This document shows, one piece after another, positions 1 to 64,000 of a DNA stretch of 64,000 bases; the first letter of the stretch is position 1, and each line of letters opens with the position of its first letter. Source of the stretch: Kappaphycus alvarezii. Lineage: Eukaryota > Rhodophyta > Florideophyceae > Gigartinales > Solieriaceae. Position numbers and translations under genes: made by a program. The notes beneath the pieces were generated by a model that did no database searches, was not told the DNA's origin, and worked only from the letters and a program-made list of their open reading frames with translations. The stretch covers positions 620,001-684,000 of the forward strand of contig NADL03000697.1 of assembly GCA_002205965.3 (NCBI GenBank), given 5' to 3'.

Positions 1-3000
1 GGCGCATTCATCCTTCCCCTTCGGTACATTACCCTTTTCTTACTCAGGTTTATACGATCTAACACGTACTAGCGAACCTAATATGCTAATTGCCGCAGAT
101 TTGATGGCGTATATAATCACCAGTGCGGTGCACTGGCACCACTATTTCCTGTAAGTGTATTTAATCGCGGCCGTTCGATTTTTTTATGGCAACACTGGGT
201 ACGGATACCTCTCTTCATAAACTAGTCACACTTTTACGGAATTCGCGGCCACATAACAGTCAGGTACGTGTCTGTGGGACAGGTCATTTCCAGCGTGCAT
301 TCGCTGTTTTTCTTGATGCCCTGAAATTTCGAATAAATTTTAAATAGTTTGAAAAGGTTTTACTTGCTATTGTAGCCCGCGGCCATCATGGATATATCCA
401 TATAGCGCGGTGTGGGACTCATGAATAGAATAAATTTTACGTATTTGGGTTCTGTACTGGTTTAAAAATTAATTTATTGCAATATTTTGGATGGGCTGTT
501 TTGTAATAGTTGTTTCCCGGTAAAAGGTCCTAAATCCAAAAAAGTATTCTTTTTGTCCTATTGGCTCGTTTCAAATCCTTTTTTTCAGTCTGCCCATACA
601 ATTCTACTCAAAATACTGTGACCAAGTTTGGTGCTCTGCGGTTGATTCTTGGGCAAAGATTTGGGCTACTGAAAACGTGTGCCTAGCTACGGGTTGAGCT
701 CTATTTCCAAAATGCTTATTGTTTGATTTGAAAACATTGCGTTTCTTTACCGAGAATCTTTTTTCGGTGTCTCGCAGATAAGTTTTGCTCTTTTATAAAT
801 TTTCTTGCCTGCCATTCTTGTACAGTGTGCCTGGTCCGCTGGAAATGTACAGTATTCCTGAAAATGATCCGCGATTCGACTTTGACATCGAAAAAGCAGT
901 AAAAAAGGGCGATTAATGTGTAAAGAATAGGGACCAAATTTAATGACACAAAAAATGGAAATTTGTGCCGGAAAATTGGAAGTATTAAACTATGACGTAA
1001 GGAGTGATCGAGCAATCAACTAAACGGTCAGCTGCAGACACGCTGAGCACCTACAAGTCATTTGACGTACATAAACTCCTCTTGACATTCAGTTGAGACC
1101 CATCGGCCTGCATTGCCGTTAATTTCATTTTCATCTTCCCAATAGTTTGGCTCTCTTCATTTGATGAACTCTGTCAGAATTTTAGTAATTTTTTTTTTGA
1201 ATATTCGTACATTCAGTCGCTTCTATTGCTGCAGGAGCGCTTAGATAACTCGTTTTACAGTTCAGAGCACCCCATCTGTGACATTTATTCCTTCGTGCAA
1301 GTTAGCAAAGAGTTTTTCATCTCATTAAATGTATAGTGGGTGAGTAATATCCGAGACCTTTTTCTAGAGGGGTGATTAAAATTAGAATGCGCTCGCAATA
1401 CAAAAGATGGTGGGCTTAGAACTATATTTTCTTTTACTTGAAAAAAATTGGCTAATGCTTACTAGGGTCCTTAATGGCACAAAGAGGTAGTTGATTTGGT
1501 AGAAACAGTGAAGATATAACTGCACATGTGTGAAAAAGCGTTCCAACGAAGGGCAGAGAGGGTGCTGAAGTGTTTTGCTGTGAATTCGCAGGCTAGTAAA
1601 CAAACATCACCGAAAAAACTCTCCTATCATCATTTTTAACTTCATTCATCTCTTCAAATCATCATTTTGATCACGTAGTATCCCTAGCCAGTCCTCTCTC
1701 ATTTAAATTTTTCTCTGCAACAAAATCGTCCGGGGAGTTCAGTTTGCGTTATCTCGAAAGCGTATATGCTCAGATAATGTCTACCATACTTTACTCTAGA
1801 GCTTCATATATTGCGCATGAATCTCTTCGACTACCACCTTATTATTCTTTCAATACTATAAAAACTTAAGCTGCCGAGTGTATGACGATTCTAGAATATT
1901 TCGGAGGACGTACTAATATCTCATTTCAGTTTTTAAACCGTCAAGGCAATACAAAGAGTGATTTGTTCAGGCGGTAGCCTCGGGACTTATGAAACCGACA
2001 GAATATAGTCCGAACCCACCTAACTTGCCCCGAAGTGTGCTCTGAAATATTTTTCTGTATTTTCACACGCAATAACTTTATTTGAATCCCTTTGTTGGTT
2101 TCAGAACAACAATAATTCAATTTAATAGCCATTGAAAAGAATACGCACTGCCATAAAGGCTCATTATGCTGAATCACACAGCATCAATTCGTAAACAAAG
2201 AAAGTATCTTGGATGAAATCTTCTTCTCTCGTAAACCTCATTTACTCATCAACACTAGTGATATGGAAAGTTTCCTATAAACTAAAAAGACATGGGTTTT
2301 ATATCAAAATATTCAGTTCAAAATATAAAATTCGGAAAAATTAATGAAAACTCGGTTTTAAGGTATTTGAAGACGCCAAATTCCGGAGTAATTCAAACAT
2401 TTTCCGTTAAAATGCAAAAAATGATACCCAGGAGAGAAAATATTCTATCGCCGAAATGCCTAAACAACTGCCTATCAGAGACTAAGCAGCCAACCAGTAG
2501 TCCTTTTACCTCCTTTAAGGTTAGTTACCTCGAGCCAGCGCCTCGTCATGCTTCTTAAGATTGTATAAAAAAGAAAGGTCTGGGTTTGGATACTCGTGAT
2601 TACCCCCTCCAGCTCTTCTGCCACATTAAACGGTCTCAAAGAACTGTATTAAGCGTTTGGTAGGATAACTTGCACGTTCTGAATGAGATAAAGATCAAAA
2701 TTCGTAGCCAGAAAAGTATACCGAAATACAACTTTTACAATGAAATCACTCTGTAAAGATAGAGCTATGATTGCTAGCCTCCTTTTTGTTGAAAAACTAA
2801 AAAATAAGATGTTTCCTCTTTAAATGAAAAAATTAGTTCCCTGAAGGCGTGAGATACTTCCGATCATTTGGTATGTCAATTATAATTTCAATTTGCAATA
2901 AAATCTCAAACAAAACCATAAAGCATTACGGATAGTGCAGACCTTGACACTTTGAAAAAGCCTCTTTCTTAACGAAGATCACTCTAACAGCATTTTGTGC

Positions 3001-4120
3001 CGTCCAAACTCTGCAGACTAGTCATTTCTGGCCGTAAATATAATCTTGCCTCATTGATACATTATTCACACCGCTTTATCGCGGATCCACCTAAGGGGGT
3101 TCTCAATGTATGATTCAACGTAATAGGAGCATTCTAAATCTTACTGAAAACATCCAATGATTCTCCTTGGATGAATCCCGCATGAGATATCTTCTGTTTT
3201 ATGGTGTCATTTTTGATGAGTCTTACCCGTTTTATTTACTTTTGTGCAAGTCCAGGTACTTGTGAAACATAAATACTGCTTTTGCGATTTTGAAGTCGAC
3301 GAGCGATCTTTCGTAGATGATATTTCTACTTGAATCTATGCAAAGATCTTGTCCTGCTGTCGTGCTGTCACTTTCGTACCTTTGCACATTTAATTTCTTT
3401 TGAATGGATTTAATTGAGGTCCGTCGTTCGCTTGGGTCTGGAAAAAGAACAGTGAGGGGCTGCTGCTTTGCTGCAAGGGGGAAATAAGTTCACTTAAAAA
3501 GATTGAGAAATCACCTCAAACCATCCCTCTAGTTTTTATAGAGAACATAAAGGCTGATCTCGCATTCATCTCAGGTGTCATTTTTATTGAAAAAATGACA
3601 GTATAGCTGTTTTCTGCAGTTTATTTGCGTACTGTACAATCCGTCAGAACTTACCGACATATGTAGATGAATAACTATTTTATTTAACACGAATCCATAG
3701 CAACAAATTACAAATTACGGAGCGTTCTAAAAGGTTTTGAAATGCGAAACATTGAAAAAGTGAAAAATCAAATACCAATAATACAAGGCTAGCTGGCCAC
3801 GTTTAGTTCAGCTCATTTCAGCATTTCAAAGCATGACCGGGAAATCTCAAAATCCCTGGCCTTTACATGTGAAATGAGATGAATTACAACACATCCTACA
3901 TCGAATTCTTACAAGAATGCTCATCTAATTCACCTCTCCAACCCGTACGAACTGCACACCACCCAAAACTATCTCTTGTTCTATGGTTAGAACCAATTAA
4001 AGTGTATCTTCCCTGATCCTTTGATTTACTTTCGATCCAAAAATTCGCTACCTAATTTACCCACATCCTCTGCACATCAAAGCAATCAATCTCTTCCTTT
4101 CCAAACAATTACTATACCAG
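1..4120. other. AT-rich stretch without a recognisable gene
   Basis: No reading frame above about 100 codons and no conserved motif was seen on either strand. Short frames here have no domain character. I see no repeat shared with the rest of the window. Confidence 0.5.
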
Positions 4121-4132
4121 TGTAATCACTCT

Positions 4133-5240
4133 ATGATGGACTCTTCGGCTTTTCAACGAAGAACACTGGCTTTGTCTCAGGCGACACAACAGAAACGTTT
4201 GGAGCGAATCAGTAATCTAGACTACGTTGACAAAATAGATACGGAAGACGCTAACGGAGAAGTATCACAGGAAGAAGAAGGTGGATCGGGACTAGGAAAC
4301 AGTGAACCCCTGAACAATTTGACATGTCTTGTCATAACTTCTTGGAATTCGGCGGCTCCCGTCTTCAGTCAGTTGAGCCAAGTGTTGCAGTAGTACAGTT
4401 GCAAGCACTAAGCAGTGCTGAGTTCGTTGGAGATGATAGCATTGCTGACAAGACGCGTTGTCTCCTCAGACTTGAATTCCGCAAAGGATTTCGAGCGAAA
4501 ATAGTTGTTCGGTAATAATCTGTGCACATCAGTGCTCGAAGCGTTTAAAAAAAACGAGAGCTCGTATGCTGAACTACCGACTAAGCTCGAAATTATTGCA
4601 GTCAAACTGACGCAACGCAGATTTAGGTTGCACAAAGCGCTTCCATTGGTTGATTTCAAGAGGTTTGGGAAGAAAAAGAACCCACAGCTCTTCTAGAGTG
4701 CATGAAGCCGACTATCATAAAATTGATGAATTGACAAACGGTAATGAAAAGGTTCAATAGGTTGAAGGAGAATTTCCGTTTTTTGATAACGGATATGTGC
4801 AGGTTGGGCATCCTCCCCTCGTTAACGTAGATGTCTCCATATGTGACCGTGAGCCGAATTTCGAGGCGACAAAGTACTGTAGGCTGTTACGAGTGTTAGG
4901 AGATCCACGAATGATTGAGGCAAAAACTCAACTAATGGAACAGATAAAGGAGGAGCTTGAAAATACCTATGTTGATCCGTGGACAGAACAAAATGCGCCT
5001 CTATTTAACGAGACGTCATTTCGTCCTTGGCCGATTGACTGATTAAACAAGAGAGTGATAGAGGGCTACATTGAGGAACTGGATCCCAAATTGATTGTAA
5101 GTCGCAGAGACGAAGGATTTCTAAAGCGAAACTTTGGAATGTCCAAAACCCTTTATGGTGCTTGTAGGCATCGGTTTGAATCGAGGGGTAATAGTGACAG
5201 TGGGACGTTTTTTAAGCCACCTGCCACTGTACAGTGTTAA
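4133..5240 (+). other. cluster of broken short frames, unassigned
   Basis: Four short plus-strand frames follow one another (4133-4393, 4324-4515, 4505-4696, 4797-5042). They are acidic or mixed in composition and are separated by stops and frame changes, so this looks like one decayed coding region rather than four genes. The frame at 4797-5042 has a helical, charged C-terminal half. It adjoins the Harbinger transposase relic on the other strand and could be a partner ORF of that element, but I recognise no domain. Treat as an unassigned remnant. Confidence 0.2.
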
Positions 5241-5625
5241 CACATGTAGGTCTTCCATTTTTGGTAAGCGTTGTCTGGGGCAATAACGGCCCAATCTGGA
5301 AGAAGAGATGACATCAGATGATGATGTAATTTTATGGACCAGAATACAGTAAAATCATGCGTTGATCCAGAATGCCATGGAGCTACAAACAAGAGCTTGT
5401 AGTTAGCCCGAACTGCTGCTTCCACATAAATCGCGAAAAAAATTCTGTTGTAGCACTTTCTAGGATCGGGTGTGTCCGACAAATTCGGTTGCCAATTTTC
5501 AATTGGGATACCGTCTAAATGAGTGATGACTCCAAATTTCGGGGATCTTCGTTCATCACAGGGCCGATTTGCACCATTTCTACAATCGTTTTCAGATTGG
5601 GTAAACGATATAGCATTTGGTTTTT
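5190..5625 (-). pseudogene. PIF/Harbinger-type DDE transposase relic
   Basis: Reading the minus strand from about 5625 down, a continuous frame carries the order typical of the PIF/Harbinger nuclease (DDE_Tnp_4 family). First comes a FGVITHLDGIPIE segment with the first catalytic Asp. Then follow a tyrosine/aromatic-rich strand, a WHSGSTHDF turn (family form: PGS-x-HD), and an APDNAY segment with the second Asp. After a frame change near 5238, a TLYSGRWL stretch resembles the family's 'LTPYSGR' motif. The third acidic residue and the end of the domain are not recognisable, and upstream the frame soon meets a stop. These enzymes cut and join the ends of class II elements; this copy is clearly dead. 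Terminal repeats were not found. Confidence 0.6.
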
Positions 5626-5829
5626 TTGTTCATTGCTTATAACGTTTGGTTAAACAAAGCTTAAGTTGTTGCTGTTCCAATACCGTAAGGCAACCCAAGT
5701 CAAGGTAGCTACCTCTCACTAATATCTTGAGAGTAACACAAAGCACTATTGTTACTGGTACGGTGGCTGCCACATCGGTTTCTCTGATTATCTTCTTGAC
5801 AGCATCGGAACGATGAGACTACATAATCA

Positions 5830-6480
5830 CTCGAATTAGTGCTTCACCCCACGGCAAAATCGCTTGAAATGCCTTTTTCCGATGGCAAGAACATGAATCT
5901 CACACATCGATCAGTTATTCCATCCGTTTTACCGATGGCGATATGTGCAATAGTTGACAAGGTCAGAACAGCACCGACAGAAAAACTCACTGTTGCAATA
6001 TTGCCTCTCGGAACCCCAACCTGCCAGTCCAGATACCGCGTGCGATTTCTTGCCTGGCATGAGTAATTAGGAGTTGGACGAAATTTTTCGTTCATGATGG
6101 GCGATCTTATCTTGTGACTCTGGGAAGAATGTCAGGGGATTACCTTGTACCCCGTACACATTCCATCCTTTCCACTCTTTCATTTTTCATTTTCTTCTAA
6201 AAAGCTAAAGAATGGATTTCTGTGCTGAAACTGTGTAGAGCGCGCATGTAGGGTCGCGCGAGAGTTTCGGGAAGGAAGCGTTACGCGGAGGAAGGGGTGA
6301 CGGTGATCGAGAAAGGAAGTGGGGAGATGCCGGATTTTGAAAAATTGTTGTTGTTGTTCCCTTTTTTTCTCCCTCTTCTCTCCCCCTAGCTACATAGGGG
6401 TGCTGAATAACGCACTGTACAATATCAGAATAAACGAGCCAACGTGAGCAGCCCGTAGTGGCTAGTGTGAGTCTGTAATG
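5830..6480. other. intergenic, no recognised gene
   Basis: Overlapping opposite-strand short frames at 5839-6095 show no domain. The stretch 6240-6300 is GC-rich and the composition shifts here from the AT-rich left arm to the gene island. Confidence 0.35.
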
Positions 6481-6491
6481 CGGGTGACTGT

Positions 6492-6512
6492 TGTACAGTA
6501 CTGTACAGTACA
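6492..6512. promoter_or_regulatory. TACAGTA palindrome cluster upstream of the channel gene
   Basis: Two directly adjoining, overlapping copies of a palindrome built on TACTGTACAGTA lie about 330 bp upstream of the first recognisable codons of the channel gene. Single variants occur nearby (6412-6421, 6645-6653) and in front of the next gene (about 8341-8375). The arrangement looks like a dimer-binding site, but it could be a simple repeat; the same word dominates 34,480-34,632. No factor is assigned. Confidence 0.25.
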
Positions 6513-6839
6513 GGCCACAAGTTCACTGTGCAAAATGTTATTCAAAACGATCAGTCCAACTACAGCAAGGCCAAGTCTGAAGGTTTTGCTCACCTCAATT
6601 CTTCACACCCCAATTGGATTGGGTAGTGTTGTGCACACATGTACCGTACAGTAAATCGCAAGCAAAGGGAGCATCCGCGATTTATTACAACCGAGCACTT
6701 TCGTTTCCACTTGGACGCAATTTGCAACGAGTCAGCCCATCCGGTACCAACCATGAACAAGGAAACAGACCGAAATTATCCCGACCCCCCCCACATTCCC
6801 CCTCCACAGCCGCCTACCAAAAAACACCCAGTCGCCGCA

Positions 6840-8078
6840 ATGACTTTCTCACCTCTCTCCGGCCTCCATCTCACCACCTGCACCCTGCAAATCCCGCCCT
6901 ACCTCTTCAACACCACCCCGCAACCGGCATAGCCATATCCTACCTCAACAAACTCCAAACCAATCTCAACTTCACCACCACCCTACAACCCTGGCCCCAC
7001 TCCCCAAACGCCCTTCTCCACGCCTTTACCAACTCCACCGCACCATGTGATCTTGCGGTAGCCCCATTCGCCATAACCAACACACGCTTCGAGTCCAACA
7101 TTTTCCTCTCCCCATTTGCATCCGAATCCTATCGCATGCTACAATCCAAAGCTGCTTTGAACCCGGGTTCCACCCCTGGTTTGTCTTTCGTACATTCTCC
7201 CCGCTCGTATGGCTCCTTCTTTTCCTCGGCATGTTCCTTCATGCTATCGGCACCTTGCTTTTCTCACAGCCTGTACACCACGCGGATACCAACAATCAAA
7301 CCGCCATGCAACAACTCCGCGTCCTTCCTGCATCCGTCTTGAATGCGTATGCACAACTTATCGGACACGCTGGAGCACAATCGATGAAAACACCCAGCTT
7401 TCATCGTGCCGCATGGCTTGTCCTTGGATTGACATCGGGTCTATTCCTATTAGCTGTGTATGAGGCCAGTCTCACCGTCTTATTATTCGAGACTAGCCGC
7501 AAATCACAGTTTGAATCTCTCGATGATATTAAGCGTTGTGCCATTGATCCCGCCAAAGTAGCCATGGTAGCAGATAGCGCCAGTCAGGATTTTTGGAACT
7601 TTGCCGTCAACACGACATCATGGCGTGAAGAATGCGGATGGCATGTGCCGGGTGTGACCGTAGATACTATGGACCAAGGGTTTGAGAGTGTTAAATCAGG
7701 GCACGTGGATTACTTTTTCGATTTGGAAGGCGTGGTTTTGACGCGTGCAAATGCACAGTGTGGTGAGTTTGTGCTGGTTGGGGAACCGTTTTTTTCTACG
7801 AGTTTAGGGTTTGTGATAAGTAAAGAATTGGGTGTGGAGGTTGCAAGGTGGTTGTCGAGGGAGACTCGGTTGTTGAGGGAGCAGGATGGGTTTGAGAGTG
7901 CGAGAGTGTTTGCGATGAATATGGGATGTGATGAGACGGTGACGGCGACGGTGGGGGTGTCGGATTTGTGGGCTTTTTTGGAATGTATGGAGGGGTGTGG
8001 AGTGTTTTGCTGTTGTACAGGTTGTGGCTGCTGAGGAAAAGGGGGAGGAAAGTGGGAGTGGGGAGTGGGGAGTGGTAG
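6840..8078 (+). CDS. ionotropic glutamate receptor-like ion channel, frame broken three times
   Basis: The reading frame has the full iGluR order without an amino-terminal domain. S1 (6840-7150) contains CDLAVAPFAITNTRF followed by LSPF, with the Arg that binds the ligand alpha-carboxylate in animal receptors. M1 is PLVWLLLFLGMFLHAIGTLL (7195-7255). A pore-like stretch follows (about 7335-7375), then M3 with VYEASLTVLLFE in place of SYTANLAAFL (about 7405-7490). S2 has SLDDIKR, VDYFFDLEG and VLVGEPFFSTSLGF (7510-7960). M4 is GFFGMYGGVWSVLLLY plus a basic tail, stop at 8076. The frame changes three times, near 6916-6919 (CCCC), 7173-7176 (CCCC) and 7974-7979 (TTTTTT), each time as if one base were missing. 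Otherwise there is no stop in about 410 codons. Either the sequence has homopolymer errors or the gene is freshly dead. The start is uncertain: in-frame ATGs also lie at 6639 and 6753, and no signal peptide is obvious with any of them. Role by family: ligand-gated cation channel in a membrane. Confidence 0.72.
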
Positions 8079-8592
8079 CGACAGCGGTGATTGATTGTGC
8101 AGGAGTGCGGATGGTGTAGAGCTGCGATGTCATGATGGTCGGTGAGTTTTTGAGTTGGCGGTGATTCGTAGGGGCAGCGCATTTGGCAAGCGTGCAGCGA
8201 CATGATGGGCGAGCGGTTGGTTGCAACTTGACACAAGCGCATGGACCCCATTGCCTCGTTCCAACAGAGGAAAGACGAGAGGCCGTCGCCACTTGAACTG
8301 ATGCCTGCCGATCGATGGGATCGATTGCTGTATGCGGTATGATACAGTATTGCAATGGTCCCGTGAGCGTATACAGTGCAGTTTTGTCACTCCACTGTAA
8401 GCTACAAGCAACAACACAGCAAGTACACGTGTACTTTATTTTCCTGTAATTTCAGTGTGCAGATTGGAACGGCGTTGGGCACAGCAGGTTTCAACTTGAT
8501 CCCTTGGTGCTCATCCGCTTCAGCCTTGTCGTCCTCTCGTCCCGCTCTTCTCAACCATCTCACACCTCAATCCCTCTCATCCGCACAACCAC
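8079..8592. other. intergenic between channel and YqgF-like gene
   Basis: Long minus-strand frames here are antisense shadows of the channel S2 region. The stretch just before 8593 is C/T-rich and holds TACAGT words (about 8341-8375) that may belong to the next gene's promoter. No TATA box was recognised. Confidence 0.4.
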
Positions 8593-9210
8593 ATGGCTTC
8601 CGCTGCAGTCGCTCGTCCTCCCCTCTCCTCCCTCCTCTGCAACTCCCTGTCTCAACTCCGGAAATCTCTCTCCCCAACATCCCGTCTGCTTTCCCTCGAT
8701 GTCACCACCAGCCATGTCTCCCTCGCCCTCTCCAATTCCGATCGCACCATCGCAGCTCCCTTCGGTTTTCTCAACCGCACCGCCGTCCCTCGCGCCGATG
8801 CTATCATCCTTTCCTCCGCCCTCCACCACGCCGCGCAACAACAATCGCCTCACTCTCTCAACCTTCATGCTCTAGTCGTCAATGTCCCACCATTGGCAGA
8901 TTCTGCCAGTATCGCAGCCTACGTCGACGACATTTTGCGCGAGGGAAACGGATTCCAGGATATTGGAAGCGTCTTGTTTTTTTCAGAGGGTCATGTCTTG
9001 CAGACCATTTTGCAACAACAGGTCGATTATGTCAATAGTCTTCATTCGTTGCCGTTGAGGATGGAACCCAAGCAGAGGAGAAGGTTCCTTGCGGCCATGG
9101 ACCCCATCGTTGACGTTAACACCCTCACCGACTCATACCAGCAACGTGCCCGAATCTCAGCGAGCGAAACCCTCCAGGTCGTGTTGGACCAACTGAAAAG
9201 GCTTGAGTAA
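8593..9210 (+). CDS. YqgF/RuvX-like RNase H-fold protein, probably organellar
   Basis: This is an intact 205-codon frame. Residues 1-30 are rich in Ser, Leu, Arg and Ala with almost no acidic residues, as in organelle-targeting peptides. Residues 33-50 (LLSLDVTTSHVSLALSNSD) match the first strands of the YqgF family, whose usual form is L-x-x-D-x-G-x-x-R-x-G-x-A-x-S-D, and keep the first catalytic Asp. ALVVNVPP (about residue 95) corresponds to the second hydrophobic strand (VVGLP). LFFSEGHVLQTI lies where the family has a D-E-R-x-[ST]-T segment, and the C-terminal ISASETLQVVLDQL lies where D-x-x-AA-x-x-ILQ-x-x-L is expected. Two of the usual acidic or basic positions are therefore replaced, so nuclease activity is doubtful. 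YqgF proteins act on rRNA precursors or Holliday junctions. The start codon follows a C-rich leader. Other fold assignments cannot be excluded. Confidence 0.5.
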   Translation: MASAAVARPPLSSLLCNSLSQLRKSLSPTSRLLSLDVTTSHVSLALSNSDRTIAAPFGFLNRTAVPRADAIILSSALHHAAQQQSPHSLNLHALVVNVPPLADSASIAAYVDDILREGNGFQDIGSVLFFSEGHVLQTILQQQVDYVNSLHSLPLRMEPKQRRRFLAAMDPIVDVNTLTDSYQQRARISASETLQVVLDQLKRLE

Positions 9211-10062
9211 CCAAATCCTATGATCCCCCATTTTGCATTCTACTTTGTAGCCCGTTCATACCCCTAATACACTCTTCAGTTTTCAAGTTTGTAACGTTGT
9301 CATCATCCCCGCACGCTTCCTGGTCAAGCAACTACAACTGCGCTAATGGAGAATGCAAAACACTTTTGCAGTTGCATCTGAGTAATACGGAACAATTTGT
9401 ACGTTTCCCTATGCCACGCTGTAGCAACGTGAGCGTGGCTGTAATCATGCTTCAAGGGGAGTGTGGTGCGATACTTGCACAATTCTGACTCACTGCAGGT
9501 ATCCCTGCAAAACGATCGGATGAGTCGTCGCCAAAGGGTCTGCACTGCTGATCACAACGTTTCAACCGATATGTGATGATAATTACGCTGCCCTCGGAGA
9601 CGATACAGCAATATGGCTCATTGGTCAAGTCTCAAAGTGTTTTAACTGTTTTTCCTTTCTCAAACCTCACGAAACCGATCTCTCTGGACCGACTGCTGAC
9701 GCGTAATCCGCGCTTCTCTGTGCTTCTCTTTCCCTCTCAGCAACCCCGTCAGACCTCCCATTTGGCTTCACCGATGAAAAAAAGGGACGTAAGAACAAAA
9801 AAAAAAGACTCACGATTCACCTGCCCCAATGAGTACATGCCATGGTTGCCTCAGCGCCGATGACAGTCCGCGTGGAGGGGTTAGACTTGTCACGGTGCCT
9901 CTTTCCAACCTCTTGTGCAGTCTCCGTGGCCGATATCCCTGCGGATATCGTCTCCCTTCCCCGTCGAAAGACCTCTTCAGCAATGGGCTTGCGGCCGCCC
10001 ACGCGGACCGTTTCGCGGTACGAACAGCGGCATTGAAATCGTCCCCCTTTTCAACTCGTGTG
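9211..10062. other. intergenic, promoter side of the zinc-finger gene
   Basis: Frames of 60-126 codons on both strands in 9297-10086 show no domain character. The last 300 bases become GC-rich and lead into the TATA box at 10,063. Confidence 0.4.
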
Positions 10063-10070
10063 TATAAAAA
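10063..10070 (+). promoter_or_regulatory. TATA box of the zinc-finger gene
   Basis: TATAAAAA lies 131-138 bases before the ATG at 10,201, in a GC-rich surround, with a leader of CA-rich sequence after it. Position and context fit a core promoter for a transcript starting near 10,095. Confidence 0.6.
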
Positions 10071-10200
10071 GACCCCCGTTCGCTGAAAGCATCAACTTTA
10101 CGTCTTTCCAATACAACAACCGCAGCCATCAGCATTCAGCAGCCTGACAGTTTCAGCAGCACACACTGCAAGTTCAGCTATCAAACCCTCCATCGCCATC

Positions 10201-11009
10201 ATGTCCTCCGCCGAGAACAAGGATTTGCTAGGGAAGATGTTTTCAAGCTTTGTCGCACGCAAGACGCGTGTGATTTCGCCACAACCTGCAGGACCTCCCA
10301 TGGAACCGCTGCCTGCGTTGTCCTTGCGTCCAACGGATTTGGTAGAGCAACGAGATGCGAAACGATCGAGACCGTCACACAGTACTCGCAGCTCTCCGAA
10401 AAGTTCTCGTGTTTCTGCCTCCGTCTCTGGGCGTGTACCGGAACGTCGAGGGGCGAGTAGTGTGAGGCCGATTGCCAAAAGTCAGACCTCAGTTGAAGCA
10501 ATTGCAACAGACTCGACGTCGATTCCAAAGCCGTTTCATTGTGAAAAGTGCTCGTCGGCATTCCGACAGAGGTCGCAGTTGTCGCGACACTTTCTGAGAG
10601 TGCATGAACGACAGAAGCCGTTTGCGTGTGCACACTGTGATAAGTGTTTTGCGTCGGCGTTTGATCGGAAGCGTCATGTCGAGGTACGTAAATTGTTGTT
10701 GTTTACTTTGTTGGCTTTAAGGCCGTCGGTATGCGTATTGATTGGTGGAGAACTAAGTGTGAGATGATGTTGTTGTTGTTGTATGTATGCGTGTGCGTGA
10801 ATGATGGCGGATGATAGGCGGTTCATGGAAGGCGATGCATTGAGTTCTTTTGTGACCGATGCCCGTTTCGTGCCAAAGAGCAGCAATTGTTGACGGCGCA
10901 TATCCGGGCGACTCATGAGCGAGACCAGTGCCGTCAATGCGGCAAGGTGTTCAAACGTCCGGCGAATTTGCTCGCGCATGAACGTCACTACCACTCGCGC
11001 GCTGAATAA
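10201..11009 (+). CDS. C2H2 zinc-finger protein, two exons, four fingers
   Basis: Exon 1 is 10,201-10,683 and exon 2 is 10,818-11,009, with a 134-base intron (GTACGT...TAG) in phase 0; joined length 224 residues. Residues 1-110 are low-complexity, rich in Ser, Arg and Pro, and probably disordered. Four fingers follow: CEKC...H-x4-H from about residue 115, CAHC, CDRC and CRQC. All have spacing C-x2-C-x12-H-x4-H, and the linker KPF precedes fingers 1 and 2. The intron falls between the two zinc-binding His of finger 2, and splicing restores the second one (codons GCG GTT CAT). That is strong support for the junction. Without splicing the frame ends at 10,767 inside the intron. The role is presumably a sequence-specific DNA-binding regulator in the nucleus; the target is unknown. 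Confidence 0.82.
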
Positions 11010-11639
11010 GGAAGAGAAATGGGTCGGGTGAGATGCTTTGGTGCTGGAGGTGTCAACGGAGGGGACTGAATGAAGGCTGGATTTCTTGAAGGTGACGGCA
11101 GATGAGAGGAGTTTTGGTCGAGATTAATTGGACGAGGAATGACGGGAAGGATATACGCGCGGACCGTGTGGGCGGGTACTGAAGAGGAGGGTGTGTGAGA
11201 ACTAACTACTTGTTAATTAAGAATTGACTTGGAGAGTAGAGTTGTAAAGCGGAGGTGTGATGACGATGACAAAATGATCACGCAAGCAGGGAACAGTTTG
11301 TGCCGGCTTTGAATGGCGGTGGATAAAATGTTTGATAAAGAAAACGGGGACCTTGCGACGACTGCAGCTGGCGCAGAGTCCCCCGAGTTTCTGTTGTTTG
11401 TGTATTGTGTATGTCGACAGAGCGTTTGAACCAGAATGGGCACGCTACATCCCCATTGAAAAGTGTTGGGTTAAGGATATCTCGATTGATCGCAGGGACT
11501 TCGAGCGTTTCAAGAAGTTAAGGAAACCTCGTTTGGATGGTACGAGCAACGTCAAGGTACTGTTTCATACAAGAACTGGGTACGATACTGATTTGCGGGA
11601 GTACAGTTCCTCGCTCTTCTGTGTGAACCCCTGGCTCGT
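11010..11639 (+). other. 3' flank of the zinc-finger gene and an unassigned open frame
   Basis: From 11,332 a plus-strand frame stays open to 11,871. Its first part (to about 11,600) is a charged segment with Trp and Tyr that I do not recognise. Its second part is the beginning of the LINE reverse transcriptase remnant, so the first part may be the same element's N-terminal side. Confidence 0.3.
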
Positions 11640-13190
11640 TCTCCTCGCCGAAGCCCCTTGTCTGCCCCGAAGCGGGCGTCACGTAGTTCTCCGCCCTACC
11701 AAGCTTGTCAACCGCATCGCTAATAGGAACATCGCCGGCCCGGTCCTCCCTCTCATAGCTACCGCCATACTACTACCTCCCCAACCCGTCCCGGACAGAA
11801 ATCAGCCCATCTCTGCGGGCTCTGATGTAACGAATAGTCACCAAACCCCTGCTAACCGCCGCCACCGGTGATATGCGGGACCTCTGAGCCCCGTACTCTA
11901 GATGGCGCTCACAAAAGCTGGAATGGATGCCATAGCTTATGATACGCTCGGGCTCCACAAAAGCGGCTCTTACCTGTAAATGTTTGCCGCCCTCCTGGTC
12001 AATGACCACAACGCTTGAAACTGCTTGGACCGTCAGACCGGACCGTCAGACCATGCTCGATCTCTACCCCACCCGTGCACCCACTCTCGCCCGGTTCATT
12101 AACAGGCTAGATATTCGCAGTTAGTCCCCTCTCTTTCTTCCCTAAACGCAATCGAACCGTGACTCGTGCCGCGGGCACACAACAGGGAGACCTAGCCTAT
12201 GTATTGCCCACGCTGCATACCTTGTCCGATAGATCGAGGAGACCACCAAAATCCTTTTCAGTCACCAGTTCTTTTTAGTGATGGTACATTGATACGGATG
12301 CTGGATAGTCCTTGCGCTGCGCTCCAGTTGATCCAGCGCCGCGGCCTCGCCCTTAACCCGCGGTGCGGGCAACGCAACACCCACACTTTCAGGCATTTCA
12401 CGCGGTCCTGTTCGTCTCGCGTTACTTCCATCTCCAAAAGGGAATAGACCTTGGTATCGAACTCCTCGGAGCACCGATAGGTCACGGGCAGTCAACTTCT
12501 CCACTTTAGCCGCTCAATGACAAGGTAGAGGCGTGCTAGCGCGCGTTCCATCCCTGAACGTTACGGCATTCACAGCACTAACGCGCGTTTTCCCCATTCT
12601 GGCTAGGAATCTTGATAAGAAAAATTCAGTGTACAGATTTACGAAAAATTCTTGGCTCTGAAAGTGAATGTTGCCGCAGGCCCTCCATTCCGCAGCGAAA
12701 ATTTCGGTTTATTTGTGTATGGAAGATGTGTTCGGTTGTTCGAAGCAATATACCTTATTCTGCAGCGGACACCCGCTTTACTGATGCCATAAGGTTATAA
12801 CGATCGTAGCACTATGGTCGGATCCTGCAGCGGACACCCGTTATACTAATGCCATAGAGTTCTTCGTCCAACGCAAGGTCCTGGATCGACAACACAAGCT
12901 GAAAAGGCGCCTGGTGCCCCCTTCCCAGCCCTTCCGCGACCCTGGCTTCCGGTTCCAGACCCTGGTTTTTGATTCCTTCTGTGCCCTTTCTCTGGAGACT
13001 GTCTTATTTATCGAAGAGTTTGTACCTCGTGTTGCCAGGAAATGCCAAACCTCGGACGCTACTATTCGCACGCGCATCTACCAGCGTATCAGTAGCGCCT
13101 TGTGGTCGTCGGTAGCTATGGCCATCCTGTCGCGAGCCCCACTACACGTGACCGATTTAGTCCAGTCGGTTAGCTTTAACTGATCAGTCG
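11640..13190 (+). pseudogene. LINE remnant: reverse transcriptase core and C-terminus
   Basis: Successive plus-strand frames give, in order, an RT N-terminal part ending in RNQPISAG (family form R-R-P-I-x-x-G, near 11,800), an NDHNA stretch near 12,000 resembling the D-x-x-NAFN motif, GTQQGD (12,175-12,192, RT motif before the catalytic box), and an LLGAPIG segment near 12,455. After about 200 foreign bases (12,610-12,840) comes the C-terminal segment (VFDSFCALSLETV, then TRIYQRISSALWSS) near 12,960-13,140. Several stops and frame changes make it dead. The order fits non-LTR elements with a C-terminal restriction-like endonuclease. A roughly 30-base direct repeat (CTGCAGCGGACACCCG plus flank) at 12,760 and 12,823 borders part of the inserted stretch. 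Confidence 0.6.
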
Positions 13191-13479
13191 ATTAGCTTTA
13201 AATGATCAGTCGGTCAGTCGGTGCACACCCTAAATAGGTAATGAATGCATCTCTCTCTCTCGGTATGTCACCACCACCTACTGGCCGTCAAAATAAAACA
13301 CCATTACACCCCCCCTTGGCGCTTGAACAACATATCCTCAACTACATTTGCACCGCGCCACGGGTAGAGCAGCAGGCAATGACGGGGTACACATTGAGAT
13401 GATGAAGACAGAGCCCGTTCTCTTCGCCACTCTCTACACATGGTGGACGGCAACCGGCCGAACGCTCCACTATCCCATA

Positions 13480-14395
13480 ACTGGGCCACAGGCATCCTGA
13501 TCCCGGTTCACAAACGCGGGGACCAACAAACTCCAGCGAATTACCGCCACTTTGCCTCTTATCGCATTGCCGGAAAGCCATCGAAGGAGGTCTCGCCTCT
13601 GTCCTAGCCGACCTCACAGACTCCCACCCTATGCAATTTGGCTTTCAAAGAAGAATAGCCCCCTCCACGCCTTCATAGCCACGGAAGCAGCCATACGACA
13701 AGGGGACCGCTGGCTCGCTGCCCTGGATATGCTCAAGGCCTATGACAGGGTCAACCGCCAACTGCTCCTACACGACTGCGCACGCATGCTCCCCTACACA
13801 GAAACAGCCATGATAAGAGCATGCCTCCTGCCTCTCACGGTCCGGACAAGAGACGATTGTACCCCTACGACAACGGTAATCCGCCTCGGTCTTACCCATG
13901 GTTCCCCTCTCTCCCCACTCCTTTCAATGTCTTCATCAATGGTCTTCCCGAGGCCCGGACGGCCATCACGACCTCCCTCTCCCTCCCTCTCCCTCCCTCT
14001 TCCATGCAAACTATTCGCAGACGACGTCCTCCTCCACTCCTACGACCCTTCCCTCCTCCAGACTATTCTCGACGAATGTCAACGGTGGACATCCGCCAGA
14101 CATATGAACTGGGCACCCAACAAGTGCATAGTAATCTCCCAACACCCGGCTCACCCAACACTACCACTGACAATACAATCCACGGCGATCCCTCTCTCCG
14201 ACAAGGCCCGTTACCTAGGATGACAATCACCCCCCTGGGGATACACCCCGACGCGACCATCATCAGGGCACAACGTACCCTACAAAGCACCCGGTCCCTG
14301 TTACACGCAACGCCCCTCACTACTGACATGACCCCTGCCCGTCCTGGCCACCTCCTCCACACCTTCATACGGGGATGGGCACAAGATTTCCTCTA
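13480..14395 (+). pseudogene. second LINE remnant: reverse transcriptase palm
   Basis: A different non-LTR reverse transcriptase. HKRGDQQTPANYR (13,509-13,550, family: K-K-G-x-x-x-x-x-x-NYRP), LDMLKAYDRVNRQLL (about 13,720) with the first catalytic Asp, LTHGSPLSPLL (about 13,890), and FADDVLLHS (from 14,014) with the Asp-Asp pair are all visible. A KARYLG stretch (14,205-14,222) matches the segment after the palm. FNVFINGLPEA lies in another frame between two compensating shifts. It starts directly after the previous LINE ends and continues toward 14,395, where it is cut. Role by family: target-primed reverse transcription; this copy is inactive. Confidence 0.7.
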
Positions 14396-14439
14396 GAAAA
14401 AGTCGCGATTAAAGTTTCATACCTTCTGCGCTTGGCGGA

Positions 14440-15080
14440 TAAGCTGCATTGAGGGAGGTGGGCGGATTAAGAGTACATGCTCTTCTATTAGAAGGCGCCA
14501 CGGGTTGACGTCGCAGAGTGCACAAGTCCCGTTCAGTCCATACTGCGAGAGCCGTTCAAGGCAGCTGAGGTCGGGCTTAAACATGAGGCTATGTACCCAT
14601 TTCGCAACACGAATACGCGGCTCATGAGCATTCATCTGCACACGCGGTGTGATGCAGCAAACACCTCGCTGCCTCCCGTGGTGAGTTGCGACGCCGCAGT
14701 AACATTGCCATATCAAGTGAGCTTTGTATCTTTGGTAGCACGTGAAGCGCGTGCCGTTGCGAATGCAGTGGAAAGACGGAGCCAGGGGACCTTTCCACCG
14801 AGTAGCAGCTACTCCTGGCTAGACACTGCCGGATAATCGATACTAGGATGGAACTCTGCCGCGCTAGCTTCCGAATTGTTGGGATCACCGTCAGTGACGA
14901 TGTTCGAGGTCATTGGTGAAAATAAGGCTGAGCAACTCGCGACGGATGTGTGACGGCGACAGAGCAGCCTCGGTTCCATCAGAGGCATACCGTAGGTGCG
15001 CCATATGGGCACCTTGTGAGCAGCGTACAAGATATCGTGTCCTGAAACAATCGCAGATTATCCACAATACGGTATGCAAA
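14440..15080 (+). pseudogene. LINE endonuclease-domain fragment
   Basis: The plus frame at 14,591-14,836 contains DAAVTLPYQ and then REARAVANAVERRS. The same words recur in the better preserved LINE fragments at 34,645-35,004 (AAYDITVSS, EARRAANAAERRK) and, on the minus strand, near 54,520. This places it in the restriction-like-endonuclease part of a LINE C-terminus. The rest to 15,080 is frame-shifted and not recognisable. Confidence 0.4.
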
Positions 15081-15089
15081 AACCTAATC

Positions 15090-15345
15090 TTGTAAGATGT
15101 GGTCGGTTATATCCGCGAGGCTAATACGTTATGCGGGATAAGTCATGGCAGTATGCATGTCAGTGGACTACTGTACTGGTAAAGACTCCTGTTGAGCCGA
15201 CCACATCTTCCATGCATAAAAATAACCCAAAAATTTCCCCCTCCTGTTGAGTGGAAATTGACATCACTCTCTAAACAGATTTGCAACTCCAAATGGGTTC
15301 CAGCCAATCCATACATCTCAATAAAGACACCCCCCTTTTTCCCTC
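15090..15345. repeat. LINE 3'-tail fragments, inverted pair plus AATAAA tail
   Basis: 15,094-15,150 is the reverse complement of a sequence also at 52,740-52,800. 15,195-15,240 is the forward version of its end (CCGACCACATCTTCCATG, then AACCCAAAAATTTCCCC). 15,285-15,345 belongs to another tail (CCAGCCAATCCATACATCTC followed by AATAAA) also seen at 32,775-32,835, 54,660-54,725 and, reversed, about 42,895-42,945. These look like 3' UTR ends of LINE families. Confidence 0.5.
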
Positions 15346-15993
15346 TCTAACATGACTCACATTACCCATTACACTCAAGATAAGTGAAGAGTAAAAGATT
15401 CTCTCTTATCCTGAGCATGTCTAGCATACACCGGGGGATAGCCGAACCACACTTTTCAAAAATTAAAGAACCAAATCATTTCTCACTCTCTAAACATGGT
15501 TTGCAGCAAGCTCACAAACTCCCTAACTTTCCCAACACTCTCAGTTATCCAATCCCAGTAACCCCTCCCTAAAAAAGCCGTCAATCTTTATCGCAATGCA
15601 AGCCCACGGGCATATTTGCGGCGCCTTTTTCTTGAGCTCTAACTTCGACTAATGCCACCTGAACTACGCTCTAACATTTGCACATCGGAGAGGAGCGCCG
15701 TGTTTGCTACCGTAAAGCCTGTTGAAAGAGTTTAATATTACTGCGCTTTCTCTGCTGTACCATGCCGTAGTATGCTTGAGGAGGCCAACTGCAATGAGGA
15801 CAATTCCTGCGCAACCAAAGTTCATTCGGGATTTTCCTGACTCTCTTGTTCCATACTAGTTCAGGACGAAAACGAGTGGGAAAGGATTGAGGTGAAACAG
15901 TTTAGTACCGCTGACCGACGTACTTTTCCTCATGCTAACATAGCTTCGCCTTTATTATTCGGACTCAATCGGCGTTTGGAAATGCCTGGAGAG

Positions 15994-17043
15994 AGGGGAA
16001 ACGTTTGGGTGTTTTACTCTTGGAAGGTATATCCGATCTGGAGAGAGTGATGGGTCACGTGCCGACACGGATCTCTTCACTTTTCGACGATTAACTGCAT
16101 ATGTGGTTGATGTCAACGGCAACAGAGGGTTGGAGACTTCTGTTTACATTTTCACATTGGCGCTTGTAATGACGCCCGTACAGCGCCGGCTGCTTGGTCG
16201 CGCAATGCACGTGGACGCTACATCCAAAAGCGCAACTCGTGCGGGGGCATAATTTCACAGTGACAGGAGGGCTACCCCTACAATTTTGGCCATTGGCAAA
16301 AGGCTCACAGAATGTGGGACACAAATCGCGTGGAAACTTCGGTCAGTCGCTGGGTTTTCTTTGTCAATATGGGCCAGAGGCACATAAGCCCGATAGTGAA
16401 TGAACTGCGGAATCGCGGAAGTGCAGTTTATGGGTCATTGCAGAGAATGGCGGAGATCCTTAATTTGCTCCCGGCTGCTTTTCGCTGTCGACTTGGATCG
16501 ACCTATGCCCGTTTGTGGATAGCTCCTTGGGAGACCCTGAGCTTCTCTAGACCTCTTGACCGATCAAGTGTAATTCAACGAAAGCATGCAATATGCGTAA
16601 TATGCGTAAATTGGAAGGAGCCTGTGACAAGCTTGGGATGGCTGATACTCAGATTTTTCTTCTGGTCAAGATGTTAGTGTTCGTTGGGCACAATAGCGCA
16701 CATCACAACGAATTGAGTTCAAGTCTAGACGCCGACACTCAAGCAACCCCAAAACAGAAGTTCAGCTCTAAAGCGCTCAGTCATCAGTTGCATGGCAGCT
16801 CTTCCCGCTTGCCAATTCGCAAGGCGTCGCATATAGGCCTCTGCCCACCTACGGAGATGCATTGCTTCGCTCTTAGATTTTGAGGCTTGGAGTAGGCACG
16901 TTTGGTTGCCAGGCACTGCAGCATGTTCGCGTTGCCGTACATGCATAGAAGTGTTCAGAATGAAAACGATTGTGGTTATCTGGTAAATTTTAGTATAGAT
17001 TGAACATATCTTCCACGAGTAAAACACCGAAACCTTTCTCATG
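15994..17043. repeat. 1.05-kb segment bounded by inverted LINE tails
   Basis: 15,994-16,040 (minus sense) and about 16,998-17,043 (plus sense) are copies of the same tail, GAGTAAAACACCCAAAC-like with a TTTCCCC end, facing outward. Together they give about 45-bp diverged terminal inverted repeats around the segment. Inside, minus-strand frames include ALRRW-like and ERFRAELLFW stretches that faintly resemble the connection region of a reverse transcriptase. This may be a chance pair of LINE tails or a composite element. Confidence 0.3.
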
Positions 17044-20000
17044 AATGAAAACTGTCGCTCGGAGTTGGTCAGATCACGAATGACAGACATATCAAAGGAC
17101 TGACGCAACCGGCCGCATTAGGGCGTAGCAGTGAGATAACCACAAGCATTTGGGAGCAACAGTGAGGAGTTTGCTTCCAAGCTTGTACCAGGTTGCGAAT
17201 TATAGACGACAAGGAATGGGATGGGGTGAGACACTCGTCACTTTGCGCTACAGACCGCGGAACAATGTGAGGAACTCAAACACTCTTTCGACTAAACTCT
17301 GCCTACTTGTTCAAACTAAACAAAGAGTCAGGATATCAGAAAAGATATTATGAAGATGCTCCGTTTTACTCGGTCGTTGGTTTTTCCCCAATCGGTAGAA
17401 TCTTGGCCTACTGCCCTGGACTAAATACCATTCCGTTCGGGTAGATTAAAACACAAGGTTTTCTGTTTAGATTATGCCAAATTTCCATGATGCGCACCCT
17501 GCGTCATCAGTAATTCCGCCCGGGTTTAGTCCAGCACCATCAAAGCCTCAGCAATGTTCTTGCACGTGCGCATAAGGGCTTGATTGCTCGAGGGAGGCAA
17601 TTTCCGTGACGGGTAAACAACATTATCGAAACGAGACACAATTTCGGTGACGATGTAATAACGTAATCATGACGCATATGCATAAAATCGATTTTGACCT
17701 TTTCCGTTCTCTGGTTGATGAAGTCGATTTAATGTCATTCATTCTGATACAGGAATAACCGTGTAGAACTTCTTGGGTGTGGTGCCAGCTTTCAGTATTG
17801 CGTTAGGGGCTTGGATGCCAGTGATTGCGAAAGTGACCTTCCTCAAGCGGAAGTGCTGTGCGCTATGTATATCCTGTGTTCCAACGCCGATACACAGTAT
17901 AGGTCGCAAGTCAAAAGTTACCTTAAAGTTTGCGATGCTGGTCAACACATAAACGTGTCTGTGTCGGATCTAGAGTACACAGTCCCCGAAATAAAATTAG
18001 GAGCAAGATCGATTTGAAGGAATTAAGGGAAAAACTGAAACTAAAACATAATTTCCCACAGTTTCCCCCAAAACTGATTTTCAGGAAAGAGAGGTTCGTA
18101 AATAGTTTGCCAAGAGATAAGGAACAGTCAAATTACTGATAGGGATAAATTACCAGGAAAATGATATTCGCAGAACCAATTATCCCAAGACGGAGGCGTT
18201 GCAAACGACAAGAGTGCTAACAGAGTTTAGCTGTGAGAACGAGGGAGGTGAATAAGGATGGGGGTAAAGGGGCAAAAGGCGAGTATGAAAGTGGCAGTGT
18301 ATACTTCCTATGCTCAGGTACTAACTTAAAATAATGAATCTTAGGGCAGAAGTTGACTGTCAAATTCTGGACTACTGCGGGCTGCACTTGAAGTTGTCTC
18401 CCAACTTGCTTTCCCTCTCCTAAATGAAGCAGTTAAGTTAGCAAATATGGAATGAAGGCGGACCCACTCCCAAAGGCTTTCAGGGTCCATCATTTTGCAG
18501 TGCTGTAGTCCTCGTATTTATTTGGCCCATTGACCATCAAAGCCAGGCCGTTGAGTGGATAGCGGGCTCTGAATGACATGCCGATGGTTCAGGATGGGCG
18601 GAGGTTGGTCACGGTGAGTAAAAAGCGAGTGAACCGATGGAGTTGTTGATGGAAGGTTGTTGCTTCAAGGACCTTTCTATCGAACTATAAATTGGATAAT
18701 GTGTTCGAAACTTCCATGTCCTTGGTTGAAATAGTAAATTCAAGGCAATATTACGGCCTTTAATCTGAAAGGACTCAGGTGAATAATAAAAAGTATGCTT
18801 GATAAGAGATCGTAATGAATTAGAGACGAAGCGGATCACGAGTCGAAAATTTTAATTTTTGAAGAGGACCAAATCTTCAAGCATAAAATAGTAAGTGGAT
18901 TCGTACAGTGAATTTTGGTTCATAACGTATAATGACTATAGGATTTCTTTGTGTTGAAAAAAAGGTAGGACGATTGGTTTGAAAAAAGAGAAGTCCAGAA
19001 TGGATCTTGAGATGAAGGGAACAAAAGTTTGCGAAAAGGACCGTTTTCTTGATAAAATTTACGATGCAAAGGATTAATATCAAAATTTAGCTCGAATAGT
19101 TGGTTGGACAGAAACACTTGAACAGCCCAAAAACACGCATACAAATACACAATAACAGTTTCCTCCGAACTCAATACTACTAGTTTCACTCTATTTCAGA
19201 GGCCCTTACCAGCTTTTCTGTATTAAAACGAAGATAGAAGAGGCTTTCATTTTATACAGAAAGAAAAATAAGCAACTATTGTACTCAGGCAAGAATTGGT
19301 TCTGAAAAGGGAAGTAACCATGTACGTTTATTGTAACAAAGTACCGTATGAAACTTTCCATCGACGAGGGATATTTCCAAAGAGAAGAAAAGGAGAAGAA
19401 TAAAGCGAAAAGAAACCATTAAGGGGCACATGGATCTGTTTAGACATGTCTGAACCGTAATGTATAGCGCTTCAAACCTCAAAAAACTGCTAAATTTGGA
19501 TGTTTCTTCTCGGAGAGTACCAAATCTGCAGTCATATGTATTTTTTTTTGTTTAGAATCGAATCAAGCGTAAATAGGTGCCATGTAAAGAGTAAAAAATC
19601 TCCTTCTCGAATGGACTCTCGAACAACTCACTACCATTATTTTTCTGATTTGAGAATATTGAGCTGCAATCAATGCTCAAAAAGAAGTAACTGCAGAAAT
19701 TTCCAGAACCAATTTATGCCTTTTTATGATGCGAAGCTGGGAGCATATCTTTTAGTCGGGAAGGTTGTTTTCTCAATTCACCATAGTGTTTTGAAAAATC
19801 TCTGGGAGCATAATGTTGATGTGCGATCCCGTTTCACTCGTTAGCTGAAGCGAAACATTATTGGGAACGTATAGCGCATTCTTGCGGGGGTTTTTAGTTG
19901 TTGTAACGCGTGGAAAAGATAAAATGAAAGTAATTCCGCGCGCGTATTACTTCAAGAGTAAAGATATCATGAGTAATCGCCAGAATCAGATGTACGCAAA

Positions 20001-20541
20001 TCTTCATTTCAGGGATGTAATTTCAGAGTAATCTCCTGTTTCCAGAACTTTAAAATCAACTTACCGTACAGGGCACAGAAAAGCACAGGTACCAGGAGGT
20101 AGATCGCGGTTTCAATTCGTAGAATTGCGGGGTTTGTTGTTTGGGTTGGGTCTTCGATGTTCACATCTGTTTCCACTCCAACCCCAGAAGGACCGAAACG
20201 CGGTCATTTTATATAGGCGTATTCGTACAAAGAGTTTATATAGAATATTTTTGAACTCAGAGAGGAAGGAGAGAATTATTACAATAATTTAGATACGAAA
20301 TTCTGGGTAGTTAAGCGAGTTTATACACCACAAAATCATTAGGCTGGCTGGATCTCGGGGAGTCCACTGATTAACGATAGCTAATCTCATCAGAAGATAT
20401 TATGGGTAATTTACTGATTGGGCAAAATTGATCCTCTATAAATGAGATCAAATAAACCCCAAAATAATGAAGAGTTTATTTAATTTTATGCGGAGAAGGT
20501 CCTCTCGCTTAGTCTTAAAAAGGCGTAAAACAAAAGCCTAA
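17044..20541. other. AT-rich stretch without a recognisable gene
   Basis: No frame exceeds about 115 codons (19,500-19,844, no domain). Purine-rich and pyrimidine-rich tracts are common. Nothing recurs elsewhere in the window as far as I can see. Confidence 0.45.
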
Positions 20542-20720
20542 ATTATTAGTGTAAATGGGGGTTAATTTACTGTGGTGGATATGTGGGTTGGTATCCAGTA
20601 AATTTGTACCAAAGCGTAGATATCGTATCATTGTCAAGCCAATTGCGAAACCGTACGATGCGTCGAAAGCTGTGGATGGCACTCCAATCTACCAGAAGGT
20701 GGAAGGGAGGCCATTATTAG
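20542..20720 (-). mobile_element. 5'-truncated LINE tail with 8-bp target duplication
   Basis: The 163-base body (20,550-20,712) is flanked by perfect ATTATTAG direct repeats (20,542-20,549 and 20,713-20,720). The body recurs at 42,988-43,160 in the opposite orientation, also with a target duplication, and at about 52,868-53,035, where it is joined to LINE C-terminal codons. That join shows it is a LINE 3' UTR. In minus-strand sense it begins GGCCTCCC and ends CCATTTACA directly at the duplication, as expected for target-primed insertion with 5' truncation. Confidence 0.7.
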
Positions 20721-21509
20721 TTAAGTTTAAGTAAAGTATTTACATAAGTCTGGGTTCTCTTTTCATTTAGTGGGAAGTATCGATCCTATTGTTCCAGAAG
20801 TATGCTGCTGTCATAATATACGTGTAAATATCGGGCTTCGATTTTTCTTTGTATGTTGTTTAGCGATCTTATCTTGTGGGATAATGGTCTTTGTCACTGA
20901 TACTGTTGGTAGCAGTTATTTGCTATTCTAGTCTTTGGTTCTAATATTTTTTTGGAAACTTCATAGTGTATTTTATCTGAACTTCCGTCCTCATCTATAG
21001 GTCGAGCACTTTTGATGTTACGGTGGGAGGCATTGGTGAGCAATTAACGACTGGAAGGGGATGGTGATAGTTGTAGTAAGGTCTTAGTTATGTTGTCTTG
21101 TACTGGAAGTTGTTACTGTGCATGTTACGACAATTTTTCTCAGAAAATGAGCTTTAAATTAGTAAAAAGGGCAGAATTAGATGGAATAGATGGAAAGAAA
21201 AGAAGAAATTCTCTCCCGTTCGGGGCCAATCACAGAATAGCGCAAATTTGAGCTAGATTCCATCAATAAAAGAAAACACTTCGTTAACTTCTTGTAATGT
21301 ACCTTTTATATTAAATTTCGTAAGGTGTAGAAGGAAAAAAGGCCTTTGGGCGATATACTGGACGGCAGAATATTTCCGTTCAACTTAAGTCTCTGTGACA
21401 AGAAAATAATTTCTGTACAAGCCTGGAAGGAAAGACATCCTGTGAGTTTTACATATGACTGTGTTGGCTTTTGTGAAGTATTGAACCGTCCAAAAGTATT
21501 AGAGAGTGA
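20721..21509. other. spacer, nothing recognised
   Basis: AT-rich; the frame at 21,346-21,552 crosses the left edge of the long repeat and has no domain character. Confidence 0.4.
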
Positions 21510-21585
21510 ATTATCACACAACCCATATTATTTGGGCTGCAGCGAAAGTTAAATGATCCGAAGCCACATGAAAAATTTACCGATA

Positions 21586-21637
21586 GAAATCTGGATAAGT
21601 GCTGCCAGGACTTCCTAGCAGCACTTATCCCGATTTC
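21586..21637. repeat. 20-bp inverted repeat (hairpin) near left end of copy A
   Basis: Arms GAAATCTGGATAAGTGCTGC and GCAGCACTTATCCCGATTTC pair over 20 positions with a single mismatch, around a 12-base loop. The same hairpin is at 60,402-60,453. It lies 76 bases inside the left boundary of the repeat. Confidence 0.75.
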
Positions 21638-23911
21638 TGTGATTTATTGCTCGGGATGTTTCAATACGATGAGGTTGTCACTTTTTCTTTAGATTTTACA
21701 AAAAGAGTCTCTTTTCGTCATTTTCGTGTGACTTAATAATTTCAACACCATGCTTAGTTCTGAGGAGAGAACGTTTTGTCGTAGGAATTTGAAAATCAAA
21801 AATAGAGGCTTGGATAACAACTGTAAAAATTCTAGTTTCCCTTATTAAAGAAATATAAAGTGGGGCGCGAATAGCGCTAAAGTCTCACTAATAGAAGCGC
21901 CTTACTCCATTACTTGAAGCCTTTGAAACCATCTCGTTGAGGTGTAGAACAGGAGCAGTCTTTTGAATCATGACACCCACCCACTTTACTGGAACTACCT
22001 AGTTCTTCTATTGTCAAAGTTTTACTCCTCTGGCCTTTCCGTATCACTAACATTACCTCTTTTTCTAAATTTGGTTTTTACTCCACCATGACCCCGAAAT
22101 ATTAATTTTATCACAAGAAAATACAATTTGACCACATTTTACGATGCATAAATGATAAGTTCCAAACGAAAATATGTCTGTCTTATGAACTCTGGAAAGA
22201 GACACGACATAAATTTTCGCTCCCTTCCAGGTCTTAACAAACTTATGTGGTTTCACTTTCCTACAAATGTTTTACTTTTTACTTATGAATGCGACACAAA
22301 ATTACCCATTGAAACCCAGAAAATATTTGGAAAACTTCCACCAACCTCCCTTACGTCCAATAACATGCTGAATTAACATTTGAACAGACTGATATTCATT
22401 CTAACCCCGTGAACTAAATTTAATGACCAAAATAAATACATATTTCATAATATATCTCAAAAAGTTCGAAAGATCCCTGAAATTAAATGAAGACGTTGAT
22501 GAGCAGCCTGAATGATGAAGCACACTCCACCGATCCAAAACAAATTCGTGTAAAATCGAACGCTTTTTCATAGATTAGAGAAATGGTGTCTAATCTTCCT
22601 TACGTCCAACGCGTACGTAAGAATTTATACACCTTTTTTAATGCTCGAATCAGTTATTTAACGATCCATTTTACTGCTAAACGAAACCAAGTAACACATT
22701 AGACATGGATTTCTCAACTTGTTCCATGTAATAGACCACTACAGGCCCAAATATAATTTAATACTAGGTAACTCCTAATTTTTTAACGCTAAAAAGAATC
22801 CAGACTGAAAACCCGCTCACTGAATCAACCATGGAAGAACTCGCGCACAGTTAAAACAAACGTCCCCTGAATGAATGAAACAAGATAAACACCCAAAATT
22901 GCAGAAATAAGAAATGAATTTGGTTTGCATTCATCGGGGAAGCTCTGTATTCTAGTGCTTCAGTACCCCATCTCACAGCAATAAGTGGAACAGCAGCGCA
23001 CCGACAAACCGAAATCCACCAAAAGTTCTTCCTTAGTGAAATCGGCTACATCACGCTACAAAGTAAGATGGAAAATCTGGAAAAAAATTTTAGAGGAGTC
23101 GATTTTACAGAATAAGACGCCAACGTCATCCTTTTATTGTTTACTACTGCAGCGAAGTTTTCCTGAGTTAAAGTATCATACTTAGGAACGTAGGACACCC
23201 TACACGACCCATAAATTACAAATAACTACGCATCATCAACGAAATAAGAACAAATTGGCCGTAAACCTCAGAATAGTGAGCCAAGGAAGCCTTCAAAATG
23301 ATATATAAGCATGTGAACAGGCGCATGCGGAACTCTCTACCTCAGACTATAAAAGCACATTCAGATGGATACAGGAAAGGAAAGAACTGAAACGAGGGCT
23401 CGTTAAAGTTACTAGAAGGTATAAACATAATGCAACCCTTCATTTGAACGGTAAGCCGTTATTTGGTAGTAGAATACCGCATACTACAATATTTTTGCTG
23501 CGACTCGAACAACACCTCTTTATGTAAGGTTAGAAAAGCCCATATTTACAAACTAATAGCGATTCTCATAGGAAAAAAGTGGCCCATCTGACACTTCTAC
23601 ATCAAGGAAGCATACATGAAATAAACATGAGAAGCACGAGAAAACGGTCTTCTGCACATACGTGATAAAACTAAATTATACGGAACATGCTGACAATCTG
23701 GATATACTTCTGCCATTATTCACAATAATTAAGGTAAAAGATGCTGCCAACAAATGATTCCAATTCACAGTGAAAAACCTTACAAAAGCACGGCTAGAAA
23801 AAAGATGTTTCCCTTTCTCAGGGACCATCTATAAGAAAACCGTACTCATAGCCTTTTTTAGTTTCACCAATGTAGTGCAATGCACTATGCGCTGTAGCGC
23901 TGGGGGAGGTC

Positions 23912-24785
23912 TAGCAGATTTTCTGCTAAGCCCAGGTGGACTTTGTATTTTGGCCAAGATGGCACACTGCATTTAGTGTGTAGTCGTACATGTGTAGTGT
24001 AATGTACTTTACAGTGGGTAGCACCACGTTTGTAGTTGTGTGTAAGGTGCCACACACCTTTTAGTGTTAGTTAGTCTAACAAGGTTGCGAGACCTTTTGT
24101 ATTTGTGTCGAGTGGGGTCATTTAAGTGAGCTCAGCCACTTGACTTGAAAACGAACCGGAGGGGGGTTCACCCTCTGGTCAAATTCTTTTCCTAGAAAAC
24201 ACGCTTTACTTTGCATTCTACAACAGCTTTTCGGCTCGGTTCCCTTTGTGTACCGCTACACCCCTCCTTTGGATGTCTCCTTCATTCCAACAAAGACTTT
24301 TGCCTCACTTTTCTTTTACTAATGGTTTTCACCGTTACCCTGTTACCAGGTTGACAAGTGCGTCCCGTACTTCTTGACGCCCTCACAGCGGAGTTGCGAC
24401 TCCGGGTGAGGAAGGTACTTCCCGGATAGCACAGGTTCGATACCTCGGAAGGGGTCCGTCCCCTTCTCGGGAAGGTGTCCAATAGAGACACAAGGTTTCT
24501 CATCGTTGGCTGCGTGCCAACACTCCGCAGGAGTACTTTCGAGTAACACCGAGGTTGCTCTCCGTGGCTGGTTACCGCCACCAGTTCAAGGACCGTAAAG
24601 GCCATCGGCCTTACAACCCGGCTTAAGTGTAGTCGACGCACTTTGGCAACCTTTGCCGTTCTTCAATCTCTACCACCCACACACCTCCGCGTGTGTACGA
24701 GCTACTGGAGCTCGCCAGGCTCCTTAAAGAAGAAAGGGGGAACTCGAACGCCCCGTGGTTCGTCCTTTCACATCTCGATTAGATG
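23912..24785. other. stem-loop array in copy A
   Basis: At least a dozen short hairpins follow one another with little spacer. Examples: 23,912-23,928 (AGCAGA/TCTGCT), 23,963-23,980 (CACACT/AGTGTG), 24,044-24,060, 24,066-24,080 (GTTAG/CTAAC), 24,081-24,096, 24,156-24,178 (CCGGAGGG/CCCTCTGG), 24,382-24,410 (CTCAC and GGAGT nested), 24,448-24,466 (GAAGGGG/CCCCTTC), 24,505-24,521, 24,522-24,534, 24,541-24,560, 24,595-24,614, 24,679-24,696 (ACACAC/GTGTGT) and 24,698-24,714 (CGAGCT/AGCTCG). GC content is higher than in the rest of the repeat. The pattern suggests a folded RNA or a DNA structure with a function in the element. I cannot match it to a known RNA family. Confidence 0.55.
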
Positions 24786-25201
24786 GTTTGTGTGACCTTT
24801 GTGTTGGTTTTGGTTTCCGTCCAGTGGTTTGCAGGACCATTGCACCACAACCAAATTCAAACCTAGTGAGCGATATTTGCGATATATTTTACGAAAATTA
24901 TATAATGTGAAAACTTAGAGACATCATCCACCTACAAAAATTGGCGTATAAACTCCTCAGTACACGCTAGTATCAATATTTCGCAGTTGCATGTATTCCA
25001 TTTACTTCTCCAAAAATGAAATATTTCTCATAAAAAGAACTGGTACATCCCCTTTCTTAAAAGCAAACTAGAAAACAACCAATGAATCTCAACCGCCCAC
25101 TATCCATACAAGTCAGTACGTGATATTACTGGGTGAGATACCTTACAACTCAGACAGAACTCTGCCTAAAACTATCTTTTCTAGGAGCAATATCCCAGAT
25201 A

Positions 25202-28135
25202 AAAATGAAGAAGGAACAACCAGAAGCAACTAACTGCTTAAAAGCGTGCTCCAGTATCTAAACGGGAGGCTCATTTACGAAATTTTGTATAGAACGCAAT
25301 CAAAATAAACTTCTGCTTCCCATCTTCTTACAGTATTAAGTGATGAATGTTACCCAAACGAAAGAGAAAAAAGGCCTCGAATCGGAATTAATCACACATT
25401 GCAGTAGGTAGAATCATGGTTTAGGGAAGCAGCAAAAAGCAAAAAATGGTGGCCAAGTCCAAGTTTGAGTCTTTTTATCCCGTATTCTTCGAACCTTGAT
25501 TAGAGAAAATCTAGATCGGACGACTGTTATCTATCTGTAACATCCTAGATTTGACCCCTTCTAAAATTCTCGCTGGGAGCTCATCTAAAATAAAATTTAC
25601 CGAGGACGAGGCCTCTGTGAGCCAATAAAACACATAATTATTGCGAAAGAACATGAATTGGATCAATGGTTAGTTTAAGCAAGCATTTCAATCCACCACA
25701 TAACAAACAACCTCCATGCAGCTGATGTCTTAAAGAAAATCGCTGGGACGACTCCAAAACGCACGATAGGAGACAAATATACCTTTCAATGAACAATTGA
25801 CTCCCAATTTTAGCCATTATTATCGCCAGTAGTGATATATCAACCAATATAATCTAGAAAAACCTAAAACAGAGCGCTTAGGATATTTACTTTTTACAAC
25901 CCAGGTCGAGGAAAAAAGAATAAAGCGTGAAACTTAAATAAAATTTGCACCTAACAGCTTTTCATAATAGTAAATTGGTACAAATAACCAGTTTACCAGT
26001 ACTGGACTACATTTTTTATATTTAAATCTTGTGCTTACTAATCGAAAAATAATAGAAGATACAATATAGATCATGAAAAGGACCCCAATACGTGGACTTT
26101 CTACAGCATACGCGGCTGTTTGGCAACACTCACCGTAGATTTGGTAAATTTTGTAATGCATGAATAAAAAATAATTAGTAAAATTTTCAAACGAACTCGC
26201 CCCGATTTTACTTCCCCCATATCAGAAATATCAATTTTGTATAAAAAACTTTATCTATTTCTTGCTTAAAAAATCACACGTAACTTATTAACTAATTTCA
26301 TTTAGTCCTATTTAATTTTTATATATCTCTAAATTTAATCAATTTATTTCACTTAGTAAAGAATTCAAAAAAGGATCCGCATTTGATTGGCATGAAACAA
26401 AAATTTTCGATACTCAGTGCATGCAAAAGGAGTTCATTTTCAAAGTGTTCTTTGAGACAATCAGATGAAAAATGTTTCAAACATACCATCGATAGAACAT
26501 TCAGGGTTATTATATCAATGTAATGGTATTTGGCTTCCTAGTTCATTAAAAATCAATCAACTTTTTTCAGTACAGCACGGTCCTAGAAGATTTTTATTTT
26601 CCCCTATTTGTGCCGCTGCAGAATATGGTAAAACATTATGAGATACGAACACCATACACACTTAAAATATAAAACGAATGAATTTTTTATCTTCGACAAA
26701 CTCTTGTCATCTCAGAAGTAATCTTCAGTAATGCCGCTCATGAATATTATAATACAGTAATCTACGACTCATCATATAATTGTATACTACACATGCTGCG
26801 CGAGGAACACAATGTTTTAAGTACATTACCAACGAAGAGCTCGAAACTGAGTGGAAATCGAATACATTCGCATGCCTGTGGCAAATAGATATGTTAAGTT
26901 CATTTAGCTGCCTATAAGTGATGAATTGGTTTTTAGAAGACGTTGTGTCGTATTTTACTCCGATCCATTTGATTCCGAGGCAAACGGCAACAGTTGAAAA
27001 GTACTATTATCTTGAAATTACCTGCTCCATGAAACAAGTATATATTGGTTCATGTATGTGTACCAAGAAATATTTCCACACAATGTTGCACAATGTTTCG
27101 AAAATCCGTTATTTGAAAACTTTGAACAAAATTGATATATTCAGCATCATCAAAACCTATGTCTTTGCAAAATTTAATATCTCTCTACTTTCTTTAATCA
27201 ATTCATACCTTAGTGTGGAAGATAATATGTCTTGTGCTTCCATATATATTGGCGCATATAATGATATATTGTCGTCACTAAATTCTTTGCAGGTACTGAA
27301 ATGAAATGAATTTCTGCTTATTTGAGAATTAGAATAACAAGACAATATTTTCAGTCTTATCGTTGTGATACCCAAATTTTACAGTGAATATTTTTGAGGA
27401 AAAAAATCACTGACCTTATATCTATCCCTAAAACAGCACCTTTTCTGCAATTTGAAAGAAAATGCTCCGATAATGCCAGAAACGCGCTCTAAGTAGATGC
27501 AATGGGTCAAAACTGGTTTCTGTATAAAAGATTCCAACTAAAGCAAACAGATGGAAGAAACAAAAAGATTTAGTGACACTATATGATAGAAAAGTTACAT
27601 CATGGTTTCTCTGATTTCTCTCATAGTTATATCAACTTTTAAGTAGCTAGAGTCACTTATTCAAGTTATCATGCAATGAGCCATCTCAATTCTTTTCAAA
27701 CTTTTTTCCTGCCATATATTTGTCAACCGTTCATTTCATCCGATCGTAAACACCGCGATGAATGATTTAGATGCATCATTGAATAAAAGCGATTTATTCT
27801 CAGCACTTTTTTCTTATTCGAAGCAATTATTTATGAATATGAGCACTCTTTGATGAACAATGATACTTTCAACATGTCGCCGTTGAAATATTTAGTCGTC
27901 AATAGCATCCCGAATCTACCGTCCCACGCAACACAAACGTTTCTTATATTGTTGCTGAATTGGAATAGGCGAACCACGTAATTTATTGTAAATTCTGAAA
28001 TTTCGCTGATGTGGCCGAAATCTTACAATCTATACTATCTCCGCAAATCGGCTGGGCATACGAAAAGCCATTCAACATTTTAGTAATACATGTGTGGCAC
28101 ACTTGCGAGATCGTTTTTATTTCACATAGAAAGGT
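25202..28135. other. very AT-rich stretch, no recognised gene
   Basis: The longest frame (26,918-27,304, plus, 128 codons) is rich in Ile, Tyr and Ser, has no domain I recognise and no promoter signal, and is probably chance. The right end of the long repeat should lie somewhere in this stretch. Confidence 0.35.
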
Positions 28136-28139
28136 TAAG

Positions 28140-28220
28140 CAAGTCCTGACTAAACGGGGCGGCGCAGTGGTATCATTGCTCAATCTTGCATGCCTGATGG
28201 CTGGTCTCTAACCTGTCCTC
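28140..28220 (+). pseudogene. LINE C-terminal fragment
   Basis: A short plus frame ends in LLNLACLMAGL and a stop, matching the last codons (SNAACL-x-AGL) of the LINE ORFs at 28.5, 32.5 and 53 kb. Nothing more of the element is kept. Confidence 0.4.
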
Positions 28221-28439
28221 TAGGAGCTCAGGCGAGTTGCAAACCTCCTAGAGATCAGCAGATCTCTTGGGTTGTAACATAACATCCAATACGCTTCATC
28301 GCTTAGGAAACAACTGGCTTTAATCCAGGGAATGATTAAACCTTCCAAATATTAAAGTGCCTAACCTTTTCTTTAAATCGCGGCAGTTCTACACAAGAAG
28401 TGGTCTGGTTGTCAAAACATACAGTTGCAATCAATTTAT

Positions 28440-28700
28440 ATGTTCTTGCAAAGCACTCATGAGGGCACTGGAGACTTACGGAAAGTTTTGGGGGGTTTTG
28501 ATGCAAAGGCACGCCGCAGCAGCCGTCATGTCCAATGCGGCCTGCTTGATAGCTGGCCTGAAGGTAGCATTTTAGGGAGCGAAGAACCTTCCCCATTACT
28601 GTGTCCGTATACTATTTTTGCGTCGATTGTGGTTGCTGGAAAACCATAGGATAGATCGGATATATCTTTCAAGAGTAAAACACCCAAATGTTATCCCTTG
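28440..28700 (+). pseudogene. LINE 3' end: last codons plus 3' UTR
   Basis: The plus frame ends MQRHAAAAVMSNAACLIAGLK-like and stops at 28,575. It is followed by a roughly 115-base tail (CCCCATTACTGTGT ... GAGTAAAACACCCAAA) to about 28,695. The same join of codons and tail is on the minus strand at 53,641-53,860 and 58,207-58,440. The tail alone recurs at 54,866, 55,353 and 55,755. The coding end resembles the C-termini of LINEs with a C-terminal endonuclease. Confidence 0.55.
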
Positions 28701-29600
28701 TGACGCCACTTCATCGTTTCCTAAAGTCATATCCCTTACTGCGTTATTTGAAAGGATCCACTTGTTTTGTACTACCATAAGGACCACAAAACTGTCGAGA
28801 TGTGTTAATTGTCGAGCTGTTCCGACGAAGTATAATTGTACTGTTGTATCTGTATGTACTGTTAAAATGAGTGTTGGTACTACAATACGGAAAAGACTTG
28901 TGGAAGATGCGATTGTGTGAAGTAAAGGGGGTAAGTGGGGTTGTTTACTGAGAGTGGGGCGATGGTTTGGAACCTATGAGCTGGCGTCCAAACTATGATT
29001 TTGGATCTCTAGTACGAATAAGAAGCCACTTTATACCATCTAGGAAGTAGCTGGAAGCCTAGTTAACAAGCAGGCGGTGTTAGAGGTGACTATCAACGTG
29101 GCGTGCCGATGTTGGAGAAGACCTCTCACCTCATCCTAAAGTATTGGTGCAGGGCTCAGTCAGGAGTCTGGACACGTTTTTTGAATACAGTGGGGCCCGC
29201 ATGGAAAAACGCTGCGTTTCTCCTCCAGTCCATTTTCTTGAACTGATTACACTTAAATCTCAGCTTCATGAAAAAGGAAGCTGTGAACAGGGAATACAGC
29301 TCGGCTCTAAAGTAGGCGACCACATCTATAGTGGTCGACGATTATGCGATGCCATCGCGGCCCGTATCGGAAGCTCTAAGGCGAAGGTGTCATTTCGGCT
29401 TCATTAAAACCTGAGCTATGTAATAGTGCCTTTTTTTGTTAGGCACTGGAAGGGGTTTGTTTTTTTTCACACACCTATATGAAGCTTCTAATTTTACTTT
29501 TTTTTTTGTTTTCTTCTTTCCTTCCTTTCTTTTTTTGTTTTTCCTTCTGTTTATTTAGCTCAATAAAATACTCTAATTACGTCTCTTCTCGGCGAGAGAG
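28701..29600. other. mixed repeat debris
   Basis: 29,041-29,130 on the minus strand keeps another LINE terminus (RHATLIVTSNTACLL). The plus frame 29,144-29,407 is unassigned. A CGACCAC/GTGGTCG hairpin lies at about 29,320-29,340, and a T-rich tract at 29,430-29,560. Confidence 0.35.
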
Positions 29601-29914
29601 AAAATCTCCTACGTGTGCTTGTTACTGTGCCGGTGGGTCTCCAGATAGTTTTCCTGGGCGAAAGTAATGTCGCAATCAGTACACCGGAGGATACTTGCTT
29701 TCACTTAACCTTTATTCTGCCCTCTGGTGCTTCCCGCAGCCTCTTGGACGGCTTTTTGTCCAGACCTAACGAACTCGATGTCACAGATGCGACAGTGAAA
29801 CTTAAGCTTTTTGCCTTTCTTGTTCCTTTCCCTTTTCTCCCGATCTGTTGCGACCTTTAAAGATATGGTACAAGCAAAGTCAATGCGGACCTGAGCCAGG
29901 GAGGAAGTAGCCAC
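29600..29914 (-). pseudogene. C2H2-like zinc-finger fragment
   Basis: On the minus strand a frame from 29,914 has a lysine/arginine-rich stretch and then FHCRICDIEF. After a frame change near 29,695, a second stretch reads RCTDCDITFAQENYLETH ending with a second His five residues on (C-x2-C-x12-H-x5-H), then a stop near 29,607. Only the second finger is complete. It lies downstream of the RNase H part of the minus-strand gypsy relic, where an integrase would be expected, so it is either an unrelated gene remnant or an unusual 3' part of the element. An intron could explain the frame change, but I see no convincing pair of splice sites. Confidence 0.4.
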
Positions 29915-29989
29915 GGAAGAAGACCGAGGATGATTGTACGGTGAGATGGACAGAAAAAAGGCTGTGGAGAACGAGGTGTTTGTCTTGAG

Positions 29990-32110
29990 TAGCTAGAAGC
30001 GTGGAAGGAGACCGGGCGGAGGGAGACTTGTTCAGATTCTTGTAACCCTCTCGGCCTCGTTGTCAATAAGCTCGTTACTATATCTTGAAATCATAATCAG
30101 CTAGAAAATCGAGCTGCGCGCTAACCTCCCAGGACACTTTCCTTTTAAACACATTCCGGAGAGCTTGGTGATCGGTGATTAAACGGAAAGGGTCTGGCGA
30201 GAGTAGGTAAACGCGAAACGTGCGCAGGCCAAAAATTACTGCCAAAGCTTCTCTTCGCTAGCACTAAGTTTAGTTCAGATAACTTTATAGTACGGCTCGC
30301 ATATTGGATGGGTTATACCTTTCATCTTCTTTCTTTTGTGCTAGAACAGCCCCGATGGCGACTTTTAATGCATCCGTCTCAACTAAAATGGAGTTGAGAA
30401 GTCGGGGTAGGCAACAGTGGGTGGCGAAGTACGCTTTTACTTCAGCTCCTCTGTGAACTTGCCAATAGCCGGCGAAATGGTCCAGTGTGGTAAAAACCGA
30501 ATCTCCACCCAGTTCATCAAATATTTACTCTATCCGGGGTAAAGACCATCTGTCAGCCTTCATCTGTCTGTTGAGGGTGCGATAATCGACACAAAAACGA
30601 GACTTTCCGTCCTTCTTTTGTGCGATGACCACCGGAAATGACCACTCAGATGCTGCAGGCGTAATTATTCCAGCTTGAACATGTTTTTAATCCCAGTTCG
30701 TACTACGTTGTAGTTTTTTTGGGCCATCCGATGTGCGCGATGATAGGTGGGTTTTATTTTTTTAGCTCAAATCCGTGGGTTATAGGAAAGAAGCCGACTT
30801 CATTCATTTATGTTCCATGCAACTACCTCTGTCTCCCGTGAAGGCCCCGTTTATTTCTCTCTGAATACTTTTTGGAAGGTGCACAAGACGGGCTCTTAGT
30901 GCACCGAGTAGCTCCTCTGTCTCACTGTCGTCTACATATATTGCTCCCGACGCCCCAGATTGTATATTAGTAGGGACATTTTCAAAGTATTCATCGCTAA
31001 CAACGGCCACCATCAGTTCATCTTATGTATCAGAGGCGTTCGTGAACAGATCCGAATCGGAAGTAAAGTCTTCGCTTGGGGTCTTATCTACCTTCCTCTA
31101 CATGATTTTTCTTTCTGTGACACGGAAGTCGGCTCCAACGGGACTAAAACCTCTTTTTCATCTACGTGTATCACAACTGAGTTTTTGTCGAAGTCAAAAA
31201 GAGTCTTTAGTGATTTTAAGGTAGACCTCCCAATAATAATGCCAAAAGGGGCATTTTACACCACGATGCACTCTAATTGTACCGTAAGGTCCTCAAAAGA
31301 CGTCGTAACTTTTGACATGGAACCAACGCACCAGCGACGACTCCATTAGCCACCGTTATAGTGCGATTAGTTTCTTCTGGAGAAAGGCAGAGGCGTTCCG
31401 AGAACACTTTTGACATTACGTCCGGGACAGCTCCCGAGTCCAGTAAGGCCCAAGGCTCCGTGCCATACACTCGTATTTTGGCCAAATGGAGGAGCCTGCC
31501 TAGAGTCTCGTCTCTTTTCAGATTTTCTATCTGTGTAATAATGGAGCTCTCGCGCCTGTAGGCTTTCCGATAAGACGGCGAATCACCTTCGTCGCTTCGA
31601 CCGCCTCTCCGCGTAGGAGTTGTCCAAAAGTAAGTCCACAACTAGCATTCGAACGTTCCGCAAGCACATCATAGCGGCTTACATACTCCTGAAATTGGCC
31701 AAAAGCTGCCCTTTTCGACCTACTGGCGACTTTTCCTTTTTTCTAATTTCGTAAGTTTAAATATGGCTCTTTTTGCGGGGCATTCGAGATGACAGGGGGA
31801 CGATTGAGAAGCCTTGGATTGGATTAATTCCGGTACAATCTTCTTGACGTGCTTGTTTTCTTACGGCTTGCCCATCAGCTAACCTCTCTGTAAAATTCAA
31901 AGCTTCAACAGGAGCCTTTTCCTCCTTCATTACGGTAACTTTTTCTCCGGTATTTTCTTTAGCACCTTTGCTGTCTGAAAATTCGACTACTTTTCTTACT
32001 TTTGTCCAGGGTTCCTGCAGTAGGAACAAAGAAGTTTCCCCGCAGACGGGCAAGGCAATTGTGTGTAGCTTCAGTAATTAGTCGTAGTCCGCAGCATGCA
32101 AAATGTTTAC
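29990..32110 (-). pseudogene. Ty3/gypsy-type gag-pol remnant
   Basis: Read on the minus strand: a Cys/His-rich stretch near 32,110-32,040, a lysine/glutamate-rich linker (32,053-31,757), and a retropepsin-like protease (31,641-31,273) with LLDSGAVPDVMS, i.e. the D-S-G-A active site. Then come RT pieces including RFCVDYRTLNRQMKADR (about 30,605-30,540) and an RNase H C-terminus with LITDHQALRNVFKRK (about 30,190-30,090). Frame changes and stops separate the pieces. No integrase and no LTR were recognised. Role by family: replication of an LTR retrotransposon; dead copy. Confidence 0.65.
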
Positions 32111-32251
32111 CTCCCCCTCCCAAGCTAGTCGATTTCAGTGGCCCTGCATTTTGCTTCAGATCCGTGGTTGCCGCAAGTGGAACTGACTATTTCGCCATAA
32201 CATTCGTCACTCTACTCTCCCTCCCATTCCAGAGTCCGGAATTTTAACCCG

Positions 32252-32540
32252 ATGACCAGTCTCAATGCAGGGAGCGCGGAAAAGCGGCGACAGTACCAAG
32301 GTTATTTTTTTGGAGAATTACCAGAGAGAAGCATGCTAGTTCCTTTTCCAATCTCTACTCCTGGCGAATGGCATCCAGAGGCGTTTTCAGTGGCCACGGA
32401 GCTTGCAAGAACCATCGCTAGCCGCGCAATGGAACGGTTTTCGAAGGTTCGAGGCATTTTTCTACAGCGAAAACCAGCGTTGGCAGTAACTTCTAACGCT
32501 GCTTGCCCGCGACTTTGTTGCCGGTTTGGCATTTAGTCTC
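32252..32540 (+). pseudogene. LINE C-terminal domain fragment
   Basis: The plus frame contains AEKRRQYQGYFF, then VPFPISTPGEWHPEAFSV, then RAMERFSKVRG and a terminal SNAAC. The minus-strand fragment near 53,290-53,030 has the same order with about 70% identical residues. This is the helical region after the endonuclease domain in LINEs of this type (A-E-x-x-K-x-x-K-Y ... G-x-W ... A). Confidence 0.55.
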
Positions 32541-32639
32541 CAAATTATGCAGGCGGGACAGGTTTCCACCCTCCGCCCGCATCCCTAGTTAATTTATGAA
32601 TATCCTCCGCACGCTTCTGTGCAACATTGTACAACCCAT

Positions 32640-32835
32640 AAAGATTTAACACCACAGCTTGTCTGTTGGCTGGCATCTCATCGAATTTCTGGTAGAATGT
32701 TGCTGGCGCTAGCATTCGACAGCAATGACCTGTACATTGCTTCGACCATTGTTACGTACATTCAGATTTACAACTCCAAATGTGTTCCAGCCAATCCATA
32801 CATCTCAATAAAGAAACCCAACTTTTTTCCCATTA
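32640..32835 (+). repeat. LINE-type 3' tail with AATAAA
   Basis: GCTAGCATTCGACAGCAATG through CCATACATCTCAATAAAG recurs at 54,590-54,725 (plus), and its end at 15,285-15,345 (plus) and 42,895-42,945 (minus). The AATAAA near the end would serve as a polyadenylation signal. Confidence 0.5.
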
Positions 32836-32989
32836 AGGCATAGGTGTAGGAATCCAAAAGAAGTGTTGCGGCCTTCAGCATTTTGTAGCTCTACTGATCT
32901 TTACGGCATACGCCGTATGGTGCACGTATTATGGTCTAAGTCCCATACTGTAAAAACCGCCACATTACAGAATACTGTAGGGCCCTGGA

Positions 32990-33770
32990 GCATTTCTCGA
33001 GGACGACATCAGTTCCTTTCGATGGCACGCCGCCCTATTGGTCTCTTCTAACGCGGCCTGATTGTTGTCTGATCTCCTTACGTCTTTCTAGATGCAATAA
33101 AGACGTGTAGTATCTTTTTTGTTACACAAAGCCCTCCTCACAAACACCTCTGGTTCTCCGCCTTACGGCTACCACAGGTCAGAGATTTTGCTGTCTATTG
33201 GCGTTACTCAAGGTCGCCCACTTCAAGAATTCGTCACTGTCGTCGTCGCTTTCTGTAAGCACCGCGCTTACACCGGGAGTTTTTCAACTCGTCGCTCTCT
33301 CGGCTTGCGGAGATTACTTTAGTAGACTCCGAGTTCGCTGCCAGCCCGCAGGCTTGTGATGTCTCTGTCATTAGACCGCAATCATCCGAGTTTCGTTCTT
33401 GTCCTCCACATGGCCATATCTCCAAGAAAGAATCAGGGAAACGCCACCATTACCATACTTTACGCGAATACTACGGACTGGGCATTCACCCCATGGTTGC
33501 TGTTATCTATGGTTGCATTGGACCCGGGTTTGATCAAGCCGTGCAACAAGTCGCCCACTTTCTCGCCAGCAAGCGTGGAACCTCTTTTGCCGCCGAGAAA
33601 CATTCGCTCCTCGTTAGATTCGTATGCTTGATTGTATAATACGTTGCTATGTCCATTAATCGGCGGCGTCTTGACCAAACCACCGATTTGGCCCCTGCTG
33701 TGTAGTCCCAGGCCCTGCGCTGTATGGCGTAGCAGTCCCCTGAGTATTGATCATTAAAGGTGATGTTTTC
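32990..33770 (+). pseudogene. LINE remnant: RT motif, endonuclease end, C-terminus and 3' UTR
   Basis: A terminal scrap (HAALLVSSNAACLL) lies at about 33,010-33,065. From 33,119 an RT stretch has IGVTQGRPLQ. After an internal deletion, DSEFAASPQACDVSVIRP (about 33,325-33,390) and KESGKRHHYHTLREYYGLG with HPMVAVIYGCIGPGF (to about 33,560) give the endonuclease end and C-terminal domain, stop near 33,640. The 3' UTR runs to about 33,768. The same element, reversed, is at 50,253-52,190. Confidence 0.55.
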
Positions 33771-33771
33771 G

Positions 33772-33935
33772 CAGATATGTGGGTTGGTACCCAGTAAATT
33801 TGTACCGGAGCGTAGATACCGTACAGTGGCTTCAAGAACAGGCCGATTTCAAAAACAGACCGATTTCAAAAACTTACCCGTTCTTGTGCTTGGTATGGTT
33901 TTCTACTAGGCTTTGTGGCCCTTTATATTCACCTT
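33772..33935. repeat. two short repeat fragments
   Basis: 33,772-33,830 is a partial copy of the 163-base LINE tail found at 20,550. 33,852-33,926 (TTTCAAAAACTTACCCGTTC onward) recurs at 52,308-52,378. Confidence 0.45.
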
Positions 33936-34198
33936 ATAACAATGAATAGTTGCTTTATTAGTTGTAGAGGGGCTATTAGGAGGGCAGTATTTGGTAAACT
34001 GTCGAAACAGTAGGTAAAATCGCATGTATCGCGCCAAATTAGGTAGGTTAGGGTGTACAGTAAATGTAGCAAAAAATACCCAAAGTCGCAAATTCTGTAT
34101 TATGCAACGCAAGTCCCACCAACTTTGAGCCCTTTTGAGTACAACCTGCGAAAAATCTGTCAAATATCCACAAAATGAGAGTCAATCAAACTATTTTG

Positions 34199-34251
34199 CA
34201 TCATCATCATCAGCAGCAGCAACAGCAGCAGCAGCAGCAGCAGCAGCAAAG
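34199..34251. repeat. (CAT)n-(CAG)n microsatellite
   Basis: CATCATCATCAT is followed by interrupted CAG/CAA repeats, in all about 17 trinucleotides. It is not in a plausible coding frame. Confidence 0.9.
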
Positions 34252-34479
34252 CTCAATTCTCATTGGCTGCGGTTTCTCAAAAATTAGCAAATTTTAATTT
34301 TCATCCGACCAATGCGCACCGAGTGCAGGCGTGCACTGTGCTGCGATTGGCTCTGAAATTTTTTTTGTACTCTATGCTCGTTGGCTGTATGGCTACAGAT
34401 TTGGACCAATGGGCTGGTGCCAAGCTGGCATGGTACTGCGCCCATTGTCCCCAATTTTAAGGTTTGTCTGGGGACTTTT

Positions 34480-34632
34480 TTCAGTACAGTATGCTGAACA
34501 GTACTGTACCACAGTATACTGTACGCTAGTGTAATACAGTATGTTATGTACTGCACATACATAACATACTGTACAGTTCTGTACTACAGTACTGTACTAC
34601 ATTTTGTCATGTATGTATGTACAGTACTGTAA
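34480..34632. repeat. TACAGTA-rich tract
   Basis: About a dozen overlapping TACAGTA/TACTGTA words lie in 150 bases, several forming perfect short palindromes (for example AGTACTGTAC). It could be a cryptically simple repeat or a cluster of binding sites. It precedes the LINE fragment at 34,645. Confidence 0.6.
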
Positions 34633-34644
34633 ATAAGGTCTCGG

Positions 34645-35004
34645 TTGGAAGAACTGCCACGAAAAGTGGCAAAAGTGCTCGGCGAAGACCTGTTTAAAGC
34701 CTCTGGGGCTGGCAACCACTACGAAGTCCCGTATTTACTTCCCGGACTGGACGCCCGACCTGCAGACCGACTCATCCATCTGACTTCTCCTGAAAACCCT
34801 ACGTCCTCTCTTTCGGCTGCATATGACATCACAGTCTCGTCACATCTCCGACAGTGCTTCCGACTCAAGAAATCCCAGGAAGCACGCAGGGCCGCCAATG
34901 CGGCAGAAAGACGGAAACTAAGGGACTTTGCAACAAAAATTGCTGCTAGTCTGGTCATGTTTAACCAGAAAGCCCGTATCTCGGATAGCAGTTTGTTCTA
35001 CTAA
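34645..35004 (+). pseudogene. LINE endonuclease-domain fragment, 119 codons open
   Basis: A continuous frame carries VPYLLPGLDARPADRL (family form R-P-A-D-V), SLSAAYDITVSSHLRQC with the catalytic-type Asp of the restriction-like endonuclease fold, and EARRAANAAERRKLRDFA (the A-x-x-AE-x-x-K helix). Upstream RT and the downstream C-terminus are missing. It is the best preserved copy of this domain in the window. Confidence 0.6.
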
Positions 35005-36100
35005 CCTTTGCTGCTTCTGCGATTGGTGGAAGTAACATGTAGACGTTCTGCGTTCCGCACCAAAAGTAGTTAGCTTTAGCGGCCCTTAACAAGTACTGAA
35101 GAAAACTAATGAGTAAACCAATCGTATGTGGTGCTGTGCCACAAAGAATGCAGAGGAGTCTTTCTAAGAAGTGATAAACTTTTCGATGTTTTTTCAGGGG
35201 CTTGATAAGCAACAAAAGCGGCTTCTGAAGTATCGTTGGGGCTCTATTTTGTACATGGAAAAATGTAGTTCCCACTGATATGTAGTACACGCTGAAGCGT
35301 TTCCCTCGCATAGAAAAGCGAGACCCCGCGAAGCGGGTCGAGATTTTAGGGTCTTGTTGTAAAATAAAAATTAGTTGTATACCTGTACAGTGAGGGGAAT
35401 CTTTTAATGCGTTCAAAACCCTGAACCGTACAGGTAGTGGTTACACTACATAACGAAGACTGACAGCATCTCCATGCGACGCCTGAACCCTCACCTACTC
35501 AAACAAGGACAAAGGGGGAACTTTAAGAAAATTTCACCATCTAAATTCGGGATCCAGACAGCCTGAAAAACTTCTAGTGTAAGCATGATAACTTACAGAC
35601 GACGACAACAAAGACGAAGAAAAAACCGGACGAACGAACTTGCCGACGGACTGACAGGTCTGCACCGACCACGCTCATTCGGAGACTGTAATAAAGACAG
35701 TAGGTTGAAAAGCGACAGGAAACAGCAAACTTTGAAACTCTGTTTCGAGTGGAAGAGCCGTCCTTACAAGTCTTTCCCAGGACGTCCCACGTGCGTTGGG
35801 GGCGCGGGACGACCATCCACTCGAAAAAACCATTAGCAACAACGATGCAGCGAGAGATCTGGAGTCATGGTTGTTCCGTCGCCAGGACATGCGCGCCCGC
35901 GTCAAGTTCAGCGCGGGCATCGAGAAGAGCGAAAACAAAACTTGAGGAGGTCAGTAAGGTAGGGAGGATGGTGGGGACACTTAGTAGGTACAGTGGTGGT
36001 GGTAAATCTTTATGGATTGTACAATGTCGCGTGTGTGTAATCTTTACAGGGTGTGGAAAAAGCATGTGGGAGAAAATGCTGAGAGGGATGACAGAGAAAC
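35005..36100. other. unassigned stretch
   Basis: Frames at 35,585-35,836 and 35,749-36,120 (plus) and 35,675-35,938 (minus) are basic and show no domain. The stretch from about 36,000 is the reverse complement of 52,430-52,720 and belongs to the next LINE fragment's 3' UTR. Confidence 0.35.
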
Positions 36101-36850
36101 TAACATGCGAAGGAGGATGAGAGAGGAACTAATCGGAAATGCATCTGGTAAGAGCTTGACGCGCTTGCAACCCACGCAGCAGAACAAAGCGCGTGATTAG
36201 GAGGTGCAGCTCCCATTGGGAGTGTTGCCTCGACGGGGAGCAGCGAACGTAGAAGGGCGCCGGAAGAAAGTCGCACCTTCGGCCGCAAGGGCACCGAACA
36301 TATCAATACCAACAGGAAGAAGCCGTATATCGTTCGTGTGGCAGACTAGACCGTAGTGCTTGTGTTTCGCACGTTCAGCCATTGAGGCAGCTGTGCCGTC
36401 AGATAGTTCACACTGGGAAACGCGAAAAGTGACCTGTGGACGGGCCACTATGACATCCAAAGGGATGTCAGTCAGTTCGAGGCCATGTGCACCAGGGATA
36501 TAAAGATCTATGCGAAGGGCGGTCGAGGGAAAGGACGAAGGGGGAAGGGGAGGAAGCAGATGTTAAAGAGAGGCAGAAGTTCCAAGCTCCTTACAGTAAC
36601 GATGGAGAGCGTTACGCAAGACATTGTGGCGACGAGTCTGCCCATCGTCGTACTTACAGGTGAGGTCATGTTTGCCCAGAGGATTGAGCAACGGGGCGAT
36701 GTCGTTGGAACAGCGAACAAATACCGGACATCGATCATGACCAGAGAAAATTGCGCGCCCAGGCGTAGAGAGACAGCAACTATCCAGGCTTGCGCCCGAA
36801 TCAATATCTTTTTCCCTTGTTGCTTACCTCCTCCTCCAAATTCGCTTTTT
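36100..36850 (-). pseudogene. LINE C-terminal half, minus strand
   Basis: Minus-strand frames give, in order, a zinc-binding stretch LGKHDLTCKYDDGQTRRHN (family: H-x-x-x-C-x(5-9)-RH-[DN], about 36,690-36,630), and after a frame change LTDIPLDVIVARP (about 36,480-36,430) with the endonuclease Asp. Then follow AERAKHKHYGLV and LPVGIDMFGALAAEG (to about 36,280). The 3' UTR continues to about 36,000. Its 3' part recurs, inverted, at 52,430-52,720. Confidence 0.55.
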
Positions 36851-37020
36851 TGAGAAAAACGGCGTAGACGTGAGAAAATGGGTTAAATGAACTACTAAAA
36901 AAACCCTTGCCGATTTTTTACCTATTTCTAATCTATAGAACCTACCCCGGGAGCCTATTTAAACCCCTTTATTCCAGGTTTCAAACGTCCCCGATCTTTT
37001 CACTCATCAATTCTCTCCCA
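36851..37020. other. 5' flank of the plus-strand gypsy relic
   Basis: AT-rich; I could not define an LTR or a primer-binding site here. Confidence 0.3.
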
Positions 37021-39600
37021 ATGAAAATATCCGACATGTAAACATCTTCCGAAGTAATTGCATGGAGCGTTTCCAATCTAAGACAAGCAAATGTACCGAT
37101 CACTCACTCATTTGAACTTACCGATACTCAACCAATTTACCACATTCCTAGACGTCAACCATCAAAATATGACCATTTTATCCCAGAGAATGTTCCAAGA
37201 ATGCTGGAAAATGATTTTATTCGGCCAGTTCCATCGCATGGTCAATTGTAGTTGTGGTAGCACCATAAAAAGGATAAAAAACTTCGCGTTTGCGTCGATT
37301 ACAGACAACTGAACCACAGAATGATACCTGATCGATTTCCGATTAAAACTATGGAGGAAATCTTGAGAAATTAAAGGATGGGAGATACTTCACGTCAATT
37401 GACCTTTACACTTGCTATTGGCAAATTCCGTTGGATAAAAAATGTAAGGAAAAAACAACCTTCACCAGCAAAGCCGGTACCTTCAGGTTCGAAGTGATGC
37501 ATTGGTCTCATCAATGCCCCAGCTACATTCTAACGAATGATGAACGAGGTTTTGAAGGACTTCCATTTGCAAGAGTTTATATCGATATGTGGTAATTTCT
37601 CAAAAACATTGGATCAGCACATATCGCATGTCAAGACAGAGTGGAGAGAAAATCTTCATAAGCCTGAAAATTAAGTTGAGCAAATGCTTCTTTGCGAAAA
37701 CTTCTATCCAATTACTCGGTCATATCGTCGATCAAGAGGGAATTAGAGTGGACCCAGAGAAAATGAAAAAATCAAGTTGGCACCAAGGCCCGCTTCAAAG
37801 ACGGAGGTCCGAAGCTTCTTAGGACTGCCCTCATATTACACAAGATTCATCAAAGATTTCGCCAAGACTGCAGCACCGTTACATGCCAGCACTACGAAGA
37901 ACGGAAAAGTTTACTGTAACAAGGAAATGCAAACTGCATTTGAGAAGCTTAATGATAAGCTGTGTGTCACCCCAGTGCTTATGTATCCAGATTTGAAGAG
38001 GCCAATTTTTGTGAAGACAGATGCCTCAGAACGGTCTTTGGGTGTCTTTCTGTCCCAAAAAGATGAAAACGGAAGACTTCACCCTGTGCAATTCGCAAGT
38101 GGCACTCTGAATGATGCTTAAAAGAGATACTCAGTCTGCGAGAAAGAAGCGCTAGCTGTTGTCTTCGCACTGAAAAAGTTTCGCGTGCACCTTTTATCAC
38201 TCGAGAATTTTGTCTTGATAACTGATGACCAGGCAGGCACTTAAGACAGCATTCCAAAAAAATGATGTACATCACCGCTTGGCCCGATGGCTCGACATTT
38301 TCGCAGAATAACGGTTTGAAATTGTGTATAGGCCCGGATGCAATAATCAGCCTGCCGATTACCTATCCCGCTTGAGGGATCCAATGAGTCCAAATGAAAA
38401 AGCTTCCGAGGACATCGTCGGAGTTGCCGAGGTTCAAGTGCCGAACAATAACGAGTACGCAGCTAATCTTCATGGACTAATTAAATTCCTTGATGGACTG
38501 GAATGGAGAAAGGTTGATCTGGAACACAGAAACTGGGTACGCAGGAACCAAAAGGATTTTACATTGTGGAATGGGAAACTCTTCCGACACACTAAAGCCG
38601 GTCCTCGACTAGTGGCCCCTATGAAAGAAAGAATGAAGATCTTGAGGACTTTTCACGATGAGTCAGGGCATTTGGATCTCGAAACAACCAAAAATTCATT
38701 CCGGAGAGATTCTGGTGGCCCAATATCCATAAGGACGTCTATAATATCGTGAAAAGCTGCGACAACTGTCAAAATTCACTCCGATACGAAAGTATAAGAC
38801 AACTCTAAGATTTCCAGTTTCTCGTCTTTTTGAAACCTTCTCAATTTACTTTGCCTGCCCATTCAAGGAAACATCTTCCGGAAACAAATATCTCTTCATA
38901 GGGGTGCAACATTTTACTGGATGGCCAATAGTAGTTGAAGTTGAGGAGGCCAATGCTGAAGTGGTCCTGAGATTCATCGAAAAAGAAATAATTGAACCGT
39001 TTGGTCTTCCAAAAGGATCATCTCTGATAACGCTCTTTGTTTTACTGCAACCTCACTGCTTCGTTTCTTGGAAGAGAAAGGGATTCAGATGAAGACAGTT
39101 CTCGCGTACGCTCCTATGTCAAACGGGAAAGCGGAGAGGATGGTTGGATCCAGCAAACGAACAATATCGAAAACTATGTCGGAGAATGAAATACAGTGGG
39201 AAGATGCCTAACCAATAGGGCTATACGGCTCTCGTCGAAGAAAAGGAAGAAGTGGACGCTCACCATTCGAGCTAATGTCGAAAGGGCCCTAGAATGTTAT
39301 AGAGAGACATGGAAACAAACAAGATCGACGAAGAGAGTAGAGAAGTCGCACTACTGGCCACTGAAGGCTGGATATCACACCATGCGTTAACACAGAAAAG
39401 AAATGAGGGTGCAGAGCCTCCAGTCCAAACCTTTTCAGTTGGCTCTAAAGTACTTTTAGTACATGGAAAAGCAATGCAGCAAGCTGTGAAGTGGCCGGCC
39501 TTCCGAACAAAGTACTCGAATCCCTGCATCGTGACGGAGGAAAGACACCCGCATTAAGCTCTGTTCAAACTCAGGGAAGAGATCAAGGAGGACCATCCAT
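37020..39600 (+). pseudogene. Ty3/gypsy pol remnant: RT, RNase H, integrase
   Basis: Several plus frames give the classical order. RT N-terminus HSFELTDTQPIYHIPRR with a MLENDFIRP stretch (about 37,105-37,240); RT core VCVDYRQLNHRMIPDRFPIK (about 37,290-37,350), FTSIDL, then RSFLGLPSYYTRFIKDFA (37,810-37,870). RNase H: FVKTDASERSLGVFLSQ (about 38,010), YSVCEKEALAVVFALKKFR (about 38,130), IVYRPGCNNQPADYLSRL (38,320-38,375). Integrase zinc stretch near 38,640-38,790 with CDNCQ, catalytic core very decayed, C-terminal SVGSKVLLVHGKA (about 39,440) and a domain end near 39,650. The YxDD box itself is damaged. Dead LTR element. Confidence 0.75.
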
Positions 39601-39696
39601 GTACGTCGTCTGGTCCCTTACCATGAGAGGCCTGAAGAATTCCTTCTCACAAAGGACTATGCGCAACCACGGGGCATACTCATCTTTAACTATAGA

Positions 39697-40760
39697 ATGA
39701 TTTCTATGGGAGGAAAAAGGGCCTGGGAATGGATAATCTCGATCACGCGGGACTACCACGAATTCCACGTAATCATCCATTTCTACATTAATATATGCCT
39801 ATGTTTTCGTACGTTGAACGGACCATTGCTACCTGAAGAAGATTTTCGAATATTAATAAGAGTTCTATTTTCATTCCTAAACGGAAGGTTCACGGAAGCA
39901 GGTCCAGAGTTTGTGGAGGTAATATATTATTACTTTATAGGAAGGTATGGAATGGTAGCTCTCGGAGACTTGTCGCAAACGTATCTGAACATTGTTCGTC
40001 CGATTTACGTATTTCTCAAGAACAACCAAGATGTGCGAATGAGAGGTTACGCCTTACCCCCTGACATGAAATATCAACTGGTCCCATATCCCTAATGGGA
40101 ACCTTATGTTTCCCCGCCACAAATTTGGAACGTTGAGGTGGCGAAGATCCTCTCGTAGCAGCGATGATGACCCGAGGAGGACCTTCGGGAGACAACAACC
40201 CGCTCAGAAGAGGTTCTAGTCGTCCCCCGAGAGTACCTCGTGCAGGTCCTAGTACGTCAGGAACTGGTCGCGCCCATTCATCGGGGCAGCCCATCACAAT
40301 TCTTCTCCAGCCGTCCTTCACAACCATGCACAGCATATTGTCGGTAGAAGAAGATTATCTTTTTGGTTGCGCAATATCTCCGAGGACGCGAACGATGCGC
40401 AGGTCATTTCTTCTTTCATGATAAGCATCTGTTTATGTTTTCGGGCGCTACATGTACCGCACTTATCTTACCAAGACTCATTCTTGATGATGCGTGTCTT
40501 CTATTCTTATCTGCATCCATTCTTCCGGCATCTTCCAGAAGATTTTGCATATCATATATATATTTTTCACATTTGAAGATTCGGATTAGTCAAGGAAGAA
40601 GAATTTATTCAACCCCATCTAGATGTTATCAAAACAATGTATGAGGCCATGCTACAAAGTGAGGTACCAGTAATGCAAACTTACTTTTTGGATCATCATA
40701 TTGGTAATCAGTTGCATCTGTATCCGTTTGAGAGACCTTACATTTTATCAATAAGACAGT
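39697..40760 (+). pseudogene. tandem two-domain frame of unknown function after the gypsy integrase
   Basis: The open frame 39,697-40,095 (132 codons) contains INICLCFRTLNGPLLPEEDF, then VLFSFLNGRF, then YYYFIGRYGMVALGDL and a C-terminal YQLVPYP. A second stretch (about 40,390-40,760, other frame, one internal stop) repeats the same pattern: ISICLCFRALHVPHLS, VFYSYLHPFF, YIFHI-stop-RFGLVKEEEF, HLYPFERP. So one ancestral domain of about 110 residues is present twice, joined by a Pro/Arg/Ser-rich linker (40,164-40,330). It starts within about 50 bases of the end of the integrase, the place where some LTR elements carry an extra 3' ORF. I recognise no family; it is mostly hydrophobic/aromatic and probably globular. 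Broken by frame changes. Confidence 0.4.
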
Positions 40761-41039
40761 GAACACTAACGAAAACAGAAGAATAACAATGAAGACGAGC
40801 CGGGACGACCGTCTTGAGTGTTAGGGCGTGATGTGCGCAAATTCACACACGAAAACATCTAGAAGAGAACCAAAATTGTATACAGTATCGTAATTCGGGA
40901 GATATTTTTACAGTTCTGAATTTGCAAGATATTTTTAATTTGGATGAGTGTGGCAAATGCATGGGTTTATTTTTTATTTTATGACACGCTGTCGTAAGAG
41001 ATGTCAGTACAGTTCCAGGTTCTGGGTGATACTACGAGT
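40761..41039. other. spacer, nothing recognised
   Basis: AT-rich, no frame of note. Confidence 0.4.
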
Positions 41040-41540
41040 AACTATGAAAAGTCTATATAATGGCCACATTAATTCCCACCCCTGGTCGATGGGTGGCTGG
41101 CATGGGTATGGCACCTAGATATTTACTTGAGGAAATATCTTCTAATAGCCTCTCTGGTTCACATGATTCCCATGAATGTATTTTATGGTTATTAGTATGT
41201 TTTTTGAGACATTAAGGGTAGCCAAAAGTCTATGTAAGCTGAGGAAACTGCTTCCTCTTGTGGAGGTCAAGCAAGTTGGCAGACAACTACAAGCCAAGTC
41301 CCGAGTAGTAGTAAGTTGAGAGTCAACTTCGAAACCGAGAAAACTTGTCCTTACGCTGGTCACAGAGCATCATTGGTAGACCATGCCCCATTCATACTTG
41401 CTTGTAGCCCTCTCAACTCTCTTCCGTATAAATTCCTTTTGTTTGTTCAACTATACCACGGTAGCACTTTTGTCGCTCAAACACCTTTTCATGAGGTAGT
41501 TGGTTATAATTATCTCTTCTCCGACGATTTACCCCTATTA
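41040..41540 (+). mobile_element. LTR-like sequence abutting the 2-kb duplicated segment
   Basis: 41,280-41,540 aligns with the right half of the solo LTR at 50,432-51,021 (GACAACTACAAGCC..., AGTCAACTTC, GGTAGCACTTTTGTCGCTC, ending ACCCCTATTA). A TATA-like TCTATATAA lies at 41,052-41,060. The left end is not clear. Its right end coincides exactly with the start of the 2-kb repeat. Confidence 0.5.
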
Positions 41541-41786
41541 ATTCTCTCGAGATTCTCTTCAAGCCTTCATTTCATCTCTTAAAACCACTGCCATTATAGT
41601 ATACCGAACCTGCAAGTTTGGAATAATTTCTAAAATCTCAGAGGGCTTGTTACGAAAAACATTGGCGTTATCCTTGCGTGGGAGAATTAGAAAACTATTC
41701 CCGCTGCCACTATCGCTGTATGCATTTCGTGTCCTGTAAAAATCATAAAGAATTATCCTCTACTACGTGCAACTCCCTTTTTTGTC

Positions 41787-41794
41787 TATATAAA
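41787..41794 (+). promoter_or_regulatory. TATA box before the broken secreted-protein gene
   Basis: TATATAAA lies about 130 bases before the ATG at 41,924, at the same place as in copy 2. Confidence 0.5.
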
Positions 41795-41923
41795 GCCCCC
41801 TCAATAATGTTCTTTGCACTGATGCCTCACAGCTCCCTTGTGTCGACAAATCGCCTCAACACTTGCCTCAACTGGTACAACGAATCCCCGTTCGTCCTCT
41901 CTGTGAGCCAAAACAAATCAAAA

Positions 41924-42313
41924 ATGAGTTCAATCCTTTGCGCGATTCTCGTCATACCCTTGTTTTCCTCGCTCAACGCGGCTCCTCTCGGCAGTGAAAA
42001 TAATGCTAACAGTCTCAGTGCCGACTAGGAAGCTTCGGAGAATATCCGTCGTAACCAGATATCCTTGAGCACGTCTCATAGAAATCCTACACGCCGTGAT
42101 GTTGTCTCTACCTACTTTGATGATGATTTTCTCGGGTATCTTGTGTCAATGCGATCAAAGAAGTCGAAGAAATCGAAGGAATCCAAGAAATCCAAAAAAT
42201 CGAGGGAATCCAAGAAATCCAAGAAATCCACACATCATGACTACTACCACGGCCACTACGATTATGATCACGACCGTCACTATTACCACCACGGCCACCG
42301 TTACCATCACTGA
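41924..42313 (+). pseudogene. small secreted Lys/Ser-His/Tyr protein, stopped copy
   Basis: This copy starts MSSILCAILVIPLFSSLNAAP like the intact copy at 56,426. A TAG at 42,026-42,028 replaces the proline codon at residue 35. Beyond the stop the frame stays open to the end: a dibasic IRRNQ, a longer Lys/Ser block (SKKSKKSKESKKSKKSRESK and on), and a tail with extra Asp/Tyr/His repeats. The repeat block is longer than in copy 2 by about nine residues. The long downstream open frame suggests that the stop is recent or is read through; most likely a pseudogene. Confidence 0.6.
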
Positions 42314-42976
42314 CTAAACGAGTGATGAGTATCAAGTGATGTTGCCTCCCGTTGACATCTACATGAACCTGTACCCGCGCTTGACGATCCCATAGTAAAT
42401 GAAATCTATGCTGTTGCTTAGCAGAAGTGGAGTAAACTGTTAGAAACGCGTAAGCCCCGCGGGGCGTCGCTTAAAGTTTTGGCATCCAAAGCTTTTTATG
42501 TCCGTTTACATGACGATTGCAAATAACCCTCCTTAGAGAGACACAGGTCCCAACGCCTACTGCCTGCAATCATGACGATCGATAGCTCTAGATCTGCCTT
42601 CACTGTTAAACGAACAAGAGTACAGTATCACCACATTCCTGCCGGATAACATTGATCATAGGAGTCGACAATTTGTCGAACTTGCAGAGGCCGGGAATTT
42701 TCCCTTTTTCAGTCACATGAACACATTATATACTGATCTCTTTCAAGTCGCCGCTTATTGCTTTTCATTTTGAATTTCTTGGTTCACGCTTATTGTATGA
42801 AGAACGTGGTCAACATGGTTATACTCCAATTTTTGATTCGCATGTTTCTAAAGCGTTACAATTTCAGACAAGAAAAGGGGGGAAAGTAGGTGCCTTTATT
42901 GAGATGTAAGGATTGGATGAAACCCATTTGGAATTTTAAATATGAATAAGGAAAAGGCTTAACCCAAACGTTCTCC

Positions 42977-43171
42977 CATTCTCACAGTGCCTTCCTGGCC
43001 TCCCTTCCACCTTCTGGCAGATTGGAGTGCCATCCAAAGCTTTCGACGCATTGTACGGTTTCACAATTGGCTTGACAATGATACGATATCTACGCTCCGG
43101 TACAAATTAACTGGATACCAACCCGCATATCTACCACAGTAAATTAACCCTCCATTTACACATTCTCACAG
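42977..43171 (+). mobile_element. 5'-truncated LINE tail with 11-bp target duplication
   Basis: The body 42,988-43,160 is flanked by perfect CATTCTCACAG repeats (42,977-42,987 and 43,161-43,171). The matching place in copy 2 of the 2-kb segment (near 57,640) has that word once and no insert, so this is an empty-site proof of insertion. The tail is the one at 20,550 and 52,868. Confidence 0.8.
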
Positions 43172-43619
43172 CTGCAAAGAAAATAATTAATGAAATATGA
43201 TCTCCCAATGTGAACATTTTGGATCTTTTCCTTTATCTCTGGTTGTATCGTTGGACTCACCCCCCTGACGTTCCCAAGATTGTAAACCTTCAACTATGTC
43301 CAGCGTGGAATGTTAGCCATCTAGACGTGGGCCAAGAAGGTGATATAGGTTTCAGGCTCCACAGATAAAACAGCATTTTATTTAGAGTTTTAAAGAACGT
43401 CTACTCAATTCGAGTTTCAGTTGTTTTGGATCTCTATCAATGCAATTAAATATACCGCTTCATGTAATAATGTGACTTTCTAGCGGTATGCAATGGCACA
43501 AACCGGTGCCCACAGTTCTGGCTTTGTGTTCAAAAGATTAGTGGAACCCCCGGGTCAGGTTTATTACAAATCTGGATAACTTAATCCGCATTAGACGAAT
43601 AGGTCCATCAGGATATGCT

Positions 43620-45660
43620 CGAAATCAGAGAAATATAAATGCAATAGTAATTTGTACGTGGCTGAATCACCTACAGTCTCTCTGACAGATGCAATTCAGT
43701 TATCACTGGTAGCAGGCTCTCATTCAGAGAAACAGGAATGTAATAGTAATCTGTACGTGGCTGAATGACCGACATTGACGTATAGTGTTTGTTATCAACT
43801 CTGTCGGCTCACCCAAGAACACATACAGGTTAAGTTTCTCAATGCTGACGGTAAAAACACGTATACGTAGGCTTCTAGAAGACGGTAATGATACTATAAG
43901 AGCACAATCCACAGTAGAACTCTACCAACACTGTCATTTTACTAAGCCACTGAGTGCAATCCTAGTTTCCTATCAACTCTGAATATAAGAGTACGTGGAA
44001 TTGGCATCGACCAGGCTCTACAGAAACCCAAAGAACACTAGCATCTCATTTTTTCGAGGTTCTCGCATTGGTTTTCCATTATGACGCGTCCTGTTTCCTT
44101 TGTTTAACATTCAAGAGTTCTTGGAGCTTATATTTGTGAACTGTGATCATTGATTATCTCGTTTTGTTTCGCCGTCTCCTCGTTCTAAAGATTGACCACG
44201 AACATTGCTTCTGTTGCGATTGAGATCCTATCGCTCCGGATAAGGTCTTGCATTGCCAGACATTCCGATGGCGTAACTAAAGAAGTTCAAAATCAGGCCT
44301 TTCGATACCAAGTCAGACTACAGTCTATGGTGCATTAGCGTCGAGTCTGCTTGTGATGCAAATAATCTAACCAATGCTCTGGAGAACCGAAGAGCAAGCT
44401 CGGAAATTGAAGAAGAAGCAAAGATTGGCCAGCAACATAATCATTATTGATCTCACTGACAACAAATGCGTTTCGTGAGGTCAGTTGCTGGGAATATGTG
44501 CAATACGGTAGCAAAACTGGATGAGAGTTATGATTCTAAGTCAATTGCTTCGAGAAATTTATATATGAGTGAGCTGCTCACACTGCGTTACAGTGGTATT
44601 GGTCACGATTTATCAGGAAGAATTGACAAGATAGCGTTTCCTTGAGAAGCTCAGGAAAATGGGCTTTACTACCGACGAAGCAACGGAAATTTGAATTTCG
44701 ATCGCGTTCCTTGAGGCGGATCAGCTACAGCCAGTTTGGTCGCAATCAAGACTCTTGCAGAAGATAAGGTCAACTAGGAGATTGTAAGCGCACGAATCAT
44801 TGACGAACACAATACTCTTGTCACAAATAATTAGAGTTTGGTATCGTGCAAATGTTGGAGTAGCCAACGGAAAGAAATGCCAAACTTGTGACAATATCAA
44901 TGACAAAACTTCACGTTGCTTTCTTAATCCTCTTAATCCCAGGAGCAAACTCAACATTTCAAGTAGTTAGTCACCCATTTTAAACGTAATAAATCTTTTG
45001 ATCATCTACATTCCTCACGAGATGTACAGGCAACGGATAACGGCAAGAAACGGCTTGAAAATGAAGAAAGCGAGGTTGATAAAAAGACAAAGAAGCCTGT
45101 AAAGTCTAAAGAAAGAGCGGCAACTGCACATGAAATGTCTGGAAGTAGTAATTGCACTAGCATTCGTAATGATCACTCATGCTTGACTCGGGAACTACCT
45201 CTCATATGACACCTAAACTAAGAAATGTTCAGGAAGCCATGAATTGCAACTTTCCTATCATTCTCGATGATGACTCTATATTTGTTACAAGTCGTCAGGG
45301 TATCCAAAAGACTTCGTGGTCTAGTGAAGACGGGGTGACTAATTTGTCCTTGAGCAATACACTATTCTCTTCTAGACTTGCAGTGAGTTTGCTCTCATTC
45401 CTGCCTTAGCTTCGGAGGGAATTTGTACTCTATTCTTCCGACAAAAGGCATTGCTCACCGATATGCACGATGATTCCCGCACAATCAGATATGCCCAAAG
45501 CAGGCCAACGGACTTTACTACATTGGTGGAAGCGAGGAAAGCGTCTGTAGTGCAGCTGTCAACAATGATGAATGCAGTCATGAACGTGCGATGATGGCTG
45601 TTGCCAGATATATTCTTTCTGAAGAAGTCAATTAGTGGAAAGGTGTCCGAGGTAACTCGG
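43620..45660 (+). pseudogene. Ty1/copia gag-protease relic, first of two in tandem
   Basis: The plus strand carries a decayed gag (about 44,270-44,700), a CQTCDN...C zinc-knuckle remnant near 44,880-44,930, and a protease frame at 45,179-45,409 with MLDSGTTSHMTP, the D-S-G-x-x-x-H-M active site of copia proteases. GLYYIGGSEES (about 45,505) is like the pre-integrase domain. It is homologous base by base, with many changes, to 45,690-47,660; the period is about 1.97 kb. The 5' part near 43,630-43,760 has a 107-base internal duplication. Confidence 0.6.
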
Positions 45661-45689
45661 TGTACAAGTCAGTTGTCACGGGTGATAAG

Positions 45690-47890
45690 GTTGCATTCGC
45701 AGAAACAGGAATACAATAGTAATTTGTACGGATGACCAACAGTGTCTGTCATGGGTGATACTGACTGACAGTGCAGTATGGTTTATAATTCCAAACTGTC
45801 CGCTTGCCCATGAAAACATACATGTTAAGCTTCTCAATGATAACAGTACGAACATGTACGATTTGGCTTCCAGTACATGCTGACAGGTACTGTGGTTAAA
45901 TAATCGACAGTATCGTACTACCAACAATTTCAGTCTACCCAAGCCGCTACGTACAGTCTAGGTTTCTCTCAGTTCTGAATAAAAGGGGACGTAGAACTGG
46001 ATCGACCAGGCTCTACCTGAACCCTAGTAACTTCATCATACTATTCCTTCAAGATGGTAGCATCGCTTTGCTATTAGGCCGCGCTCTTCCAATACATCTT
46101 CTCCTACGTTCCAGATTTCTGGGAGCTTATGTGTGTCAACATTGAGCATTGATTACTTCGTTTTGTTCGGCTCTCTCTCTGTACTCAAGATTGATCACGA
46201 CCATTGCTTGTTGTGTTGTAATTGAACTCCGATCGCTCGAGAATAAGGAAATCGCGATGGAAGAATCAGAGAAGGCTAAAATCAGACCTCCCGACTCCAA
46301 GTCAGACTACACTCTATGTCGCATTTGCGTCGAGTCTGCTTGCGATGAAAAATCTCACTGGCGCTCTAGGAAGTAAGCAAGCTCCAATTGAGAACAGAAC
46401 AGACGAGCAAGCTCGTGAACATAAGAAGAAGCAGAGATTGGCCAGCAACATAATCATTAGCGCTCTCACGGACAATCCGCTTCGTTTCATGAGGTCAGTT
46501 GTTGGGAATCCGTGTGAGATGAGAGCAAAGCTATATCAGAGGTATGATTCCAAGTCAACTGCCTCGAGAATTTCATATATGAATGAGCTACTCACACTTC
46601 GTTACAGCGATGCTGGTCATGATTTTCATGGCACATTGATAGGATGGGTGGTCTGCTGGAGAAAGTGAAGACCTTGGGCTCTACTATCGACGAATTAATG
46701 GCAGTTGGAACTTTTATCGCATCTATTGAAGCGGATCAGCTGCAGCCAGATACTGCCACAATCAAGACTCTCGCAGAAGACAAGGTCAACTGGGAGAATG
46801 TGAGTGCACGAATCATTGAAGAGCAGCAGACTTTTGTCGCCAATAGGTCGAGCAGTGATCGTGCAAATATTGCTTTGCAAACGGCAAGGAAATGCCAAAT
46901 CTGTGACAAAACTAATCAAACAACTTAACCTGCTTTCTGAATCCTTTTCATCCCAGGAATAAGCTCAACATCTCTAGTGAGTTCGTCAACCAGTTTAAAA
47001 GTCATCAATCTGGAAATCATCCAGGTCTTCATGAGATGTACAGGCAACGGAAAACCTAAATGGACCGCGTCTAAATGAAGAAAGGAATCATCAACATAAT
47101 GTTCATAAAAAGGCAACGAAGTCCTCAAGGTTAAAGACCGAGCAGCAACTGCACGTGCAATGTCTGGCAGTACCAGTGGAAATTACTCTAATTTAAGCCT
47201 TACTGAGAAGCAGGAATTTATATTGATCTTCCAAGCTGCTCTCACATGCCTCACATAACACCTGATATAGGAAATGTTCAGGAAGCCAGGAATTGCAACG
47301 TTCCTATCCTTCTCGGTGATAACTCTAAAGTTGTTTCAAGTCGTCGGGTTATTCGAAAGGTCTCATATTCTGGTGAATGGGGAGTAATTAAGGTGTCTTT
47401 GAGTAATACTAGTCTCTCCTAGACTTGCGATCAGTCTATTCTCAATTCCTGCTTTGGCTACGAAGGTAATTTGTACTCTATTCGCCCCGTAAAGGGAACT
47501 TCTCATTGGTATGCATGATGACTTCCGCATAAGTTTTTAGCACCTAGGCAGGCTGACGGACTTTACTATATTGGTGGAAGTCAGGAAATTTTTAATGTGG
47601 CTGTCAACAGTGATGACTGCTGTGATGAACGTGCGATGATGGCTGTTGTCAGATCTGTTCTCTCTGTAGAGAGCAATGGTAAAAAGGGCTCTATTGGCCA
47701 AGACTGTGGGTTTGGAAGTACCAACGGAACTGTTGATAAATGTGCACAAATATTGTGCAAACCTTTTATCTCAGTCGCTACATCTGCATCTTCGGCAGCT
47801 TCTGCTGTGCTCACAGTAAGCAATCCGCTCGCTGTCACGTACTGTCATGATTCGTCCACTGTAATTGACTGTCGTCTTCGGTAATTACAG
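45690..47890 (+). pseudogene. Ty1/copia gag-protease relic, second of two in tandem
   Basis: Gag begins MEESEKAKIRPP at 46,258. It then reads LASNIIISALTDNPLRFM and AKLYQRYDSKSTASRISYMNEL (46,440-46,590), the UBN2-type copia gag pattern. A further frame 46,644-46,928 ends in CQICDKTN of the zinc knuckle. The protease region (about 47,230-47,400) has lost its active-site box. The last part (47,683-47,738) is repeated at 49,959-50,014, beyond an inserted gypsy fragment. Confidence 0.6.
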
Positions 47891-49958
47891 CTGCGGCTAG
47901 TGGGCCTATTATGGGACCACCGGGTCTACCCGGTCTACTTTTGAAGTCAATAAATACCGGGTGCTGTCCGCATGCGCCCCCGACGGCCTCGGGATACTAC
48001 TCTCTTACCGTCAATCACGATAAACCGGTCGGAGTACGTCACAGTGATCACTACGGCTCTACTTCATCTAGGCACGACGAGTCTTAAGCATTGTGTGCAG
48101 GCATAGACAGCCGGTAACGACGCAACGTCGAGCACACTGATTATGATTCGAACGACTACGTTCAACTTCTAGTTCTGAAGAAGATCTCCACAAAATTTCT
48201 GGCTCTCTAGAGATATCGTCGGCATCATCGAAGTACGTGGCAACTACCTTCGACCACCCACGCCTCAAAGCAGCCAATGCACGTCAATTCGCACCTTTCT
48301 GCGCGCGTATGATCGTACGCTAAGGAGGTGCAGGAGCGCGCCCGCCAGTTAGTCGCGCAACAATTGTCACGAACGAGGTTGTTACTTCAGTCAATCTCAA
48401 GTTCTGCGTCGACGCAGAATGGCTGGAGTCGACGATTGCCCTCGGTTTCATCGACGGCGTGACATCTTACGACGCTCTCACCGAGAAAAAGTTACAAGAC
48501 TTTCGAAAGGCTAGAGCTACTAGTCAAAGAAAGTAGTGACATTAGCCAAGCTGGACAGCATAGTTGCACAAGAACTGTGCATCGACATGCAAGACGCAAA
48601 CGCGACCTCTCGCGTACAGAACTTTTTGTAAAGTATCACACGATACTGCAGAGGAACGGCCTGTCCTGGATCTGAAAGAGAATCAAAAGAGAGCTGTTTA
48701 CCACGTCCTCTCAGCCATCCGTACCACTTCTCTGCATGCCCGACTAGAGTTGGACCTCGAATTTTCGAAGTACGAGTTGCGCAAGGACTTCTAAGGCTTA
48801 TGGAACACGCGATACGACTCTCCGAGGCCTTCCAAATTGTCGATAATGGCAAACCTCAGTCAGTTATGATGAGCACGAAGAAGGGCAAACGCAGCAATCG
48901 CGGCGGGAGCCGACAGGAAGACACTGCTTATTCGTCCGCTAAGTCGAAGCCCTCCAAACAAGCCCCAGCCTGCCTCTACGGACACACAAATCTAAAGTCA
49001 TACGAAATCTTCTGCGAGACTGCCGGGAGTGCCCGGAGGACGAAAAAGCGTCGTTACTCAAGGCCTACGCAGAAGAGAAGGCTCACACGGGCCCATCAAG
49101 ATCAACCCGCGGACATATGCGGGAGCATGCCTAAGTCAAGGATGAACCGGAGGTGTACAAAACTGTTCGGCGGTTGGAAGCACCGAGCAAACCAAAGCTA
49201 GAAGAGAATCCACTTATAGGCACGTCCTCCTCGGTCGTCGTGACCGAGGGCTCCGAGAGCATGACAGCTAATGGACGCACAGACGACGGAACGACGAGTC
49301 CATCGTCTCCCCTAAGCTCGCCGAGCGCGCCGTACTCAACAGCATTGGTAAGATGACAAAGATCGATAAGGTGCATCTGCAGGTCGCGCTCAAGAACACG
49401 TCGGAGGCCGAGACATTCTCCTTTTCACGCTCGTGGACACCGCCAAGAACTGTCCTTCAGCTGTTCACAGGATCGCTCGCGTTGGTTAACGTGACTTTCC
49501 TCGTCGCTGATGACGACTTATCAACCGAAGACCTTCTGGTTGGTCTGCCGGTCTTGCAACACCTCGGCATAGACACAAACAGCATTCACGGGCAGAAACG
49601 TGTGCTGTTGGACGGAACCAACTGTTCAACATACGCAGTCTAACACATGGGACACGAGGCGGACAAGTCAGCCGCCTAATGACCGCACGTCTCAATGGAG
49701 CCCCCACTGCCGACTTCAACTTCACAATGTCAGATAAGCCTGACCGTCCTAAGGTGAACCACCACCAAGTTAGGGACGAGCCAGATCCGTTTCCCGGTAC
49801 CAATCTGCTCGAAACTGTCGATAAGGACCAACATGCCGAAGTCGCCGCGGCCGTCGACAAGATGCTCCGAGACGCGCTTAAAAATGGGTTCCCGGAAGAT
49901 AAGCTGCCCCAACTAGAGCACATTGTGAAGTCGTACATCGACATATTCCGGACAATTG
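47891..49958 (+). pseudogene. Ty3/gypsy gag-protease fragment of another family
   Basis: Plus frames give a gag-like part (48,400-48,530; 48,564-48,794; 48,800-49,201), a stretch that reads as a His/Cys zinc region near 48,960-49,030, and the retropepsin C-terminal half at 49,353-49,643 (LVNVTFLVADDDLSTEDLL, then VGLPVLQHLGID). The segment leading to an RT follows (49,679-49,960, ending in LEHIVKSYIDIFRT), but the RT itself is absent. The active-site D-S/T-G is not visible. The pattern recalls gypsy elements of oomycetes and algae. Higher GC than its surroundings. Confidence 0.55.
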
Positions 49959-50014
49959 AAAAGGGCTCTACTGGTCAAGACTGTGGTTTTGGAAGTACCA
50001 ACGCAACTGTTGAT
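49959..50014. repeat. 56-bp direct repeat of 47,683-47,738
   Basis: AAGGGCTCTACTGGTCAAGA onward matches the copia relic 2.2 kb to the left at about 50 of 56 bases. It is too long to be a normal target-site duplication and probably marks a recombination or a nested insertion boundary. Confidence 0.6.
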
Positions 50015-50252
50015 ACAGATACAAACTTAACTAGTTCATTGATTTCCGCGGAAGACCCTTCGATGATGATAGCCTAAAAAGTACTGTTCTTTATAATGTA
50101 TCGATGTAGATAGCCATGTAACTAATCTTGATGCTGTGCAAACGCATCCAAAGAGCTAATCTGAAATGATTACACATCTATGTGTCTCCTAGCAGACTAC
50201 AGATAGTGTGTCTACAAACTTTTTATCTTTAAGTTTATCGAATATCTCATCT

Positions 50253-52190
50253 AGTATGAAAGCATCACCTTTAATGATCAATACTCAGGAGACCGCTAGC
50301 GCCATACAGCGCAGGGCCTGGGACTACACAACAGGGGCCAAATCGGTGGTTTGGTCAAGACGCCGCCGATTAACGGACGTAGCAACGTATTGGACAATCA
50401 AGCATACGAATCTAACGAGGAGCGAATGTTTTGATATAATGAAAATTGTAGGTATTCTTTGGCATGCTGCGCTGGCTGAATTGGCGTGCTGCGCTGGCTG
50501 AGTTGGCGTGCTGCGCTGGCTGAGCTGTCACTGTACTTTCAATTATTGTTTTAATCACTTTTAGAGGGATGCTTTGCACTGTACTGTGGCGGTGCAGATT
50601 TCGCACATAGGTACTGTATAGGTGCTACAGAATGTGAGGGTTGAAAACTCTATATAAGAGGCTGTTTGCATGAAATGGTAGGACTACTTGGAAGCCAGCA
50701 TACCCGAGCGGGGCGCTCAACAAGTTAAGTCAAAAACAAAGCATAAAGGAAGTTTGCAGACAACTTAAAGCCAGGTCCCGACTAGTAGGAAGTTGAGAGT
50801 CAACTTCAGACCCAAGAAAACTTTTTCTTACGCTGGTCGCAGAGCGTCAGTGGTAGACCCTGCCCCTTTAATACTTGCTTGTAACTTCCTCAACTCTCTT
50901 CTATATACACTCCCTTTTGTTCGTTAAACAATACCACGGTAGCACTTTTGTCGCTCGCAACACCTCCTTCTCAGGGTAATTGGTTCTGAGGATCTCTTCC
51001 GCCGCCGATATACCCCTATCATATTTCTCGGCGGCAACAGAGGTACCACGCTTGTTGGCGAGGAAGTAGGCGAATGTTGCACGGCTTGATCAAACCCCGG
51101 TTCAATGCAACCATAGACATCAGCAACCATGGGGTGAAGGTCCAGTCCGCAGTATTCGCGTAAAGTATGGTAATGGTGGCGTTTCTCTGATTATTTCTTG
51201 GAGATATGGCCATGTGGAGGAAAGAACGAAAACTGGATGAGTGCGGACTGATGACGGAGACATCAAAAGCCTGCGGACTGGCAGCGAACTCGGAGTCAGT
51301 AGTAACCACATCTAGGTGGAGCTGGGTCGCGAAGAAGCAGAAGGATTAATGCGGTCAATTCGAGCCTGTCGTTCCTCTCTGGTCAGTTGGGAGGCCGCAA
51401 GGAACCCAGAAGAAGGATGTGGAGGATCTGGAAAGCGCTGCTCCCGAGAAACGCGAACACCGTGGAGTAGAGCAGTATGGCGGATGGACCGAGCTAGCTC
51501 GTCACGAAGTGCGTCGTGGCGGCGAACATTACCGGCGCCAGTACTGCCCACCATGGCGTGATGACCATGGACATCTAGCATGGCAGTTGAACGGGAACAT
51601 ATGGTGCATGAACGGGATCCAGAGAACAGTCGCTCGCCGAGACGTAAACAGACCGTAGTAATCCGGACTTCAGGAGAAGCGCGGGCACCGTTACCGCTGA
51701 GTGGAAGAGTGGAGAAGGGTAATGAGGACGAGGAAGCAGTGGTAAATACATGACGCGTTTTGGAAACGGGGGTGAGGGATGCCGTGAAGCGATCATACTT
51801 GTAGTCCACGAGCTCAGTAGTCAGTGCATGCTGGAAGCCACGAGGGGGGAACCCGGGGGATTCCTGATGGCCTGACGAAAGCAATTGACTAGGATTGCAA
51901 GCAAGACGGAAGGTATGGGGCAGCTGAGAACGGAGAGAAGCGAGTGGAGCGGAAATCAGTTGACAGGCGGGGAACGCAGAATATAGAAGGAGGACAGATG
52001 GGAGGCTGGCGACAACAGAACCGAGGTAGGCCGCGTTGGCTATCCAGGAGGCAGGGGTAAGTCCTATACCACCCTTGAGGAAGGGAAATTGAGCGAAATG
52101 CCAGGCGTCATCCGACAGTCTCACATGCGTATCTTCGAACACCCTATCCATCTAGTACGGTAAAATTAGTTATTCCGCTCGTGTAGACAC
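50253..52190 (-). pseudogene. LINE C-terminal half, minus strand, with solo LTR inside
   Basis: The open minus frame 52,151-51,312 (279 codons) starts with the end of the RT/thumb: FPFLKGGIGLTPASWIANAA (family form L-x-x-GGLGL ... AA-x-x-S). It then has a zinc-binding stretch with HGHHAMVGSTGAGNVRRHDA. After 51,310 another frame gives DSEFAASPQAFDVSVISP and the C-terminal helices (to about 51,030). The copy is interrupted at 51,021/50,432 by a solo LTR and resumes with the 3' UTR to 50,253. It corresponds to 33,325-33,768 on the plus strand. Confidence 0.65.
50432..51021 (+). mobile_element. solo LTR inserted in the LINE
   Basis: The 590-base body starts TGATA and ends TATCA (a 5-bp terminal inverted repeat with the TG...CA of LTRs). 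It is flanked by TGTTT (50,427-50,431) and TATTT (51,022-51,026), a 5-bp target duplication with one change. The uninterrupted target is seen in the homologous LINE at about 33,590. Inside are three copies of a 22-base unit (GGCGTGCTGCGCTGGCTGAG) at about 50,460-50,523 and a TATATAAG box at 50,651-50,658. Related LTR sequence is at 41,280-41,540 and, more diverged, 59,760-60,055. Confidence 0.75.
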
Positions 52191-52307
52191 CGTATAGAGC
52201 CCCTTTTGATCTCATAGCCCTCGCCACATAACGACTGACCCCTTTCCCCCTTCCATGAAGATTCCTCTCCCAGTTGCACCCACAGCAAACACACTCCCTA
52301 TTTCCCC

Positions 52308-52830
52308 GATTTCAAAAACATACCCGCTCTTGTGCCTGGTATGGTTTCTACTGGGCTTTTGTGGCCTTTATATTTTTAAATAAAAATTAATTGTATACAG
52401 TAGATCTGATATGATTTACTTTTTTTGAATTTTTGTTGTGTTTGGTGCGCTGGGCAGAGGGTGCGACTTTCTTCCGGCGCCTTTCTACGTTCGCTGCTGC
52501 CCGTCGAGGCACCACTCCCCAATGGGAGCTGCACCTCCTAATCACGCGCTTTGTTTTCTGCTTGCATGGGTTGCAAGCGCGTCAGGTTCTTACCAGACGC
52601 ATTTCCGATTTTTCCCTCTCATCCCCTTCGCATGTTAGTTTCTCTGTCATCCCTCTCAGCATGTTCTCCCACATGCTTTTTCCACATCCCGTAAAGATTC
52701 CACACACAAGCAATGTCGTACGAAATGATAGCTCACGTGGCTACGACTTATCCCGCGTAACGCGTTAGGCGCGTGGATATAACCGACGACATCTTCCATG
52801 CATTAAAATAACCCAAAAATTTCTCCGTGG
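52308..52830 (+). repeat. LINE 3' end and tails
   Basis: 52,308-52,378 repeats 33,852-33,926. 52,430-52,720 is an inverted copy of 36,000-36,310 (end of a LINE ORF plus 3' UTR). 52,740-52,830 is the tail GACTTATCCCGC ... CCATGCATTAAAATAACCC, also at 15,090-15,240 and 54,012-54,150. Confidence 0.5.
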
Positions 52831-52867
52831 CTAGATAAGACATGGTTCACTCAAGTGTAAAATGCGG

Positions 52868-53300
52868 GGAAATGGGGGTTAATTAACTGTGGCAGATATG
52901 TGGGTTGGTACCCAGTAAATTTGTACCGGAGCGTAGATAACGTATCATGGTCAAGCCAATTGTGAAACCGTACAATGCGTCGAAAAGTGTAGATGGCATT
53001 CCAATCTACCAGAAGGTGGAAGGGAGGCCAGCCAGCAAACAAGCGGCGTTGGAGGTTACTGTCAATGCGGAGTGCCGCTGTAAAAGAATGCCTCTAACCT
53101 TCGAAAACCGTTCCATTGCGCGGGTGGCAACAGTTCTCGCGAGTTCCTTGACGACGGAGAACGCCGCCGGATGCCATCCTCCAAGCGTTGAGATGGGAAC
53201 AGGAACCAGCCTGTTTCTCCCAGGCAGCTAAGCAAGGAATCCTTGGTATTTCCGCTGCTTCTCTGCGTTAGCTGCGTTGAGGCTTGTGAGTGGGTTGAGA
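52868..53300 (-). pseudogene. LINE C-terminus joined to its 163-base 3' tail
   Basis: On the minus strand from about 53,300: AEKQRKYQGFL, VPVPISTLGGWHPAAFSV, RAMERFSKVRGILLQRH, SNAACLLAGLP. It continues directly into the tail sequence (53,035-52,868) that stands alone with target duplications at 20,550 and 42,988. This join identifies the tail as a LINE 3' UTR. Confidence 0.6.
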
Positions 53301-53640
53301 GCCCTGGCTCTTGCGTGGGAGGGAACGAGCGGGTTGACAAAGGTTACGTCGAAATAATCCGTGCCACCTTGTAAAATGCTACCGGTGTGGTGAACATTTA
53401 TTTATTCTCCTGACTAAAAGCCGCCTAGAGGGCTATGTTGTCAGGGTACTCGCTGCATTGCACCGGATGCAGTTCGACTCCGTTATAGAGACACTTGGAA
53501 ACTTGAGAAGGGTCTTTCCTCATTACTTATTTTGAGTGCACAACATTTAGAAATGGTTAACACGTTGAGATCATCATTTCAGTGTGAGCAGAAGCCGTGA
53601 ACCATCGACGACAGTTAATGCATTAGATATATACACATGA
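53301..53640. other. spacer, nothing recognised
   Basis: No frame or repeat of note. Confidence 0.35.
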
Positions 53641-53865
53641 GAGGGGTAAAGGTTCGGGTGTTTTACTCTTGGGAAATATGTTCGATCTATGCTGCAGTTT
53701 TTCAGGCAACCACAGTCGACTTAAAAGGGCATGCCGACACAGCAGTGGGGGAGGAACTACGCTCCCTAAAGGCCCATTTAAGGCCTGCCATCAAGCAGGC
53801 CGCATTGGACATGACGGCTACTACAGCTTGCCTTTGCATGAGTGCCTTTAAGCGTTCGCCTTGTT
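53641..53865 (-). pseudogene. LINE last codons plus 115-base tail
   Basis: On the minus strand the coding end (MSNAACLMAGL) at about 53,825-53,765 is followed by the tail that ends near 53,641 (family TTTCCCC end). Same organisation as 28,440-28,700 and 58,207-58,440. Confidence 0.5.
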
Positions 53866-54011
53866 CGTTGTCTTACAGCTTGCCTGTTGTACCCCGTCAT
53901 CCACACAGAAGACAACAAAGAAATTTTTCACACATGACTCGCCGTTTGGGAGGCCTTGAGCCGGCTTTTTGGGTAATTTTAGAGGTATTACTGGGCACCC
54001 TGTAGGATATT

Positions 54012-54150
54012 CCGGGCCACAACCGACCATATTTTTCAAATATTAAATCACCCCACATTTCCCCCCTTTACCACAGACATATGCAGGGGGGGAATTTTTG
54101 GGTTATTTTAATGCATGGAAGATGTGGTCGGTCATATGCAGGTGCAACAT
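54012..54150. repeat. foldback pair of LINE tails
   Basis: Arms of about 46 bases (ACCGACCATATTTTTCAAAT... and, inverted, ACCGACCACATCTTCCATGC...) face each other around a spacer of about 30 bases. Each arm is the tail ending AACCCAAAAATTTCCCC. Confidence 0.5.
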
Positions 54151-54545
54151 GCATAGTCTTGAGTACCCCACTGTAACAAACCTAAAACAATTAAGTTTGA
54201 ATAGGGTGGCTAAACTCTGCATGTTGTGGGGCGCGACATAATACAGACGCCGCACAAGTGGACCAAATCGCATAACTAAGCTGCTGATAAAGCCGAGTCT
54301 TCACTCCTCCCGCCGAGCATGCGCTGCGGGTTGCGACAGCGGCAGCGTATTCGTCGATTACCTTCAACGTCGTCGCAGACGGCGATCCAAGTGAGTCGAA
54401 GGCTAGCGGCACAAACTTCCATCCCAGTTTTGATCGTCCTGGGAGGGCTTCACTGGGGATGGCTGCTACTTTGCTGGCAAGCTCCCTATTTTCCGTCTTT
54501 CCGCTGCATTGGCAACGGCGCGCGCCTCACGCGCGCCAATGGACA
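54151..54545 (-). pseudogene. LINE C-terminal fragment
   Basis: On the minus strand, REARAVANAAERRK near 54,525-54,480 is followed after a frame change by VPLAFDSLGSPSATTLKVID and KTRLYQQLSYAIWSTCAASV (54,412-54,230). The last stretch parallels TRIYQRISSALWSSVA of the LINE at 13,080, so these two belong to one subfamily. Confidence 0.55.
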
Positions 54546-54589
54546 TGAACCCCTCTTGGAATGGCGTTTTCATTCATTACTGTTACTAG

Positions 54590-54725
54590 TGCTAGCATTC
54601 GACAGCAATGATTTGTACTTTGCTTCGACCATCGGTACATGTATTGAATATGACATCCACATTTACGACTCAAAATGGGTTTCAGCCAATCCATACAGTA
54701 CATCTCAATAAACCCCCTTTTTTCC
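54590..54725 (+). repeat. LINE-type 3' tail with AATAAA
   Basis: Second long copy of the tail at 32,700-32,835, ending CCATACAGTACATCTC and AATAAA. Confidence 0.5.
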
Positions 54726-54865
54726 CACTTTAGCATCAGCTCTCCAAAGGAAAGATCATGGACTTCGGCATTTATATCTACACCTTCACAGCAGTATCAG
54801 TAGTGAAAAAGGATGTAGTGAAAATGGCGTCAGTTATTGTACAGTATATTGAAAAATGGCGTCAG

Positions 54866-54981
54866 TTATTCCCCATTACTGTGTCGATATACCCTTTTTT
54901 AGTCGATTGTGGTTGTCTGGAAAACCATGGGATAGATCGGATATATCTTCCAAGAGTAAAACACCCAAACCTTTTCCCGTT
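54866..54981 (+). repeat. 115-base LINE tail
   Basis: Tail copy flanked by GTTATT on both sides (possible 6-bp target duplication). A 19-base word AAAATGGCGTCAGTTATT occurs twice just upstream. Confidence 0.5.
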
Positions 54982-55342
54982 ATTGTCATAAAGTAATTAT
55001 CCATCGGAGGGAAAAGGCGGTTCAAAGTCTAAGGTTGGCATACTTTAAAGAAAGTATGAAAACAATTACGAGGTACAAAAGGGGGAACACGGGGGGTTCA
55101 GTTACTGTAACAGATAAGCAGGCTGATACCCAGTCAACTTGCGTGGATGTACGTACGAAAAATTCCCCCTTGTACGTGCGTGAACAAAAGTGTTTGGTAA
55201 GAGGTCGTCAAATAATCTCATTCTGCAGCTTCATTACAACAGCTGCAACTGTGAATGATTCTGTATGAGGTGTACGATTTCCGATAGTATCTACAGCGAC
55301 ATGAAATTTTAGTAATGGAAAACGTATCATTTTGCGCGACAC

Positions 55343-55477
55343 AATGCGATAAGTTCTTCCCCATTACGGTGTCGGTATACCCTTTTTGAGTCGATTGTGG
55401 TTGTCTGGAAAACCATGGGATAGATCGGATATACCTTCCAACAGTAAAACACCCAAACGTTTCCCCAAATGCGATAA
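55343..55477 (+). mobile_element. 5'-truncated LINE tail with 10-bp target duplication
   Basis: The body 55,353-55,467 is flanked by perfect AATGCGATAA repeats (55,343-55,352 and 55,468-55,477). The body is the tail found after LINE codons at 28,576, 53,757 and 58,330. Confidence 0.75.
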
Positions 55478-55754
55478 CGTGAAGCTAAACTACTCAAAAA
55501 CGGTTAAAGCAAATGCATTATCTAACATGATTGTGTGGAAAGAAGAACTTTAATCCATATAGTATGTACTGCTGTTCTTGACCAGACACATTACCATATT
55601 GATGGAGAAATTTCACTATGGAAGGAATCAATGGTTTTCTTCATCAATGCCATGGAAAGGGGTACCGCCTGCCGTAAATTGAACACTGAAACAAATCTCC
55701 CACAAAATAGACAGGAACATCCACCTCGCTATTCTTCTCGGCACTATTCCATTT

Positions 55755-55865
55755 CCTCCCCCATTGCTGTGCTGGTATACCTTTTGAGTCGACTGTGGTT
55801 GTCTAGAAAACTTTCGGATAGATCGAATATATCTTCCACGAGTAAAGCATCGAAACCTTTCCCCC
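55755..55865 (+). repeat. 115-base LINE tail
   Basis: Third tail copy within 1 kb, more diverged (GAGTAAAGCATCGAAACC); no clear target duplication. Confidence 0.45.
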
Positions 55866-56291
55866 TCTCTATTCTGTACAATGTGCAAATCTGCAGTACA
55901 AACTCACGAGCACGCTCAGATACGTGGATTGAGCGATGTGACATCTTTGTCGCCCCACTCCCACATCTTATGCCTCTGCTGTTACGCACTCCCCCTGATG
56001 ATAACAATATCACCGACCCTAACTGTGATCCCTTCGAGATTCTCTTCTAGCCTTCACTTCACCTCTCAAGACCACTGCCATTATAGTATACCGAACCTGC
56101 AAGTCCAGAATATTTCTAAAATCCCAGAGGGCTCGTTACGAAAAACCTTGGGACCTTTACAAAACGTTGGCGATATCATTGCGTGGGACCATCAGAAAAC
56201 TTAATCTCGTTGCCACTCTCGCTGTATGCATTTGTTGTCTTGTAAAAATCATAAACACCAATCCTCTACTACATGCAACTCCCTTTTTTTC

Positions 56292-56299
56292 TATATAAA
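56292..56299 (+). promoter_or_regulatory. TATA box of the secreted-protein gene
   Basis: TATATAAA after a T-run, 127-134 bases before the ATG at 56,426, conserved in copy 1 although the flanks have diverged. Confidence 0.6.
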
Positions 56300-56425
56300 G
56301 CTCCCTCATGAAGTCTTTTGCACTGATGCCTCACAGTTCCCTTGTATCAACAAACTGCCTCAACAATTGCCTCAACTGGTACAACGAATCCCTGTTCGTC
56401 CTGTCTGTGCGCCAGAAAATCAAAA

Positions 56426-56767
56426 ATGAGTTCAATCCTTTACGCTCTTCTCGTTATCCTCTTGTTTTCCTTGCTCAATGCAGCTCCTCTCGGCACTGAT
56501 GATGAGGCTCACAGTCTCAGTACCGACCCGGAAGCTTCGGAGAATATCCGTCGTAACCAGATATCCTTGAGCACGTCTCATGAAAATCCCACACAACGTG
56601 ATGTTGTCTCAACCGGCATCGATGGTGACCTACTCGGGGATCATGTGTCAATGCGATCGAAGAAGTCGAAAAAATCGAAGGAATCCAAGAAATCCAAGAA
56701 ATCCAAACATCATGACTACTACCATGGCCACTACTATTACCACCACGGCCACCATTACCATCACTGA
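56426..56767 (+). CDS. small secreted protein with Lys/Ser block and His/Tyr tail
   Basis: Intact frame of 113 residues. Residues 1-20 are a clear signal peptide (hydrophobic core ILYALLVILLFSLL, cleavage after NAA). Residues 21-40 are acidic. A dibasic site (RR, 42-43) may mark a propeptide. Residues 78-94 are an SKK/SKE repeat with net charge about +9, and 95-113 are made only of His, Tyr, Asp and Gly. I chose this ATG because it starts the signal peptide; an upstream in-frame ATG at 56,342 would bury it. The design (secreted, polycationic Lys/Ser followed by a metal-binding-type His/Tyr tail) recalls mineral- or matrix-binding proteins such as silaffins only in composition, not in sequence. 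The role is unknown; extracellular matrix, metal binding or antimicrobial defence are guesses. It sits in a duplicated segment; the other copy is broken. Confidence 0.6.
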   Translation: MSSILYALLVILLFSLLNAAPLGTDDEAHSLSTDPEASENIRRNQISLSTSHENPTQRDVVSTGIDGDLLGDHVSMRSKKSKKSKESKKSKKSKHHDYYHGHYYYHHGHHYHH

Positions 56768-58206
56768 CTGAACGATGGCTAGAAAAACGAGTGATAAGTA
56801 TCAAGTGATGCCGCCTCCCTTTGACATCTAGATGAACCTGTGCCCGCACTTCACAATCCCATAGTAAATGAATTTTATGCTGTTGCTTAGCGGACGTGGA
56901 GTAAACTGTTACAAGTGCGTAAGCCCCGCGGGGCATCACTTAAATGTTTGGCGTCTAAAGCTTTTTTGGCCCTTATGGTCTAAGCCCATACTTACGCCTG
57001 GTAGCAACTAGTGTGCGGTGTGTGCGGTTTGTGCAAGACATTTTCACCGCTAGCCTGCGAAATGCACCAGTGATTGTGACACTCCCTTACCAATGTCGGC
57101 TTACATGATGAATGCAAATCACCCTCCTTAGGATGATACAGGTTCCTCAACGCCTACTGCCTGCATCCTCAAGTGCCATAGCTCTAGACCTCCCTTCACT
57201 AACAAACGAACAAGAGTGCAGGATCGTCACCTTCCTGGTGGGGTAGCATTGATCACGGGTGTCGACACTTTGTCGAACTTGCAGAGGCCGGGAAATTTCG
57301 CTTTTTAAGTGACATGAACACATATACTGATCCCTTTCGAGTCGCCGCTTCTTACCTTTCAGTTTGAATTTCTTGGTTGAGGGTTATTGTATGAAGAACG
57401 TGGTTAACATGGTTATACTCCAAGTTTTGATTCGCATGTTTCTAAAGCGTTACAATTTCAGACAATAAAAAGGCCTTGCAATTGCTCAGGCTAATGGGAA
57501 TTTCACTCTACCGTACATGTATGTCCCACTCGCAGTAAACTAAACCAAACATGCCGATGAGTTCTTTTTCCATAGACCAACCCATACCAATCCTATCAAG
57601 TATGCCACACGATTTAACCCAACCGTTCCCGCATTCTCACAGTTGCAAAGAAAATAATTAATGAAATATGGTCTCCCAATACGAGCATTTTGGATCTTTT
57701 CTTTTATTTCTGGCGCTATCGATGGACTCACCACCCTGTCGTTCCCAAGATTGTAACCTCCCACTGTGTCCAGCATGGCAAGTTATCCCTGTTGGCGCGG
57801 GCCAAGAAGGTGATATGGGTTTCAAGCTTCACAGATAAAACAGAATTTTATTTAATTTTAAAGAACGTCTACTCAATTCGAGCTTCAGTTGTTTTGGATC
57901 TCTATCAATGCAATGAACTAAACCGCTTCATATAATAATGTGACTTCCTAGCGATATGCAACGGCACAAACCGGTGCCCAGAGTTCTGGCTTTGTGTTCA
58001 AAAGATTAGAGGAACCTCCGGGTCAGGTTTATTACAAATCTGGATAACTAAATCCGCATTAGACGAATATCTATTCAGAATTCTATTTTTTTCTACGTGT
58101 AGACATGCACAAGATGCAACATTCTGCTCGCAAACTGCTACTAAGTTTCTCGTTCCAACTCGAACATCCTCTCTGTTTTACAACACTTTTGTCTGTGGTA
58201 CCTCTC

Positions 58207-58440
58207 TCCACGAGGAGAAGGGGAAAGGTTTTGGGTGTTTTACTCTTGAAAGATACATCCGATCTATCCAAAGGTTTTCCAGACAACCGCAATCGACTCA
58301 AAAAGGGTATACCGACACAATAATGGGAAAGAAACTACCCTCCCTAAAAAGCTACCTCCAGAACAGCCATCAAGCAGGCCACATTGGACATGACGGCTGC
58401 TGCAGCGTGCCTTTGTATCGAGGAGAATGCTCCCTAGCGA
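58207..58440 (-). pseudogene. LINE last codons plus 115-base tail
   Basis: The minus-strand coding scrap (about 58,425-58,345) and tail (58,330-58,207) are homologous to 53,641-53,865 and 28,440-28,700. Confidence 0.5.
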
Positions 58441-59755
58441 AAGAAGACCTTCCCGCTGCCCAATTCTAGTTTCTGCCTATCCATTTCTTTTTCTTGTACT
58501 CTGTTTTGGGAGTTTTCTCACGTGGTAGTCTGAATGTTTATGAAGAAATGGGAATACATTAAAACTCAAGAGTCCCTTTAAAGTCAGGGTAGTGTCTGTC
58601 AAGCGAGAACCTGAAGGTATTTTCTGGACGCGCAAATTTTTCTCTCTTTCTGTTCCTTTCTATATGTTCCTTTCTTTATGCGACGAAATTTACAACAGAA
58701 AGTGGTTCTTTGTCGTTTCTCCATTTTCCCTTTATCTTTTACGCGACGAAATTTACTTTTCTTCATATTGCTCATTTATGATCCTTTTCTCATTTATGTA
58801 CAATTAATTTCGTCCTTGCCAAAATCATTCAATCGCTTCGGTTCATTTGCTTGTCTTCGATCCTAAATATATATTTTTCATAATTAAGATCCTTACACGT
58901 GGTTATCGCCAGAAATAATCCCTTCAAATGCGGCTTCCACAAATGTCCACAAAAAATAATCGTCTATTTTCCCTGATTCTACATGCTCGTCCGTCTCAGG
59001 GTGCTAAATCTGTTTAAATCCCTCGAGTGCAGATGAACATTTATTCGCGGTCCCTCAATATCCAGTCAACAAATTTTAACCCCTTTACTGCCACCAAGCA
59101 CGGAATTCGACACTCCCGCCCCATTTCGAAATCAGGCCACCCTCATCCCCTCACCATCTCCCCATTATTCACCTCGAGCCCAACAGACGCATAGAACTAC
59201 AGTCATCGTCAAACGATAAATCGCCTGACATAGGTTTTCGCTCGACATCTGGTAGAGCTTGGAGCACAAGGGGCCTGGGACTTGATTTGGAAAAGAATCA
59301 TGGTAAGAATGAAGAGTTCTTCGAGGAGCGAGATGCCATTTGAAACGTCTTTTAAACAGGAGAAGAAAAAATGGGCGAGAAAAAGTCCGTAGATGAAGAA
59401 GTTGGGGTTGAGGAGTCCGGCAATGAAGCAAAAGGAGAGTTCGAACCAGAATGTACGGGAGGGGAAGGAAGGCATTGGATGAAAGAGGTGGTCCCGGTCA
59501 TGGATCCGGTTGGAATGACGTTGGGTGAGCTGTATTTCTTTACTTGAATGGGAGGGCAATCATGAATCGTTTCTGGGTATAAGAAGGGACTAAATTGGTA
59601 CTTATGACGTCTTGAAGGAAGCGCTAGAGCCTGATATGCAGAATAAGGGTTGTAACGATTAAATTATTTTTGGTTTCGGTGAAATACCTTTTTCCGAATG
59701 GTGTGCGTCCACATGAAGTCCTTTCTGTGCTTTCTGGTGCTTTTAGTAGTTTCAT
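58441..59755. other. no recognised gene
   Basis: Frames at 59,165-59,431 and 59,209-59,559 (minus) overlap each other and show no domain. A Tyr/Phe-rich stretch at 58,620-58,800 is T-rich DNA. Confidence 0.4.
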
Positions 59756-60060
59756 CGAGATATAAGTTTGGGTAACGGTCTATGTAAGCTGAATAAATGT
59801 CTTCCTCAAGTAAACGTAAGACAACATAATATTTATCTTCGAACGAAAAAATCTTTGATCAGCTTTCGTGTCTCTAAGCGAGTTGGGAGGCTTGCAACTT
59901 TAAAGTTTATTACTAGAGCAATCACTCTCCTCTAATTTCTACTTTTCGTTGTTTTCCAAATACTTCTACTGTAGCACTTTATTGGCCTGCAACAGCTCTC
60001 ATCCCGAGTAGTTGTTTGTTTCTTTTCCAGTTGACACTATTTTTACCCTACGAATTTCTT
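59756..60060 (+). repeat. diverged LTR-related sequence
   Basis: GGTCTATGTAAGCTGAATAA (like 41,227) through CTGTAGCACTTTATTGGCCT and AGTTGTTTGTTTC parallels the right half of the solo LTR at 50,432-51,021. It is much more diverged and has no clean ends. Confidence 0.4.
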
Positions 60061-60401
60061 TTTCTCAAAATTCAATCCACGGTGAACCGTAACAATTTTG
60101 TCTTTCTTTATAGAACTTTATGACTTCATTTGATGCGATGTAAAACTTTCAGAATATATCTACCGATTCGTGATTTCTCAAATCCACTAATCTAGACCTT
60201 CTATTCTGCCAGTCGGAACATTTAGCTCTGGTCTCCTATTTGCCGTAGTTTGGGTCGAAATTGGACGATTAGAAATAGGAACCTATCGCAAACTGCCAAG
60301 TTTCAGCATTTGAAAACATAAGTCATTATCACACAACCCATATTATTTGGGTTGCAGCGAAAGTTACGTGATCCGAAGCCACATGAAGAATTTACCGATC
60401 G

Positions 60402-60453
60402 AAATCGGGATAAATGCTGCGAGGACTTCCTAGCAGCGCTTATCCCGATTTCT
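60402..60453. repeat. 20-bp hairpin near left end of copy B
   Basis: Arms GAAATCGGGATAAATGCTGC and GCAGCGCTTATCCCGATTTC. The mismatch of copy A is repaired here (GGG/CCC), and the new changes give one T-G wobble and one A-C mismatch. Confidence 0.75.
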
Positions 60454-62699
60454 GTGATTTATTGCTCGGGATGTTTCAATACGATGAGGTTGTCACTTTT
60501 TCTTTAGATTCTACAAAAAGAGTCTCTTTTCGTCATTTTCGTGTGACTTAATAATTTCAACACCATGTTTAGTTCTGAGGAGAGAACGTTTTATCGTAGG
60601 AATGTGAAAATCAAAAATAGAGGCTTGGATAACAACTGTAAAAATTCTAGTTTCCCTTATTAAAGAAATATAAAGTGGGGCGCGAATAGCGCTAAAGTCT
60701 CACTAATAGAAGCGCCTTACTCCACTAATTGAAGCCTTTGAAACCATCTCGTTGAGGTGTAGAACAGGAGCAGTCTTTCGAATCATGCCACCCACCCACT
60801 TTACTGGAAGTACCCAGTTCTTCTATTGTCAAAGTTTTACTCCTCTGGTCTTTCCGTATCACAAACATTACCTCTTTTTCTAAAATGTGTTTTTACTCCA
60901 CCATGACCCCGAAATATTAATTTTATCACAAGAAAATACAATTTGACCACATTTTACGATGCATAAATGATAAGTTCCAATCGAAAATAGGTCTGTCTTA
61001 TGAACTCTAGAAAGAGACACGACATAAACTTTCGCTCCCTTTCAGGTCTTAACAAACCTTATGTAGTTTCACTTTCCTACAAATGTTTTACTTTTCACGT
61101 ATGAATGCGACACAAAATTACCCATGAAACCCAGAAAATATTTGGAAAACTTCCACCAACCTCCTTACGTCCAATAACATGCTGAATTAACATTTCAACA
61201 GACTGATATTCATTCTAACCCCGTGAACTAAATTTAATGACCAAAAAATACATATTTCATAATATATCTCAAAATGTTCGAAAGATCCCTGAAATTAAAT
61301 GAAGACGTTGATGAGCAGCCTGAATGATGAAGCACACTCACCGATCCAAAACAAATTCGTGTAAAATCGAAAGCTTTTTCATAGATTAGAGAAATGGTGT
61401 CTAATCTTCCTTACGTCCAACGCGTACGTAAGAATTTATACACCTTTTTTGATGCTCGAATCAGTTATTTAACGACTCATTTTACTGCTAAACGAAACCA
61501 AGTAACACATTAGACATGGATTTCTCAACTTGTTCCATGGAATAGACCACTACAGGCCCAAATATAATTCAATACAAGGTAACTCCACTTTTTTACGCTA
61601 AAACGAATCCAGACTGAAAACCGCTCACTGAATCAACCATGGAAGAACTCGCGCACAGTGAAAACAAACGTCCCCTGAATGAATGAAACAAGATAAACAC
61701 CCAAAATTGCAGAAATAAGAGATGAATTCGGTCTGAATTCATCGGGGAAGCTCTACATTCTAGTGCTTCAGTACCCCATCTCACAGCAATAAGTGTAACA
61801 ACAGCGCACCGACAAACCGAAATCCACCAAAAGTTCTTCCTTAGTGAAATCGGCTACATCACGCTACAAAGTAAGATGGAAAATCTGGAAAAAAATTTAG
61901 AGGAGTAGATTTTACAGAATAAGAAGCCAACGTCATCCTTTTATTGTTTACTACTGCAGCGAAGTTTTCCTGAGTTAAAGTATCAGACTTAGGAACGTAT
62001 GGCACCCGAGAAGACCCATAAATTACAAATAACTACGCATCATCAACGAATAGAACAAATTGGCCGTAAACCTCAGAATAGTGAGCCAAGGAAGCCTTCA
62101 AAATGATATATAAGCATGTGAACAGGCGCATGCGGAACTCTCTACCTTAGACTATAAAAGCACATTCAGATGGATACAGGAAAGGAAAGAACTGAAACGA
62201 GGGCTCGTTAAAGTTACTCGAAGGTATAAACATAATGCAACCCTTCATTTGAACGGTAAGCCGTTATTTGGTAGTAGAATACCGCATACTACAATATTTT
62301 TGCTGCGACTCGAACCACACCTCTTTATGTAAGGTTAGAAAAGCCCATATTTACAAACTAATAGCGATTCTCATAGGAAAAAAGTGGCCCATCTGACACT
62401 TCTACATCAAGGAAGCATACATGAAATAAACATGAGAAGCACGAGAAAACGGTCTTCTGCACATACGTGATAAAACTAAATTATACGGAACATGCTGACA
62501 ATCTGGATATACTTCTGCCATTATTCACAATAATTAAGGTAAACGATGCTGCCAACAAATGATTCCAATTCACAGTGAAAAATCTTACGAAAGCACGGCT
62601 AGAAAAAAGATGTTTCCCTTTCTCAGGGAACATCTATAAGAAAACCCGTACTCATAGCCTTTTTTAGTTTCACCAATGTAGTTCAATGCACTATGCCTG

Positions 62700-63605
62700 T
62701 AGCGCTGGGAGAGGTCTAGCAGATTTTCTGCTAAGCCCCAGGTGGACTTTGTATTTTGGCCAAGATGGCACACTGCATTTAGTGTGTAGTCGTACATGTG
62801 TAGTGTAATGTACTTTACAGTGGGTAGCACCACGTTTGTAGTTGTGTGTAAGGTGCCACACACCTTTTAGTGTTAGTTAGTCTAACAAGGTTGCGAGACC
62901 TTTTGTATTTGTGTCGAGTGGGGTCATTTAAGTGAGCTCAGCCACTTGACTTGAAAACGAACCGGAGGGGGGTTCACCCTCTGGTCAAAGTCTTTTCCTA
63001 GAAAACGCGCTTTACTTTGCATTCTGCAACAGCTTTTCGGCTCGGTTCCCTTTGTGTACCGCTACACCCCTCCTTTGGATGTCTCCTTCATTCCAACAAA
63101 GACTTTTGCCTCACTTTTCTTTTACTAACGTTTTCACCGTTACCCTGTTACCGGTTGACAAGTGCGTCCCGTACTTCTTGACGCCCTCACAGCGGAGTTG
63201 CGACTCCGGGTGAGGAAGGTACTTCCCGATAGCACAGGTTCGATACCTCGGAAGGGGTCCGTCCCCTTCTCGGGAAGGTGTCCAATAGAGACACAAGGTT
63301 TCTCATCGTTGGCTGCGTGCCAACACTCCGCAGGAGTACTTTCGAGCAACACCGAGGTTGCTCTCCGTGGCTAGTTACCGCCACCAGTTCAAGGACCGTA
63401 AAGGCCATCGGCCTTACAACCCGGCTTAAGTGTAGTCGACGCACTTTGGCAACCTTTGCCGTTCTTCAATCTCTACCACCCACACACCTCCGCGTGTGTA
63501 CGAGCTACTGGAGCTCGCCAGGCTCCTTAAAGAAGAAAGGGGGAACTCGAACGCCCCGTGGTTCGTCCTTTCACATCTCGATTAGATGGTTTGTGTGACC
63601 TTTGT
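62700..63605. other. stem-loop array in copy B
   Basis: All hairpins listed for copy A are present. The one at 63,342-63,361 (GAGCAAC/GTTGCTC) is fully paired here, while copy A has GAGTAAC with a wobble pair. Length changes fall mainly in loops or between stems. Confidence 0.55.
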
Positions 63606-64000
63606 GTTGGTTTTGGTTTCCGTCCAGTGGTTTGCAGGACCATTGCACCACAACCAAATTCAAACCTAGTGAGCGATATTTGCGATATATTTTACGAAAA
63701 TTATATAATGTGAAAACTTCGAGAATCATCCACCTACAAAAATTGGCGTATGAACTCCTCAGTACACGCTAGTATCAATATTTCGCAGTTGCATGTATTC
63801 CATTACTTCTCCAAAAATGAAATATTTCTCATAAAAAGAACTGGTACATCCCCTTTTTAAAAGCAAACTAGAAAACAACCAATGAATCTCAACCGCCCAC
63901 TATCCATACAAGTCAGTACGTGATATTACTGGGTGAGATACCTTACAACTCAGACAGAACTCTGCCTAAAACTATCTTTTCTAGAGCAATATCCCAGATA

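Follow-up and report, generated by a model that had tools for sequence, protein, structure and literature searches.

A divergent ionotropic glutamate receptor-like gene with a broken reading frame in the red alga Kappaphycus alvarezii: a possible young pseudogene

Background

Many members of the ionotropic glutamate receptor (iGluR) and glutamate receptor-like (GLR) family carry an amino-terminal ANF_receptor domain, and iGluRs that lack an amino-terminal domain are already known. Bacterial GluR0-type channels have no such domain, and GluR0 is also devoid of M4 and has a K+-type filter. Among algae, passages of published accounts report GLRs in diatoms and brown algae (PMC11085791) and in Ulva (PMC9266709). 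The corresponding passages on the red algae Neopyropia yezoensis and Neoporphyra haitanensis give three GLR genes per genome, and added L-glutamate is said there to have affected spore release in N. yezoensis (PMC8969420).

The locus described here occupies positions 6840-8078 (+) of a 64,000-nt window, the whole stretch of Kappaphycus alvarezii DNA that was analysed. From its sequence, it is very probably a distant and divergent member of the iGluR/GLR family. Likened by description only to the Neopyropia and Neoporphyra GLRs, as portrayed in those passages (PMC8969420), it falls in the same broad family but differs in that the Kappaphycus copy is broken in frame.

Results

Reading frames were followed on a map of open reading frames (ORFs). 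Plus-strand frame 0, with an ATG at 6840, is stop-free from 6627 up to the stop codon whose last base is 6932; frame 2 is stop-free over 6581-7342 and frame 1 over 7051-8034, and frame 0 is again stop-free across 7935-8078, where it provides a short last piece. This succession (0, 2, 1, 0) places the open frames where the original prediction had put them, and as written in the assembly the gene is not readable as one protein. The predicted runs lie at the breaks (CCCC at 6916-6919, CCCC at 7173-7176 and TTTTTT at 7974-7979). The changes 0 to 2, 2 to 1 and 1 to 0 do belong to one class, as had been claimed, although that class stands for one base fewer or, equally, two bases more, and the third change is weak. 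Intervals for the first two changes were placed by eye at 6906..6922 and 7158..7180 (+), each containing its CCCC run. The reading of the breaks as homopolymer losses agrees with these runs, but runs of at least four make up 105 of the 1239 bases of the gene, where a run of this length also falls in 25-33% of intervals 17-23 bases long. Micro-introns at the breaks were rejected by eye; the motifs on either side are contiguous to within one base.

Frames were scored with a codon model that was trained on two intact neighbouring genes and that penalises stops. The frame read in each piece scored higher than its alternatives, at +0.7 versus -5.9 and -11.9 for the frame-0 piece, +3.3 versus -18.1 and -43.2 for the frame-2 piece, and +13.6 versus -111.2 and -128.8 for the frame-1 piece. 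The Viterbi path of the model called coding only at 7280-7995 (frame 1), and thus codon usage alone misses the S1 pieces. Over 7980-8075, frames 0 and 2 scored 1.8 and 1.9, and frame 1 scored -5.9, with -6 coming from one stop; the best 19-residue hydropathy values starting inside the T run were 1.32, 1.25 and 1.24 for frames 0, 1 and 2, respectively. Homology taken together with frame score gives good support to the first and second frame changes. The third, from frame 1 into M4 in frame 0, is plausible but weak because neither codon score nor hydropathy picks the M4 frame.

For homology searches, the frames were joined by hand with an X at each break. Using phmmer against the PDB, the joined frames matched NR1 (PDB 5uow; E 3.6e-4) in a single alignment of query residues 69-331 that runs from late S1 across M1, the pore and M3 to S2. 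The ligand-binding domain of AvGluR1 (PDB 4io2) aligned in two core stretches of 14.8 and 6.2 bits, a distant likeness at E 4e-4 overall. There were 76 PDB matches at E up to 10, and among the 60 listed all 60 are iGluRs. In Pfam, SBP_bac_3 (0.03) and then Lig_chan (0.083) matched in that order in the profile check that had been proposed, but both fell below their cut-offs. Lig_chan reached 14.6 bits with frame 1 alone and 13.1 with the joined frames, compared to a curated cut-off of 30.8 that is a criterion of convenience rather than of biology. As controls, a reversed copy and four copies shuffled within 12-residue blocks were searched. None of the five matched SBP_bac_3 or Lig_chan in Pfam, where two gave weak unrelated matches only, and the reversed copy had one unrelated PDB match at E 0.98. 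The homology of the joined frames is above chance, and the predicted iGluR identity is upheld because the joined order and the E values stand against clean controls.

No second copy was found in the window, the best other tblastn match of the three pieces having an E of 2.7. The frame-1 piece (7162-8034) had no relatives in virus and prokaryote contigs, which says little because the contigs are viral or prokaryotic and a search with one query finds only close relatives. Its structure, predicted from the single sequence, was too poor to use (mean pLDDT 45.5, pTM 0.25).

On the joined frames, S1, M1, the pore stretch, M3 and S2 can be recognised in this order. From the ATG, 6840..6916 (+, frame 0; sequence and codon score) would form the first strand region of S1, and by eye we take it to resemble an S1 start. 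The remainder of S1 follows at 6920..7173 (+, frame 2), and its later part aligns to NR1. The S1 arginine of this family binds the alpha-carboxyl of the ligand; here, the codon at 7085-7087 aligns with that of NR1 (APFAITNTRFE versus APLTINNERAQ), which suggests that the ligand-binding arginine is present. In frame 1, M1 is placed at 7204..7263 (+) by the NR1 alignment and by a hydropathy of 2.25, the top value among the stretches examined, and the pore-helix stretch at 7324..7374 (+) by the same alignment. M3 lies at 7408..7491 (+) opposite that of NR1, and its motif VYEASLTVLLF (7456-7488) retains NR1's SYTANLAAFLV only in part. The S2 lobe spans 7492..7974 (+, frame 1) on the basis of its alignments with NR1 and with the second stretch of AvGluR1, of which the AvGluR1 one is weak alone; the pattern CGEFVLVGEPFF is retained opposite CDLVTTGELFF. 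Past the proposed third frame change at TTTTTT (7974..7979, +), a candidate M4 with a short tail was picked by eye at 7980..8078 (+, frame 0; stop at 8076-8078), and it is present only beyond that weakly supported break.

Besides being distant from NR1, the locus differs from it in the altered M3 motif and in that no amino-terminal domain was found upstream. Pfam gave no ANF_receptor match in the three plus-strand frames of 1-6902, in a search that is insensitive here even to the receptor core. By hydropathy, no hydrophobic leader continuous with S1 was found; the upstream maxima (1.48 at 6577 in frame 1 and 1.22 at 6327 in frame 0) both lie in other ORFs. The claim that everything needed for an iGluR is present is not borne out so far, given that hydropathy gives no continuous leader and that the gating motif is altered. 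A pyrimidine-rich stretch at 6780-6809 (+), ending in AG before S1, was noticed by eye and could be the 3' splice site of an upstream exon.

Discussion

We regard it as an even chance that the locus is a divergent minimal iGluR gene of the form S1-M1-P-M3-S2-(M4) that small indels disabled in the recent past, leaving a young pseudogene. Starting from the homology, the domain order and the frame breaks observed in the assembly, the following course is hypothesized. In the intact ancestor, an amino-acid-like ligand would have closed the S1/S2 clamshell, and this closure would have pulled on M3 and opened a cation pore; both ligand binding and cation passage are putative. Small indels would then have disabled the copy recently, if the breaks are also real outside the assembly.

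The stretch of about 413 codons contains zero stops and its breaks are all of one class and located at runs, which speaks against decay and had been counted against it in the original prediction. The expected numbers do not bear this argument out. Only 135 of the 3699 single-base changes that the frames allow (3.65%) create a stop. Twenty other repeat pairs of the window (at least 80% alike over at least 100 bases, with E no higher than 1e-20; some of them not independent) differ by 499 substitutions versus 45 gaps, or about 11 substitutions per gap. At this ratio, three indels would be accompanied by about 33 substitutions, for which about 1.2 stops are expected, and the probability of zero stops is about 0.3; the chance of three shifts in one class is 0.25 even without deletion bias. 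Stop-free, one-class breaks thus fit decay as well as error. The choice originally offered, between a wrong assembly and a very recent loss, is still possible, but the stop and direction argument behind it does not carry. Gaps of one or two bases dominate the dead repeats of the window (40 of 45 gaps across the 20 pairs), so breaks such as these look like local decay. The two genes just downstream are also unbroken, over 618 and 675 coding bases. The first is a 205-residue ORF (8593-9210, +; codon model) without a Pfam name, which is presumably YqgF/RuvX-like judging by its motifs. The second is a C2H2 zinc-finger gene (10201-10683 and 10818-11009, +; exons inferred) with an inferred 134-base, phase 0, GT-AG intron at 10684-10817. 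Unbroken neighbours mildly favour real decay, since selection would keep them and the assembly would be sound here.

Somewhat short of even, in our estimation, is the explanation that the gene is intact and alive and that the assembly has lost a single base at each break. The absence of stops and the position of one-class breaks at runs of four to six are what such losses would leave. Repeat copies at 21510-25201 and 60325-64000 (97.3% alike) are separated by 79 substitutions and by 19 gaps, of which 16 are of one base and three of two; at 16 of the 19, the bases are missing from the 60325-64000 copy (binomial p 0.004). The substitution-to-gap ratio of this pair is distinct (Fisher p 0.0016) from that of the 20 others, which are not all independent. 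One-sided small gaps of this kind make assembly slips conceivable, but the gap-rich copy lies more than 50 kb from the receptor gene. The one-sided gaps of the 60325-64000 copy could themselves represent local assembly slips or one-sided decay. A/T runs of at least eight occur seven times in the window versus 13.6 expected under an order-2 Markov model, a scarcity that could hint at collapsed runs, but for runs of four to seven the model comes close to the observed numbers. A reverse transcriptase (RVT_1; 13500-14400, +; Pfam E 1.9e-14, frame 1) shows, by eye, five frame changes, four of the same class, and no stops; Pfam confirms only its main frame, and the continuation in other frames was followed by eye from motifs that we take to be those of reverse transcriptase. 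The adjacent pair of genes stands against slips near the receptor, remaining unbroken although their 1293 coding bases include 15 runs of at least four. Taken together, decay appears slightly likelier than assembly error.

It is possible but rather unlikely that the locus is an alive minimal iGluR without an amino-terminal domain, its M3 gate rewritten (VYEASLT for SYTANLA), in a lineage that belongs neither to animals nor to green plants. Were it alive, the locus would extend the record beyond those groups by one divergent, short iGluR. It would also inform how old the amino-terminal domain and the gating motif are, and the ancestral channel could be studied in a divergent receptor line. If dead, it would document the loss of a GLR copy. 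The evolutionary interest originally attached to an iGluR without an amino-terminal domain in such an alga is weakened, as iGluRs of this kind are known elsewhere. The interest is weakened further by red algal GLRs already in print, as far as passages of the published account go (PMC8969420): the locus joins a known family as one of its divergent members, and neither outcome would come as a great surprise.

Two further explanations were also weighed. A chance resemblance of hydrophobic and solute-binding-like stretches, with no iGluR behind it, is very improbable. Single frames are weak, in keeping with this idea: frame 2 alone (6920-7177) had five PDB matches, all iGluRs, at E 0.75-1.6, and frame 1 alone had three at E 1.1-1.3, none an iGluR and two of them ancestral CDT proteins, which are solute-binding, and Pfam stayed below cut-off throughout. 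It is countered by the ordered matches of the joined frames with their clean controls and by frame 1 alone, for which Lig_chan (0.03) was the sole Pfam family. Programmed frameshifting, in which the ribosome would shift three times and the gene would work as written, is barely credible. The third break (T TTT TTG) fits the slippery-heptamer rule for ribosomal frameshifting, which speaks for it; against it, both CCCC sites lack the required form, and we know of no nuclear gene with three programmed frameshifts.

Other ORFs of the window were surveyed as assembly controls. A total of 131 were kept (at least 85 codons, outside 6600-11100, not of low complexity), and 119 entered the main Pfam scan, which gave seven families with one ORF each: SRAP (E 0.0026) and six retroelement families. 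Seven of the 12 others were scanned separately, and those left out of all scans lie at 14066-14392 (-), 14625-14909 (-), 54291-54545 (+), 61596-61853 (-) and 62950-63210 (+). The SRAP ORF was rejected as an assembly control; its match goes back to a short segment near 35.8 kb, the SRAP-like RCIVVANGFFEW (35800-35860, -), without the rest of the domain. A weak DDE_Tnp_4 transposase fragment (5237-5629, -; E 0.0049, below cut-off) lies 1.2 kb upstream of the receptor gene.
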